Assembly (NCBI RefSeq): GCF_019175385.1
Contig: NC_083348.1
Span: forward strand, 49,436,950 to 49,500,949
Direction: 5' to 3'
DNA: 64,000 nucleotides
From: Lycium barbarum
Taxonomy: Eukaryota; Streptophyta; Magnoliopsida; Solanales; Solanaceae
The position numbers and the translations under genes were made by a program. Below are positions 1 through 64,000 of this stretch, piece after piece. The notes beneath the pieces were generated by a model, which was not told where the DNA came from, ran no database searches, and was given only the letters and a program-made list of their open reading frames with translations. Each line of letters begins with the position of its first letter. The stretch's first letter is position 1.

Positions 1-208
1 CAGTTGGCCATGATGATGATGCCCATAGAGGCTGACGGAGTTATATAAGCATATATACATGTATTAACGGTGTTATATAAGCTTATATGCAGCACTTATA
101 CATACCATAGCTCTCAGAGGCATTTCAGATTTATAGGTTTGACTTCTTTTATCTCATATTACTTTCATGTTTTTCTTATGCCATTTTCACGTCTTTCATA
201 CTCGGTAC
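1..208. repeat. Truncated gypsy-type LTR fragment
   Basis: No coding frame is recognisable. Two imperfect copies of a short unit containing gttatataagc occur near 40-60 and 70-90. The segment ends at catactcggtact, which resembles the start of the CAGTAC hairpin module found near the 3' end of the other LTRs here. It then joins family C LTR sequence at about 209. I read it as the remnant of another LTR cut at a deletion junction; the family is unassigned. Confidence 0.4.
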
Positions 209-660
209 TTTATTGCACTTTCGACCCGTTCATTGACTCTTCCTCAAGCCTTGTTAGTATGTTTTGACTCTCACGAATTTATGGTACGATTCGCGAGATG
301 ATCAGGCGAGATCAATGATGTCTTTTGTGAGATAGAACCTTAAAGTGAAAATTGTTTGATCAATAGTTGACTTTTGGGTAAATGAACCATTTTCGGAAAT
401 TTGTCGATTCTAAAAGGTCTGGATGGTCGATTGCGACTTTCTAGTATGTTTGGTTCGGTTCGAAAGGCATTTGCGAGCTTTTTTGGTTATTGGTTGGAAA
501 GGTAGTATTTGGCCATTGGGTGTTGACCCAGTCGAATAGACCTCCGTTGGAAATTATGAGACCACGAGTGAGTCCGTAGCGTGTTTTTATTTGTGAACGC
601 ATGGTTGGTTTGTATCTAGAAGGTCTCGAGTGATTGTCAGATTCCGGGATTGGCACCAGA

Positions 661-810
661 TCCACCATAGCGGACACATTATAGTGAGGTCTTGGCCCGC
701 TATAGCGGAATGATAACTTCTGAGATGGGCGCCATAACGGATCGGATTCTGCTGTGGCGGATACACGATGGTGAGCCTAGAACCGCTGGCGCGATCCCGC
801 TGCAGCGGAC
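661..810 (+). promoter_or_regulatory. Palindrome cluster in C U3 region
   Basis: Two perfect 12-bp palindromes, CCGCTATAGCGG (697-708) and CCGCTGCAGCGG (797-808), lie among degenerate half-sites such as catagcgg and gtggcgg. They sit just upstream of the likely TATA region of the LTR. The C 3' LTR has the same cluster (18600-18760, perfect copy at 18664-18675). The position suggests binding sites for a dimeric factor or a methylation target; function is inferred. Confidence 0.5.
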
Positions 811-1867
811 AACGCGGACCAGAACCTAATAAAAGCTAAGTGAAATCCTTTTAGTTCCCATTCCTTCACCCCTTGTTCATAAGCACTTTTGAGGCGAATT
901 GAGATGATTCTTGGCTGATTTCTCTTGAGGGTAAGTTCCCTAAGATTTAACTCTTTCATTTACATTCCTCAAGCATGAATTCATGATAGCAAATTCATAA
1001 AACTTAAGAAGGAAGATGAGTTTGATGTTTTCCCTATTATTTTAGTTCTAATCTTTTAAATGATAATTGTTTGTGGATTTGGCTAATCTAATGATAGATG
1101 TTGATGATTTAATAGCTAATAAGCTTGAATCTTTCATTTATGTTTATTAAATTGATGGTTTGAAAGTCAGGGTCTATACCCAAATTGGGGGTTGGACTTG
1201 ATTAATGAAATTGACCTATTCTTGAGTTTTTTAGCAATTGATTAGTAGGATTGAACTCCTAGAATGTTGAATTACATATTTAACTTTCTAAATATCCATT
1301 TTACCTTTGTAGGCCCATTTCCCCTCTTTCTCCATAGTTGAATTTGATTTGAAAGATAAGTATAGCAATATGGGTGTTGTTCTTCCTTATTTCTAATGTA
1401 GAACTCGATTATGAATAGACTTTGAGTATTTGAAGGCGCTACGAAAGGGCAAGGCAAGGGTGTGATTGTCCTTGGCTCCTTCTCAGCTACCAGATAGGTT
1501 ACAGCTTACCTTATGGTTAGACTTCAATTAGTAAAGCATATGTAGAGTTAATGATTGTTGGAGATAGCATGTTACTCCTTCGGGTATGAAGTTGGGATGG
1601 ATTACCTAGGTTGGTACTACTGTTTGATTTTGGCCTTTTGCCTTGCTGTGATCTATTTGGCTTTTTCCCACATGTGTGCTATTGGACTTCATGCTTAGTT
1701 GTCTTATCATGATTGTGAAATTCGTATCCCTCACTTATTGGGTATTATCTGGGATAGAGGAAAGAAATTGACTTGTTACTGATATCGAGAGATGTGTCTA
1801 TGTGTGGCACGATTGTCAATGATATACTCTTGTTGGTATTGATATCATGTATGCATTCATACACATA

Positions 1868-2080
1868 TATTGGACCGGGTTGCATGTTCCACAACATATA
1901 TTAGACCAGGTTACATGTTTCGCAATATTTATTGGATCGGGTTACACGTTCTGTAACATATATTGGATCGGGTTGCATGTTCCGCAACATATATTGAACC
2001 GGGTTTCATGTTCCGCAACATTTATTGGACCGAGTTTCACGTTCTCAAACATATATTGGACTGGGTTGTACGCTTCGCAG
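1868..2080 (+). repeat. 31-bp tandem repeat in C LTR, about 7 copies
   Basis: The unit is close to tattggatcgggttgcatg plus ttccgcaacata. About seven diverged copies run head to tail and the last is partial. The same core (ttggatcggg-ytgca-ttccgca) recurs in the LTR of element B at 40-bp spacing (21940-22062). Confidence 0.85.
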
Positions 2081-2744
2081 AATCGGGATGTACGCCGCAG
2101 TAGGTACATGGATTTCGCGGGTCCTCCATAGATCATGAGAGTCGAGGTGTGGAGGTATTCTGCCAGAGCATGTGTGTATTATTGCATTACATTGCATAAC
2201 TTGTACATTCATATTTCATTCACTCATATATCTGATTCTAGTTATGGTTATTTATTGTATTGTACGGTGCGCGTGGACATTGACTTCCTGGTTGATTACT
2301 GATTTGAGATCGGTGTGTGCTTGATTAATGCATACTTGGGGATTGATGGTCTCGAGGAGTAGAGATTTCTCCTAGGCTATTACTTGAAGTTACGGAGTAC
2401 TATTGTTGGTTGTACTAGTAATTGTGGTTTATTCTGAGGAATTGTGGGAAACTTGTGTTTAAGTGCTTCACCATAGGCTATGATTTATCTATTTGATCTT
2501 TATGTACTTGAGTTGTTATTCTTGGATTGTGCGGTGTTTATATTTGATTGAAAGCATGTATATTCTTTAGCATCATCCTTTATATATGTTAGTAAACTGT
2601 TGCCAGCCTATGATGTCTGTTGAGTACGTATTATTTGTACTGATGCTATAATGTTATGCTTCTTTTTAGGGTGTAGAGTGTATGATAGGTTCTATTTCTA
2701 ATCGTCGAGAGTGTTTTCCTGACACGGTGTTGTTGGGTACTTAG

Positions 2745-4952
2745 TGTTACACCTTAGAAAATTCCCCGTAACTGTACATTGAATAGGCTAGCGAAGAGCG
2801 CAACGTATACAATGATTCGGATAAGTGAGAGATAGCATTTGACAATCCTAATCGAGATTCAAGACATTAGACGTAAAGGAAACGTTTGACAAAGGAAGTA
2901 AAGGATAGGTTATATGTCGGGTAGGAATCATGGACGACGAGTTAACGATGGAATAATGATGTCTTGGAGACGAGTGGTAACGTCCCTTAGATTGGAATTG
3001 AGGTGCTAAACAAGTGTCAAGAAGGTTCCATAAGGATTGGAGATCAAACGAGTCGACGAGAACGAAATCGGAACAGCTGAGCATTATACGGCCCAACATA
3101 CTGGCCGTATAAATTATACTGGCCGTATGTTAGGCCATATAATTAGCCAAGAGGGACATCATTCTCTAGACCAAACATACGGCCATACATACGGCCCGTA
3201 TAAAATGTACGAACCGTATGTTGGTCCGTATATCTTAGTCGGGACAGGTTTCAATTTAATATAAGGACCTTTTTCCCTCATTTTATTTCATTTCATTTCA
3301 CTTCTCTACACTTCAAGAAAACTCTAGAACACTCTCCAATATTCATCCATAAGAATTCAAAGGAAATTGATGATCAACTTCATCAAACCAACAAGAATCA
3401 AGAGTATGAAACCCATTAAAGTCATCTAAGCTAAGAAATTTCAAAGGAAGTGAGTTAGGGTTTTTGGTGCAAGAAGAGTATTGTTACTCAAGGATTGTTC
3501 CTACAATATCTAAGGTTAGTTTTATGATATTTTCATGATGTTTAAGATATTGAGAAGTTGAAACACTTGGATTGTTGAAGAATATAGAAAATGGGTCATA
3601 AATGTGGGAATAGTGCTATTGTTGAGTTAGTAGTTTGGAATGAATCATGAATATGGATATGTTGTGATTGTAAGCATGTTATGAATGACCTTTAGAACAT
3701 GGAATAAGTATTATATGTGAGAAAATGCGACAGTGAACTTTAACCACCATTATGGGGAAATTGGAGTGAGATTGTGAATTGCGAATAATATAGATGGATG
3801 ACGATTGTTGTCTATTATATTGTGAACGTTGTTATGAATGTTTGGGATTTGATATAGAATATGGGAAAAGTGGTATAAACAAAGGAAATTCTGCCCAAAT
3901 TTTCCTAGAAATAGTAAGCACATTTAAGTAATGGATTAGCTAATGTTAACGCGAATTCTTTTGAAGGTAAAGGCGTGAACCTTAAAGGAGAACGAGCAAG
4001 CAATATAGTAGTTAAACGAAAAAGTTATGTGAGGCTAGTCCTTTCTTTCTATGGCATGAATCCGATGGTATGATTTTTCCTTCTTTTCCATGAATCCTAT
4101 ACATCCCGGAATAGGGTCTATGTTCATGAATAGCCACATGAGATAAGAGATATATTATGAGTCCAATAATGATGATGATGAGTTAAGTATAAAGCTTCTA
4201 GAGTTCATGACATGATATTGTTTATCGTATACACTCACCTCATATACTATTTCCTTCAAGGTAAGGCAGAATGCTTATAAAAGTCCATAATGGAATCGGG
4301 GGTTCACGACCTTATGTCACCTCGATAAAATATAGCTATCTTTGGGTTATTATACCTGCATTATGATGAGTATATGTTGATGATATTACACCGTACCTAT
4401 ATGGACGGGCAGACACACACCACTATAGTGGGCAGCTTATACCCCGGACGCGGGAGGCCTGGACGCAAGTTATACATTATCACACCGTACCTATATAGAC
4501 GGGCAACTTATATATTTATGCATACATGACATGATGATGACTATGAAGTAAGCCAACATACATTATTACTTTTATAATTGACAGTCAGATACAGTTGCTC
4601 CTTATTTGATGCTCTCTTTATCTCATTGACGTATTATTATTATTATTATTTATGCCTCTTATACTCAGTACAATGTTCGTACTGACGTCCATTTTCTTTG
4701 GACGCTGTGTTCATGCCTACAGGTAGACAGGAAGGTGATCTTGATCCAGATCCGTAGAAGCTAGTAGCTGATTTGAGAGCACTCCATTGTTTCGGAGGTG
4801 CCTTTGATTATTCTTTTGTGTATAGATATATATATTCTGGGCACGACGGCGTCCTGTCCCGTCCCCATGTCTTGCAGTCTAGTAGAGGCTCGTAGATACG
4901 CAGTGTGGGTTAGATGGTCTCACGATGTTATTACTATATAAATTATCATTTT
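2745..4952 (+). mobile_element. Family D solo LTR, left part
   Basis: It starts TGTTACACCTT and, after the nested element A is skipped, ends at 14481 with ggtcgttaca. The 5-bp target duplication cttag flanks it (2740-2744 and 14482-14486). The length without A is about 2.39 kb. It is related to the F LTRs (same start, U3 palindromes, AAG/GTTAG donor-like site at 3515, gcctacag/gtagacagg at 4722). No internal sequence or second LTR is attached, so it is a solo LTR, usually formed by LTR-LTR recombination. Confidence 0.88.
3083..3266 (+). promoter_or_regulatory. D U3 palindromes and TATA-like box
   Basis: Repeated half-sites of the form ATACGGCC/GGCCGTAT occur at least seven times from 3088 to 3233, several as inverted pairs. 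They are followed about 25 bp later by taatataagg near 3257-3265, the best TATA candidate. F carries the same architecture with the variant TATACGG-A-CCGTATA. Promoter role is inferred from position. Confidence 0.5.
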
Positions 4953-7872
4953 TGTCACGACCCAGCCCCGTGGGCCGCGACTGGCACCCTATCTGGGTAC
5001 CCAGACCAAACCGCATATTCATTTACCAAATCCGAGCATATTCCAAAAATTCATAAAAGTCATATCAAACTGAATCTTTATCAAATATGTCTTAAGCGGT
5101 CACACAAATCAAAATGCCATATCAAATACAAACTGAGCGGCGGAATAGACATCGCCGGTCGAAAGTGCAAACATAAGCATAAGGGCCATTTAGGGCCATC
5201 AAAACAAACGGACCGCTTTAAGACCAGAAAACAAAATCAAACAAACATATATAGGACCCTCGCCCCACATATATGACTACAGGCCTCTACGAACTCAAAA
5301 CAAAGACATATGGCGAGACAGGGCCTCGCCGTACCCAAATCGTCAAATATACAGAGCATATACATAGCAAAAGGAGTCTGTACCAAAAGTGGACTCCGGA
5401 TCAGAAGGAGTACTCCAAAATAGCAGAAAGTGAAACCTACAGTGGAGGATCACTAATGTCTGTACCTGCGGGCATGAAACGCAGCCCCCGAAGAAAGGGG
5501 GTCAGTACGAAATATGTACTGAGTATGTAAAGCACGGAGTACAGAAATATGGATCAAAACTGAAAGCAAATCAGATAACAAAGTGGAGTACAAATCAGTA
5601 TGTCAAAATCCGTATCAAAGTCATATACGTATACATAATGCAAACGAAATCATGCAAACGCTTAAGAACGTGGTCGCCACTCCGACGCTGGCGCCACACA
5701 CAGCATAACACCAGAAAGTTTCAAATCTCCGTACATCCCCGAACACAAACACAAACATAGGTGAGCGTATCGCATCACGAGCCATATCACAGCATAACTC
5801 CAAACGGAACCCGGCCCTATGGCGAAGCCTCGGGAACCGTAACACAGCATACGACCGAATTATCATAAAGCGCACGAATCAAAACCGGCCCGGGAACCGG
5901 TGAACGAAGTCATAATAAGGCACGAGCGGAGTCGTGAGCAAACAAATGCAACTCATATTTCAAAATAGCCTTTTCAAAAACTTAGTAGTCTCATAAGTCA
6001 TTTCATAGTACAAAATAATCGAATACTTAGTCGATACAAAGTTTCACTTCACAAAATGGTTCCAAAATAGTACGTATGGCTCAAAACGTAACTTAGCATA
6101 TCATAATATTCCAAACATATCTCGAAGGAGGAAGTTTCAAAACCGAAAGTATCATATCAAACTTTATTCAAAAGGACAGCCCAATAAGACAAATAGGGCG
6201 TCTCGGGGTTAGCGGGCCCACCTCGAGTCGAATTGAGGTGGCGAACATACTTTACGAACATTTATAGGCCAAAAGGGTCATACATAATCATTACCAAGTG
6301 ACCCGATCACATTTGGATAGGTTTCAGACGATTGGTGGCATTCTCGCCAAAATAGAGCCCTTAGGCTTCAATTGAATTGAATGAATAGTAGCTTTTCTGT
6401 GGATCGGGTTTCGAGGAGCAGAAATGCTCCGGAAGTTCCAATATTCGCCTATGATACTAAGACATGCCAAACGAAGAAGTAGGGAGCTTTACATACCTTA
6501 TAGACGTCTTATGCTCTCCCAAAAGTCAAGTCCTGTTTCGTCCGAAATCTGCAAATGGTCAAAGTTACCAATTGAGATTCTTAGGCTTAAAAATGCCTAC
6601 CGAAATTTCGGCAGCATTTCCCCTATAAATCTAACATCCCCGAGACTTAGCTCGGCTCAAAATACATCAACAACAACAGCCCACACATCAACAAACAACA
6701 CAAATCATAATCAAACCACTCTAGCTTCAATGTTCTACCTTATTACCTAAGTTGGCAACTTTTCATTTAAACTTCCAAAACTCCAAATCTATACCCACAT
6801 CACTATATTCATTTACTCATTCAAGATTATTCAATCACATCCCAAATACATTCCAAACCATATACGAAAGTTCCCGAAATTCATTATTTTCCATATTTCA
6901 TTCAAAACATCAAAAGTCACGACGAACATTCGAACTTGCGTCGTTTCATTCCGAATTCATTAACATCAACTATATGTCACATTTAAAGTCTTTAGCATCA
7001 ACGATATACAATGATATACACAAATATACCAAAGGTATATACTTTCCGATAACGTTCCGAAATCATTTTCCAACGCCATTTCAATTCATTAATCATTCAC
7101 TTACGACATAAAGGTCACAACGACGCATTAAACAAACTAAACAAGATCAATTCACATTTATTTCTCCTTCCTAAGGGCACACGGCCACCTTGCAAAATAT
7201 ACACACACCCACGGCTTCATTCACACATCAAAGTTACGGGGTTCTCGTCTATTCTCAATCCTTAACACATTCATATCAATTCTATAACACAAAAGTGTAA
7301 GAATTCTCACCTTTTCTTGAAACCCCGACTTATCGCAAACGTAGTTCTTGTGCCAAACTAATTATACCCCGTTGAAGAGGGTCTTGAGCACTTCACAACT
7401 ATGTAGAAACTAAGATTTTTGGATTAATAACAAAGGCTATGGAATTTTTTTTTTCCTTTTTTTCCTTGCTCGGCCGAGAGCTCCAATGGAGTGTTCTCCA
7501 ATTTTTTTTTTGTTTTGAATGATTTCTTGATAACTTCCAAAGTATGCTTTGATATATATCCACTTAAAGTCATGTGCATAGCACATGACTTGCAAAGAAT
7601 GGGCTTGGACCTCACTTGGCCGGCCACTTCACACTTTGGGCCTCAATTTTATGTTGTCCAATTCTTGGCCCAATTCATAAAAGTCCCGTTTTGTAATTCC
7701 CGAAACTAATTTCCGAAATTCCAAATTTACCCTCGGCCTTCCCCGATGTCTTAACATTAATGATTCCACAACTAACATAGTCATATTCACCAAAATCAAA
7801 AATATTTCCTTATAACACACAAGTCTTGTTTATTTCTCGATTTCCAATTATACGAAAGCACGGGACATAACA
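4953..7872 (-). mobile_element. Element A, 3' LTR
   Basis: In element sense it begins TGTTATGTCCCG (at 7872) and ends GGGTCGTGACA (at 4953). A TATA-like gatatatatc lies at 7551-7560. A donor-like aaag/gtgag follows at 7310, and ttcatgcccgcag/gtac marks a possible acceptor at 5466, preceded by the hairpin pair at 5485-5521 (ccccc/ggggg and cagtac/gtactg). Several open frames in it are duplicated exactly in the other LTR and are not credible genes. Confidence 0.93.
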
Positions 7873-7908
7873 TTCTCCCCCCCTTTAGAACATTCATCCT
7901 CGAATGTT
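7873..7908 (-). other. Element A polypurine tract with upstream hairpin
   Basis: The minus strand reads ctaaaggggggagaa at 7873-7887, directly against the LTR start, as expected for the plus-strand primer. Just 5' of it lies the near-perfect inverted repeat aacattc-gagga-tgaatgtt (7889-7908). The same arrangement occurs in B, F and G. Confidence 0.88.
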
Positions 7909-8230
7909 AAATTGACCTCATGGGGTGTCATACTACTCCGGGAGGGTCCTCTTCATAATTGTCCTTCGTGGATTTTCCGACATAGCTTTTTCACCCACAT
8001 GACGGGGTAATTCTTCACATCACTAATGCAAATGCCTTCATAATATATTTTCTCATACCCCACGTAATCACCGAACCATACGCTATATTCTTGTAATGGA
8101 CGAACACTTTCCAGACATCATAGTCAATATCATTTTTTTTTTGTTACACTTCTGAGTTTCTTACCACATCGTCGTAATCTCACTTTACTTCATACCAGAC
8201 ACTTCATGCCAAACAGATTCAGAACTAGGG

Positions 8231-8720
8231 CCAGATGCGTTTAAGCATATCGGACGAATTCATAGTCAACATCAGAGGTACGGAAGTATATCAGACAAAT
8301 TTGAGATCGGAGTCAGACGTACAAAGGCGTATCAGACGGATTCGTAATCAGAATCAAACACACGAAGATATACCAGACAGATTCATAATCGGAGTCAGAC
8401 GTACAAGATCATATCGGACAGATTCGAAATCAGAATCAAATGTATAGAATTGTATCATACAGAGTCGTGATTAGACAAACCGAAATGTATCGAACATACG
8501 CGTGATCAAAATCACACGCACAGAAGCATATCAGACGGATTTATATCCAGAGTCAGACATACAGAGGTGTGCCAGACAGAAACGTATCCAGAATCAGACG
8601 CACAAGGATTCATCAAACGGGAACATAATCGAGCTCAGAAATACAGAGGCGTACTAGACAGAGCCTTATCGGAATCGGGAGTGCAGAAGCACAACAGATA
8701 GAATGTCGAATTAGAATCAA
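8231..8720 (-). repeat. 41-bp tandem repeat array, about 12 copies
   Basis: On the plus strand the unit approximates cagacgtacagaggcgtat followed by cagacggattcataatcagaat, with a period of about 41 bp. Copies are diverged by roughly 15-35% from one another. The array occupies the position between gag and the PPT where pol would lie in a full element. No coding capacity is evident; a short open frame across it reflects the period. It may be a 3' UTR minisatellite of the type reported in other plant gypsy elements. Confidence 0.82.
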
Positions 8721-9318
8721 ATCGCTCCTATTAAGGCTCCAATAATTCATGAGAATTTCCTTTTTATTGGCAAACTTATTCGCCAAGTTGTCACACAAAT
8801 TGTCTTACGTCTCGCGGATCGACTCTTTCAAAGATTCCACTTATTCACACTGCTTATCTTTCATCTTTCCTACCCTCCATACTCATTTTCTCTTTCAGAC
8901 ATCGTCATTCTAAACTGAGTTATAATGTACTTAGGGATTTTCTATCCCTTGACAACTTTCGGATCGTCGCCCCCGCTTCGCTTCATGTATTCGGTTTATT
9001 AAAACCTTTCGTCTATCACAACATTAGTTGCCGGGTCTCGGCTCTTAACCCACATGGGCATCAAACGAAAATCATACACACACACACATACACACATTTA
9101 CTAATACCTTACTGGCGAACGTCTCTGACTGTTATTCAAATTCGTTCAATTTCCCAAGCGGTGTTGTACCCTTTTCTTTTTGCCCATTTAGTCCGCCTCG
9201 TTCTGCGCGACTCCCGAAAGGGCGCTAATTACTCCACACACATTCTATTTACCTTTTGGTTACCCCAAATTTCCATCTATATTTATCGCACTCTCACTTA
9301 TGAAAAACTTTACATTAC

Positions 9319-9423
9319 TTCCCAGGGGTCACCCATCCCAGAATTGCTCTGGCTTGAGCACGCTTAACCCCGGAACTTTCATGCATTTTGACGCGTTAGG
9401 GCTGATATAATTTCGTCGATTGC
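9319..9423 (-). pseudogene. 5S rRNA-derived segment
   Basis: Read on the minus strand, this matches the plant 5S rRNA gene nearly end to end with few gaps. The strongest blocks are ggttaagcgtgctc (box A region), ctgggatgggtgaccc with tgggaagt (box C region and 3' arm), and tatatcagccctaacgc near the 5' end. Many substitutions and a missing CTC in the 3' block rule out a functional 5S gene. It lies in the same strand sense as element A, between gag and the 41-bp array. Cassandra TRIM elements carry 5S sequence in their LTRs, but here it lies outside the LTR. Whether it retains Pol III promoter activity is unknown. Confidence 0.78.
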
Positions 9424-9755
9424 CCCGCACGGCCTTTGTCACGTAATTTTAGGGCAGATCGGGGTCTTAGCAAATTTTTCAGAAAATTTTTGTAGCGGGT
9501 CCCACCCCCGGTTAAGTCGTACCATTACCATGTCGCCCTTCTGAATCTTAAACATTCACTTTCATACACATATACATATGATTACGGGTAACCCACGGAT
9601 TTAAGTCTTCATCCCACGAATTCCGCCTCCAAATATTTTCATTGATTCGAATTCTTACCCTACTTTTACTGACACGTAGAAAGAGAACATCGCGTGCTAT
9701 ACTGAAATACAGACCTATCCATGCACACATTCATTCAGAAAAAGGTTAGTAACAT

Positions 9756-11176
9756 ACCTGGGTCTGCGTCTGGTGATGCCTCTGGGTCACGCCGACCAGT
9801 CAAAGCGTATATGCGGTTCGAGGGACCGCTAGAACCTGAACCGCCACCGCGGCCTCGACCGCGTCCTGCCGGTGCTGGCATACCTCACCCTCCAGGGCGT
9901 GAAACAGATGGAGTAGATGATGAACCGGCGGCTGACCCTGTCGGCTGAGCCACACTACCAGAACCGCTAGCCAACGGACAGTCTCTCATAAAGTGGCCCT
10001 GACCACCACAAGAAAAATAAGCTCCAATCGCTCGATAGCATTCCCCAGGATGAGACTTCCCGCAATGAGAACAACGGGGCCTGGGTGGTCTGGCATGGCT
10101 GGGACCCCTGGATACCTGTGAACCTGCCACTCTGGGGCTCTGACCGGTCCCGCACTATCCAATCGCTTATTAGCAGACTGTGTGTCCTGGCCTGACGGAG
10201 GGAAGTATCCACTGGACTGATACTGAGGCTGCCCGCCCCGAGAATCTCCAGAATACCCCACTGATCTGGCCCTCTTGGGCCGTCTCCCATCATACTCTCT
10301 GCTGGGCCGATCTGCTCAGTGCCGGTTCTCCATCCCCTGGGCGTAGGCCTGTAGACGGGCAATGTCCATATCTGTCTGCAATGACACCGCCATACAACCG
10401 TCAATCAGGTAACGATCCAACACCATAACATATCTATGCATCCGATCAGACATATCAGCTACCACGGCAGGTGCATACCGGGCCAGGGAATCAAACTCCA
10501 AATTATATTCACGAACGCTTCGACCCCTCTGCTGCAATTGTAAGAACCGATCAGCTCGCTCCCGTCGTAACTCTGGGGGCAGAAAGTGGCGGGTGAATGC
10601 TGTCACAAACTGATCCAAAGTGGCTGGAGGGGCACCCTCTCCCCTAGACAGCTCCCAAGTCTCGTACCAGTGGGTTGCCACATCTCGAAGTCTGTGCGAA
10701 GCCAGCTCGACCGACTCGGTCTCTGAAGCCCTGACCAAGTCCAGTGAGCGTCGCATCCCCCGGATAAAGTCATGGGGGTCCTCATCGGGCTTAGACCCGA
10801 AAAACTCTGGAGGGCCACATAATAGAAACTCCCGAACTCTCAGGCTGTCCCGCCTGTCATCGTCGTCATCGTCCCTCCGCCCACGTCTGCAAGCCTGACC
10901 TGCTACTAGTGTAGTCAGCAACTGTACAACCTCCCTCAGGGTCCTATCCTCCGCCCCTGGCTGAGGAGCTGGAGCCTCAGGAGCGGGTACACGGACCTCT
11001 GAAGCTGCTGAAGGTCCTGCTCCGGGCTGTACTAGTGGGGGTGTAGCAGACCCCTCAGAATGAGGCACATCCTCAAGCAACTCATAAACACGAGCCCGGG
11101 TAGCTCGCTGTGCCTGACTGGTCTCTCCCATCCTCGCTTTGCCCTTCTGGGCCGCCGTTGCCTTCTTCGGAGGCAT
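9756..11176 (-). pseudogene. gag: gag of element A, with one frameshift and stops
   Basis: It starts at MPPKKATAAQKGK, the same gag N-terminus as in G and close to F; an ATG four codons upstream (11188) is less likely by that comparison. The retrotransposon gag domain ([51 protein letters not shown]) covers about residues 125-270. A TGA at 10316-10318 ends the first 286 residues and the same frame reopens beyond it. A frameshift near 10130 moves to a second frame with CSHCGKSHPGEC and a knuckle YFSCGGQGHFMRDC, in which the first Cys is Tyr. A further TGA lies at 9885. Homology continues to about 9756 and then stops, before any protease. Gag would form the virus-like particle and bind genomic RNA. 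Confidence 0.85.
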
Positions 11177-11281
11177 CGCTGCAAACACAATAACGGGTCA
11201 GATCAGAATACCCTAATAGCACAGCTCTATCGCACGATCTAAGATTCCAAAGAAGGTAACATCCTAAATGCCCTGTAGCTT

Positions 11282-11321
11282 CCTGTTTATAGATGTGGTG
11301 CACAACACATCGATAAACAAG
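11282..11321 (-). ncRNA. Leader hairpin with GTGCAC loop (DIS-like), element A
   Basis: On the minus strand, cttgtttatcgatgtg (11321-11306) pairs with cacatctataaacagg (11297-11282), 15 of 16 positions. The 8-nt loop TTGTGCAC contains the self-complementary hexamer GTGCAC. It starts 41 nt downstream of the PBS and is followed by the conserved gctacagggcatttagga. The form matches retroviral dimerization initiation sites; function in this element is inferred. Confidence 0.7.
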
Positions 11322-11362
11322 ACTCTACAAGACACGGCCTGTAGACATTCCGAGGACAAACT

Positions 11363-11374
11363 ACTCTGATACCA
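11363..11374 (-). other. Primer-binding site of element A
   Basis: The minus strand reads tggtatcagagt, four bases inside the 5' LTR end. It matches the 3' end of plant initiator methionine tRNA over 11 of 12 bases. This fixes the element orientation. Confidence 0.9.
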
Positions 11375-11378
11375 CTTT

Positions 11379-14298
11379 TGTCACGACCCAGCCCCGTGGG
11401 CCGCGACTGGCACCCTATCTGGGTACCCAGACCAAACCGCATATTCATTTACCAAATCCGAGCATATTCCAAAAATTCATAAAAGTCATATCAAACTGAA
11501 TCTTTATCAAATATGTCTTAAGCGGTCGCACAAATCAAAATGCCATATCAAATACAAACTGAGCGGCGGAATAGACATCGCCGGTCGAAAGTGCCAACAT
11601 AAGCATAAGGGCCATTTAGGGCCATCAAAACAAACGGACCGCTTTAAGACCAGAAAACAAAATCAAACAAACATATATAGGACCCTCGCCCCACATATAT
11701 GGCTACAGGCCTCTACGAACTCAAAACAAAGACATATGGCGAGACAGGGCCTCGCCGTACCCAAATCGTCAAATATACAGAGCATATACATAGCAAAAGG
11801 AGTCTGTACCAAAAGTGGACTCCGGATCAGAAGGAGTACTCCAAAATAGCAGAAAGTGAAGCCTACAGTGGAGGATCACCAATGTCTGTACCTGCGGGCA
11901 TGAAACGCAGCCCCCGAAGAAAGGGGGTCAGTACGAAATATGTACTGAGTATGTAAAGCACGGAGTACAGAAATATGGATCAAAACTGAAAGCAAATCAG
12001 ATAACAAAGTGGAGTACAAATCAGTATGTCAAAATCCGTATCAAAGTCATATACGTATACATAATGCAAACGAAATCATGCAAACGCTTAAGAACGTGGT
12101 CGCCACTCCGACGCTGGCGCCACACACAGCATAACACCAGAAAGTTTCAAATCTCCGTACATCCCCGAACACAAACACAAACATAGGTGAGCGTATCGCA
12201 TCACGAGCCATATCACAGCATAACTCCAAACGGAACCCGGCCCTATGGCGAAGCCTCGGGAATCGTAACACAGCATACGGCCGAATTATCATAAAGCGCA
12301 CGAATCAAAACCGGCCCGGGAACCGGTGAACGAAGTCATAATAAGGCACGAGCGGAGTCGTGAGCAAACAAATGCAATTCATATTTCAAAATAGCCTTTT
12401 CAAAAACTTAGTAGTCTCATAAGTCATTTCATAGTACAAAATAATCGAATACTTAGTCGATACAAAGTTTCACTTCACAAAATGGTTCCAAAATAGTACG
12501 TATGGCTCAAAACGTAACTTAGCATATCATAATATTCCAAACATATCTCGAAGGAGGAAGTTTCAAAACCGAAAGTATCATATCAAACTTTATTCAAAAG
12601 GACAGCCCAATAAGACAAATAGGGCGTCTCGGGGTTAGCGGGCCCACCTCGAGTCGAATTGAGGTGGCGAACATACTTTACGAACATTTATAGGCCAAAA
12701 GGGTCATACATAATCATTACCAAGTGACCCGATCACATTTGGATAGGTTTCAGACGATTGGTGGCATTCTCGCCAAAATAGAGCCCTTAGGCTTCAATTG
12801 AATTGAATGAATAGTAGCTTTTCTGTGGATCGGGTTTCGAGGAGCAGAAATGCTCCGGAAGTTCCAATATTCGCCTATGATACTAAGACATGCCAAACGA
12901 AGAAGTAGGGAGCTTTACATACCTTATAGACGTCTTATGCTCTCCCAAAAGTCAAGTCCCGTTTCGTCCGAAATCTGCAAATGGTCAAAGTTACCAATTG
13001 AGATTCTTAGGCTTAAAAATGCCTACCGAAATTTCGGCAGCATTTCCCCTATAAATCTAACATCCCCGAGACTTAGCTCGGCTCAAAATACATCAACAAC
13101 AACAGCCCACACATCAACAAACAACACAAATCATAATCAAACCACTCTAGCTTCAATGTTCTACCTTATTACCTAAGTTGGCAACTTTTCATTTAAACTT
13201 CCAAAACTCCAAATCTATACCCACATCACTATATTCATTTACTCATTCAAGATTATTCAATCACATCCCAAATACATTCCAAACCATATACGAAAGTTCC
13301 CGAAATTCATTATTTTCCATATTTCATTCAAAACATCAAAAGTCACGACGAACATTCGAACTTGCGTCGTTTCATTCCGAATTCATTAACATCAACTATA
13401 TGTCACATTTAAAGTCTTTAGCATCAACGATATACAATGATATACACAAATATACCAAAGGTATATACTTTCCGATAACGTTCCGAAATCATTTTCCAAC
13501 GCCATTTCAATTCATTAATCATTCACTTACGACATAAAGGTCACAACGACGCATTAAACAAACTAAACAAGATCAATTCACATTTATTTCTCCTTCCTAA
13601 GGGCACACGACCACCTTGCAAAATATACACACACCCACGACTTCATTCACACATCAAAGTTACGGGGTTCTCGTCTATTCTCAATCCTTAACACATTCAT
13701 ATCAATTCTATAACACAAAAGTGTAAGAATTCTCACCTTTTCTTGAAACCCCGACTTGTCGCAAACGTAGTTCTTGTGCCAAACTAATTATACCCCGTTG
13801 AAGAGGGTCTTGAGCACTTCACAACTATGTAGAAACTAAGATTTTTGGATTAATAACAAAGGCTATGGAATTTTTTTTTTCCTTTTTTTCCTTGCTCGGT
13901 CGAGAGCTCCAATGGAGTGTTCTCCAATTTTTTTTTTGTTTTGAATAATTTCTTGATAACTTCCAAAGTATGCATTGATATATATCCACTTAAAGTCATG
14001 TGCATAGCACATGACTTGCAAAGAATGGGCTTGGACCACACTTGGCCGGCCACTTCACACTTTGGGCCTCAATTTTATGTTGTCCAATTCTTGGCCCAAT
14101 TCATAAAAGTCCCGTTTTGTAATTCCCGAAACTAATTTCCGAAATTCCAAATTTACCCTCGGCCTTCCCCGATGTCTTAACATTAATGATTCCACAACCA
14201 ACATAGTCATATTCACCAAAATCAAAAATATTTCCTTATAACACACAAGTCTTGTTTATTTCTCGATTTCCAATTATACGAAAGCACGGGACATAACA
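11379..14298 (-). mobile_element. Element A, 5' LTR
   Basis: Same length as the 3' LTR and offset by exactly 6426 bp. The differences noted are mostly C/T or G/A, for example at the positions matching 5108, 5842, 7340 and 7610 in the other copy. TATA-like 13977-13986, donor-like site at 13736, hairpins at 11911-11947 and acceptor-like site at 11892 are all conserved. Confidence 0.93.
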
Positions 14299-14303
14299 AT
14301 TTT

Positions 14304-14481
14304 GATAGCCAAAAGGCTTATGCATAAAAAAGTATTTATGTTCTCAAATGAAAAAGATTTTCTTATGATTTGAGTATGAATTTGATAAAAGAATGTTTAA
14401 TGAGCATGATAAGTAGTAGAATGAGAGGTGCTCGGTGATTAGCCCCGGGTACCCGTCACGGCCCCTAGTCGGGTCGTTACA
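14304..14481 (+). mobile_element. Family D solo LTR, right part
   Basis: Continues from 4952 after element A and one copy of its target duplication. It contains gcgaggtgctcggtg-like sequence and ends in ccccgggtacccgtcacgg and ggtcgttaca, the same terminal block as the F LTRs. The cttag duplication follows at 14482-14486. Confidence 0.88.
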
Positions 14482-14486
14482 CTTAG

Positions 14487-14838
14487 GGTGAGCTACTGTC
14501 AGATCTGCATCCCGGGTTTCCATTCTTTAAATACTTGTCCTATACTTCCTGATAGTATTCCTTTTTATGTTTTGATCCTTGTATGGCAATACTCAGATAG
14601 TTCTTTTTATATATTCAGACCTATATGTTTATTCGTAGCTGTTGTACGGACTTAGACCAGATGCCTTGGGTAGAATATGTATTCTGCACTTATTCTCTTA
14701 AAATTGATAATGAGATTTATCATTAATTATATTTTTCTTCCGCATTTATACTTTGTATGTTGGGTAAAAGGAAGGGTTCACCTACCAAGGTGGGAAGTGG
14801 TAGGTGCCCACATGACTAAGAAATTTTGGGTCGTGACA
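14487..14838 (+). mobile_element. Element C, 5' LTR (right part)
   Basis: Resumes family C after the D solo LTR and ends with ttttgggtcgtgaca at 14838, followed by a decayed primer site. It contains gggaagtggtaggtgccca. No coding frame of interest is present. Confidence 0.72.
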
Positions 14839-14841
14839 AGT

Positions 14842-14853
14842 TAGTATCAGAGT
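14842..14853 (+). other. Decayed primer-binding site of element C
   Basis: tagtatcagagt, one mismatch from tggtatcagagt, lies three bases inside the LTR end. It is consistent with an initiator-tRNA-Met primer that has since mutated. Confidence 0.7.
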
Positions 14854-17800
14854 CTTAGGTTACCAGGTCTATAAGTACAGGAGCATGCCTAGTAGAGTCT
14901 TGTGGATCAGTATGATGTGCTTCATACTTATCTGCGAGAGGCTATAGGACATTTAGGAAACTTCCATTTCTTCCACTCCTTCATGCTGCTTCATTTGAAT
15001 AGGTATGATGAGCTCTGTACTTATCTGCGAGAGGCTATAGGACATTTAAAAAACCTCCATTCCTTCGTGCTACTTCATTTGAATAGGTATCTAGTCGATT
15101 CCAATTGGTATCTGAATGTCTTTGTCTTATTCTCTCATGAATGGTGGAAACTTATACATAAGTTATTATGCGAATGGTTTTGTTATGACCAGGCTTGGTA
15201 TGATACGAGATATGTTGTCCTGATTCGAATGCGTTACCAAGTTCAGTTTCTAGCAATAGCTTGAGGTTTCAGTTATGTGGGATCGTGGTTAGACTCGTTT
15301 ATTATGAGGATTTCGGGTGAAATAGGAAAGATGGTGCAAATGGTCAAATGATCTCCATGTTTTCAGCGTTGGGTTGCTCAGAAGTGGCAAAAGTGAATTT
15401 ATGGCTTAACCATAGTGACTTGGTCAATTATATGATTAGTTTTGGGAAAAGTTTCAACTTCGTCAAGGCAATATGATGGTGTGTGTGGCACGGTTGTACA
15501 TATGGCAGGTCAACGATTCATCAGTGCCAGGGTATTAGATGTCGATATGAGGGGACGAGTGTAAGTTTGGTAAGGATCATCGTATTTGGCAACATTACAG
15601 TGATCACATGTAATAAGATGCGAGGTTGAGAATAAGGAATTGAAAGATGACTTTTGTGGGAAACGTGTAGCGAAGTAAGATTTCTTAAGGTATTTTGGTA
15701 TGAGTTCTTTTCGTGATAATGGGACACAGGCATAAGGAAGAGGATTTGGATAGATTAATATCCATTATTAGGAAGGGAACAATTGGTATCTGATGTGCTC
15801 GTCAAGATAAGGTTGCAATTTGTACGAGAGTGGATTTCGTATTCGGTCATGAAAAGTCAAGTTCGGCTTCGACGTGACTATATGGTAGTGGTTTGTGAGT
15901 TCTTCTAGAACATTAGTTATCAGTTCTAGATCAAAAATCAAGGTTACTTGTGATGAGAGAAGACTTAAGATATTTGGCAGTTGTGGTCCTTGTACTTCAG
16001 TAAGGGTGTGTTCACCGGATCTTCGTGTTAGAGGAATGGTTAAGATATAGTGGAATCAAGAGCTAGTTGATTTGAGTGTTATGTTGAGGTCATACTTGGT
16101 AGAATAGACATAAGGGTTCAATGATGAGGTTTGAATAAATTTGAGTTGTGGAGAACATTTCAGAATTTGAGTTAAGGGAGCTCTAATGCATAGAGTATGT
16201 GGCCTACTACTATCTTCATGATTGACTCGGCTAGTTTACAAGACTTAAGATTATGCGGTATTCTATTGAGTGGGTTCGAGAAATGGTTAAATGGTGACAA
16301 TGATTGTGATTTGATTAGAAGTTGAGGAATTGAAAAATTAAGAAAAGGTATAGTTGATTGAGAATCGACAAGAATGAGGTACATCTTCGGGATTACTTGG
16401 GTCATTATGGATTATGGTGTTTTTTTCTTTCATATTTCAGATAGGGTGTGATTGTTGAGTACGCTTAAAGAAGAAAGTGTACAGAAATGGACTAAGTGAT
16501 ATGACAGTGTTCCCCAGGGGTTCGTGATCAGCAACTAGTGAAAAGCAAATTTTAGGTACACAACATGATAAGGCTTATGGAAGTGGCTTGTGTGGTAAGC
16601 AATTTGGTAAATTCGTAACACTTTTCAGTGGATAAGTTAGTGTGGTTTAAGGGAAGGGGAGTATGGAAATCCTATCTATGTGAGGGCTACAGTCATATTT
16701 TTCTAGATGAGACCATATTCGTGGTAGCGTATTCTGTTGCAAGTATTACTGACTGCTAGCTTGGCTGAGCACTGTTGGGTATTAAGGACTTGGGAGCAGT
16801 TGCTAGAGGTTTAGAGCAGTGGTTCTAAGAATTGATACTTTCAGAATTTTTATGGACATATCGAGGTGTTGCAACGGGAGATTCTATGGGTAAAGGGGTA
16901 TTATATGAGGCTATAGGTTTTGCATCGAAAGGTTCGGGGTGTATCAGATTTGTGTATCAAGTGAAGGTTGATAAATATGAAGATTGCGAATAAAATGTAT
17001 AGTTCTTCGGTACTAAGTTGCCAACTTGGGTAGGTCTCAGCTTTTGGAATCGAAGGTTATAGACATGATTGATTATACGTGAGGAAAAGATAAAAATTGA
17101 CCGCCACTGATGTGTGGTAGGACTGTGATTGGTTTAAAAAAATTGGGATCTGTTTGGGTGGCTATTGACGGTATTCAGAGGTTATGCATTCATTCCAAGT
17201 CAGGATTGTTTGATTAGAACTTGATAGACTGTGCCTATATTTCCAAAAGGACATATGGATTCCCAGTGAATCACCTTCACGGGTTTGATGAGTTTCAGTT
17301 CAGATTTGAGGTATGACAGGTGTACCAATCTTTATCAAGGTTTAAGAATGGACTTGATGTTATTTTACTGAGAGCAGCTATTCTGATAGGTATAATGGAT
17401 TACATCGACACTTGGTAAGGATTCCAGGAGGAACCATGGTTGCGAGAGGTCTTTAGAGTAATTAGATGGTTTCCTACGGACTTGGCCCTGTGGGGTACTC
17501 AGTGGTATGCCTCCTGTATTGTGATTTGAAGGTCTAAGATGACTTAGGACTAGCGAAGTCAGCTATGAGTTAGATCAGTTTGATAGAATTGCTTAGAGTT
17601 GCTCCGATAAAGCAGGAATTCCTTTCTGGCAAGAGAAAGTCATGGTTTCGGGCTTGTATTTTTGTGTTTCTAAGAAATCGCGGTGCGAAGAGTGCCTTTA
17701 GAAGTGTGAAAGAAAGGTTAATGGAATCAAAATATTTTACCAGTTCAGAGTGGGTTATCATTGTGTCTAAATCTATAAGTTTGTGCTGTTTTGACGAATG

Positions 17801-18103
17801 TTTTTGGGACCTATCGATCGCGCTCAGAGGTATGGTTATATTGAATCAGAGAAATCCAGCAAAAGTAGTTCTTATTTTTGGGGATCATTTGTGAGAGAAA
17901 TTTGAGTATGGAAATTTGAAAATTGGGTCTTTTAGCTAAGTTAGAGGAAGTTTTGACTGATAAGGTGAGTGGGTAGTGATCTCGGCGTGCTTCTTGCCGT
18001 GGAGGCTTCCGTGTGATTATAATAAATATTCCTTAGTTACCATCAGCTTTCGTACTCTCTCTTTCTTTGTTCGAGGTCGAACAATTATTTAATTGATATC
18101 TGA
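14854..18103 (+). mobile_element. Element C internal region, no recognisable gag or pol
   Basis: Between the C LTRs there are 3.25 kb in which I find no gag, protease, RT, RNase H or integrase motif in any frame. Short open frames (14902-15264 and 17580-17894, plus strand) resemble no family I know. The 5' end keeps the gypsy leader block gcctagtagagtcttgt, and the 3' end keeps the inverted repeat ttgttcg-aggt-cgaacaa (18067-18084) upstream of the 3' LTR, although the polypurine tract itself is eroded. I read it as a large non-autonomous or heavily decayed gypsy derivative. Confidence 0.6.
14905..15090 (+). repeat. 93-bp imperfect tandem duplication in C leader
   Basis: tatgatg...tacttatctgcgagaggct recurs at 14911 and 15004 with similar flanks, including tgctgcttcatttgaatagg and gtgctacttcatttgaata. 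The duplicated segment covers the position where A, B, F and G carry the leader hairpin. The first copy still folds (agtatga/tcatact); the second has gagctc in place of the loop but a poor stem. Confidence 0.65.
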
Positions 18104-19485
18104 TGTAACGACCCATTTTGTCGTTATTGTGTTTTCGACCCATTTATCCTCATTGACCCTTTCCCGGGCCCTGTTAGTACATTTTGACACTCGGGGATGG
18201 GTGGTACGGTTCCCGATATGATCGCGCGAGATTTATGATGACTTTGGTGAGATAAAACCTTAAAGTAAAAAATGTTTGACCAATAGTTGACTTTTGGGTA
18301 AATGAACCGTTTTCCAAAATCCGTCAATTCCGAGAGGTCTGGATGGTCGATTTTGACTTGGTGGTATGTTTGGTTCAGTTCCCAAGACACTTGGGACAAT
18401 TTTTGGTTATTAGTTAGAAAGGTAGTATTTGGCCATTGGATGTTGACCCAGTCAAATAGACCACTGTTGGAAATTCCGAGACAACGAGTCAGTTCGTAGC
18501 ATGTTTTTATTTGTGCACTCATGTCTGGTTTGTATCTGGGAGGAGTCGGGTGATTGTCAGATTTTGAGATTGGGTTTGTAAAAAAACAGAAAATCTGGTG
18601 TCTGGTGTCCGCTATAGTGGCACCAGATCTGCCATAGCGGACCTGCTATAGCGAGGTCTTAATCCGCTATAGCGGAATGATGACTTTCGAGATTGGCACG
18701 ATCGCGAACTTAGAACCGCTAGCGCGAGCCCGCTATAGCAGACTTGTGACTGATGCAGTGGACGACGCTGACCAGAACCTAATAAAAGATAAGTGAAACC
18801 CTTTTATATCCCATTCCTTCACCTCTTATTCATAAGCACTTTTGAGGAGAATTGAGGAGATTCTTGGCTGATTTCTCTTAAGGGTAAGTTTCCTAAGCTT
18901 GAATTCTTTCATTTACATTTCTCATGCATGAATCCATGATAGAAAATTCATAGAGCTTAAGAAGGAAGATGGGTTTGATGTTTTCCCTGTTATTTGAGCT
19001 TTAATCTTCCTAAATGAAAATTGTTGGTAGATTTGACTAATCTAATCATAGAAATTGATGATATAATAGCTAATAGGCTTGAATCTTCCATTTATGTTTA
19101 TGAATTTGAAAGTTTGAAAGTTAGGGTTTATACCCAAATTAGGGTTGGACTTGATTACGAAATTGACATATTCTTGAGTTTTTTAGCAATTGATTAGTAG
19201 GATTGAACTCCTAGAACGTTGAATTGTATATTTAACTTTCGAAATTCCTGTTTTAACCTTGTGGGCCCATTTCCCCCTTTCTCCATAGTTTAATTTGATT
19301 CGAAAGATAAGTATAGCAACACGGGTGTTATTCTTCTTTATTTCTAATATAGAACTCGACTATGAATAGACTTAGAGTATTTGGAGGAACTACGAAAGGT
19401 CAAGGCAAGAGTGTGATTGTCATGGCTCCTGCTCGGCTACCACGTAGGTAACGGCGTACCGTATGGTTAGACTTCGGTTAGTAAT
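18104..19485 (+). mobile_element. Element C, 3' LTR (5' portion, cut by element E)
   Basis: Starts TGTAACGACCCATTTTGTCG and parallels 209-1530. It has palindromes at 18600-18760 and a donor-like agg/gtaagtt at 18884. It stops at gttagtaat (19485), where E begins; the C 5' LTR reads gttagtaaagc at the matching place, so this is an insertion break. The rest would lie beyond the right end of the window if E is a single insertion. Confidence 0.75.
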
Positions 19486-20191
19486 TGATAGTTCCAAGTG
19501 TATTCGTGTTTTGATGATTTTCAAACTGTTTCTAAACCAGATAGAGACCTGGTTTGTGATCTGCTCTCTGTGCACCTTGCACTGTAGGCAGAGATAGTTT
19601 TAAAGTTGTGCCACTCACTGCACACAAGTACATTCCCATGCTTTAGGTAAAAATAGAAGAGTGGTCTCTTTTTTCCCCACATGCTCCTACTATATATACA
19701 ACATGATGGCAACATATTTGGTAGACCTGAAAACCTAATCTAAATCGTGAAAAACTGCCGACACAAGTGCTCAAGATCTCTCAAGAACAAATTCACCTAC
19801 AAGTTGAAGAACCTGTTGAGTGGTACATTAGGCTAGGATGTGTCTAAGTGTATTAGCGTCCTTAGATAGAGTTAGCTAAGTGGAAGTTGCTTGCAATTGA
19901 CATATTGCAAGGGTTAAGGGACTATGGGAGTTAGTTCCTAGGTTACATAAGCATTATTGTAAGAGTAAGGGATATTGGGAGTTAATTCCTAGCTTACGAT
20001 ACAGTAGTACCCTAAAGTTGTTCGGTGTAGCAGAGTTGAAATCCTACTGGGGTAGGTCGTGATTTCTAATCCCTTGAGCAAGGAGTTTTCACGGTAATAT
20101 CTTGCCTTCTGTACTTACTGCGTTGCATAAGGGAACTAGTACTCAACAGGTCCCTCATATATTGTGTTTGGTGGACGCATTGCTTGCATCA
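19486..20191 (+). mobile_element. Element E, Copia-type 5' LTR
   Basis: The 706-bp LTR starts TGATAGTTCC, has a TATA box tatatata at 19691-19698 and ends gcttgcatca, followed by a PBS. An imperfect ~65-bp duplication (gggagttagttcctagg and gggagttaattcctagc) lies at 19910-20005. The first 60 bases match 63941-64000 with 6 differences. Short LTR, PBS and the later env-like ORF suggest a SIRE-like Copia lineage; lineage is inferred. Confidence 0.75.
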
Positions 20192-20193
20192 TT

Positions 20194-20205
20194 TGGTATC
20201 AGAGC
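20194..20205 (+). other. Primer-binding site of element E
   Basis: tggtatcagagc, two bases after the LTR end, is a perfect 12-base match to the 3' end of initiator tRNA-Met, the usual primer of Copia elements. Confidence 0.85.
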
Positions 20206-20247
20206 GGGTTCTTTCTAAACGGTTAACACCTAGAAAGGATCCTCTTC

Positions 20248-20359
20248 ATGGCTTGCTCGTCAAACCAAACGAGGGTGAGTGTACCTCAAAACAACTAAGA
20301 TTCAGTTGAGAACATTATGACTGGAGGAAGGCTAAAATTGAAAAATTCATCACTGATGA
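20248..20359 (+). pseudogene. Element E gag, first codons only
   Basis: An ATG 42 bases after the PBS opens MACSSNQTRVSVPQNN, followed by an in-frame TAA. The frame beyond the stop runs to 20359, where element B interrupts. The position fits a Copia gag start, but too little remains for a family match. Confidence 0.4.
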
Positions 20360-22985
20360 TGTTACACCTCGAATTTTTTTGCGTTGTTTGCATTGTAAAT
20401 AAACCAACGTAAGCTCGGAGAGGTCATGTAACCCTTATAAGGTTAAGGAATACTTTTAACAAGTTCTAAGCAAGTATTTAAAGGTTTTGGGATCAAGAGA
20501 ATCAAAGAAATTAGGTTTGTCAAAATTTTGGAAAACTTGGCAGAATTTTAGAAAGGAAATTCTGGTCCAAATTGAGGGAGGTGTATCTCCTAGAATATGA
20601 AGAGTTGTGGAATCTATAACCTATTTAAATTGAAGTTCATTGAGTTTAGTTTCCAATGCAATAAACCATTCGTTGATATGACATCGTAGTAGAAAGTTAT
20701 GGGCGTTTCAATATGGGCTGCCAGAGGCTTCTCTGCTTACGCGAGCCAAAAGCCTCGCGAACGGGAAGGCCAAACTTGGAGTCGGTGGAACCGACTTTAA
20801 AGGGGTATAAATACCCCCCATGAACCCTATTTTTTCATCATTCTATACTTCCAAGAGCTCTAGAAACCTCTCAACACCTCCCCTAAGCACTTATAGCCCA
20901 ATTGACAAGAATTCAACAAAATTACGCTAAACTAGTTGGTGAAAAGTGATTGTTCTTGCTTCTACTTGATGTGGTGGTGAGTTTGGTCTTGAAGAAAGTT
21001 GTGTGGGTTGAAGTTCTTCAAGTATAAGGTATGTTCTTCATCTTAACTTTGATATTGAGTTATTTTTGGAGGATTTTAATGGTTTAAGGTGAAGGAAAAC
21101 ATGGCATAAAGGTCGTAATTTGATATGTTGGTGTTGTTGGCCTATGGACTGATTTTTGAACAAAGTTTCAGACGGATTTGTATAAGTTGGTCATGTAGTA
21201 TCTTGATTATGTTATTGTTGATGTTGTTATTGATGTGTGGGAGCTGTTTTAGAAATTAGAGGATGTAATAAGGGAAATGCTGTTCGATTTTTGTTAGCTT
21301 ACTAACTAGAGTATTTTGATCTTATAAGCGTTTAAACGACTTAACCTTGGTGCGAATCATCTTGAATGTAGATTTGTAAGTTCGGGAGGATAAGCGTTAA
21401 GTAGTTAAGGACACGACAAGGTATGTTAAGACTGCCCCTTTCTTTCTTAAGGCATGATCCCATTGTTATGAACTTTCACAAATGATGTCCATAAAGATTC
21501 CTATCTTAGAAATGCTAGAAGCTTACATTCTTGAAGTTCTTACGATATTATTGATGTTGGTCTCACATTATGATTATTGTTCCTTCAAGGTTAGATATGG
21601 CAATGATGTTAGATCTATAATGGAAATCGGAGGTATAACGACCTTACGTCACTCCGATGAATTTAGAAATGTGTTCTCATGGAATGTTTTGTAAGACATG
21701 AATAGTATGCTGGTTATGAGATCCCTAATGAGGTATTTAATGCTAGAAGAAAGGTTTATGATGTATCTTAGGATTTGGTTAATGTTTAGTTAATCGAAAA
21801 GAAGATGGCCCAGAAATGTGCTTATAAGTCTTATGTGATCATGTAGGCATGAACAGATAAGTGATGACCATGAGAAAAGCTTAGAAGCTAATAGGTAAAG
21901 AATGAGTACTAGAAGTATATTAAGGGTACTTATAGGGGATATTTGTATCGGGCTGTACATTCTGCAGCACATGCATTCATATTTGGATAGGGCTACATGT
22001 TCCGCAACACATGTATTCATATTTGGATCGGGCTGCACATTCCGCAGCACATGCATTCATATTTACCACTGGTCTGTAGCCAGTTGGGCAGTTATTACCA
22101 CCGAGCTACGGTCGGTTGGGCAGATTTATAATTACCACCATGCTACTTCTGGTTGGGCAGTTATTACCGCCGAGCTATGGCTGGTTGGGCAGTCACCATT
22201 GATTAGTCGGGCAGTTGCGCTCTACCATCGAGCGATAATCGGATAGGCAGTTGCCACTGTGCCATGGCCGGTCGGGCAGTTACCACTGATCAGTTAGGCA
22301 GTTAACAACAGGATGATAAGTTAGTTAGAGATACAGTGTTGTACATAGATGTAGCTAAGCACAGGAGAGTATAGAGAGACATAGATGCTAGATTCTCATT
22401 GGCAAGTCAGAAACGCCAGGTTGTTTCTTATCCTTCTTCCCTTCAGTATATGATTATTTTTTACATTTTTTGCCTTATATACTTGGTACATTATTCGTAC
22501 TGATGTTCCTTTGCTGGGGGCGCTACGTTTTATGACTGCAGGTCTTGAGATACAGGTTGACGGATCTCTCAGTAGGATACCTGCTCATCAGGCGAAGTTG
22601 TGGCACTCCACTTGCTTCAGAGTTGCTCTGTGAGTTAGCATGATTGCATATGCATTTGTATGGGTATGGTGGGGCCCTGTTCCAGGCACATTATGTCATG
22701 TAATCCAGTAGAGGCTCATAAATAGAAATGCACAGTTAGATGTCTTAAGATCATCTCGGTTTATATTCTGTTGTATCATTATTATGGATAGCCTTACCGA
22801 CATATGTACCTGGGATTAACTTGATGACGTAAGTATATTATCTTTTAGGTTTGTGTCCCCTACAGTTTATGATATTTATGAGTTAGCATGATGGCCCACT
22901 TAGGTATGACTAAGAGATGCATGTATGTGGTGCTCGGTAGGTTAGCTCGGGGTGCCCGTCATGGCCCTCCGGTTGGGTCGTGACA
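20360..22985 (+). mobile_element. Element B, 5' LTR (Ty3/gypsy)
   Basis: Starts TGTTACACCTCGAA and ends ggtcgtgaca. A clear TATA box tataaata (20806-20813) sits inside the inverted repeat ggggtat-aa-ataccccc. Downstream are a donor-like ataag/gtatgt (21029), two tandem arrays (21940-22300), a ggtac...gtactg hairpin near 22485-22502 and an acceptor-like gactgcag/gt ending at 22541. The candidate target duplication on this side is gatga (20355-20359); the far side is lost. Confidence 0.87.
21940..22320 (+). repeat. Two adjoining tandem arrays in B LTR
   Basis: Three 40-bp units (atttggatcgggctgcacat plus tccgcagcacatgcattcat) run from about 21940 to 22062. They are followed by about seven looser 30-35 bp units containing gttgggcagttattaccacc and gagctacggtcgg. 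The B 3' LTR has the same arrays at 44050-44430. The first unit shares its core with the 31-bp repeat of element C. Confidence 0.75.
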
Positions 22986-22989
22986 GAAG

Positions 22990-23001
22990 TGGTATTAAAG
23001 C
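22990..23001 (+). other. Degenerate primer-binding site of element B
   Basis: tggtattaaagc differs from tggtatcagagc at two positions. It lies four bases after the LTR end, the same offset as in A, F and G. Confidence 0.8.
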
Positions 23002-23043
23002 AGTTCTGTTCTAAGGTTGCCTGCGAGCCATGTCTAATAGAGT

Positions 23044-23083
23044 CTTGTTTATAGGTGTGAAGCATGCCACACTAATAAATAGG
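23044..23083 (+). ncRNA. Leader hairpin with GCATGC loop (DIS-like), element B
   Basis: cttgtttataggtgtg (23044-23059) pairs with cacactaataaatagg (23068-23083), with G-U pairs and one A-A mismatch. The 8-nt loop AAGCATGC ends in the self-complementary hexamer GCATGC. It begins 42 nt after the PBS. Loop and stem differ from A, F and G but keep the same geometry. Confidence 0.7.
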
Positions 23084-23348
23084 AGGCTGCAGGGCATTTA
23101 GGATGGTTACCCTTCTTTATATCCTAGATCGTGCTATGGAGCTGAGTCATAGGGTATAAATTTTCAACCCTGACCTCTGTTGTTTTATAGTTTGATGAAG
23201 ACTCCTTCAGAAAGGACTACGGGGTATTCGAGGATTGTAATGATGACAGGGGAAAAGAGAAGGAGTAATATTAAAGAGGAACCTAGAGTGGAATTTGTGA
23301 TTAGATAATGGGTTAAAATTGTGAATATATTGATAGTACGGTGGAAAA

Positions 23349-24283
23349 TGTTACACCTTGGAAATTTCCCCCGCTAGCGTACAGTTATTAGGCCAATGAA
23401 GGGTATGACGTATATGGTGTTTTAACGAGGGACAACATCCTTTAGACTGGTATTGAGGTGCTAAATAATTGTTAAGAAGGTTCTATAAGGATTGGAGAAC
23501 AAACGAAATGACGAGAATAAGACTCAGTATATTGATGGGTTATACGGTCAATTATACGGACCGTATAACATTATACGGCTGCATAATGAACCGTAAAAGA
23601 GTCACAGAATGAGGCAGAATGAGGTTGCTGAAGGGATGATTTTACGATCAATTATACGGACCGTATAAAATTATATGGCCCGTATAATGTACCGTCAAGT
23701 TGACACAGGAAAAGGGTAGTCATTGGAGCAGTTTTACGGTCGAATATACGGACCGTATAAATTTATACGGACCATATAATGGACCGTATAATGATGTCGG
23801 GACAGATTTCAATTTTTAAATAAGGACCTAAGTTCATTTTATCTTATTTCATCTTCTCTCTCCACGACCCAACATCTCTCTAGAACCTTCCAAAACTCTT
23901 CCAATACAAGAATCCAAGTGAAAATCAAGATCAACCACACTAAGTTCATGAAAACAAGTGTGTGAAACCCAAGTAAAGTTCATCCTCCTCAAAGAAAACC
24001 AAAAGAGGTGAGATAGGGTTTTGTTGCTAGAGAAGAAACTCCACTCAAGACTTGTTCAACCATCATCCAAGGTAAGTTTCATGACCATTTTATGTTGTTT
24101 AAGGTAATGGAAGGTTAAGATACCTGAATTGTAGAAGAACATAGCAAATGGGTCATTCAAGAGTGAATAGTGTCATGAGTGAGTGGTAGTTGAATTGAAT
24201 CATGGATGTTAGTGTGTTCTGAGTATGAATATGTTACAAATTACATGAAGACCATGAGATATGTGTGATACATGGGAAAATCC
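23349..24283 (+). mobile_element. Element F, 5' LTR (left part)
   Basis: Begins TGTTACACCTTGG and is cut at 24283 by element G (target duplication aatcc); it resumes at 33145. It holds the U3 palindrome array, a TATA-like tttaaataagg (23816-23826) and a very good donor-like caag/gtaagttt at 24072. Without G the LTR is about 2567 bp. Confidence 0.9.
23540..23800 (+). promoter_or_regulatory. F U3 array of TATACGG-CCGTATA inverted repeats
   Basis: Three loosely tandem units of about 90-100 bp each carry the near-perfect inverted repeat ttatacgg-a-ccgtataa plus a gaccgta or accgtca tail. The last lies about 15-30 bp upstream of the TATA-like box. The F 3' LTR repeats the array (40160-40400) with one unit shortened. 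Likely cis-regulatory or silencing-related; function inferred. Confidence 0.55.
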
Positions 24284-27200
24284 TGTCACGACCCAACCCC
24301 GTAGGCCGTGACTAGTGCCCGAGTTGGACACTCATATTATCTATTAACTGTAGTCATTTGCAATTAGCATGTCATGATCTCATTTGTACATAAAAAAAAA
24401 ATAGGACATTATTTTTAAGCTGACAAGTTTTGTTTGTCTTAGGCACCTGTCTCCTGAGGAGTTGCACTTTTTAAACAACAACATATATATATATATTCCT
24501 ACGCAAGCCGACAAGGCTGCCACGATATACAAAATAACAAACATACATACATATGCAAGCCGCCAAGGCTGCCATTACGAATGGGTACGCCCCAAACATA
24601 AGTCATAGACGTAAAACGCATCAACAACTACAAACAGACCCACACCGATGTCCACAGACCTCTAAGAGTAATGACCGTATCATATGGCGGGACAGGGCCC
24701 CGCCGTACCCGAATAAACACTTATATATACAACAAAGGAAGTTATACCACAAGCTAGGCTCCGGAACAAAGGAGCAGTCCAAAATAGCTGAATAGGTATC
24801 CTAAGCCGGCGGATCTCCAAAACGAGCGTCTGTACCTGCGGGCATGAACGCAGCCCCCCGAAGAAAGGGTTTCAGTACGGAATATGTACTGAGCATGTAA
24901 AGCTTGAAACAGAATAATAGACTTATATTGAGACAAGGTATGTAGGACTCAATGCAACAACCAGAATTTTCATAAAACTTGCCTTTAAACATATTCCATC
25001 TATATAATTCTCATATCAATGTCATTATAGAGTTTTGTAATCAAAGCTACATAATCATTCTGTATATAACATATATATCGTGTCCCGGCCCTTTAATGAG
25101 GGACTCGGTAATAAGGAATATATGCCCTCCTGGTCGCCATCTCCATATCATAATATCATCACATTATCATATCATCATATCATCATATATATATATAACG
25201 TGTCCCGGCCCTTTAATGAGGGACTCGGTGAATAATGTAGTAAACATGCGCATGAAAACGTGTCCTGGCCCGGGACTCAGTGAAGGATATAGCGGTAAGC
25301 ACGAGCAGAATAATGAGCAACCACATATATGCAATTCATCTTTTTAGACTCAATGGATAAGCAACTAACCAGCTCTAAAGTGTCAAAATAATATTCATAT
25401 TCAGTTCATTTTAAGTCTCATAAAAAACTATTACAAGAAACGTTTCAGATTTCATGTACATGTATCACTTTAACATGATGTAGCTTTTAAAAGTCAAGTA
25501 TGTCTCTAGTTGTGCAATTCTTTAAGAATAGGAACTTTCATGCATTATTCATTAGTCACTCATATTGTAGGCACATGACAACAACCTTAATAAAATATAG
25601 AATCATAAGTCATACATGGAACTAGAGAATAGAATTTACCCCAAGGTTCATATCGTTTCATACTTACGTCTAGGACATGCCAAAAGAAAGAAGGAATAGG
25701 CTTTACATACCTTTAGCGTTTAGTCGTATTATAACTTGTACTTGCTGCCCAAAAACACTTATCCTATATCAAGATATCAAGAGCTACAATTAGTCTACGA
25801 GGGAATTCAATACGTACTTTAACGTCAACAATCCCTTTCAAACATTTAGACGACGTTTCGTTCGCATTCAAATCAACTACATACAACCACCCCAACATCA
25901 ACAATCATATGTTCAATACCAATCCGGACAGCCCACATAACATTCCAAATAGCCCACATTCACAACATTCCATAACGATTCACATACGGCTACTACATTC
26001 TCAAGTTACTCCTAATAATCCGTAGCCTTAACGTTTTCGTGTAACAACTTGACAACAACCCAAACAACGTAAATACAATATATATTCTTAACTATCATTA
26101 GTATTTCCAATTTAAAGAATACAACATGTCCAAAACAGTTCCTAACCACAACACGTCCAAAACAGTCCCTAATCAACAACACGCCTAAAACAGTCCCTAA
26201 CCAACAACATAAAGGTGCCCGAAATTCTTGCAAACGTTTACGAACATACCAAGCAAACCACATATGATTCTTACACATTATTTCATGTCTTAATTTCATA
26301 TAATTTTAGTAAAATACGACCAGCAGTCACACGATAAATATATCACCAAATTCGTACGCAAACAACTACCTTGTCGACACAAAAACCTTACAACGACAAC
26401 AGCATGTTTAATGACATTACTTTCATGATTCTTGGAACTGTTTTAGCATCATTTCCATTCTTACAACAGCCCACAATTCATATCAATTTCAACTTGAATC
26501 ATTATGCTTCACTTCCACTAAACGTTCATAACAAGAATCAACACTCAACACATACAATTTCACCTCTAGCACTAAAACAGTCCACTGTTTTGGACTGCTT
26601 GTATGCTTCAACATAATTCATTTCTTTAGCACCTTAATTCACATATTTAACATGCATACAATACACCACAATGTCCATAACAACAACAATCAAAATGTGG
26701 CACAAAACAGTCCATAATCTCCCCTAAAACAGTCCCTTTACACGGCTTTAACACTAGTCCAACAACTTCATGATTTTCATCCTTTTATCTAAACTACAAC
26801 ACATTCAATCCATTTCCAATACATGTACAAGAAGATTAGACATGATTTCATTAGAGTCTTCAACCCATGGCTCACTTTAATTTTTAGAAAAACAGTCCAA
26901 TATCCAATATGCCACATCACAAACAAACTTCTACAACCTTTGTTCATTTACTTATGTTGATACATATTCAATTCATCAACAATACAAGCAAAATGAAATC
27001 AACCATGACTTCACCAATACTCATGGCTAACTCTCTACTTAAACTACAACAACAATCCAACAACAATCATGCATGAACTATACATTCAAATCGTCATGAA
27101 ACACAAGAACAATAAGCATTCTTACCTTACAATCTTGTTCTTCACTTTGGACGAATTTTCAACACTATTGAGGTGCTTCACTTCTTGGTTTCGTTTCAAC

Positions 27201-27704
27201 AACTACTACATATTCTTGTACACTAAATGAGGAGTTGATTTGAGGAAGAAAACTGATTTTTTTGGAACAAATATGGACCTCACTTTCGACTAACTCTAGG
27301 TCAAGAGTTTCCTTTTCTCTCTCTTTGTGTTCTTAACTTGTAAGTGTTGAAATGGTGTAGTGAGTTGTGGAGTAAATCTGATTTTTCATTATGTGTATTC
27401 CCTACAAGACTTGGACATGTGTACCACACTATTCTTGGGTCAATAACCTTTGACCATGGCACTAATCTAGGCTACACATGGAAAACAATATGGGCAGATT
27501 TTTTTTTGGTTCCCAATCCCACTAATGGTTAGTTTAATCCCACTTTTCATTAATATATCAATGACAAACGAAATTGTAGTTGAATTATGACTTGAAACGA
27601 AACCGGAAGTTAAAATCTCTACTCCGTATCTTAAAATAGTCTTGTCTTTAACTTGTCACGTTTAGTTTAAAACGTCCCAATATATGAAAATATGGGATAT
27701 AACA
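24284..27704 (-). mobile_element. Element G, 3' LTR
   Basis: In element sense it runs from TGTTATATCCC (27704) to CGGGTTGGGTCGTGACA (24284). The donor-like gtaag/gtaag is at 27125 and the acceptor-like catgcccgcag/gtac ends at 24836, just 3' of the hairpin pair (24840-24895). Copies of tgtcccggccctttaatgag begin at 25081 and 25201, with a degenerate third at 25261; gtccc/gggac arms make each a small hairpin. Confidence 0.92.
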
Positions 27705-27740
27705 TTCTTCCCCCCTTTAGAACATTCGTCCTCGAATGTT
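27705..27740 (-). other. Element G polypurine tract with upstream hairpin
   Basis: The minus strand reads ctaaaggggggaagaa against the LTR start. Immediately 5' is the perfect inverted repeat aacattcg-agga-cgaatgtt (27721-27740). Confidence 0.9.
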
Positions 27741-27911
27741 ACATTAGTGTTGCCTAAGCATACTTAAACTTTCACCCTTCCTGGTCAATCTTATCCTTCA
27801 CAACCTCACAGCTTGTCCTACCAATACATTTGCATCCGTCACAATTCTTTTTCCTCTGTACTCTCATCTTAATCATACTACTACTCCTTTTTACTATAAA
27901 CTCGTCATAAT

Positions 27912-29447
27912 TTACAACAAAGAGAGAGAAATATGTGACAGTGTGGAGCCTGTGCCTATCAATGCATATACATCTCGGGAGAAAATCGATAGTATACCTG
28001 TGACCACATTTGGCGACGCTTCCTGATCCTGTCTGCTAGGTAAAGCATATAAGCGGTTTGAAGGACCGCCAGAACTGGAAGCCCCTCCACGGCCTCTGCC
28101 ACGGCCTGCTGGCATTGGAATACCTTGTCCCATAGGACGCATGGCAACTGAAGAAGAAGAACCAGCAACTAATCCCGTAGGCTGAGCTGCACCACCTGCA
28201 CCACCCCCAAATCGACACTCCCTCATAGTATGGCCTTGACGACCGCAAGAGAAACATGCACCAGTAATGCGGCGGCATTCCCCAGGATGGCGCCTGCCAC
28301 ACCGATGGCACTGTGGTATAGATGGCCTCATCTGGCCTGAGTCCCTGTGCATCTGGAAACCGGAAGTCATGGAGCTTTGACCAGCTCCTGAATACCCTGT
28401 GCTATCAAACCCTCTACCAGTGAATCGTGGAGGTTCACTCCATGCCGGTTGAGAAGGATATCTATTGTGCTGCGGCTGGGGCTGCCCGCCCCAAAACTCA
28501 CCAGAATACCCAGCTGATCTAACTCTCTTCTGCTGACCCCTATCCTGATCCCTATCAAATCGTCGCCCTCTCTGTCGACCCTCAACCCCCTGTGCATATG
28601 CCTGCACTCGAGCGATGTCCATACCGGGCTGAGAAGCCATTGCCATACAGCCATCAATCAAGTAATTATCCAACCCCATTACGTAACGATGGACCCTGTC
28701 TGCCATGTCAGCTACAATAGCGGGCGCGTACCTAGCCAATGAATCAAATTCGAGACTATACTCTCGAACACTTCTGCCATCCTGTCTCAAGTGTAGGAAT
28801 CTATCAACACTGGCCCGCCTCATCTCCGGAGGCAGAAAATGACCCAAAAAGGCTTGCACGAACTCGTCCCATACTGCTGGAGGAGCATCCTCGGCCCTAG
28901 ATAATACCCAGGACTCGTACCAGTTAATAGCCACATCACGCAACCGATATGAAGCCAACTCAACGGACTCAGTCTCGGTAACTCTAATTACCCTCAACGT
29001 ACGCAACATCTGTCGGATAAAATCCTGTGGATCCTCTGCTGTCTTTAACCCATAGAACTCTGGGGGCTTACAAGTCAAGAAATCATGGACCCTCGAACTA
29101 TCGTGTCTGTCCGCATAATCACCTCCTAACCCGTGTCTGCGAGCCTGCCCCGACACCAACCTGGTCAATAACTGTACTGCGTCACGCATAGCCCTATCCT
29201 CCGCCCCAGGCTGGGGAGCTGAAGGCTCGGGTGCTGGAGCCTCAGGAGCTGGTGGTAAATCTATCTCCTGATCTGTAGCTGCCGCTGCCCTAGGCTCCTC
29301 TGATAATGATGGTGTAGCGGAGCTCGCTGACTGAAGCCTAATCTCAGGCACATATTGGGAATAAGCTATAGTGACCCTCCGGGTCCCACTGGTCTCTCCA
29401 ACTACCGCTTTGCCCTTCTGGGCGGCTGTTGCCTTCTTTGGAGGCAT
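27912..29447 (-). CDS. gag: Gag of element G, with protease start
   Basis: The uninterrupted frame starts at MPPKKATAAQKGK (29447; an ATG four codons upstream is also possible) and runs 511 residues. In order: a Pro/Ala-rich N-terminal part, the gag domain ([58 protein letters not shown]), an Arg/Gly-rich stretch, then CHRCGRRHPGEC and an intact knuckle CFSCGRQGHTMREC. The frame ends a few residues into protease, where the expected DPGS active site reads GTGS (DVYALIGTGSTLS), so the catalytic Asp is lost. It could build particles and bind RNA but needs pol from another element. It is the only long gag frame in this window without a break. Confidence 0.88.
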   Translation of the reverse strand: MPPKKATAAQKGKAVVGETSGTRRVTIAYSQYVPEIRLQSASSATPSLSEEPRAAAATDQEIDLPPAPEAPAPEPSAPQPGAEDRAMRDAVQLLTRLVSGQARRHGLGGDYADRHDSSRVHDFLTCKPPEFYGLKTAEDPQDFIRQMLRTLRVIRVTETESVELASYRLRDVAINWYESWVLSRAEDAPPAVWDEFVQAFLGHFLPPEMRRASVDRFLHLRQDGRSVREYSLEFDSLARYAPAIVADMADRVHRYVMGLDNYLIDGCMAMASQPGMDIARVQAYAQGVEGRQRGRRFDRDQDRGQQKRVRSAGYSGEFWGGQPQPQHNRYPSQPAWSEPPRFTGRGFDSTGYSGAGQSSMTSGFQMHRDSGQMRPSIPQCHRCGRRHPGECRRITGACFSCGRQGHTMRECRFGGGAGGAAQPTGLVAGSSSSVAMRPMGQGIPMPAGRGRGRGGASSSGGPSNRLYALPSRQDQEASPNVVTGILSIFSRDVYALIGTGSTLSHISLSLL

Positions 29448-29553
29448 CGCTGTAAACATAACAATCTGTTAGGGAAAGATTATCCTGATAATACAGCTCT
29501 ATCGCACGATCTAAAATGAAAGGAAAGATGAAATCCTAAATGTCCTGTAGCTT

Positions 29554-29593
29554 CTTGTTTATAAATGTGGTGCACAACACATCGATAAACAAG
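29554..29593 (-). ncRNA. Leader hairpin with GTGCAC loop (DIS-like), element G
   Basis: On the minus strand, cttgtttatcgatgtg (29593-29578) pairs with cacatttataaacaag (29569-29554), 15 of 16 positions including one G-U. The 8-nt loop TTGTGCAC contains GTGCAC. It starts 42 nt after the PBS. Confidence 0.7.
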
Positions 29594-29635
29594 ACTCTAC
29601 TCGACACGGTCTGTAGACACTCCGAGGATTGAACC

Positions 29636-29647
29636 GCTCTAACACCA
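29636..29647 (-). other. Primer-binding site of element G
   Basis: The minus strand reads tggtgttagagc, two changes from tggtatcagagc, four bases inside the LTR end. Confidence 0.85.
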
Positions 29648-29651
29648 CTTT

Positions 29652-32600
29652 TGTCACGACCCAACCCCGTAGGCCGTGACTAGTGCCCGAGTTGGACACT
29701 CATATTATCTATTAACTGTAGTCATTTGCAATTAGCATGTCATGATCTCATTTGTACATAAAAAAAAAAATAGGACATTATTCTTAAGCTGTCAAGTTTT
29801 GTTCGTCTTAGGCACCTGTCTCCTGAGGAGTTGCACATTTTAAACAACAACATATATATATATATTCCTACGCAAGCCGACAAGGCTGCCACGATATACA
29901 AAATAACAAACATACATACATATGCAAGCCGCCAAGGCTGCCATTACGAATGGGTACGCCCCAAACATAAGTCATAGACGTAAAACGCATCAACAACTAC
30001 AAACAGACCCACACCGATGTCCACAGACCTCTAAGAGTAATAACCGTATCATATGGCGGGACAGGGCCCCGCCGTACCCGAATAAACACTTATATATACA
30101 ACAAAGGAAGTTATACCACAAGCTAGGCTCCAGAACAAAGGAGCAGTCCAAAATAGCTGAATAGGTATCCTAAGCCGGCGGATCTCCAAAACGAGCGTCT
30201 GTACCTGCGGGCATGAACGCAGCCCCCCGAAGAAAGGGGTTCAGTACGGAATATGTACTGAGCATGTAAAGCTTGAAACATAATAATAGACTTATATTGA
30301 GACAAGGTATGTAGGACTCAATGCAACAACCAGAATTTTCATAAAACTTGCCTTTAAACATATTCCATCTATATAATTTTCATATCAATGTCATTATAGA
30401 GTTTTGTAATCAAAGCTGCATAATCATTCTGTATATAACATATATATCGTGTCCCGGCCCTTTAATGAGGGACTCGGTAATTATAATCATAGAATCATAA
30501 ACATAAACATGTACGTGTCCCGGCCCTTTAATGAGGGACTCGGTAATAAGGAATATATGCCCTCCTGGTCGCCATCTCCATATCATAATATCATCACATT
30601 ATCATATCATCATATCATCATATATATATATAACGTGTCCCGGCCCTTTAATGAGGGACTCGGTGAATAATGTAGTAAACATGCGCATGAAAACGTGTCC
30701 TGGCCCGGGACTCAGTGAAGGATATAGCGGTAAGCACGAGCAGAATAATGAGCAACCACATATATGCAATTCATCTTTTTAGACTCAATGGATAAGCAAC
30801 TAACCAGCTCTAAAGTGTCAAAATAATATTCATATTCAGTTCATTTTAAGTCTCATAAAAAACTATTACAAGAAACGTTTCAGATTTCATGTACATGTAT
30901 CACTTTAACATGATGTAGCTTTTAAAAGTCAAGTATGTCTCTAGTTGTGCAATTCTTTAAGAATAGGAACTTTCATGTATTATTCATTAGTCACTCATAT
31001 TGTAGGCACATGACAACAACCTTAATAAAATATAGAATCATAAGTCATACATGGAACTAGAGAATAGAATTTACCCCAAGGTTCATATCGTTTCATACTT
31101 ACGTCTAGGACATGCCAAAAGAAAGAAGGAATAGGCTTTACATACCTTTAGCGTTTAGTCGTATTATAACTTGTACTTGCTGCCCAAAAACACTTATCCT
31201 ATATCAAGATATCAAGAGCTACAATAAGTCTACGAGGGAATTCAATACGTACTTTAACGTCAACAATCCCTTTCAAACATTTAGACGACGTTTCGTTCGC
31301 ATTCAAATCAACTACATACAACCACCCCAACATCAATAATCATATGTTCAATACCAATCAGGACAGCCCACATAACATTCCAAATAGCCCACATTCACAA
31401 CATTCCATAACGATTCAGATACGGCTACTACATTCTCAAGTTACTCCTAATAATCTGTAGCCTTAACGTTTTCGTGTAACAACTTTACAACAACCCAAAC
31501 AACGTAAATACAATATATATTCTTAACTATCATTAGTATTTCCAATTTAAAGAATACAACATGTCCAAAACAGTTCCTAACCACAACACGTCCAAAACAG
31601 TCCCTAATCAACAACACGCCTAAAACAGTCCCTAACCAACAACATAAAGGTGCCCGGAATTCTTGCAAACGTTTACGAACATACCAAGCAAACCACATAT
31701 GATTCTTACACATTATTTCATGTCTTCATTTCATATAATTTTAGTAAAATATGACCAGCAGTCACACGATAAATATATCACCAAATTCGTACGCAAACAA
31801 CTACCTTGTCGACACAAAAACCTTACAACGACAACAGCATGTTTAATGACATTACTTACATGATTCTTGGAACTGTTTTAGCATCATTTCCATTCTTACA
31901 ACAGCCCACAATTCATATCAATTTCAACTTGAATCATTATGATTCACTTCCACTAAACGTTCATAACAAGAATCAACACTCAACACATACAATTTCACCT
32001 CTAGCACTAAAACAGTCCACTGTTTTGGACTGCTTGTATGCTTCAACATAATTCATTTCTTTAGCACCTTAATTCACATATTTAACATGCATACAATACA
32101 CCACAATGTCCATAACAACAACAATCAAAATGTGGCACAAAACAGTCCATAATCTCCCCTAAAACAGTCCCTTTACACGGCTTTAACACTAGTCCAACAA
32201 CTTCATGATTTTCATCCTTTTATCCAAACTACAACACATTCAATCCATTTCCAATACATGTACAAGAAGATTAGACATGATTTCATTAGAGTCTTCAACC
32301 CATGGCTCACTTTAATTTTTAGAAAAACAGTCCAATATCCAACATGCCACATCACAAACAAACTTCTACAACCTTTGTTCATTTACATATGTTGATACAT
32401 ATTCAATTCATCAACAATACAAGCAAAATGAAATCAACCATGACTTCACCAATACTCATGGCTAACTCTCTACTTCAACTACAACAACAATCCAACAACA
32501 ATCATGCATGAACTATACATTCAAATCGTCATGAAACACAAGAACAATAAGCATTCTTACCTTACAATCTTGTTCTTCACTTTGGACGAATTTTCAACAC

Positions 32601-33139
32601 TATTGAGGTGCTTCACTTCTTGGTTTCGTTTCAACAACTACTACATATTCTTGTACACTAAATGAGGAGTTGATTTGAGGAAGAAAACTGATTTTTTTTG
32701 AACAAATTTGGACCTCACTTTCGACTAACTCTAGGTCAAGAGTTTCCTTTTCTCTCTCTATGTGTTCTTAACTTGTAAGTGTTGAAATGGTGTAGTGAGT
32801 TGTGGAGTAAATCTGATTTTTCATTATGTGTATTCCCTACAAGACTTGGACATGTGTACCACACTAATCTTGGGTCAATAACCTTTGACCATGGCACTAA
32901 TCTAGGCTACACATGGAAAACAATATGGGCAGATTTGTTTTTGGTTCCCAATCCCACTAATGGTTAGTTTAATCCCACTTTCATTAATATATCAATGCCA
33001 AACGAAATTGTATTTGAATTATGACTTGAAACGAAACCGAAAGTTAAAATCTCTACTCCGTATCTTAAAATAGTCTTGTCTTTAACTTGTCACGTTTAGT
33101 TTAAAACGTCCCAATATATGAAAATATGGGATATAACAA
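29652..33139 (-). mobile_element. Element G, 5' LTR
   Basis: The 3488-bp partner of 24284-27704. It has three full copies of the tgtcccggccctttaatgag unit (30450, 30516, 30636) plus a degenerate one (30696), against two plus one in the other LTR. The donor-like site is at 32560 and the acceptor-like site ends at 30205. Confidence 0.92.
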
Positions 33140-33144
33140 ATCCG

Positions 33145-34512
33145 ATAGCGAACCCAAAACCATAAATGTGAGGGAAAATGAAGAGAAATGGTGGATCATG
33201 GCCATTGTATATGAATGATAATTGTGATTTGCTATATTGTGATTTTTATTGTGGGTGATTGGGAGTTGATATGGAATATGGGAAAAGTAGTATAAACAAA
33301 GGAAGTGCTGCACAATTTTCTCTAGAAATAATAGTGCGTTCTTATAGTTGGTTAACTAACGATCGTACGAATCCTCTTTTTGAAGGTAGAGGCGTGACAT
33401 TGAAGGAGAATAAGAAGACGCTAAATTGATTAAATGACAAAGGTATGTGAGGCTTAACTCTTCTTTCAAAAGGCATGAATCCTTCAAGAAGATGAAGCTT
33501 AAGAGTCCTTCTATATATTAAATCCCCTATGAGCATGATAGTGATGACAATGAGCTAGAGTCTAGAGACTCAAAAAATTGTGGCATGATGTTCTTACAGT
33601 TCTAATGCTATTATTGTTAACACTCGCCTTACGTTTTCTTCCCTTCAAGGCGAGGCATGGTACTCATAAATGTCCATAATACAATCGGGGATTCACGACC
33701 TTACGTCACCCTGACATAGTATGATTGTCTTAAAGCCTAATGAATGCTCTTAATGCTAATGTATGTTATGACAATAAGATGATAAGAAATGCTAACTTGT
33801 AACACTCTGGGATACATGGAACACTAAGAAATGATAACATGATGCTATGGCTTGAGATGTATAATAATGACGGGTTATGATTGATGTTGTGATGATAAGA
33901 TTGCACCGCGCCTATATGATCGGGCATGTCACCGCTAATGCGGGCTGCGTATGATTCCACCGCGCCTATATGGCCGGGCATGTCACTGCTAATGTGGGCT
34001 GCATTGTTTACACCGAGCCGAGAGGGCCGGGCATGATCACCACTAGTGGGCGGCATATGAGGGTTACTCGGACGCGGGTAACGATACAGATTATGATGTG
34101 ATGAGATATATGATGACGTACGTGATGATGTATGGGATGTGATAACATGGGTACTATGATTGTGTAAAATGTGAAATATGATAGTAATACGATTGCCTAT
34201 GACATGTGTGCAAGTTATATCTTTGTTCCATGACTCATGATCTGTCTATTATGTTTGCTTATTTCATTCCTGCCTTACATACTCAGTACAATATTCGTAC
34301 TGACGTCCTTTTTCTATGGACGTTGTGTTCATGCCCATAGGTAGACAGGGAGGAGATCTTGCTCCGGATTCTTAGAGGCTGCTAGCTGATTGGAAGCCCT
34401 CCATTGTCCCGGAGGTGCCTATGATGATTCTTTTGTGTACAATTGTAGGTGTTATCTCTTAGAGGCTCGTAGATACTCGACGTGGGTCGTGTGGTTTCAT
34501 GGCATGGTCATA

Positions 34513-34590
<78 letters not shown>

Positions 34591-34776
34591 ATTATTTTGC
34601 AAGCCTAAGGTTTCGTATGTATAAAAGCATTTCATTTCTAAATAAAAATGGATTTTATTATAAATTAAGCATGAATCGGATAAATGATTGCTAAATAAGC
34701 TTAATAAGTGATGGCACGAGCGGTGCTCGGTGGTTAGCCCCGGGTACCCGTCACTGCCCCTAGCTGGGTCGTGACA
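33145..34776 (+). mobile_element. Element F, 5' LTR (right part)
   Basis: Continues the F LTR after element G to ggtcgtgaca at 34776. It contains G/C-rich imperfect repeats caccgcgcctatatggccgg with cactgctaatgtgggctgc (33905-34060), the hairpin pair cagtac/gtactg and acgtcc/ggacgt (34282-34324) and acceptor-like atgcccatag/gtagacagg ending at 34340. The F 3' LTR lacks 517 bp of this region. Confidence 0.9.
34513..34590 (+). repeat. (TA)n(GT)n microsatellite in F 5' LTR
   Basis: About 29 TA repeats are followed by 10 GT repeats. The matching site in the F 3' LTR (41749-41768) has only about 10 TA and almost no GT. The open frames crossing it are low-complexity artefacts. Confidence 0.95.
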
Positions 34777-34780
34777 AAAG

Positions 34781-34792
34781 TGGTATCAGAGC
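34781..34792 (+). other. Primer-binding site of element F
   Basis: tggtatcagagc, a perfect 12-base match to the 3' end of initiator tRNA-Met, four bases after the LTR. Confidence 0.93.
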
Positions 34793-34835
34793 AGTTCGGT
34801 CCTAGGAAGTGTCTACGAGCCGTGTCTAGTAGAGT

Positions 34836-34874
34836 CTTGTTTATGGTGTGTTGCGCGCCACATCAATAAACAGG
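34836..34874 (+). ncRNA. Leader hairpin with GCGCGC loop (DIS-like), element F
   Basis: cttgtttatggtgtg (34836-34850) pairs with cacatcaataaacagg (34859-34874) with one bulged A and G-U pairs. The 8-nt loop TTGCGCGC ends in the self-complementary GCGCGC. It begins 43 nt after the PBS. A smaller stem just upstream (tctac at 34812 with gtaga at 34829) is shared with A and G. The conserved gctacagggcatttaggaa follows. Confidence 0.72.
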
Positions 34875-34980
34875 AGGCTACAGGGCATTTAGGAAAAATG
34901 ACCATCTTTCTTCTATGAGATCGTGCGATAGAGCCGTGTATACGATGTTATCCTCCCTAATAGTGTGTTATGATTTCAGA

Positions 34981-36346
34981 ATGCCGCCAAAGGGAAAAGC
35001 TGTAGCCGCCCAGAAGGGTAAGACTATGGCAAGGAGGCGGGTAGAAAGAGAGCCTTCAGTGAATGTAGAGGAAGGCGAATCACACAACGAGGCCTTGTCA
35101 AATACTTCTTCTACCCCGCCCGATGTGGGAGAGCAAGGAGGAGCCCCAACTCTAATTCCTCCGCCGGCTGCTTCGGGTCAACAAATGACCGAGGCTATTC
35201 ATTTATTGACCCAATTGGTTACTGCACAGGCACAATGACAAAATGTGGGTTCAAGTGATCGGGCAGCAAGTACAAAGGCCCGTGATTTTATGAGTCTAAA
35301 TCCCCCAGAATTCTTCGGGTCAAAGCCGGAGGAAGACCCACAAGGTTTTATTGATGGAATATTGAGGACATTGAAGATTGTCCATGCCTCCGAAACCGAA
35401 TCCGTGGAGTTGGCATCCTATAGACTCCGGGATGTGGCGGTGTTATGGTACAACAATTGGGTGTTATCAAGAGGGGAGAATGTGCCTCCTCCGGTTTGGC
35501 AAGAGTTCGTAGATGCTTTCATTTGCCACTATTTTCCACCCGAGGTCCGCCGAGCTAGAGCGGATAGATTTATGAATTTGAGACAGGGAAGCATGAGTGC
35601 CCGGGAGTATAGCATGCAATTCAATTCTTTGGCTAGATATGCTCCGACTATGATGGCCGACATGGGAGATCGGGTACATAGATTTGTGAGTGGTCTGGGA
35701 CCGCATTTATTTAGAGATTTTTTGATGGCTTCCTTGCAAGACGAGATGGACATTTCCCGGATACATGCCCATGCTCAGAATTTAGAGGGGCGACAACGAC
35801 AACAAAGGGGCGATCGCGACAATGATAGGAGGCAAAACAAAAGGGCTAGATCTGAGGGAATAAGTGGTGATTATAGAGGGGGATCGAGGCAGGCTTATTC
35901 CCGACATTCAGGCCAGTCAGCGACTAGTGCACCTCCCCGGTTCGCAGACAGGGGATTTGATCGCTCTTTTCCGTCGGGACAGGGTCAGAGCTCGAGAGTT
36001 CCGGGTTCTCAGTTTGGGGGTGATTACAGTCAGAGACGACCGCCAGTTCCACGATGTAGTCGATGTCGCAAATTACATTCAGGGTCGTGTCGTCAGGACA
36101 CTGATGGTTGTTATGTTTGTGGGAAGACTCGACAATTGATGCGAGATTGTACCTCGCGATATGGTATAAGTGGGGTTCAGTCCACAGGCTCAGCAGCGGG
36201 TTCCTCATCAGCACGCCCCGTAGGGCAGACTTCTCAGATGATAGCAGGCCGAGGCAGAGGCCGAGGGGCAGCATCTACTTCGGGTGCCACTCAGCCCCGT
36301 GTATATGCTTTAGCGGGACGACAGGATCTCGAGTCCTCTCCGGATG
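34981..36346 (+). pseudogene. gag: F gag and nucleocapsid region
   Basis: The N-terminal acidic/Pro-rich part ends at the first TGA (35236). The gag domain follows ([45 protein letters not shown]; about residues 105-250 of the whole frame). The nucleocapsid has [12 protein letters not shown], then [14 protein letters not shown], in which the zinc-binding His of the CCHC knuckle is Gln (CAA near 36136), so zinc binding is probably lost. A Gly/Arg-rich linker leads into protease. Confidence 0.85.
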
Positions 36347-36720
36347 TAGTCACAGGTATATTATCTATATTCTCCCGTGATGTGTATGCGTTGATAGATC
36401 CGGGTTCTACATTTTCTTATATTACTCCATACGTTGCTGGTTGCATCGGGGTAAAACCCGAGACAATTAAACCCTTTGAGGTACTCACTCCAGTTGGTGA
36501 TCCTGTGATAGCAAGACAAGTGTACAAAAATTGTGTTATTGTGATATGCGATCGACAGACCAGGGCTGACTTGATTGAGTTAGAAATGGTAGATTTCGAT
36601 ATAATCATGGGTATAGATTGGTTGGCTTCGTGTTATGCAAATGTGGATTGTCGCACAAAAGTGGTTCGACTCCAATTTCCGGGAGAGCCCATGCTTGAAT
36701 GGCAGGGTAATACAGCATCT
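36347..36720 (+). pseudogene. F aspartic protease
   Basis: The active site [11 protein letters not shown] is intact (Asp codon 36397-36399), in the D-P-G-S form usual in this lineage. The flap and second-half motif [12 protein letters not shown] lies near 36588-36625. It would cleave the polyprotein. No lesion lies inside the domain. Confidence 0.85.
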
Positions 36721-36879
36721 CTGAAAGGCAGGTTTATTTCCTACCTCAAGGCAAGGAAGATGATAGCCAAGGGCTATATTTATCACTTAGTTCGGGTTCA
36801 TGATACCGAGGAAAAGCCACCAATTTTCCAGTCAGTTCTGGTGGTGAATGAATTTCCAGACGTATTTCCAGATGAACTT

Positions 36880-37545
36880 CCAGGTCTTCCTCCAGAAAGC
36901 GAGATTGATTTTGCCATCGATGTGTTGCCGGATACCAAGCCTATTTCTATTCCTCCTTATCGAATGGCTCTGGCAGAATTGAAAGAGCTAAAGACACAGT
37001 TGAAGGATTTGCTCAAGAAAGGGTTTATTAGGCCCAGTTCATCACCGTGGGGAGCACCGGTCCTGTTCGTGAGGAAGAAAGACGGTTCTCTACGAATGTG
37101 TATCGACTATAGGCAACTGAACAAAGTGACAATAAAGAACATATATCCTCTTCCAAGGATTGATGACTTACTCGATCAACTACAAGGTGCCAAGTGGTTT
37201 TCTAAAATAGACCTGAGGTCGGGCTACCATAAAGTGAGAGTTAGAGAAGCAGATATTCCCAAAACAGCTTTCAGAACCAGATATGGCCACTATGAATTTC
37301 GGGTGATGTCGTTTGGGTTGACTAACGCTCCGGCAGTGTTCATGAATTTAATGAAAAATGTGTTCAGGCCACTCTTGGACTTGTTTGTGATAGTGTTTAT
37401 TGATGATATTCTGGTGTATTCTCGCACGGAATTGGAACACGCAGATCATTTGCGGATCGTTCTTGGTATTCTCCGAGCCCGAGAACTATATGCAAAATTT
37501 TCGAAGTGCGAGTTTTGACTGAATTCTGTGACATTTCTGGGCCAT
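36880..37545 (+). pseudogene. F reverse transcriptase
   Basis: Motifs in order: [48 protein letters not shown] with [23 protein letters not shown], and FIDD at 37396-37407 (both catalytic Asp present), then [10 protein letters not shown]. The TGA at 37516 replaces a Trp usually found after CEF. RNA- and DNA-dependent DNA synthesis primed from the tRNA is the family role. Confidence 0.9.
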
Positions 37546-38172
37546 GTTATTTCCAATGACGGTATTCGAGTCGACACTCAGAAAATTGAAGCAGTGAAGA
37601 CTTGGCCAAAGCCTACGACGCCTACAGAAGTTCGCAGTTTTCTGGGTTTAGTAGGCTATTATAGAAGGTTTGTAGAGGGATTTTCTTCCATTTCAGCCCC
37701 ATTGATAAAGTTAACCCAGAAGTCGGCTAAATTCCAATGGAATGACGCTTGTGAACGTAGTTTCCAAGAGTTGAAAAACAGGTTGACCTCAGCTCCAGTT
37801 TTAACACTTCCAGAAGGGCCAGATGGCTACGTTGTGTCTTGTGATGCTTCCGGTGTGGGATTAGGATGCGTGTTGATGCAGCATGATAAAGTTATTGCAT
37901 ATGCTTCGAGACAATTGCGGAAACATGAAAAGAACTATCCGACGCATGATCTTGAATTGGCTGCGGTTATTCATGCCTTGAAAATGTGGAGGCATTATTT
38001 GTATGGTGTGCATGTTGATATCTATACAGATCACAAGAGCCTCCAGTACATTTTCAAGCAAAGGGAGTTGAACCTGTGGCAGAGGCGGTGGTTAGAATTA
38101 TTAAAATATTATGATGTTAACATTTTGTACCACCCTGGGAAGGCGAATGTAGTAGCCGATGCACTAAGCCGC
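37546..38172 (+). pseudogene. F RT connection and RNase H
   Basis: [11 protein letters not shown] and [16 protein letters not shown] form the connection. RNase H shows the [13 protein letters not shown] block (first catalytic Asp 37843-37845), [19 protein letters not shown] (catalytic Glu) and [12 protein letters not shown] (third Asp), ending at [14 protein letters not shown] before the TGA at 38173. All catalytic residues are visible. Confidence 0.9.
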
Positions 38173-38508
38173 TGATCAATGGGCAGTTTATGTGAAATCC
38201 TTCCGGAAAGGAAAGAGATGGTTCAAGAACTCCATCGATTGGCTAATCTTGGAGTGCGTGTAATCGATTCAGGTGATGTAGGTATTAGTATCAAAGATTC
38301 CACAATTTCGTCCTTGGATCTGGAAGTGAAGGAACGGAAGTATGAAGATCCCCAGTTATGTCACTATAGAGGTGCGTCGCATGGAAAGGAAAAGTCTCCG
38401 TTTGAAGTTTCTAGTGATGGAATTCTTAGATACCGAGGCAGGTTGTGTGTGCCGAATGTGGCGGAATTGCGCCGACGAATTCTAGAAGAAGCACATTGCT
38501 CTTGATAT

Positions 38509-39400
38509 TCTATTCACCCGGGTTCAACCAAAATGTATCATGATCTCCAGATGATGTATTGGTGGGATGGCATGAAGAGAGACATAGCAGAATTTGCGGC
38601 ACAATGTCCAAATTGCCAACAAGTAAAAGCAGAACATCAAAAGCCATGAGGCTTATTGCAAGCGATAGAAATACCCACTTGGAAATGGGAAGTTATTAAC
38701 ATGGATTTCATCATGGGATTACCTCGTTCCCGTGGTAAATACGATTCTATATGGGCGATCGTGGATAGATTGACAAGAGCAGCCCATTTTCTTCCAGTTA
38801 GAACCACGTACTCAGCAGAAGACTATGCAAGGCTGTATCTCAAGAAAATTGTGTGACTCCATGGTATTCCATTGTCCATTATCACGGATAGGGGAGCACA
38901 GTTTACAGCTAAGTTCTGGAAGTCTTTTCAAGAAGGTTTGGGCACGCAAGTGAAGTTTAGCACGACATTTCTTCCACAAACTGACGGGCAAGCCGAGCAT
39001 ACCATTCAAACCTTAGAAGACATGCTACGGGCGTGTGTGTTGGATTTCGGTGGTAGTTGGGATGATCATTTGCCATTAATTGAGTTTGCATATAACAATA
39101 GCTACCATTCTAGTATACAAATGGCTCTGTATGAAGCGTTATATGGAAGGAAATGTAGATCTCCAATCGGATGGTTCGAAATAGGAGAAGCACAATTAGT
39201 GGGCCCTGAATTGATCCAACAAGCAGTAGAAAAGGTCAAGGTGATTCGAGATCGGTTGTTAACAGCCCAAAGTCGCCAAAAATCTTACGCGGATAACTGC
39301 CGGCGAGACTTGGAATTTCAAACTGACGATTGGGTATTTTTGAAAGTGTCACCAATGAAAAGGATAATGAGATTTGGGAAGAAGTGGAAGCTAAGTCCTA
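38509..39400 (+). pseudogene. F integrase, zinc-binding and catalytic core
   Basis: The HHCC domain reads HPGSTKMYHDL with CPNCQQVK (38515-38630) and is followed by a TGA at 38647. The core has MDFIMGLPRS, ITDRGAQFT and DGQAEHTIQTLED, so the D, D, E residues are present with 35 residues between the second Asp and the Glu. A TGA at 38854 interrupts the core between the first and second Asp. Confidence 0.9.
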
Positions 39401-39777
39401 GGTACATCGGACCCTACAAAGTCATTCGCAAGGTGGGACAGGTAGCATATGAATTGGAATTGCCTTCAGAGCTTGAATCAGTCCATCCAGTCTTTCATGT
39501 TTCGATGCTCCGCAAGTGTGTTGGAGATCCCACAAAGATTGTCTCGATAGATGATGTGCAGATAACAGAAAGGCTAACTTATGAAGAGGTGCCTATTGCC
39601 ATCTTGGATAGGCAAGTGCGAAAGCTTCGAAATAAAGAGGTAGCTTCAGTCAAAGTTATATGGAGGAACAACAATCGGGAAGAAATGACTTGGGAGGCGG
39701 AAGAGAATATGAGATCCGAGTACCCTCATTTGTTCCAACCCCCAGGGGAGATCCAAGCTGAGACGTCAACGGTATAA
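39379..39777 (+). pseudogene. F GPY/F module and chromodomain-like C-terminus
   Basis: RYIGPYKVIRKVGQVAYELE is the GPY/F module. After VHPVFHVSMLRK comes a chromodomain-like tail (ILDRQVRKLRNKEVASVKV, then IWRNNNREEMTWE and SEYPHLF). In chromoviruses this tail directs integration to marked chromatin. No lesion is seen from 38857 to the stop. Confidence 0.85.
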
Positions 39778-39978
39778 GGTATGTATGCTTTATTTTACTC
39801 TTTAGGTCGTGTGTGGCCATAGATACGTTGATATTGTAATGTAGCCCGGTGAGGCAATGATATTACGGGTTGTTGTGACAGGTTGGTAGTGCCAAATTCC
39901 AGGGGAAACTCTGGAAAAAAATTTCTAGAATCCCGAGCGTTTAACATTCGGGGACGAATGTTCCAAAGGGGGGAAGAG
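39778..39978 (+). other. F 3' UTR, hairpin and polypurine tract
   Basis: About 165 bp of non-coding sequence leads to the inverted repeat aacattcg-ggga-cgaatgtt (39943-39962) and the PPT aaaggggggaagag (39965-39978), which abuts the 3' LTR. Confidence 0.9.
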
Positions 39979-41960
39979 TGTTACACCTTGGAAATATCCC
40001 CCGCTAGCCTACAGTGATTAGGCCAATGAAGGGATGACGTATATGGTGTTTTGACGAGAGACAACATCCTTTAGACTGGTAGTGAGGTGCTAAATAATTG
40101 TTAAGAAGGTTCCATAAGGATCGGAGATCAAACGAAATGACGAGAATAAGACTCAGTAAACTGATGGGTTATACGGTCAATTACACAGACCGTATAACAT
40201 TATACGGCCGCATAATGAACCGTAAAAGAGTCACAGAATGAGGCAGAATGAGGTTGCTGAAGGGATGATTTTACGGTCAATTATACGGACCGTATAAAAT
40301 TATACGACCCGTATAATGTACCGTCAAGTTGACACAGGAAAAGGGTAGTCATTGGAATAGTTTTACGGTCCATTATACGGACCGTATAATGGACCGTATA
40401 ATGATGTCGGGACAGATTTCAATTTTTAAATAAGGACCCAAGTTCATTTTATCTTATTTCATCTTTTCTCTCCACGACCCAACATCTCTCTAGAACCTTC
40501 CAAAACTCTTCCAATACAAGAATTCAAGTGAAAATCAAGATCAACCACACCAAGTTCATGAAAACAAGAGTGTGAAACCCAAGTAAAGTTCATCCTCCTC
40601 AAAGAAAACCAAAAGAGGTGAGATAGGGTTTTGTTGCTAGAGGAGAAACTCCACTCAAGACCTGCTCAACCATCATCCAAGGTAAGTTTCATGACCATTT
40701 TATGTTGTTTAGGGTATTGGAAGGTTAAGATACCTAAACTGTAGAAGAACATAGCAAATGGGTCATTCAAGAGTGATGACAATGAGCTAGAGTCTAGAGA
40801 CTCAAGAAATTGTGGCATGATGTTCTTACAATGCTAATGATGCTATTATTGTTAACACTCGCCTTACGTTTTCTTCCCTTCAAGGCGAGGCATGATACTC
40901 ATAAATGTCCATAATACAATCGGGGATTCACGACCTTACGTCACCCCGACATAGTATGATTGTCTTAAAGCCTAATGAATGCTCTTAATGCTAATGTATG
41001 TTATGACAATAATATGATAAGAAATGCTAACTTGTAACACTATGGGATACATGGAACACTAAGAAATGATAACATGATGATATGGCTTGAGATGTATAAT
41101 AATGACGGGTTATGATTGATGTTGTGATTATAAGATTCCACCGGGCCTATATGGCCGGGCATGTCACCGCTAATGCGGGCTGCGTATGATTCCACCGCGC
41201 CTATATGGTCAGGCATGTATCGCTAATACGGGTTGCAATGTTTACACCGAGCCGAGAGGGCCGGGCATGATCACTACTAGTGGGCGGCATATGAGCGTTA
41301 CCCGGACGCGGGTAACGATACAGATTATGATGTGATGAGGTATATGATGACGTACGTGATGATGTATGGGATGTGATAACATGGGTACAATGATTGTGTA
41401 AAATGTGAAATATGATAGTAATACGATTGCCTATGACATGTGTGCAGGTTATATCTTTGTCCCATGACTCATGATCTTTCTATTATGTTTGTTTATTTCA
41501 TTCCTGCCTTACATACTCAGTACAATATTCGTACTGATGTCCTTTTTCTATGGACGTTGTGTTCATGCCCACAGTAGACAGGGAGGAGATCTTGCTCCGG
41601 ATTCTTAGAGGCTGCTAGCTGATTGGAAGCCTTCCATTGTCCGTAGGTGCCTATGATGATTCTTTTGTGTACAGTTGTAGGTGTCATCTCTTAGAGGCCC
41701 GTAGATACTCGACGTGGGTCGTGTGGTTTCATGGCATGGTCATCGTGTATATATATATATATATATATGGGTATATTATTTTGCTAGCCTAAGGGCTCGT
41801 ATTTATAAAAGCATTTCGTTTCTAAATAAAAATGGATTTTATTATAAATTAAGCATGAATCGGATAAATGATTGCTAAATAAGCTTAATAAGAGATGGCA
41901 CGAGCGGTGCTCAGTGGTTAACCCCGAGTACCCATCACGGCCCCTAGCTGGGTCGTGACA
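39979..41960 (+). mobile_element. Element F, 3' LTR
   Basis: Starts TGTTACACCTTGG and ends ggtcgtgaca. The shared parts differ from the 5' LTR by a few percent. It lacks 517 bp (counterpart 24167-24283 plus 33145-33544), joined at the shared agtga (40772-40776). Donor-like caag/gtaagttt is at 40682 and acceptor-like ttcatgcccacag ends at 41574. The outside bases aaaaa against gaaaa (23344-23348) give a target duplication with one mismatch. Confidence 0.9.
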
Positions 41961-42432
41961 AAAAAGATATGTTGTAGTAATAAGGCAAAAGTATGATTAA
42001 TCAGGAAGGGCATGTTTGGGGAACATAGTTCAATGAAGAGACTATATCTACAAAATTACGAATGATGGGTATTAAAAGGAATCAGTAAGATATGAATGAC
42101 TTGTAGGTAAAAAGAGATAGTATAGTATAAGGAGATTACATGAGAAGTTAAGAAGGTATAAGATTTAGGTATGTGCACTTTTTTCTATCCCCCAAAGGAG
42201 GTCCAGATAGAGACATCAGTATCTTCAGGTGCGTAATGTTCCATTTCTTATGACCACAAGTCGTGTGAGGCTATTATTGTTATTTCTTGTTGTGGTCCTG
42301 TGTGGCGTTGTATAATTTGGTTTACTGCATGACATGTTGGTAGTACTACAATTACAGAGGAGCTCTGCTAAAATTTCCATAAGATCTCTGAGAGTTTAAC
42401 ATTCGAGGACGAATGTTTTAAAGGGGGGAGAA
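41961..42432 (+). mobile_element. Element B, surviving 3' internal region and PPT
   Basis: Contains ctatcccccaaaggaggtcc with cagatagagacatc, which parallels the last codons of the F polyprotein, so the end of B pol remains here. The inverted repeat aacattcg-agga-cgaatgtt is at 42398-42417 and the PPT taaaggggggagaa at 42419-42432. Confidence 0.82.
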
Positions 42433-44793
42433 TGTTACACCTCGAAATTTTTTACGCCGTTTGTATTGTAAGTAAACTAACATAAGTTAGGAGAGGTCAT
42501 GGAACCCTTATAACATTAAGGAATACTTTTAACAAGTGTTGAGTAAGAGTCTAAAGGTTTCGGGATCAAGAGAATCAAATAAATTATGTTGAAATTTTTG
42601 GAAAACTTGGCAGAATTTTGGACAGGAAATTCTGGTGCAACTTGAGGGAGTTGTATCTCCTAGAATATGAAGGGTTATGGAAATCCATAACCTCTATAAA
42701 TTGAATTTCATTGAGTCTAGTTTCCAATGCAACAAACCGTTCGTCGCTATGACATCGGAGTAGAATGTTATGGGCGTTTCAAGATGGGCTGCCAGAGGTT
42801 TCTCCGCCAAAGTGAGCCAAAGGCCTCGCGAACACGCAGGCCAAACTTGGAGTCAGTTGAACCGACTTTAAAGGGGTATAAATACCCCCCCCCCCCCCCC
42901 CCCATGAACCCTATTTTTTCATCATTCTATACTTCCAAGAGCTCTAGAAACCTCTCAACACATCCCCTAAGCACTTATAGCCCAGTTGATCAAGAATTCA
43001 ACAAGATTACGCTAAACTAGTTCATGAAAAGTGATTGTTCTTGCTTCTACTTGATGTGGTGGTGAGTTTGGTCTTGAAGCAAGTTGTGTGATTTGAAGTT
43101 CTTCAAGTATAAGGTATGTTCTTCATCTTGACTTTGATATTGAGTTAATTTTGGAGGATTTTAATGGTTTAAAGTAAAGGAAAACATGGCATAAATGTCG
43201 TAATTTGAACACGTTCTTGTTGTTGGCCTATGGACTGATTTTCGAAGAAAGTTTCAGATGGATTTGTATATGTTTGTCATGTAGTATCTTGATTATATTG
43301 TTGTTGATGTTGTTATTGATGTTGATGTGATGTTTGGGAGCTGTTTTGGAAATTGGAGGAAGTAGATGATATAGGGGAAAGTTGTCCGATTTTTGTTAGC
43401 TTGCCAATTAAAGTAGTTTGATCTTATAAGTGTTTCAACGACTTAACCTTGGTGCGAATAATCTTGAATGCAGATTTGGAAGTTCGGGAGGATAAGCGTT
43501 AAGTAGTTAAGGAGACGACAAGGTATATTAAGGCTGTCCCTTTCTTTCTTAAGACATGATCGTGTTGTTATGAACTTTCACAAATGATATCCATAATAAT
43601 TCCTCTCATAGAAATGCTAGAAGCTTACATTCTTGATGTTCTTACGATATTATTGATATTGGTCTCACCTTATGATTATTGTTCCTTTAAGCTAAGATAT
43701 GCCAATGACGTTAGCTCCATAATCGAAATCGGAGGTATAATGACCTTACATCACTCTGATGAATTTAGAAATGTGTTCTCAGGGAATGTTTTGTAAGACA
43801 TGAATAGTATGCTAGTTATGAGATCCCTAATGAGCTATTTATAGCTAAAAGAGAGGTTTATGATGTATCTCAGGATTTGGTTAAGGTTTTGTTAATCGGG
43901 AAGAAAACCTAAAGGCCTAGAAATCCGCTTATAAGCCTTATGTGATCATGTAGGCATTAACGGATAAGTGATAACCATGAGAAGAGCTTAGAAGATAATA
44001 GGTAAAGAATGAGTACTAGAAGTATATAAAGGGTACTTATAGGGGATATTTGGATTGGGCTAGAAGTTCTGCAGCACATGCATTCATATTTGGATCGGGC
44101 TGCACGTTCCACAACATATGTATTCAAATTTGGATCGGGCTGCATGTTCCGCAGCACATGTATTCAAAATTACCACTGGTCTGCAGCCAGTTGGGCAGTT
44201 ATTACCACCGAGCTACGGTCGGTTGGGAAAATTTATAATTACCACCATGCTACGGCTGGTTAGGCAGTTATTACCACCTAGCTACGGCCAGTTATGCAGT
44301 TACAACTGATCAGTCTGGCAGTTGCGCTCTACCATCGAGCGATAATCGGATGGGCAGTTACAACCGTGCTACGGCCGGTCGGGCAGTTACCACTGATCAG
44401 TTGGGCAGTTATCACCAGGATGAGAAGTAAGTTAGAGATACAATATTGTACATAGATGTGGCTAAGAAAAGGAGAGTATAGAGAGACATAGATGCTAGAT
44501 TCTCATTGGAAAGTTAGAAACGCCAAGTTGATTCTTATCCTTCTTCCCTTCAGTATATGATTATTTTGTTACATTTTCTGCCTTACATACTCGGTACATT
44601 ATTCATACTAACGTCTCTTTGCTGGGGGCGCTGCATTTCATGCCCGTAGGTCTTGAGATACAGGTTGACGGCTCTCTCAGTAGGATACCAGCTGAGCAGG
44701 TAGAGTTGTGGCACTCCACTTGCTTCGGATTTGCTCTGTGAGTCAGCATGATTGCATATGCATTTGCATGGGTATGGTAGGGCCTTATTCCAG
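42433..44793 (+). mobile_element. Element B, 3' LTR (truncated)
   Basis: Parallels 20360-22660: TATA box tataaata (42877-42884), a run of 19 C (42885-42903) against 6 C in the other LTR, donor-like ataag/gtatgt (43114), tandem arrays (44050-44430) and acceptor-like tgcccgtag/gt ending at 44649. It stops at ggccttattccag (44793), about 310 bp short of the LTR end, and joins Tat-type sequence. Confidence 0.85.
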
Positions 44794-44888
44794 ATATCAC
44801 GGTTCTCTTTTACGCGGGTAAGGCATAAACGTTACTACGAGGTTGTTGGTGCTCTAATTGGATTTTAGTATTTTTTTAGAGTCGCCAC
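44794..44888 (-). mobile_element. Possible leader fragment of a second Tat copy
   Basis: Read on the minus strand, tggcgactct (44887-44878) matches the first ten bases of the tRNA-Arg-type primer site known from Tat/Ogre elements. It follows the end of the large LTR, and about 85 bp of non-LTR-like sequence follow it. If so, this is the start of another internal region, cut off at 44794. The match is short. Confidence 0.4.
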
Positions 44889-47800
44889 CTATTTTTTTAT
44901 GGAAAACTAGGAAAACCGGGTTTAAAGAATTTTTTTCAAAATAAGTAAAACTCTTTTTGGACCAAAGTTCGAGGTAAGGGTTATGGTGATCCCTTAGGGA
45001 AGGTTTTACGCACCCTAGTATTAAAGATTTGTAGAATATGGTTAACCTACGAGCTTCAATGTGTGATTTAACTTTATTTATTTGTTAAAAAGTGTTTAAC
45101 TTTCCGCAAAATGTCATTTTTTGTTCATATCATAATTTTTGAAAAAATTCGGCAAGAAGTCCCCTTATAAAAGGGGTTTTGGGGTTTGAAAATTCACTTA
45201 AGTGTTCAACTCACTTTATTGGCGGACTAGGACACACCCATGATTTCTCCTGATAGAGTTGCTACTATTCTAGTCGAAATAAGATGAGTTTAGTTCTTAC
45301 GGGTTTTTATTTTATATAAAAAAATATGGAGTATTCTGCTAATATTTATACTTATATATAAGTAAATACAACTTTGCTTATTTGAAGTTCATAATGTCAT
45401 CCATATTCTACGTCCAAACCGTCTCATCCCAAACTTTGGCCCAACAGAGTCTTTTATTTTAGTCCAATAAATTTTTGGGCGTTTAGCCCAACGGTCAAAA
45501 CGTTTGAGTCGGAAAGAGTCCATTTCCACAAACCTGAATTTCACAAACCTCTAGTTTCCAGGATTTAGGTCATTTCAAGAATTTTGCCCAAATATTTAAT
45601 ATGTCTCAACACCAGTTTTCCATCAAAATAATCCTCAAGCCACATTTTCCATTTTTTCATCCTAAATTCATTTTTTATTTCATTCCTTAACTCAACATCA
45701 TACCTACAAATAATCAAAGCCAACGGACTTAAGGCCCAAAACCATTTCCACCTCTTTCGAGTAAATCGTTTCCAGATTTTTGCCAAAGGCCCAAAACTTA
45801 CTACTTAGTCATTTGAGAAAAAATATTAATTTACCCTCCCAACAAAAGGCTGAGTTAATTGTTAAACTTTGCAAAATCAGATTAAGCACCAATTTTGGTC
45901 ATGCAAAGCTAAAATTAACCGAGTTTGAAAATCTTTTGAGCGACTTCCCTAAATACTAAGTGTGTTCCTAAGTTCTACATCCATATGGGTTTCAATATAC
46001 TACACATTTGTTTCAAATATACACATACAAAATACATATGAAATAAGAGAAGAGAGAGCCGAAGTAAATTTTAACTAATGGGTCTACCCAAAGTCATTAG
46101 TGTAATTTTTATCCATGACTGGGCCTTCAATGTATTAGCTTTGACTATCACCCATCGGACTAGATCAAGGAAGAGTGTTGCGCCTCAGGCCCAACAAGGT
46201 TCAATGCAGAGGAGGCCTAAATGGCTCGGGGCATTTCACATGCATCATCAAATAATAAGCGTTAGAAGTTGTTTATACTAAGTAAAAAAAAACTAGTGGA
46301 ATATATACAATTCGTGTGCACAAGCAAACAAGGCATAAAATGAAAAAACGAACATACCCTGATTTAAATTATACGGAGCAAATAGAACCTAAATTTTAAT
46401 CTTCAATAATAAGTGTAAATAAATGGCCCAAAATACAAGGGAACAGATCATGGCTAAATGAGGCCCAGTATAAATGAATGCAGGTTTAATACAAGCCCAT
46501 ATAACTACACTTAGAGAAGGAGTAGAAATGACCCAACACTTTGTATAATAAAACAAGCATCAAGATTTGTTTGTGAGGTATACAAAGTATACTTCTCTGT
46601 ATACGTCATGAGGTAAAAAAGTCAGGTATATTTCGTATACATTCAATACACAGCAGGTATATCAGTAACAAAACAAAGGAAAAGGGAATGGGATTTCCAT
46701 GGCAGCTAACCCATCAAAGGCAACACTTAACAATTTTAAATGTACAGTTTAGATTGAAAAGGGAAAGCCATAGATTTCTATACTTTTTGAGGTGAAAACT
46801 TTAATTTTAAAGGATGGTTTCAACAAAAATGACTTATCTGAGCATATTAATCCCTTTTAATTAATCTAGAGGATCCCATAATGTATGATTTCATATAGGG
46901 GAACCCCAGCAACCAAAATGGAAAGGGACTTGACTCAATTTGGCTAGAAACTCTAAGTTGTTCCCTCCCTTCTTAGTCCTAGGTAAGTCACACCTATAAC
47001 CCTTCATACCTTAAGTGACATACCTCTTGTTTAATAACCTTTAGATCCTACTTTTTTTTTACTCAGGTGTAAACAGACTTGACTGTGTTCAAACTTAGTG
47101 TGTAGCAGACAACAAACAGATTCTCAAGGAAAAATTACATAAAATTTTAAACAGGAAAGGGCATGAATATTTGGACAAATCACCAGTAAATGTAAAAAAA
47201 ATCTCATCCCCAATACTTGACAAAGTGAGACAGGACATTAGTTTTATTTTTAGTTAGTCCAGATTCCAATGGAAAACAGTAGTGCATTGTTGGTTTACAA
47301 GGTGTAATCGGGATATTTACTAATATATCGAGGAAAAGACACTAGTACAACACACACACACACAAGAGATAAAATCAATAAGCTAAAAGTTTATAGTTAA
47401 TTAAATGAAATAAGTATGACATCTTTTAAGCACAATTATAAGCTCAAACCAGAGAACATGATTTTATTCCCACACAGAGATCTTCTACAAACCATAAAGC
47501 ATCAGATTTGAATGAAACAAGCATGGTCTAAATAGTCCTAAGAAATCAACCAAAATATGGGAGCATGGATATAAAAGGATTATAAGTCAATCAACCTCAA
47601 CATAGTTAACAGACTGTGAGACACATGATCTTTAAGCAGGTAATCACTTTTGACATGATCAAAGAAACTGTAAACCAACTTAATTTAAAAAAGAGGTGAG
47701 CAACGAGATATGATCAACAAAAATTATACATTCAAGATCTTAACAAAGCACATGGACAGGATTATCAAGGACTGTCAACACGTAGTCCTAGTTAAGCATA

Positions 47801-49698
47801 TAGGTAAGATTTAGTAAAACTCCTATTTCTGATGCTATCTAAAAAAAACAGGATAGGCATAAGTTATTTATTTTAAGCTAAATAACTAAATATGACTTAA
47901 CCACATGAATAAGCTAACACAATTACAGGACATAACCAATAAATATAAGCAAATCCTAAAGTAAGCAACATTAAGCTAATTAAATTACCTAAAGCATGAT
48001 CGCACAAAACAAGTAATGATTAACACGTAACTAAAACAAAAATTAACTAAGGCGAGGCAAAGAATACCTTTTTGATGCGCAGCCTTGGTTGAGAATGGAC
48101 TTGGGAGATTATATGCTTCTTTTTGCTCCACGCTCAGCCCCAACCACACAAGAACAAGCACAGAAGTCGTTTAAAAATTTTACTCAACTCAGAAAATTTA
48201 AAGGTTTTCAAATGTATGAAAAAAAGCTTAAGTATTTTGAGTTCAAATAAATATGTCATGAAGCCTGATATTTGATTGATTATCAACAATAGGATTTGGG
48301 AAATTGCAAGCAAAATCCTCATCTCCCCGATGTTGGACAAAGCTAAGTTCTCGTGATAATCTTGTTTTTCAACACATCAAGGGTTAGGATTTACCCACAA
48401 AATGCATCAAGGGTCAGAATCGACCCAAACATGTATCAATCCATTCATTTCCTCAAAAACCAACAAAAATATGAGGTTCAAATCGCATGCAAACAAAATC
48501 CATCAAGGATTTTCAAAGCTTTTGACTGTTGATTCGCAAAAAGTAAATAAAAAAAGGAACTATAACGTGTTTGGGTTGGATCCTGGAGGAAACGGGTAAG
48601 AAATGGCAGAGCAATAAATGCTCTTGCCATTCTCGACACTGCAAATACTAAATCAAACACACTGGCCCTTCATTTTTGCCATTTCTGGCAAGGTATGACG
48701 CGAGGAGGGCAAAAGAACATGGGGTGGTGCTAGGGTTTTAGAGAGGAAACGCTTTCCTCTCTCTAAAGCATCGCTTGGATGCTGATGTCAATAATGCCAA
48801 ATGACAACGAGGTTGCTTCTTTTAATTCTCTCTTGGGCCGGGTCTGGTCCTTAACGGACTGGGCTTGGCCATACAAAAAATTAAAGAGGGGGGCCTGATA
48901 TTATATGCCAATATACATGTATATATATGCGTGTATATCTGTGTATACATGAGTATATATACATAAAGCCTTGACCCTTTATATTTTTAAGCCATTGGAC
49001 CGGGTCGGTCCTTAATGGACTGGACTCGGCCATTTAAAAAAGAAGAAGGAAGAAACGGGCAGCCCATTTAGGCATGTGTATACATGAGATATGCATATGT
49101 ATATGTATATTCATGTTTATATCCATGTATACATATATATTGGGAGGACCTTTATTTTAAACAAAAGCGGTATTTAAAGGAATGTCCACTAATTGAACAT
49201 TTTTGCAAATAAGACCACTTTTAAATTAATTTGCAAATTAATTCTCTACTTTGCAAATATGGCCCTAATTAAAATAAACCATAAATTTGGCCATTTTAAT
49301 TAAAGTAAAAATTAGATTATTCAATTGATTATTTCAATTGTAATCCTATTTTAGCCATAATGACCTATTTGTGCAAAAATTTAAAGTTAAGTGTCAAAAT
49401 TGAAAATCTATTTTAAATAACCAATTTCCTTGAATTAAAAGAAGTGAAATACTTACTAAATTGATTTAATTTTTCTGGAAAATACCAATATGATTCTAAT
49501 AATATGTAAATTAATGTCAAAATAACTTATAATATTTATAGAGATTAATTTTCCAAGTGAGAATGGTAAAGTATTATCTAAATAATTTTATAAAATCATT
49601 TTGGCATCTAAACAAAATACATTTTTCACTCCGTTTAATATTCAAGGACTCTGGATGATTAAAATAAATTATGGGAGGTCAAAAATTAGATGTCAACA
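44889..49698 (-). mobile_element. Tat/Ogre-type LTR, about 4.8 kb
   Basis: In element sense it starts TGTTGACATCTAATTTTTG at 49698, directly after the polypurine tract. The length of nearly 5 kb is characteristic of Ogre-like LTRs. It has no credible coding frame. Internal features are a ~155-bp duplication (48830-48985 and 48990-49140), CA and TATA-rich microsatellites (47350, 48905-48965, 49080-49140) and a perfect 10-bp-arm inverted repeat agagaggaaa-cgc-tttcctctct (48740-48762) beside ctaaaaccctagc on the minus strand, a possible promoter/leader region. Confidence 0.75.
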
Positions 49699-49711
49699 AC
49701 TGCCCCTTCGG
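49699..49711 (-). other. Tat element polypurine tract
   Basis: The minus strand reads ccgaaggggcagt immediately before the LTR start TGTTGACATC. Confidence 0.75.
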
Positions 49712-50364
49712 TGTTCGGGGATGGCGGGACCATCCCTGAGCAACGAAATTTGACTAACGCTGATTTTTGACTAACCCAACTTATATCACCTCATTTTCAT
49801 GCAATTGTTTTTTTCAAAATATATGGTCGGACCCTGGTTTCTGGGTTTCCTACATATCTCAGGTTTTATGAGAATTCAGGTCGTTTGTAGTTCGTCTCCA
49901 TTATGACTTCTAAATGCAAATTAAAAGTAATCTCAGATTTTTCGGGTTATTAAACTGGGAAATCTAGAGTGATTGGTTGGAGTTGTGGCTGACTCTCTAC
50001 CATTGAGTCCGCCTACATATCCCTGTTCTTGGGAATCAAGTCACTTGTAGTTTGACTCGATCGGAGAAAAAAGGTCATCCCTTATGTGGGAGTGCCTTTA
50101 TGTGTGCTGGTGTGTGTCCGACCGCTAGCGGAATAATAAAAAAGAAAGAACACATAAGCAAATAGGCAATCTTGTGTGGCTGAGCATTGGGAAGAGTGAT
50201 CTTCCAAGTCCTGGCCGAAGATCTTGACTCTCATGGGCACCTTATCTCGACCGGCTGCGTAAGAAAAAGTTCCACGTTTGCTCTGCAATCTGTCTGGATT
50301 TGACTTGATCAACCTGCTCTGTTTGGCGGCTACAAATCTGCTTCCATTTGCTGAGTAATGTTTA

Positions 50365-50565
50365 TTTTTGGGTGACGAATACTGCAGTCATCCCATCGGG
50401 TTTACATCGTCTTGTCTTTTTTAACGAATACTACGGTCTCTGACCGATTTTAGATTACTTTGTCTTTTTGGGCAAATACTGCGGTCTCATGACCATTTTT
50501 ACATCGTTTTGTCTTTTTGGGGCGAATACTGCGATCTGATGACCGGTTTTACATCGCTTTGTCGT
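50365..50565 (-). repeat. 49-bp tandem repeat, 4 copies (array 1)
   Basis: Plus-strand units contain cgaatactgcggtctcatga, ccggttttacatcg and ttgtctttttggg. Starts of the gaatact block at 50377, 50426, 50474 and 50524 give a period of 48-50 bp. Confidence 0.88.
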
Positions 50566-50614
50566 CTTGCTATATCTGGTAGTTTATATGTATGGCCCTT
50601 TTGGTAATTGAAAT

Positions 50615-50744
50615 GAACGACCCTCTTGGCATGTTTGTATGAATGGCCCTCTTCGTATGTTTGTGTGAATGGCCCTCTTGGCATGTTTGTATAAATGGCC
50701 TTCTTGGCATGTTTGTATGAATGGCCTTCTTGGCAAATAATAAG
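50615..50744 (-). repeat. 26-bp tandem repeat, 5 copies (array 2)
   Basis: The unit gaatggccctcttggcatg plus tttgtat starts at 50615, 50641, 50667, 50693 and 50719, exactly 26 bp apart, with few substitutions. Degenerate copies continue toward 50800. Confidence 0.92.
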
Positions 50745-50942
50745 AAGTGATGGCTCTCTCGGCAACAGAAAAAATAGATATGCAATGGCCCTCTTAACAA
50801 ATAAGAAGAAGTGATGCAAATGACAGATATGTCCCTTTTGGATAAATCGTCTTTCTTTCATCCTTTATGTTGGCTATGACCCTTTTGGGCAAGTATGCCA
50901 TTCGTTCTTATTGCGACCCTTTGGCCAAACATTTTCCTTTGC

Positions 50943-51180
50943 GGCAATTTCTCTCATTTTGTAGCCTTTGTGGGATTAATATTTTTCCCTTGTGGCATTT
51001 TCATCCTTTCGTAGCCCTTAAGGGTAGATATTCGTCCTTTTGGCTTTCAAAGTCTTTCATAGCCCACGTGGCCAGATGTTTAACCCTCATGGCATTCTGA
51101 TCTTTCCTAGCCCCTGTGGCTAGCTATTTTGTCCTTGGTGGCATTCAAAACCCTACGGCCCTCGTGGCTGGATATATATT
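50943..51180 (-). repeat. 49-bp tandem repeat, about 5 copies (array 3)
   Basis: Units contain tggcattttcatcctttcgt and agccc-tgtggctag. Starts of tggc at 50993, 51041, 51090 and 51139 (and a diverged copy at 50943) give a 48-50 bp period. The sequence is unrelated to array 1 although the period is the same. Confidence 0.85.
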
Positions 51181-51880
51181 TTGAAAGCCTGATCCCAACA
51201 GTGGTCTTGATCGTTTTTTGGCGAACTATTTTGTCCACATGAAGCAAAGTTAGAAAAAGGATCATCTTCCGACGTGTCTCAACTTCGGTAGGTATAACCG
51301 CTTCAGCACCGTAGACTAACAGATACGGAGTTGCTCCTGTTGAAGTTCTGGCCGTAGTACGGTATCCCAGTAAAGCATTAGGCAATTGTTCATTCCAACC
51401 GGTATAATTATCAGTCATTTTTCTCAATATCCTCTTGATAGTTTTATTGGCAGCTTCTACGGCTCCGATCATTTGTGGTCGGTAGGCTGTCGAGTTTCGG
51501 TGAGTGATCTTGAATTGCTCATAGATATCATTCATCAGGTGGCTATTCAGATTTTCTCCATTGTCTGTTGTGATGGACTCGGGTATACCAAATAGACATA
51601 TGATATGGTTTCGCACGAAGTCAGCTACCACTTTCTTTGTTACTAATTTGTGAGACGTTGCTTCCACCCACTTGGTAAAGTAGTCAATAGCAACTAAGAT
51701 GAACCGGTGGCCATTTGAAGCTGCGGGTTTAATGGGTCCAATAACATCCATGCCCCAAGAAACGAAAGGCCATAGCAAGCTCATAGCATTAAGTTAATTT
51801 GAAGGGACCTTGATTAGATCACCGTGGATTTGGCATTGATGGCACCTTTGCACATATTTGCAGCGATCACTTTCCATGGT
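51107..51880 (-). pseudogene. Integrase of the Tat element
   Basis: RCKYVQRCHQCQIHGDLI (about 51880-51825) is the Cys pair of the zinc domain; a stop (TAA) follows it. The catalytic core shows GMDVIGPIKP (D13 of the frame from 51784), ITTDNGEN (D74) and GAVEAANKTIKRIL (E110), a DD35E triad. FGIPESITTDNGEN and PYLLVYGAEAVIPTEVE are typical of Tat integrases. The C-terminus decays after about residue 175. Confidence 0.9.
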
Positions 51881-52214
51881 CATCCAATACTATCCATCTC
51901 GTGGAATCTTCTTCGCTAGTACAAATCCATTAATATGGGGTCGACATGTCCCAGCATGGACCTTTTCTAGAAGTTTGGAGGCTTCGTTGGCATCTACTCA
52001 TCGAAGCAGACCAAAAGAAACCATTGGCCATTCTTCAGATGGTCTTCTGTTGTCCATTTGTAATGCTTTTAGGATACTCCTGTCTTTGCAAATACATTTG
52101 ATGTCGTTGTACCATGGCTTGCCATCCGGCTCAGCCTCCACATAACAACAGTGGGCAGGCTCTTCTTTCAAGCTTATCCTTAGTGGGTCGATGTGACCGT
52201 TTTTAGGATGCTGG

Positions 52215-52605
52215 ATCATTGACGCTATTGTGGCTGGTGCATCAGCAAATTCATTCTAAGCTCTCGACGTATGTCGAAATTCGATCTTTCTGAATTTCTT
52301 GCACAATCTTTGTGCCAAGTTCACATATGGAAAGATCTTTGCATTCTTGGTGGCACATTCGCCTTATACTTGATGAATCAGCAGGTCGGAATCTCCAATG
52401 ACCAATAATTCATTGATGTCCATATCCAGTGCCATTCGGAGACCTAGGATGCAGGCCTTGTATTAAGCCATGTTGTTGGTACAATGAAATTTGACCATTG
52501 CGGCCATGGGGTAGTGTTTCCCATTTCCTGATATCAAAACCGCTTCGATTCCGGAACCTTTGTAATTCACTGCTCCATCAAAGAATAGTTTCCAGCCAGT
52601 ATAAG
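52215..52605 (-). pseudogene. Second (archaeal-type) RNase H of the Tat element
   Basis: On the minus strand: WKLFFDGAVNYKGSGIEAVL, FHCTNNMA-YKACILGLRMA, LLVIGDSDLLIHQV and a RHTSRA-NEFADA-type end (52590 to about 52225), with stops where Gln or Glu is expected. The block FFDGA...TNN.AEY...GDSDL is the extra RNase H that distinguishes the Tat clade from other gypsy elements. Confidence 0.85.
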
Positions 52606-52639
52606 ATTCTGTTAGTCCTTCTTCTATAGCGAACGCCCT

Positions 52640-53900
52640 TCGTCCGGGAAATAGGTGCGAAGTGGCTCGAGCTCTTTATCCACTCGCCTTGCAGCTAGTA
52701 AGTCAGCCAAAGCCTATCCTTTAACGGCTTTCTGAGCTATGTACACGATGTCAAATTTACTTAATAGCATCTGCCATTGGGCCAACTTTCCGATGGGCAT
52801 GGGCTGGCGAAATATATACCTCAACGGGTCCATTTCGGATATAAGGTGAGTGGTGTACGAGGACAAATAATGCCTCAATTTTTAAGCCACCCAAGTCAAG
52901 GCACAATAGGTTTTCTCCACTAGTGTATATCTTGCCTCACAGGCTGTGAATTTCTTGGTCAGATAGTAAATGGCACGCTGCTTTTTCCCTTCTTCATCGT
53001 GTTGGCCTAGCATGCAACTGAAGGCCTTTTCAGGAACTGACAAGTATAGCAGCAATAGGCTCTTTGGCATTGGTGGTACCAAGCCTGGCTGGTTGGACAG
53101 ATATTTCTTGATAGTGTCGAATGCCTCTTGACACTCCTCTATCCATTTTGTAGGAGCGTCCTTTTTCATGATCTTGAGGATGGGTTCCATAATGATGGCG
53201 GATTGAGCTATGAATCGCCCAATGTAATTCAACCTTCCCAGGAAACTCATGACTTCTTTCTTAGTTTGGGGAATAGGTAATGCTTGGATTGTTTTGATCT
53301 TTGTTGGGTCTAGCTCTATGCCCCTTTGGCTGACTATGAACCTAGTAACTTTCCCGCCGGTACTCCGAACGCACATTTGGCCGGGTTCAATTTCAAGTAA
53401 AATTTTCGTAGCCTGTTGAAGGATGTCCTCAAATGTGTGGTATGCTCCGAACTTTCCCTTGACTTGATAATGACATCATCTACATAGACTTCAATCTCTC
53501 TATGGACTATGTAGGGGAAAATGGTAGTCATTGCTCTCATGTATGTTGCGCCAGCATTCTTGAGGCCGAAAGGCATTATCCTGTAATGGTACACTCCTCA
53601 TGGAGCGATGAAGGCTGTTTTCTCAGCATCTTCTCAATCCATTAAGAGATGGTAGTAGCCAGCGTAACAATCCACAAACGATTGTAGCTCGTGTTTGGCA
53701 CAATTATCTATGAGTATGTGGATGTCCAGGAGTGGAAAATTATCCTTTCGGCTAGCCTTGTTAAGATCTCGGTAATCCGCATAGATTTTTATTTTGCCGT
53801 CTTTCTTGGGTACCGAAACTATGTTGTCTAGCCATGTAGGGTATGAGGCACTTCCACCACTCCCGACTTAATCTGTTTCTCCACCTCGTCTTTGATCGGA
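52640..53900 (-). pseudogene. RT and first RNase H of the Tat element, frameshifted
   Basis: RT palm: YRIMPFGLKNAGATYMRAM and EVYVDDVIIKS (YVDD intact) in the frame 53594-53334. Upstream RT motifs to about 53900 are scattered over frames with stops. The frame 53376-52882 has FLGRLNYIGRFIAQS (connection) and KQRAIYYLTKKFTACEARYT, an RNase H typical of Tat, continuing degenerate to about 52640. Several stops and at least two frameshifts make it non-functional. Confidence 0.87.
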
Positions 53901-53936
53901 TACTAAGATCTTGTTTGAATTGTCGGGTTTTCTGCT

Positions 53937-54306
53937 TTACTGGAGCAAAACCCTCATTGATGGGTTTTCTGCTTTACTGGTGCGTAGTCCTGGCAAGTCG
54001 ACGTATGACCGTGCGAAGATATCCACGTACTCCCTTAGTAAACTTATCAATTCTTCTTTAAAAGGAGTCCCTAGGTGTGCACTTATCCTTGTTTCTTTGA
54101 CATCCTCTTCATCACCTAGATTTATGGCTTCTGTTTTGTCCATGTTTGGCTTCTGCTCATTCTCTAGTTGTTCTACTTCCTCTGCGAGACCCTCGGGTAG
54201 CATTGTGGTCTCATCATATTCCTCATACTCTTTTTCCTCTATCCTGCCTAACTCATTCGTTTCGCAACATGTCATGATATTTAAGGTTGCTTTATTTTTT
54301 TTATTA
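53937..54306 (-). pseudogene. Pre-RT exon of the Tat element
   Basis: Acidic sequence TMLPEGLAEEVEQLENEQ, then ETRISAHLGTPFKEELISLL and REYVDIFARSYVDLPGL, the segment that normally precedes RT in Tat elements. It opens just after the acceptor-like site at 54307. Confidence 0.75.
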
Positions 54307-54596
54307 CTGAAAAGAAATTCAAGGCAAAATATGTTAGTATAAAACATGCGTGCAACAAAATAGATAAAACAGTTTTGATAAACCGAGGAATTCATTAATT
54401 TAAAAATATTTAGAAGAACGGACTATGGTCCTGGCTTGGATCAAACCATTTTCGTTATTGAAAACATTACGAGGTATGTAAGTGAAAAGGATGAGCAATC
54501 GGGACTCGACTGATTCTCCCTATTTTCAAAATAAATTCATTTTTCTTCATCAAAGAGCCAGTAGCGGGGTAAAGGCCCAGTTAGACAACTGCTTAC
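54307..54596 (-). other. Putative intron between protease and RT of the Tat element
   Basis: On the minus strand tcgg/gtaagc (donor at 54596) and gaatttcttttcag (acceptor ending at 54307) bound 290 bp of A/T-rich DNA with stops in all frames and no Tat homology. Coding homology ends just before the donor (YAEAPTIREAES) and restarts just after the acceptor. Ogre elements have a spliced intron at this location; splicing here is not shown. Confidence 0.65.
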
Positions 54597-55640
54597 CCGA
54601 TTCTGCCTCTCTGATGGTGGGCGCTTCAGCATAATCTTCCAGAATCACAGAGAAATCTTCTTCTTAGAATAGCATCCTTATCCCTTCTTCAATGTCAGGG
54701 TCTCCAGGTATAGACATTCTGTGGGGAAATGACTGGTACAGGTTTGGAATGGGTTTTCAAAGATCTGCAACCTCTTGTTTCTTCTTGGTAGGTATCTTTT
54801 CTTCTGCTGGGACGTAACCAAGCCTGAAGCAAAAATTATCTTGGAGAATGGGAATGGGCTCGGTGATGCCCTACAGGGTTTTCCCAAACCCCTTCCAGGT
54901 TCAAACCCGTTAAGGATCATAGTGAAAGCAATCATTTTGTAAACTGCTGGCATGGGAGCTTTTAGGGAATCTATCTTGTGGGCCGCTCCCACTAACTCCA
55001 TGACATGGAAATCCATTCCTTTAGGTGCAACTTCAATGAGAGGTACAGAGTTGTCTAGGTAATTGTGCATGTTAGCTTCTCCGTGGATCACCACTTCTTC
55101 CCCTTCCCAGATAAACTTGACAGATTGATGAAGCGGGGATGGTACTTCTCCTGCCATATGGATCCATGGTCTTCCCAGAAGCAAACTATAATTGGCAGGT
55201 ATTTCCATGACGTGGAATTTAGTGGTGAACTCAGCTGGTCCTATTTGAATGTCCAAATCAACTACCCCAGTGGCATCACAACGACCCCTATCGAATGCTC
55301 TTATGTTAGTGTAGCCCTGACGAACCTTTCCAAGGTCATATCCTTGCTGAGTCAAGGTAGACTCGAGACAAATGTTAAGTCCTGCTCCGTTGTCGATTAA
55401 TACCCGGGTTACCACTTTGTTACAACATATGATAGTGATGTATAGCGCTTTGTCATGATTTGTGCCTTCTTTGGGCAACTCTTTCTCTATGAAGGCAATT
55501 TGATGTTCCTCCATAACATCAACGACCATTTCGGCCAGATTTTATCTGTTTGTTCCAGCTGTGACGTGAGCTTCTTACAACACCTTCATTAAAGCCAGGC
55601 GGTGTTGAGGTGAACTTTGCAGCAATGCCAGTACCGAGAT
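54597..55640 (-). pseudogene. Protease with G-patch of the Tat element
   Basis: The frame from 55529 has RVLIDNGAGLNICLESTL (aspartic active site at D46), a YSLLLGRPWIHMAGEVPS block typical of Tat protease, WEGEEVVIHGE, and a G-patch NGFEPGRGLGKP near residue 207. Upstream, in frames with stops, SIVEHLKKMPAQISVLALL (about 55680-55600) is the usual gag-pro linker. The pro frame ends at 54678, with coding homology continuing in another frame to 54597. Confidence 0.85.
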
Positions 55641-56302
55641 TTGGGCTGGCATTTTCTTTAAATGCTCAACAATGGAGTATTCCTTTGGCTGCATTCGGCG
55701 CTAGAAATCTTCAGCTTCTCCTTCAGTGATAGGCCTTTTCTAATTTTCCTCCTTTTGGGTGCCCTTTTGACTAAGTCTTCGGGAGTGTAGCATCTCCCTA
55801 ATCTTGTAATGCCATGTGCGGCAGCAACTTGGACTATGAACGTTTTGCAAAGCGGTGTTGGAGTCACTTGAGCTATATGCACCACCACTGGTGCAGGGGT
55901 TAATACTTTGAATTGTGGGCGTTCTTGCAAGGAAAATGACGCTACTGTGCGCTCAAGTTCTTTCGCAGAATCACGGATTGATGGCCTTCCTGCGACCTAG
56001 TCTTCCTCTCTCTCAATCATGTGAATCACATTGTTGCCATGGTTTGGCAAAGGATTGGTGTTCACGTTTGGAGGGGCTGTTTGGAGTACAATTTCCTTTC
56101 GGTCAATCAAGTCCTATATTTTGTACTTGAGATTAATGCAATCTTCAGTATTGTATCCTATGCCATAGGAATGATAGACACATGTCTGATCAGTTCGGTA
56201 AAATCGGTTCTTTGGGTCGGCGACCTTTTGGGGAAGTGCTTGGATCATCCCAGCCGCACTTAATCTTTTGAATAAATCAGTCCGGGATTCCATCAGTGGG
56301 GT
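55641..56302 (-). pseudogene. gag: Tat element gag, C-terminal part with zinc motif
   Basis: On the minus strand from 56302: PLMESRTDLFKRLSAAGMIQ, then TCVYHSYGIGYNTEDCINLK, a C-x2-H-x4..C gag zinc motif. At 55930-55658 follow TFIVQVAAAHGITRLGRCYT and a Lys/Arg-rich stretch. The homology picks up where the upstream gag stops at 58681, so solo LTR H split one gene. Confidence 0.82.
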
Positions 56303-58680
56303 TGTAGCATCCCTTTTGAGTGAATACCACTTACGAAAGAAAATCTAATTTCACACTTACAACGTTTAGAAGAAATTTATGCCAAAAGATATTCACAAAA
56401 ATATTTAATAGCGGAAATAGGCCCATGCGAAAAAGGGTTGAAAGTGCGACATTTTTTTTTCCATTATACCCTCCGAAAAATTTCTTAGATGAAATATAAT
56501 ATCAGAGTATCAATTTAAAATGGAAATGCCCTTCTCAAATAGTCAACACATTTAAGAAACTTTGTTTTGCAATTATATTTTCAAATCAACACCACTGCAG
56601 GTCCATAAGATACACGAAACTCAAACTTGCGATTATCACAGAAACTAGTATCTTCCTTTGTACATAATTACAAGGCAAAATGTAAACCCAATACATGGCA
56701 TGACTTGGGTTAAAAGCACACCTAAAAATAGCAAGATAAGTCACCAAGTTCAAGCTAAAAGCATATGGTCTTGTGTCCAACAAGCCTCTAAAATTTCATA
56801 CATAAGTGTGACATATGGACCATGTACAAATCCCCAAAATTTTACAAGACCTAGATGCATATGCAAATGTGATCTTCACTAAGGCTCCCAAGAGTCTACT
56901 CCAAATGGTCATCTTCAAATCTCTTCCCGTACATTACCTACGATAGAAAACAACTATCGCTAAGCATAAAGATTAGTGGTGTATAAACTTTGGGCTTGGA
57001 GCCATTAGATTATCCAATTCCCTTATCCGTCGTAGGTAGCTCAATGAGATAAAAATAAGTCAAGTAACCAAGTATATCAAAAGTATCAAATACCAAACCT
57101 TGAAGAGTTTCAAAATATCGATATCAATATTTGAAGGCTCAAGTGTCAAGAAAGCTTATAATTCAATTCAAGAGAGTTTGTCAAATAACCAAGTTCGCCC
57201 AATATGTACGTCATGCCATCACACCAAGCACAATCAATATCAAGATGGACCGAAGCCCCAAATCAATAAGGGTCGTCACCCAATAATCAAGAGAATCAAG
57301 AGCCATGTTGAAAGTGGCTTTCCACTCGTACTCGAAAATGGACGAAAATCCATCATCAAGACGAAATGTAAATCCAAAGTCAAGATGGGCAAGATCCGAA
57401 TCAAGAGGCATGCCGATATCGGTGACAAAGTCACTGTAACAAGAAGGACAAAGTCCCAACAAGAATGCAAAATGATCAAGCAATTTGTACAAGTGGGCGA
57501 TTTAGAGAAAGTTTTGCAATACTTGAGATAATACCATACAATGATATAAGGTGAAGAGTAAGGAAACAACCCATCAAGATACTTCAAAACTTCCAGAAAA
57601 TAAATATATTCCAAGTTCTAGTTTATACACAAACCTTTGTGTTTTACCACACAATAAGTTCTACCACAACTCGAGGAGTTCAAATCGTCTACGCCATATA
57701 CCAACCAAAGTCCACTTCGTCAAACAATTCCTCTTAGCTAGTACAAGAGAATATATACCTTAAATACAAAATCAAATATCTACTTAAGTTCAATTGTTTC
57801 AGCACGTCGAAACTAAACATGAAATCAGTGAAAATGACCCTAAACTATCAAAATAGGAATTCTGGACAGTACTATTGTCTTGTATTGTGGCTCAGTTTCA
57901 AAGGGGTAAACGGAAAAAATAGACTTTGTGGCCTTAATGAAAGTTGTAGATACATGTCTTGGGGTTTCAAAGAAATTTAAATAACTCCTATAGCAGTTTT
58001 TTACTACAAGATATGCTCAAAATACTAACAATAGTACATGTAGGGTTTGCAAAACAAAAATCTGGGCAACACCTGCCCTGTACTTCATCACCCCTTTTCG
58101 AGTAAATACAAGCAAAACTGGGTTTTGGAACCTGAACGAAAGTTTTAGGGCAATGAAATAGCTTTCTATAAAATCTTGAATCACTTAAAACTAAGCTTTA
58201 TACAAGGAATTATGCTGAAAACACTAACCGCAGTCCAGTTCAAAAACAGATTAGTAACTTACCTCAATTGTGTGGAGTTGTTTGGGGCTCAACCAAAGCA
58301 AGTATTGATGATTGATTTAGAGGATGAATATTATGAGAGGAAATACGTTTTGGTGTTTTATTTCCTTGGAGAAAAATGAAATTGGGGGGTGGTGGAGAGG
58401 ATAAGAGCCAAAAGGGTATATATCTTTAGGATAAGGATGAAACAAAAAGGGGGGGGGGGGGGGCAGCCCACTTTTATATATATATATCTAATCCATTTAA
58501 TAAATTACTAAGATAATCATAGTAGGAGTAGTTTATATAACTACACCATAACACTTCAAACAAGTTTCAAATATCGTCAAGTTCACATTCAGGAAGTGCG
58601 AAATAAAATATACCCTTACTATCAAGATAAGGTCAATCAAAATTTTAAGAGTTAGCTTAAAAAAAATTCGGGGTGTTACA
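56303..58680 (-). mobile_element. Solo LTR H (gypsy type) inside the Tat gag
   Basis: In minus sense it runs from TGTAACACCCCGAA (58680) to gggatgctaca (56303), 2378 bp, with gag homology directly on both sides. The flanking 5-mers read acatt and acccc, so any target duplication is eroded. Features: TATA-like gatatatac (58416-58424), a G15 run (58449-58463), donor-like gag/gtaagtt (58262) and a cgatag-ttgtttt-ctatcg hairpin directly before tag/gtaatg (acceptor-like, 56938). Short open frames inside it do not resemble any protein. Confidence 0.8.
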
Positions 58681-60345
58681 AATGTGAATACCCGAGGTGG
58701 TTTCTTTTCGAAATTATGACGTGGCGCATTATAGGTATTTGGTGGTGTTTGATTCTGGTAGGTATTAGGTTGGTTATTTTGTGGAGTGCCGTAAATGGGT
58801 GGGGGAGTTTGATAATTTGGCTGTGGAGCTTGGTGATTTGGGGGAGGTGATTGGAAGGCATTTGGTGGAGCTTGGTAATTATGGGGTGGTGATTGGAAGG
58901 TTGGTTGCACGTAATATACGGACACTGAGTTGTTAGCGGTGGGAATGTAGGTATTTGGGGGAGGTGAAACATATGCTTCCACTGGGAAATCTTCCCTTCT
59001 TTTTGGTTTGGGGCTAGGAGTGTGGGATATGCTAGCCATGTGTTCCTTCTTTTTGCGCACGAACCTGATTGAGCTTGAACCGACGGATTTTTCGGTCATA
59101 CTTATGATTCGGCCATTCTTGAGACCATCTTCTATAGCCTCGCCCATTTTGACCAGTTCAAAGAAAGGTCTTCCTGCCATTGAAAGCATTCTATCATATA
59201 AATTTTTTTCTTATTAACGGATGAAAATCGACACAAGTTATTCTTTGCCCATAAGGGGTTTTACTCGGGCAGCCTCTGCTCTCCACCTGCTCGCATACTC
59301 GCAGAAGTTTTTGGTGGCCTTTTGCTTTACTTTCTCCAAATAGTATCAATCTGGTACGATCCATATTAAAGCGAAACCTTTCCATGAAATCCGTAGCCAT
59401 GTCTTCCCATGTGATCCAATGGTGCATGTCTTGCGCCGTGAACCCTTCTGAGGCTTCTTCGGTCAAACTTCGGCTGAACAACCTCATAATGAGCGCTTGG
59501 TTGTCTCGGACGCCGACCAATTGGTCACAGTAGGACTGTAGATGAGCTTTAGGATTCTCCATCCCATTGAACAACTCAAGATGGGGTACTTTTAAGCCCT
59601 TGTGTAAATTCAAGTTGGGATGCATACACAAGTCGTCATAGCTCAGGCCTGTTCCAGTGAGGGTAGTTCTCATGGACCGTTCCAACATTGCGGTCATTTT
59701 TTGCTCAGGCCTCTCTTCCTGTTTTTCCTGCTCAACCTCCATGCCTTTTCCATCTCCTCATAGTGGTCAATTTCTTGATAGGGTGAAAAGGTGCCTGGTG
59801 TGACAGGTGTGTGGAAAGAAATAGCAGGGCGAGTTTGGGCAATAGGGGTGCTTTGGTCAGTTGGTAGTAGGATGACACTTGGTTGTGTAGTATTTTGTGG
59901 TGTTGGGTAAGAAGGGATAGAATGAGCGGTCAGCGTTAAGTGGTCGTGGTGTGTGGTTCGAGGCACCAATGTGCCCATCGATTGGGGTAAATGGCATGGT
60001 GGTCATAACGGGCCTGGTGGAGAAGTGATGGGGTAATGGTGAATTCAGAGATAGAAAAAATGGTGGAGGCCTTCTTTCTCCAGCAGGGGCCTCCCAAGCA
60101 GCATTAGCAGCTTTGTTCCGTGCCACTTCCTCTTAAAGATGGGTGAGTTTTTCAAACATCATTTTCATGATGTCTTCAGTAGGTGATGACTCAGGCAGTT
60201 TGCGCTGAGGCGATTCTCTGAGAGCAATGTTAGTAGGGATAGTTTCATTCTCTGAGGTACCAGTCATCTTTTCTTTGCCTATATCTTGTTGGGATAAGGA
60301 TGCTATTGCAACTTTGGATCTTGTGAAGTATGCAAGTGTGAACAC
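58681..60345 (-). pseudogene. gag: Tat element gag, N-terminal and central part
   Basis: Starts MFTLAYFTRSKVAIASL at 60345 and is broken by a TAA near 60133 and several frame changes (frames 60126-59857, 59978-59694, 59742-59194, 59189-58681). The central domain has PHLELFNGMENPKAHLQSYC, LFSRSLTEEASEGFTA and WEDMATDFMERFRFNMDRT, a Tat-type gag fold. A Pro/Gln/Asn-rich linker with repeated SPPPN and QAPPN blocks follows, ending at FEKKPPRVFT where solo LTR H enters. Confidence 0.82.
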
Positions 60346-60861
60346 GAATCAACTTCTCTTTCTATAAGAAAAGAATAACTCAAACGCAAACAGAGTTAGT
60401 CCGTCAGATAATGAAAAGAAAATCAAGATATCACATATAAATGGCAGCTTAAAACACTTAGCACATAAATAATCATATGTTTGATTTAAATGTTCAATTA
60501 ATCTCTTGTACCGAGTTTTGGGTACTTGGGTTTTTGTCGAGTGAGGGGAATATAATATTTATAATATATAGGGACCGAGTCTTACGTAGACTGCCTACAT
60601 ATCCCTCCGCACGAAGTCAGGACCTTCCGTAGTTCGATTTACATAAGATAAGACTCCCTATCTTAAAACCTACCCATGAACAGGCCCGATAGGGGCTTCT
60701 TGCATATCCTTCCTTGGGACATCAGGTCGGCGCAGTTCCATTTACACAAAATAGGTACAAGAAATGGGATCCCCTAAAAACTACCCCAAAGGTGACCTTT
60801 CTTTTGAGGTCAACAGGTTGTTTGTGCATTCAACCCTTTCTGGCCCTAACGGCCCTAGATC
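60346..60861 (-). other. Non-coding segment with cctacatatcc modules
   Basis: No gene is visible. Two copies of a module tgcctacatatccctccgca...ccgtagttcgat (60590-60645) and ttgcatatccttccttggg...cgcagttccat (60697-60745) match those in the Tat 3' UTR at 49848 and 50009. An expected 5' LTR and primer site for the Tat element are not found here, so the 5' end is rearranged or deleted. Confidence 0.5.
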
Positions 60862-61652
60862 TTAATACTGAGATCGGAGCACCAACCAAATGGCGCCCTT
60901 GTGGACCAAATTCTCCACTTCAAACTTGAATGCATCGTACTCTTCTATGTTCTGCCCCAAAGCTCCTGAATGGTATAGGCACATTTTGCGGCGGCCAACT
61001 CCTTCAGTTTGAGTCCTTTCGGTTTTGATGGGGCTGATCTTCCCAATGCTGACCAACTTCTGAAAGATGCTGGCATAAGAGTGCCTAAATACTGTAAAGT
61101 CAAAACACCAAATACGAGTATTCAGTGTAATCCCTTCAATCGGGACAATATTATCGTGGACCAAAAGTGAATGCGGGCCCCACATCTTGGTGATGTTTTT
61201 CTCATCTATCAGCCTAATGAGTCTCTTCTTGAAGGCTAAGCATTCATTGATAGTGTGCCCTGCCTGGTCCTGGTGATAATAGCACCTCTTGTGTATGAAG
61301 ACCGAAGCACATGGTGGAAACCTGTCGAAGCAAACACTAACTATTCCGTTGCTTCAAACTTGATCATCATTTCCTCGCTCGTAATGTACTTAAGCGAGAC
61401 GTGGTAGGGGAAATCCAGTGCCTTGATTGCGATAGCCCACCATTCGGGCGAAGCTGGTCGAACATACCCTATTCGCTCTACGGGCTCTTCCATAGGGCTT
61501 GATAGCGCAGTAAAAGCCCCTTCCTCTTTTGGGCTTGAAGATGCAGCGGAAGTTTCTTCCCTTTTTGGGCTTGACGGTGTAGCAGAGGCAGCCCCCTTTG
61601 ATGGTGGAAGCTCTTCAATATTTGTATCCTCTTCTAAAAATTCCACTTCCAA
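60862..61652 (-). pseudogene. Second Tat-type gag fragment with two zinc motifs
   Basis: From 61320 down on the minus strand: CYYHQDQAGHTINECLAFKK with LIDEKNITKMWGP, then FRHSYASIFQKLVSIGKISP and KMCLYHSGALGQNIEEYDAF. Both are the gag zinc motif pattern of Tat elements. A further open frame (61652-61341) has a threefold SPKxEE/SSP repeat and EEPVERIGYVRP and is unassigned. Order and duplication indicate a separate, rearranged element from the one ending at 60345. Confidence 0.6.
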
Positions 61653-61665
61653 ACCTACTAAGACT

Positions 61666-63328
61666 ATGGTGGAAGCTCTTCAATACATCGAGGACTTCTA
61701 AGAAAATGAAGAAAAATGTGAGGACTCAGTACAAAGGAACATATCTCTGCTGATGGAAATAAAATCTCTGAGGAAAACTTAAAGACACGTAAAATAGTGG
61801 AGAAGCCTCCACAATCTTGGAAGTTAGTTCCTTCAAACAGGGTGAAACCATATCTGATGTTGTGGAGAAAGGAGCAGAGAGTGGGATGTCTTGTGATAAT
61901 GTTCCACTGGTAAAAAGGCAAAGGTGGAAGTCAGAAAGAACAATTGTCAAGAGGGAAACCTACAGAGGAATCTGGTCCCTCTACTCAAAAGAAGTCAAAT
62001 GAGAGTGGAGGAAAGAAGAGAACAAGGCTGCTGAGAAAAAGGCTCATTGACGAGGAAATTGATCTACTGGAGAATACCGTGGTTTCCGAAGCTAAGAGAG
62101 AGAAAGAGGAAAATCCTACTCAATAGCAAAGAAATTCTAAAGAAAGAAGAAATGAAAAAGAGAAAGCATCTGAGGAGAAGGAAATCAAGGCAGTTGAGGA
62201 GGATGAAAGAGAGGAGGATGCACAATCCAAAGAAAAGCGGAGATCCTCATCTTCTAGAAAAAGAAAAGTTAGTTCAAAAGGATTAACTGATTACTTTGTA
62301 AAAAGACGAAGACTCAGAGAATTAGAACTGCAGAGGTAAGAGAATCTGAGGAAGCAAAAATTACTACTTGGGAGAGTGTTTGATGAAAAGATCACTAAGT
62401 ACAATGGGATGAATAAATTAGTAGAGATCGTCGGGTCCAATAGTGGAGTCATCTTTTTGTTGCTCAGGGACCAAAAATGTTTGGCAGAGAAGTAAGGGAA
62501 TTTTATGCAAACCTCTGCTATTCTGATGACTACACCACCATGATATCTTACGTGAATGGATCTGAGATTGAATTGGATGAATTCAAGCTGAGCAATATCC
62601 TCAATGTACTTACAGACGGAATGAATTTTGTGGAGGGAAAAGACACTCAAGCTTTCAAGGACTCGATTGTCAAGCTAGAAGGAACAACCACTGGAGAACG
62701 GATCTTCAAGAAACAACTCAAGCCTAAATATCAAATTCTGTTCGAGCTTGTTCACAAACTGTTATTGCCAAGAACTGAGGGGAGAAGCAAAGCTTTCATC
62801 ACTGACCTTTATCTCCTTAAAGCTCTAGCAAATTATCAATCTTTTAGCTTGCCGTCTCTAATGATCGATCACATGATTAAGGTCATACATACCAACAAGT
62901 GTAGACATGGTCTTCCATATGGTTTCTTTTTAACAAAGATCTTTAAACACTTTAGACTGACAATTGGCAAGGCTACAAAGGGAACCCAGAAGCAGATGGT
63001 CACAATAACCACATTGGAGGATTGTGAGTGTATACCCAAGAAGGGTGGGGTTAGAACCACTTCGACTATTTCAAGTCTAATTGATGCTCAAGAAAAAGCA
63101 ACTGCTGAAATTGCTAGGCTATGAGCTAAAAATGTTTTCTTGAAGACTCAGTTGCTTGAGGAACCTGATCCCTACGCTGAACAAGAAGTTGCAAACATAA
63201 GGCTGAACGCTGAAAATGAATAGTTGAAACAGCAGATTGATGAGATCAAAGATCGTCTAGTTAGCGATCAGCGGGCAGCCAACTTACGATTGGAGAATCT
63301 TATCAAGGCCTTTGCCTCTGCCTATTAG
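61666..63328 (+). pseudogene. Env-like third ORF of a Copia element (E), degraded
   Basis: The best frame reads LFVAQGPKMFGREVREFYANLCY from about 62455, runs to a TGA at 63122 and continues in the same frame past a TAG near 63222 to a stop at 63328. REFYANL with the following FKLSNILNVL is typical of the putative plant transposon domain (Transposase_32 type, from memory). The C-terminus (LIDAQEKATAEIARL, LNAENE-LKQQIDEIKDRLV) is a coiled coil. Upstream (61700-62330) is Lys/Glu-rich sequence with KKRTRLLRKRLIDEE in broken frames. Position before a PPT and Copia-type LTR suggests the extra ORF of SIRE-like elements; product function unknown. Confidence 0.6.
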
Positions 63329-63925
63329 CCCTATTAATTCCATGACCTCCTAATCTCTATGCTTTCATCCACCTCCTGTTGTCTCAATATCTTTAAAGTT
63401 TCCTTTTCTGATCTTTTTTATTGACACTGGCTCTCTTTAGTGTTTTAATTATCATATGTTGTATCTATAGAACTACTATGTATGTTGGTTTAAGCTATCA
63501 TTAACATAGGCTCATTTTGGCCATTTCTCTGATTAAAGGCAATAGCTAATCCTCTGCTTGTTTTATCTCTTAGTCATAATGTGTTTCTATTTTGGCACTG
63601 GGATAATGCGTCAGGTCTTCTTTTATGAGAGGGCGTCACAAAAATAATTTTTCCATTGCCCAAAAGGGGAAGAAGAATGCTGAACTAAGGGAGAAGGCAA
63701 TATTGTATTATGGGGGCAGACATGCTGCTGAACTAAGGGGGAAGTTTGATACGTGATATAATTGAAGAACCCGTTAGTGGGTGACCTGTTCTTCTGGTTC
63801 ACACAGAAGCTGTATTTTGTTGCTAACATGTTTGCAGGTGCCTTGAAAATAATGGTCTGCTTCGAAGGGGGAACAATTGGAAATCTGGGTCTCAGGAGGA
63901 AGAATGTCTATGATTTTGTCATCAT
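63329..63925 (+). other. 3' UTR of element E
   Basis: Non-coding. It contains two copies of gctgaactaagggggaag (about 63680 and 63728) and cttcgaagggggaacaattgg. No gene is seen. Confidence 0.55.
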
Positions 63926-63940
63926 AAAAAAGGGGAAAAG
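63926..63940 (+). other. Polypurine tract of element E
   Basis: aaaaaaggggaaaag directly precedes the LTR start TGATAGTTCC. Confidence 0.75.
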
Positions 63941-64000
63941 TGATAGTTCCATGTGCATTAGTGTTTTGATGATTGTCAAACTGTTTCAAAACCAAATAGA
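63941..64000 (+). mobile_element. Element E, start of 3' LTR
   Basis: The 60 bases available match 19486-19545 with 6 differences (90%). They are cut by the window end. A common origin with the LTR at 19486 is likely; membership of one element 44 kb apart is an inference that needs the right flank (expected target duplication gtaat). Confidence 0.72.

Follow-up and report, generated by a model that had tools for sequence, protein, structure and literature searches.

Loop-loop dimerization is known from retroviruses, and the loop of the SL1 hairpin of HIV-1 has nine nucleotides, with purines on both sides of the palindrome. Passages of PMC5874298 name three loop sequences as prevalent in HIV-1 (GCGCGC, GUGCAC and GUGCGC) and call the loop diversity rather limited; an earlier note on the DNA analysed here had rightly described two of these three, GCGCGC and GTGCAC, as common in HIV-1. 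For the yeast element Ty3, sections of PMC11381356 report six palindromes, three in the 5' UTR and three in gag, and deletion of PAL6 (CUGCAG, nucleotides 391-396) stops dimerization in vitro. In plants, the portions of PMC3735527 drawn on here deal with BARE1 and BARE2 of barley, an LTR element with a Gag-less relative that is packaged by its partner, and mention conserved dimerization and packaging signals for BARE. Retroviral SL1 appears as background only in the relevant parts of PMC3902901, a paper on plant LTR elements, while the parts of PMC4918200 (retrozymes) and PMC3350952 (plant chromodomains) that were used contain nothing on such a hairpin.

The window, i.e. the whole 64,000-nucleotide stretch of Lycium barbarum DNA that was analysed, contains several Ty3/gypsy leaders with a hairpin shortly after the primer binding site (PBS). 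Element F has its PBS at 34781-34792 on the forward strand (TGGTATCAGAGC, which we take to be of the initiator-Met type) and its hairpin at 34836-34874 on the same strand, with the loop TTGCGCGC at 34851-34858. The corresponding hairpins are found in element A (11282-11321, reverse strand, loop TTGTGCAC at 11298-11305), element B (23044-23083, forward strand, loop AAGCATGC at 23060-23067) and element G (29554-29593, reverse strand, loop TTGTGCAC at 29570-29577). The earlier note had these coordinates and loops exactly, as re-reading of the sequence confirmed, and it had correctly placed the start of the stem 41-43 nucleotides past the PBS; counted from the 12-nt PBS, the distance is 41 (A), 42 (B), 43 (F) and 42 (G). 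The fold it proposed is borne out by RNAfold on 60-nt pieces, where all four hairpins have 16 base pairs: 10 bp are separated by a 1x1 mismatch, or in F by a bulge, from the 6 bp that close the 8-nt loop. The loop consists of TT or AA followed by GTGCAC (A and G), GCGCGC (F) or GCATGC (B), and the fifth pair counted from the loop is indeed A-U in A and G, G-U in F and G-C in B. Folding z-scores of the 60-nt pieces are -4.8 (F), -6.3 (A), -3.1 (B) and -5.3 (G), with 0, 0, 2 and 0 of 200 shuffles, respectively, folding equally well. The hairpin persists in 150-nt pieces, where the z-scores are weaker (F -1.7, A -3.3, B -1.5, G -2.4) and equally good folds are reached by 9 (F), 0 (A), 12 (B) and 2 (G) of 200 shuffles.

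Element F carries the domains Retrotrans_gag, RVP_2, RVT_1 and RT_RNaseH, corresponding to Ty3/gypsy gag, protease, reverse transcriptase (RT) and RNase H. A match to Chromo falls just under the Pfam threshold (E 2.3e-5, 24.7 bits against a cut-off of 25.1) and lies beside SH3_Tf2-1 at 1.8e-27; the integrase core is outside the ORFs given. The lineage is presumably that named Tekay/Del. Long AT dinucleotide tracts of unequal length are present at 34519-34570 and 41751-41770, apparently in both LTRs of F. In tblastn comparisons with the first reading frame of F, element A matches over residues 11-378 and element G over residues 6-389, ranges that take in gag and, of the protease match, the first 28-39 residues. 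No match was found in A or G to the RT, RNase H or C-terminal integrase pieces of F, the integrase core of F being outside the query pieces. The description of A and G as non-autonomous thus holds, and the hairpin is kept in these RT-less elements.

The claim that four families share the hairpin stands in so far as all four are real; however, a fifth leader, that of element C, had been missed, and the four cases are not four independent events, since the families are related, with leaders that can be aligned and gag 49-55% identical to that of F. Element C has a PBS-like site at 14842 with two mismatches, and a hairpin at 14899-14938 on the forward strand, the loop of which (ATGTGCTT at 14915-14922) is non-palindromic in the window copy. 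Its stem, CTTGTGGAT C AGTATG / CATACT T ATCTGCGAG, is unlike the others in its letters and paired except for the C/T mismatch. Genome copies that share the lower stem of element C carry GAGCTC in 64 of 98 cases. About 100 nt downstream of the first hairpin is a second one, a partial tandem copy at 15002-15031 (forward strand) with the palindromic loop ATGAGCTC at 15008-15015. Through this tandem duplication the leader of element C (14899-15050) has the hairpin twice, the palindrome being intact in the second copy, and a similar partial duplication of the hairpin is seen at locus L062. The flanks of the hairpin, TAGTAGAGT ... GGCTACAGGGCATTTAGGA (e.g. 34827-34835 and 34876-34894), are alike among families with different stems; some of these letters form a lower stem (GTAG/CTAC), and the remaining ones may be a candidate Gag site.

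Another hairpin of the window, with GTTAAC and a long stem directly after another PBS of the same type (hairpin 20206-20246, PBS at 20194), was rejected as a second example. Among the 40 listed of its 284 copies, GTTAAC is found in 17, TTTAAA in 1 and no palindrome in 22; the loop, as drawn from one pattern anchor to the other, has 13-14 nt. As the palindrome is kept inconsistently (18 of 40) and does not switch in the same way, this hairpin was not counted.

We consider it very probable, from the pattern of sequence variation described below, that in a large clade of plant Ty3/gypsy (chromovirus-like) elements the 5' leader RNA carries the hairpin as a kissing-loop dimerization element. The strength of this case comes from genome-wide data and not from the four window hairpins. 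All family data are from the one host genome, of 1.67 Gb. A census pattern composed only of the LTR end and the PBS, and hence blind to the hairpin, has 40,275 matches in this genome, and its reversed control has 0. The first 78 consecutive matches of the 40,275 were used as a sample (240-242 nt taken for 60, plus 18 others). When folds were selected purely on energy, a hairpin of 9 bp or more was present in 71 of the 78 leaders. The apical loop contains a palindromic hexamer in 56 of these 71, whereas shuffling of the loop letters predicts 4.4. The loop starts 47-72 nt past the PBS (57-72 nt in 70 of 71, and 57-60 or 65 nt in 58 of 71).

Eight hexamers recur: GTGCAC, GCGCGC, GCATGC, GAGCTC, GACGTC, GGGCCC, GGCGCC and GCCGGC. 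The last five, as well as TGATCA, which is found in two related copies (L315 and L348), were first met in the census. GGGCCC and GGCGCC belong to one family with a 7-nt loop, and L297 has GGCGCC in an 8-nt loop. The palindrome occupies the last six letters of the 8-nt loop (7 nt in the one family) and the inner six of a 9-nt loop, the latter being found in L315, with pyrimidines 5' of the hexamer. No palindrome is present in the minimum free energy loop of 15 of the 71 census hairpins, and some of the 71 are other folds, with loops of 3-5 nt in eight. Judged by eye, the seven places lacking a 9-bp hairpin comprise L292 and L301, which are other sequence, L325, which is of the TGACAACGTGG type, and L009, L345, L348 and L351, each of which has a palindrome at the expected position within a different fold. 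Loci of this type (L325, L327 and L329, 3 of the 78) have no comparable hairpin by eye; the TGACAACGTGG family has the PBS and a very short leader before the likely gag ATG.

The loop was further counted within families. When the two arms of one stem are fixed and 7-9 loop letters allowed, 4,228 matches are found in the genome. Of the first 100, all 100 have a loop of 8 nt and 70 are palindromic (GCGCGC 43, GCCGGC 16, GTGCAC 8, GCATGC 3); re-dealing the hexamer halves gives 33 on average, and 0 of 5,000 re-dealings reach 70. In the TTATATGTGTG-stem family, which mostly has a 7-nt loop, 42 of 58 places are palindromic (GGGCCC 26, GGCGCC 10, GCGCGC 5, GAGCTC 1), whereas re-dealing gives 18.5 on average and 0 of 5,000 re-dealings reach 42; these places were each read in the orientation with the extra letter 5', a choice that could slightly favour palindromes. 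This set was obtained by manually merging 100 rows into 62 places, since a palindromic place is matched on both strands; one place with a shortened arm was kept, and four of the 62 were set aside for changed loop length, as were two of 100 rows of the GTGGAT family. The latter is palindromic in 68 of 98 (GAGCTC 64, AAGCTT 2, GACGTC 2), and its excess by copies is weak owing to the dominance of one hexamer (61 on average after re-dealing, with 23 of 5,000 re-dealings reaching 68). A first list, chosen without regard to the loop, has 87 of 100 palindromic.

The earlier note had proposed that frequent non-palindromic loops among many family members would count against it. Such loops do occur, in about 30% of copies in three sets (30 of 100 fixed-stem loops, 16 of 58 TTATATGTGTG places and 30 of 98 GTGGAT loops) and in 13 of 100 of the first list, but they are mostly one step from a palindrome: 24 of the 30, 13 of the 16 and 25 of the 30, respectively, are one substitution from a palindrome seen at least twice. 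The substitution is C>T or G>A in 21 fixed-stem, 8 TTATATGTGTG and 19 GTGGAT loops, and 14 of the 21 fixed-stem changes are in a CpG. This would be the pattern of loop decay expected of methylated insertions, presumed old. By distinct hexamer type, there is no clear excess of palindromes (4 of 21 fixed-stem, 4 of 18 TTATATGTGTG and 3 of 17 GTGGAT types, counts reached by 1,517, 566 and 3,100 of 5,000 re-dealings, respectively); among types seen at least twice, palindromes make up 4 of 11, 3 of 4 and 3 of 6. The signal lies in abundance: palindromic types are the common ones, and most other types are rare.

Letters of the hexamer deviate less than those of the flank in A-like (2.1% against 8.4%) and F-like copies (7.2% against 12.5%), whereas the GTAC-stem clade shows the reverse (15.6% against 10.1%). 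GCGCGC and GCCGGC are two positions apart, both differences being transversions. On the fixed stem, 2,204 copies fall in the GCSSGC class, and only 7 of these are the rare one-step form GCGGGC (INTERMEDIATE); the other 2,197 comprise GCGCGC, GCCGGC and the other one-step form, GCCCGC, which is seen in 0 of the 100 listed fixed-stem rows. At C1:25236271-25264350, six hairpins of one family (five GCCGGC and one TCCGGC) lie about 5.2-5.7 kb apart on one strand, in what looks like a tandem array of one element.

A phylogenetic tree was built from about 1.1 kb downstream of the hairpin, mostly gag, for 75 of 93 leaders (88 loci and 5 from the window). At least 10 palindrome-to-palindrome changes are found on this tree, using five states, 62 labelled rows and hand-corrected labels, a number that is approximate given that the tree is a quick one with some long branches and without a shuffled-label control. 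Loops were set by hand for 18 of the 75 rows, with their presence in the sequence checked, and uncorrected labels gave 6 changes; 13 of the 75 rows are non-palindromic. The GCATGC of window element B and that of L057 and L058 are located in different parts of the tree. Between lineages, the hexamer moves from palindrome to palindrome, with GCGGGC at 7 against 2,197, in agreement with the earlier proposal that it changes yet stays palindromic.

It is very unlikely, in our view, that the hairpin serves some other role, such as translation, primer placement or Gag binding, and that its palindromes are simply inherited or reflect a quirk of copying, for example template switching at inverted repeats. 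The families do share a leader, so that the window cases are not independent, the lack of an excess by distinct hexamer type would fit, and reverse transcriptase can correct imperfect inverted repeats. However, such correction would centre on the stem's own dyad, which falls between letters 4 and 5 of the loop, whereas the dyad of the hexamer lies between letters 5 and 6 in the 8-nt loop, and half a letter off centre in the 7-nt loop. Inheritance, for its part, leaves unexplained both the palindrome-to-palindrome changes, at least 10 in number, and the rarity of the intermediate.

Covariation was assessed in a table of 156 distinct rows plus one reference, 157 in all, derived from 200 of 226 rows. 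The other 26, in which the cutting anchor is absent, were dropped (14 of the 78 leaders from the census and 12 of the 48 locus leaders), and in the 100 rows taken from the first list the first ten letters, including five stem letters, are fixed by the search. The hexamer is palindromic in 120 of the 156 distinct rows. Its positions 2 and 5 are complementary in 146 of 156 (94%, against 30% when re-dealt) and use all four Watson-Crick types (TA 51, CG 49, AT 38, GC 8), and positions 3 and 4 are complementary in 139 of 157 (89%, against 70%). Positions 1 and 6 show no clear covariation, being G-C in 138 of 156, with 38 of 1,000 shuffles as high. In line with the compensatory series described in the earlier note, changes in the stem are compensated: six of its 15 pairs (10-41, 11-40, 12-39, 16-35, 19-32 and 20-31) exceed all 1,000 re-dealings of the 3' letters, controls that do not remove the relatedness among copies. 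Pairs 8-43 and 17-34 were reached once in 1,000 re-dealings, and the others vary too little.

These data also bear on the idea that the palindrome works in DNA, as a twofold-symmetric protein site or as a cruciform in the untranslated region of a transposon. Palindromic hexamers are common DNA sites, and we take GACGTC to resemble bZIP cores. A protein site would, however, conserve its letters, whereas here the letters change and self-complementarity persists; the variation of the stem passes through G-U pairs, which points to RNA; and the loop stays at 8 nt throughout the 100 listed rows, even though 7-9 were allowed. Such DNA-level accounts fit less well, given this lack of letter conservation and the offset between the dyads of hexamer and stem, and we find them hardly credible. 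The least probable of the alternatives is that the loop pairs with another partner (a second hairpin of its own RNA, the 3' end or an RNA of the host) and is palindromic only incidentally: although copies were compared over the leader and about 1.1 kb downstream only, which leaves room for it, a non-self partner needs no self-complementarity, each of the eight recurring hexamers would need a matching partner, and a set that is all palindromic would go unexplained.

A kissing-loop dimerization site, by comparison, would account for what is seen in the sequences themselves: the hairpin, its place, its compensatory evolution and a self-complementarity that persists through sequence change. Two genomic RNAs would meet through six loop-loop Watson-Crick pairs, the kissing dimer would perhaps mature with Gag into an extended duplex, and the dimer would be the form that is packaged. 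The RT-less elements A and G would retain the hairpin because their own RNA, too, must form dimers and depends on trans-supplied enzymes for copying. Selection would act on self-complementarity and not on the letters, as appears when the loops are counted by copies, not by distinct types. The hairpin offers a specific target of about 40 nt, and natural variation among tens of thousands of copies amounts to a mutagenesis record that points to the property under selection. Plant Ty3/gypsy elements make up much of many plant genomes; the hairpin makes their dimerization, the co-packaging of non-autonomous elements and a possible sorting of families directly testable with short RNAs.

More tentatively, and less likely than not in our view, the hexamer could be a self-recognition code, by which families in one nucleus pair with themselves and mostly poorly with others. 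RNAs would then sort into separate dimers, limiting recombination and parasitism between families, and lineages would split when the code switches; A and G, with GTGCAC, would draw on helpers via Gag/Pol and not through joint dimers with F, which has GCGCGC. In RNAduplex calculations, made without loop constraints, self-pairing of nine hexamers ranges from -5.0 to -12.5 kcal/mol and cross-pairing is weaker. Six of the 36 cross pairs reach -5.0 or stronger, including GTGCAC/GCGCGC (-6.6) and GCGCGC/GGCGCC (-7.5), so these are partly compatible. GACGTC pairs with the other eight at 0.1 to -3.4.

Searches were also made outside the host genome. In viral contigs and prokaryote genomes, 111 and 92 stretches, respectively, fit the pattern; none has TGGTATCA within 90 nt upstream, and a hairpin with any palindromic loop is present in four, with 4-5 bp each. 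An RT query of viral contigs gave 6 stretches by pattern, with no confirmed relative. Rfam 15 has one match to window positions 34700-35100, at 11.9 bits against a cut-off of 70, and this lies off the hairpin. In the open-access full-text literature, covered partly through best-ranked matches only, no description of a dimerization or packaging RNA signal of plant Ty3/gypsy chromoviruses was found, and the hairpin in plant chromovirus leaders is apparently undescribed.

Compared with the systems described above, the plant hairpin resembles HIV-1 SL1 (in the account given in passages of PMC5874298) in being a single leader hairpin that lies 3' of the PBS and whose apical loop holds a GC-rich palindrome of 6 nt. 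It differs in that the loop has 8 nt, with two letters 5' of the palindrome and none 3', or 7 nt with one letter 5'; the 9-nt, purine-flanked loop that a homologue of SL1 should have was not seen among the 100 listed fixed-stem loops, all of them of 8 nt, and no homology to SL1 is claimed. Also unlike HIV-1, a single plant genome has eight recurring hexamers, including GCATGC, with A-U pairs at its centre. BARE1 and BARE2 differ in belonging to the Copia superfamily, and the passages of PMC3735527 drawn on here contain no loop palindrome or covariation. The DS/PAL6 of yeast Ty3 is likewise a 6-nt palindrome of a Ty3/gypsy element, apical in a short hairpin near the 5' end of the RNA (sections of PMC11381356). 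Going by the same sections, PAL6 is far downstream, apparently in the gag ORF, whereas the plant hairpin lies in the untranslated leader soon after the PBS, and the sequences differ. The plant hairpin suggests that retroviral-style loop-loop dimerization may be used widely among Ty3/gypsy elements.
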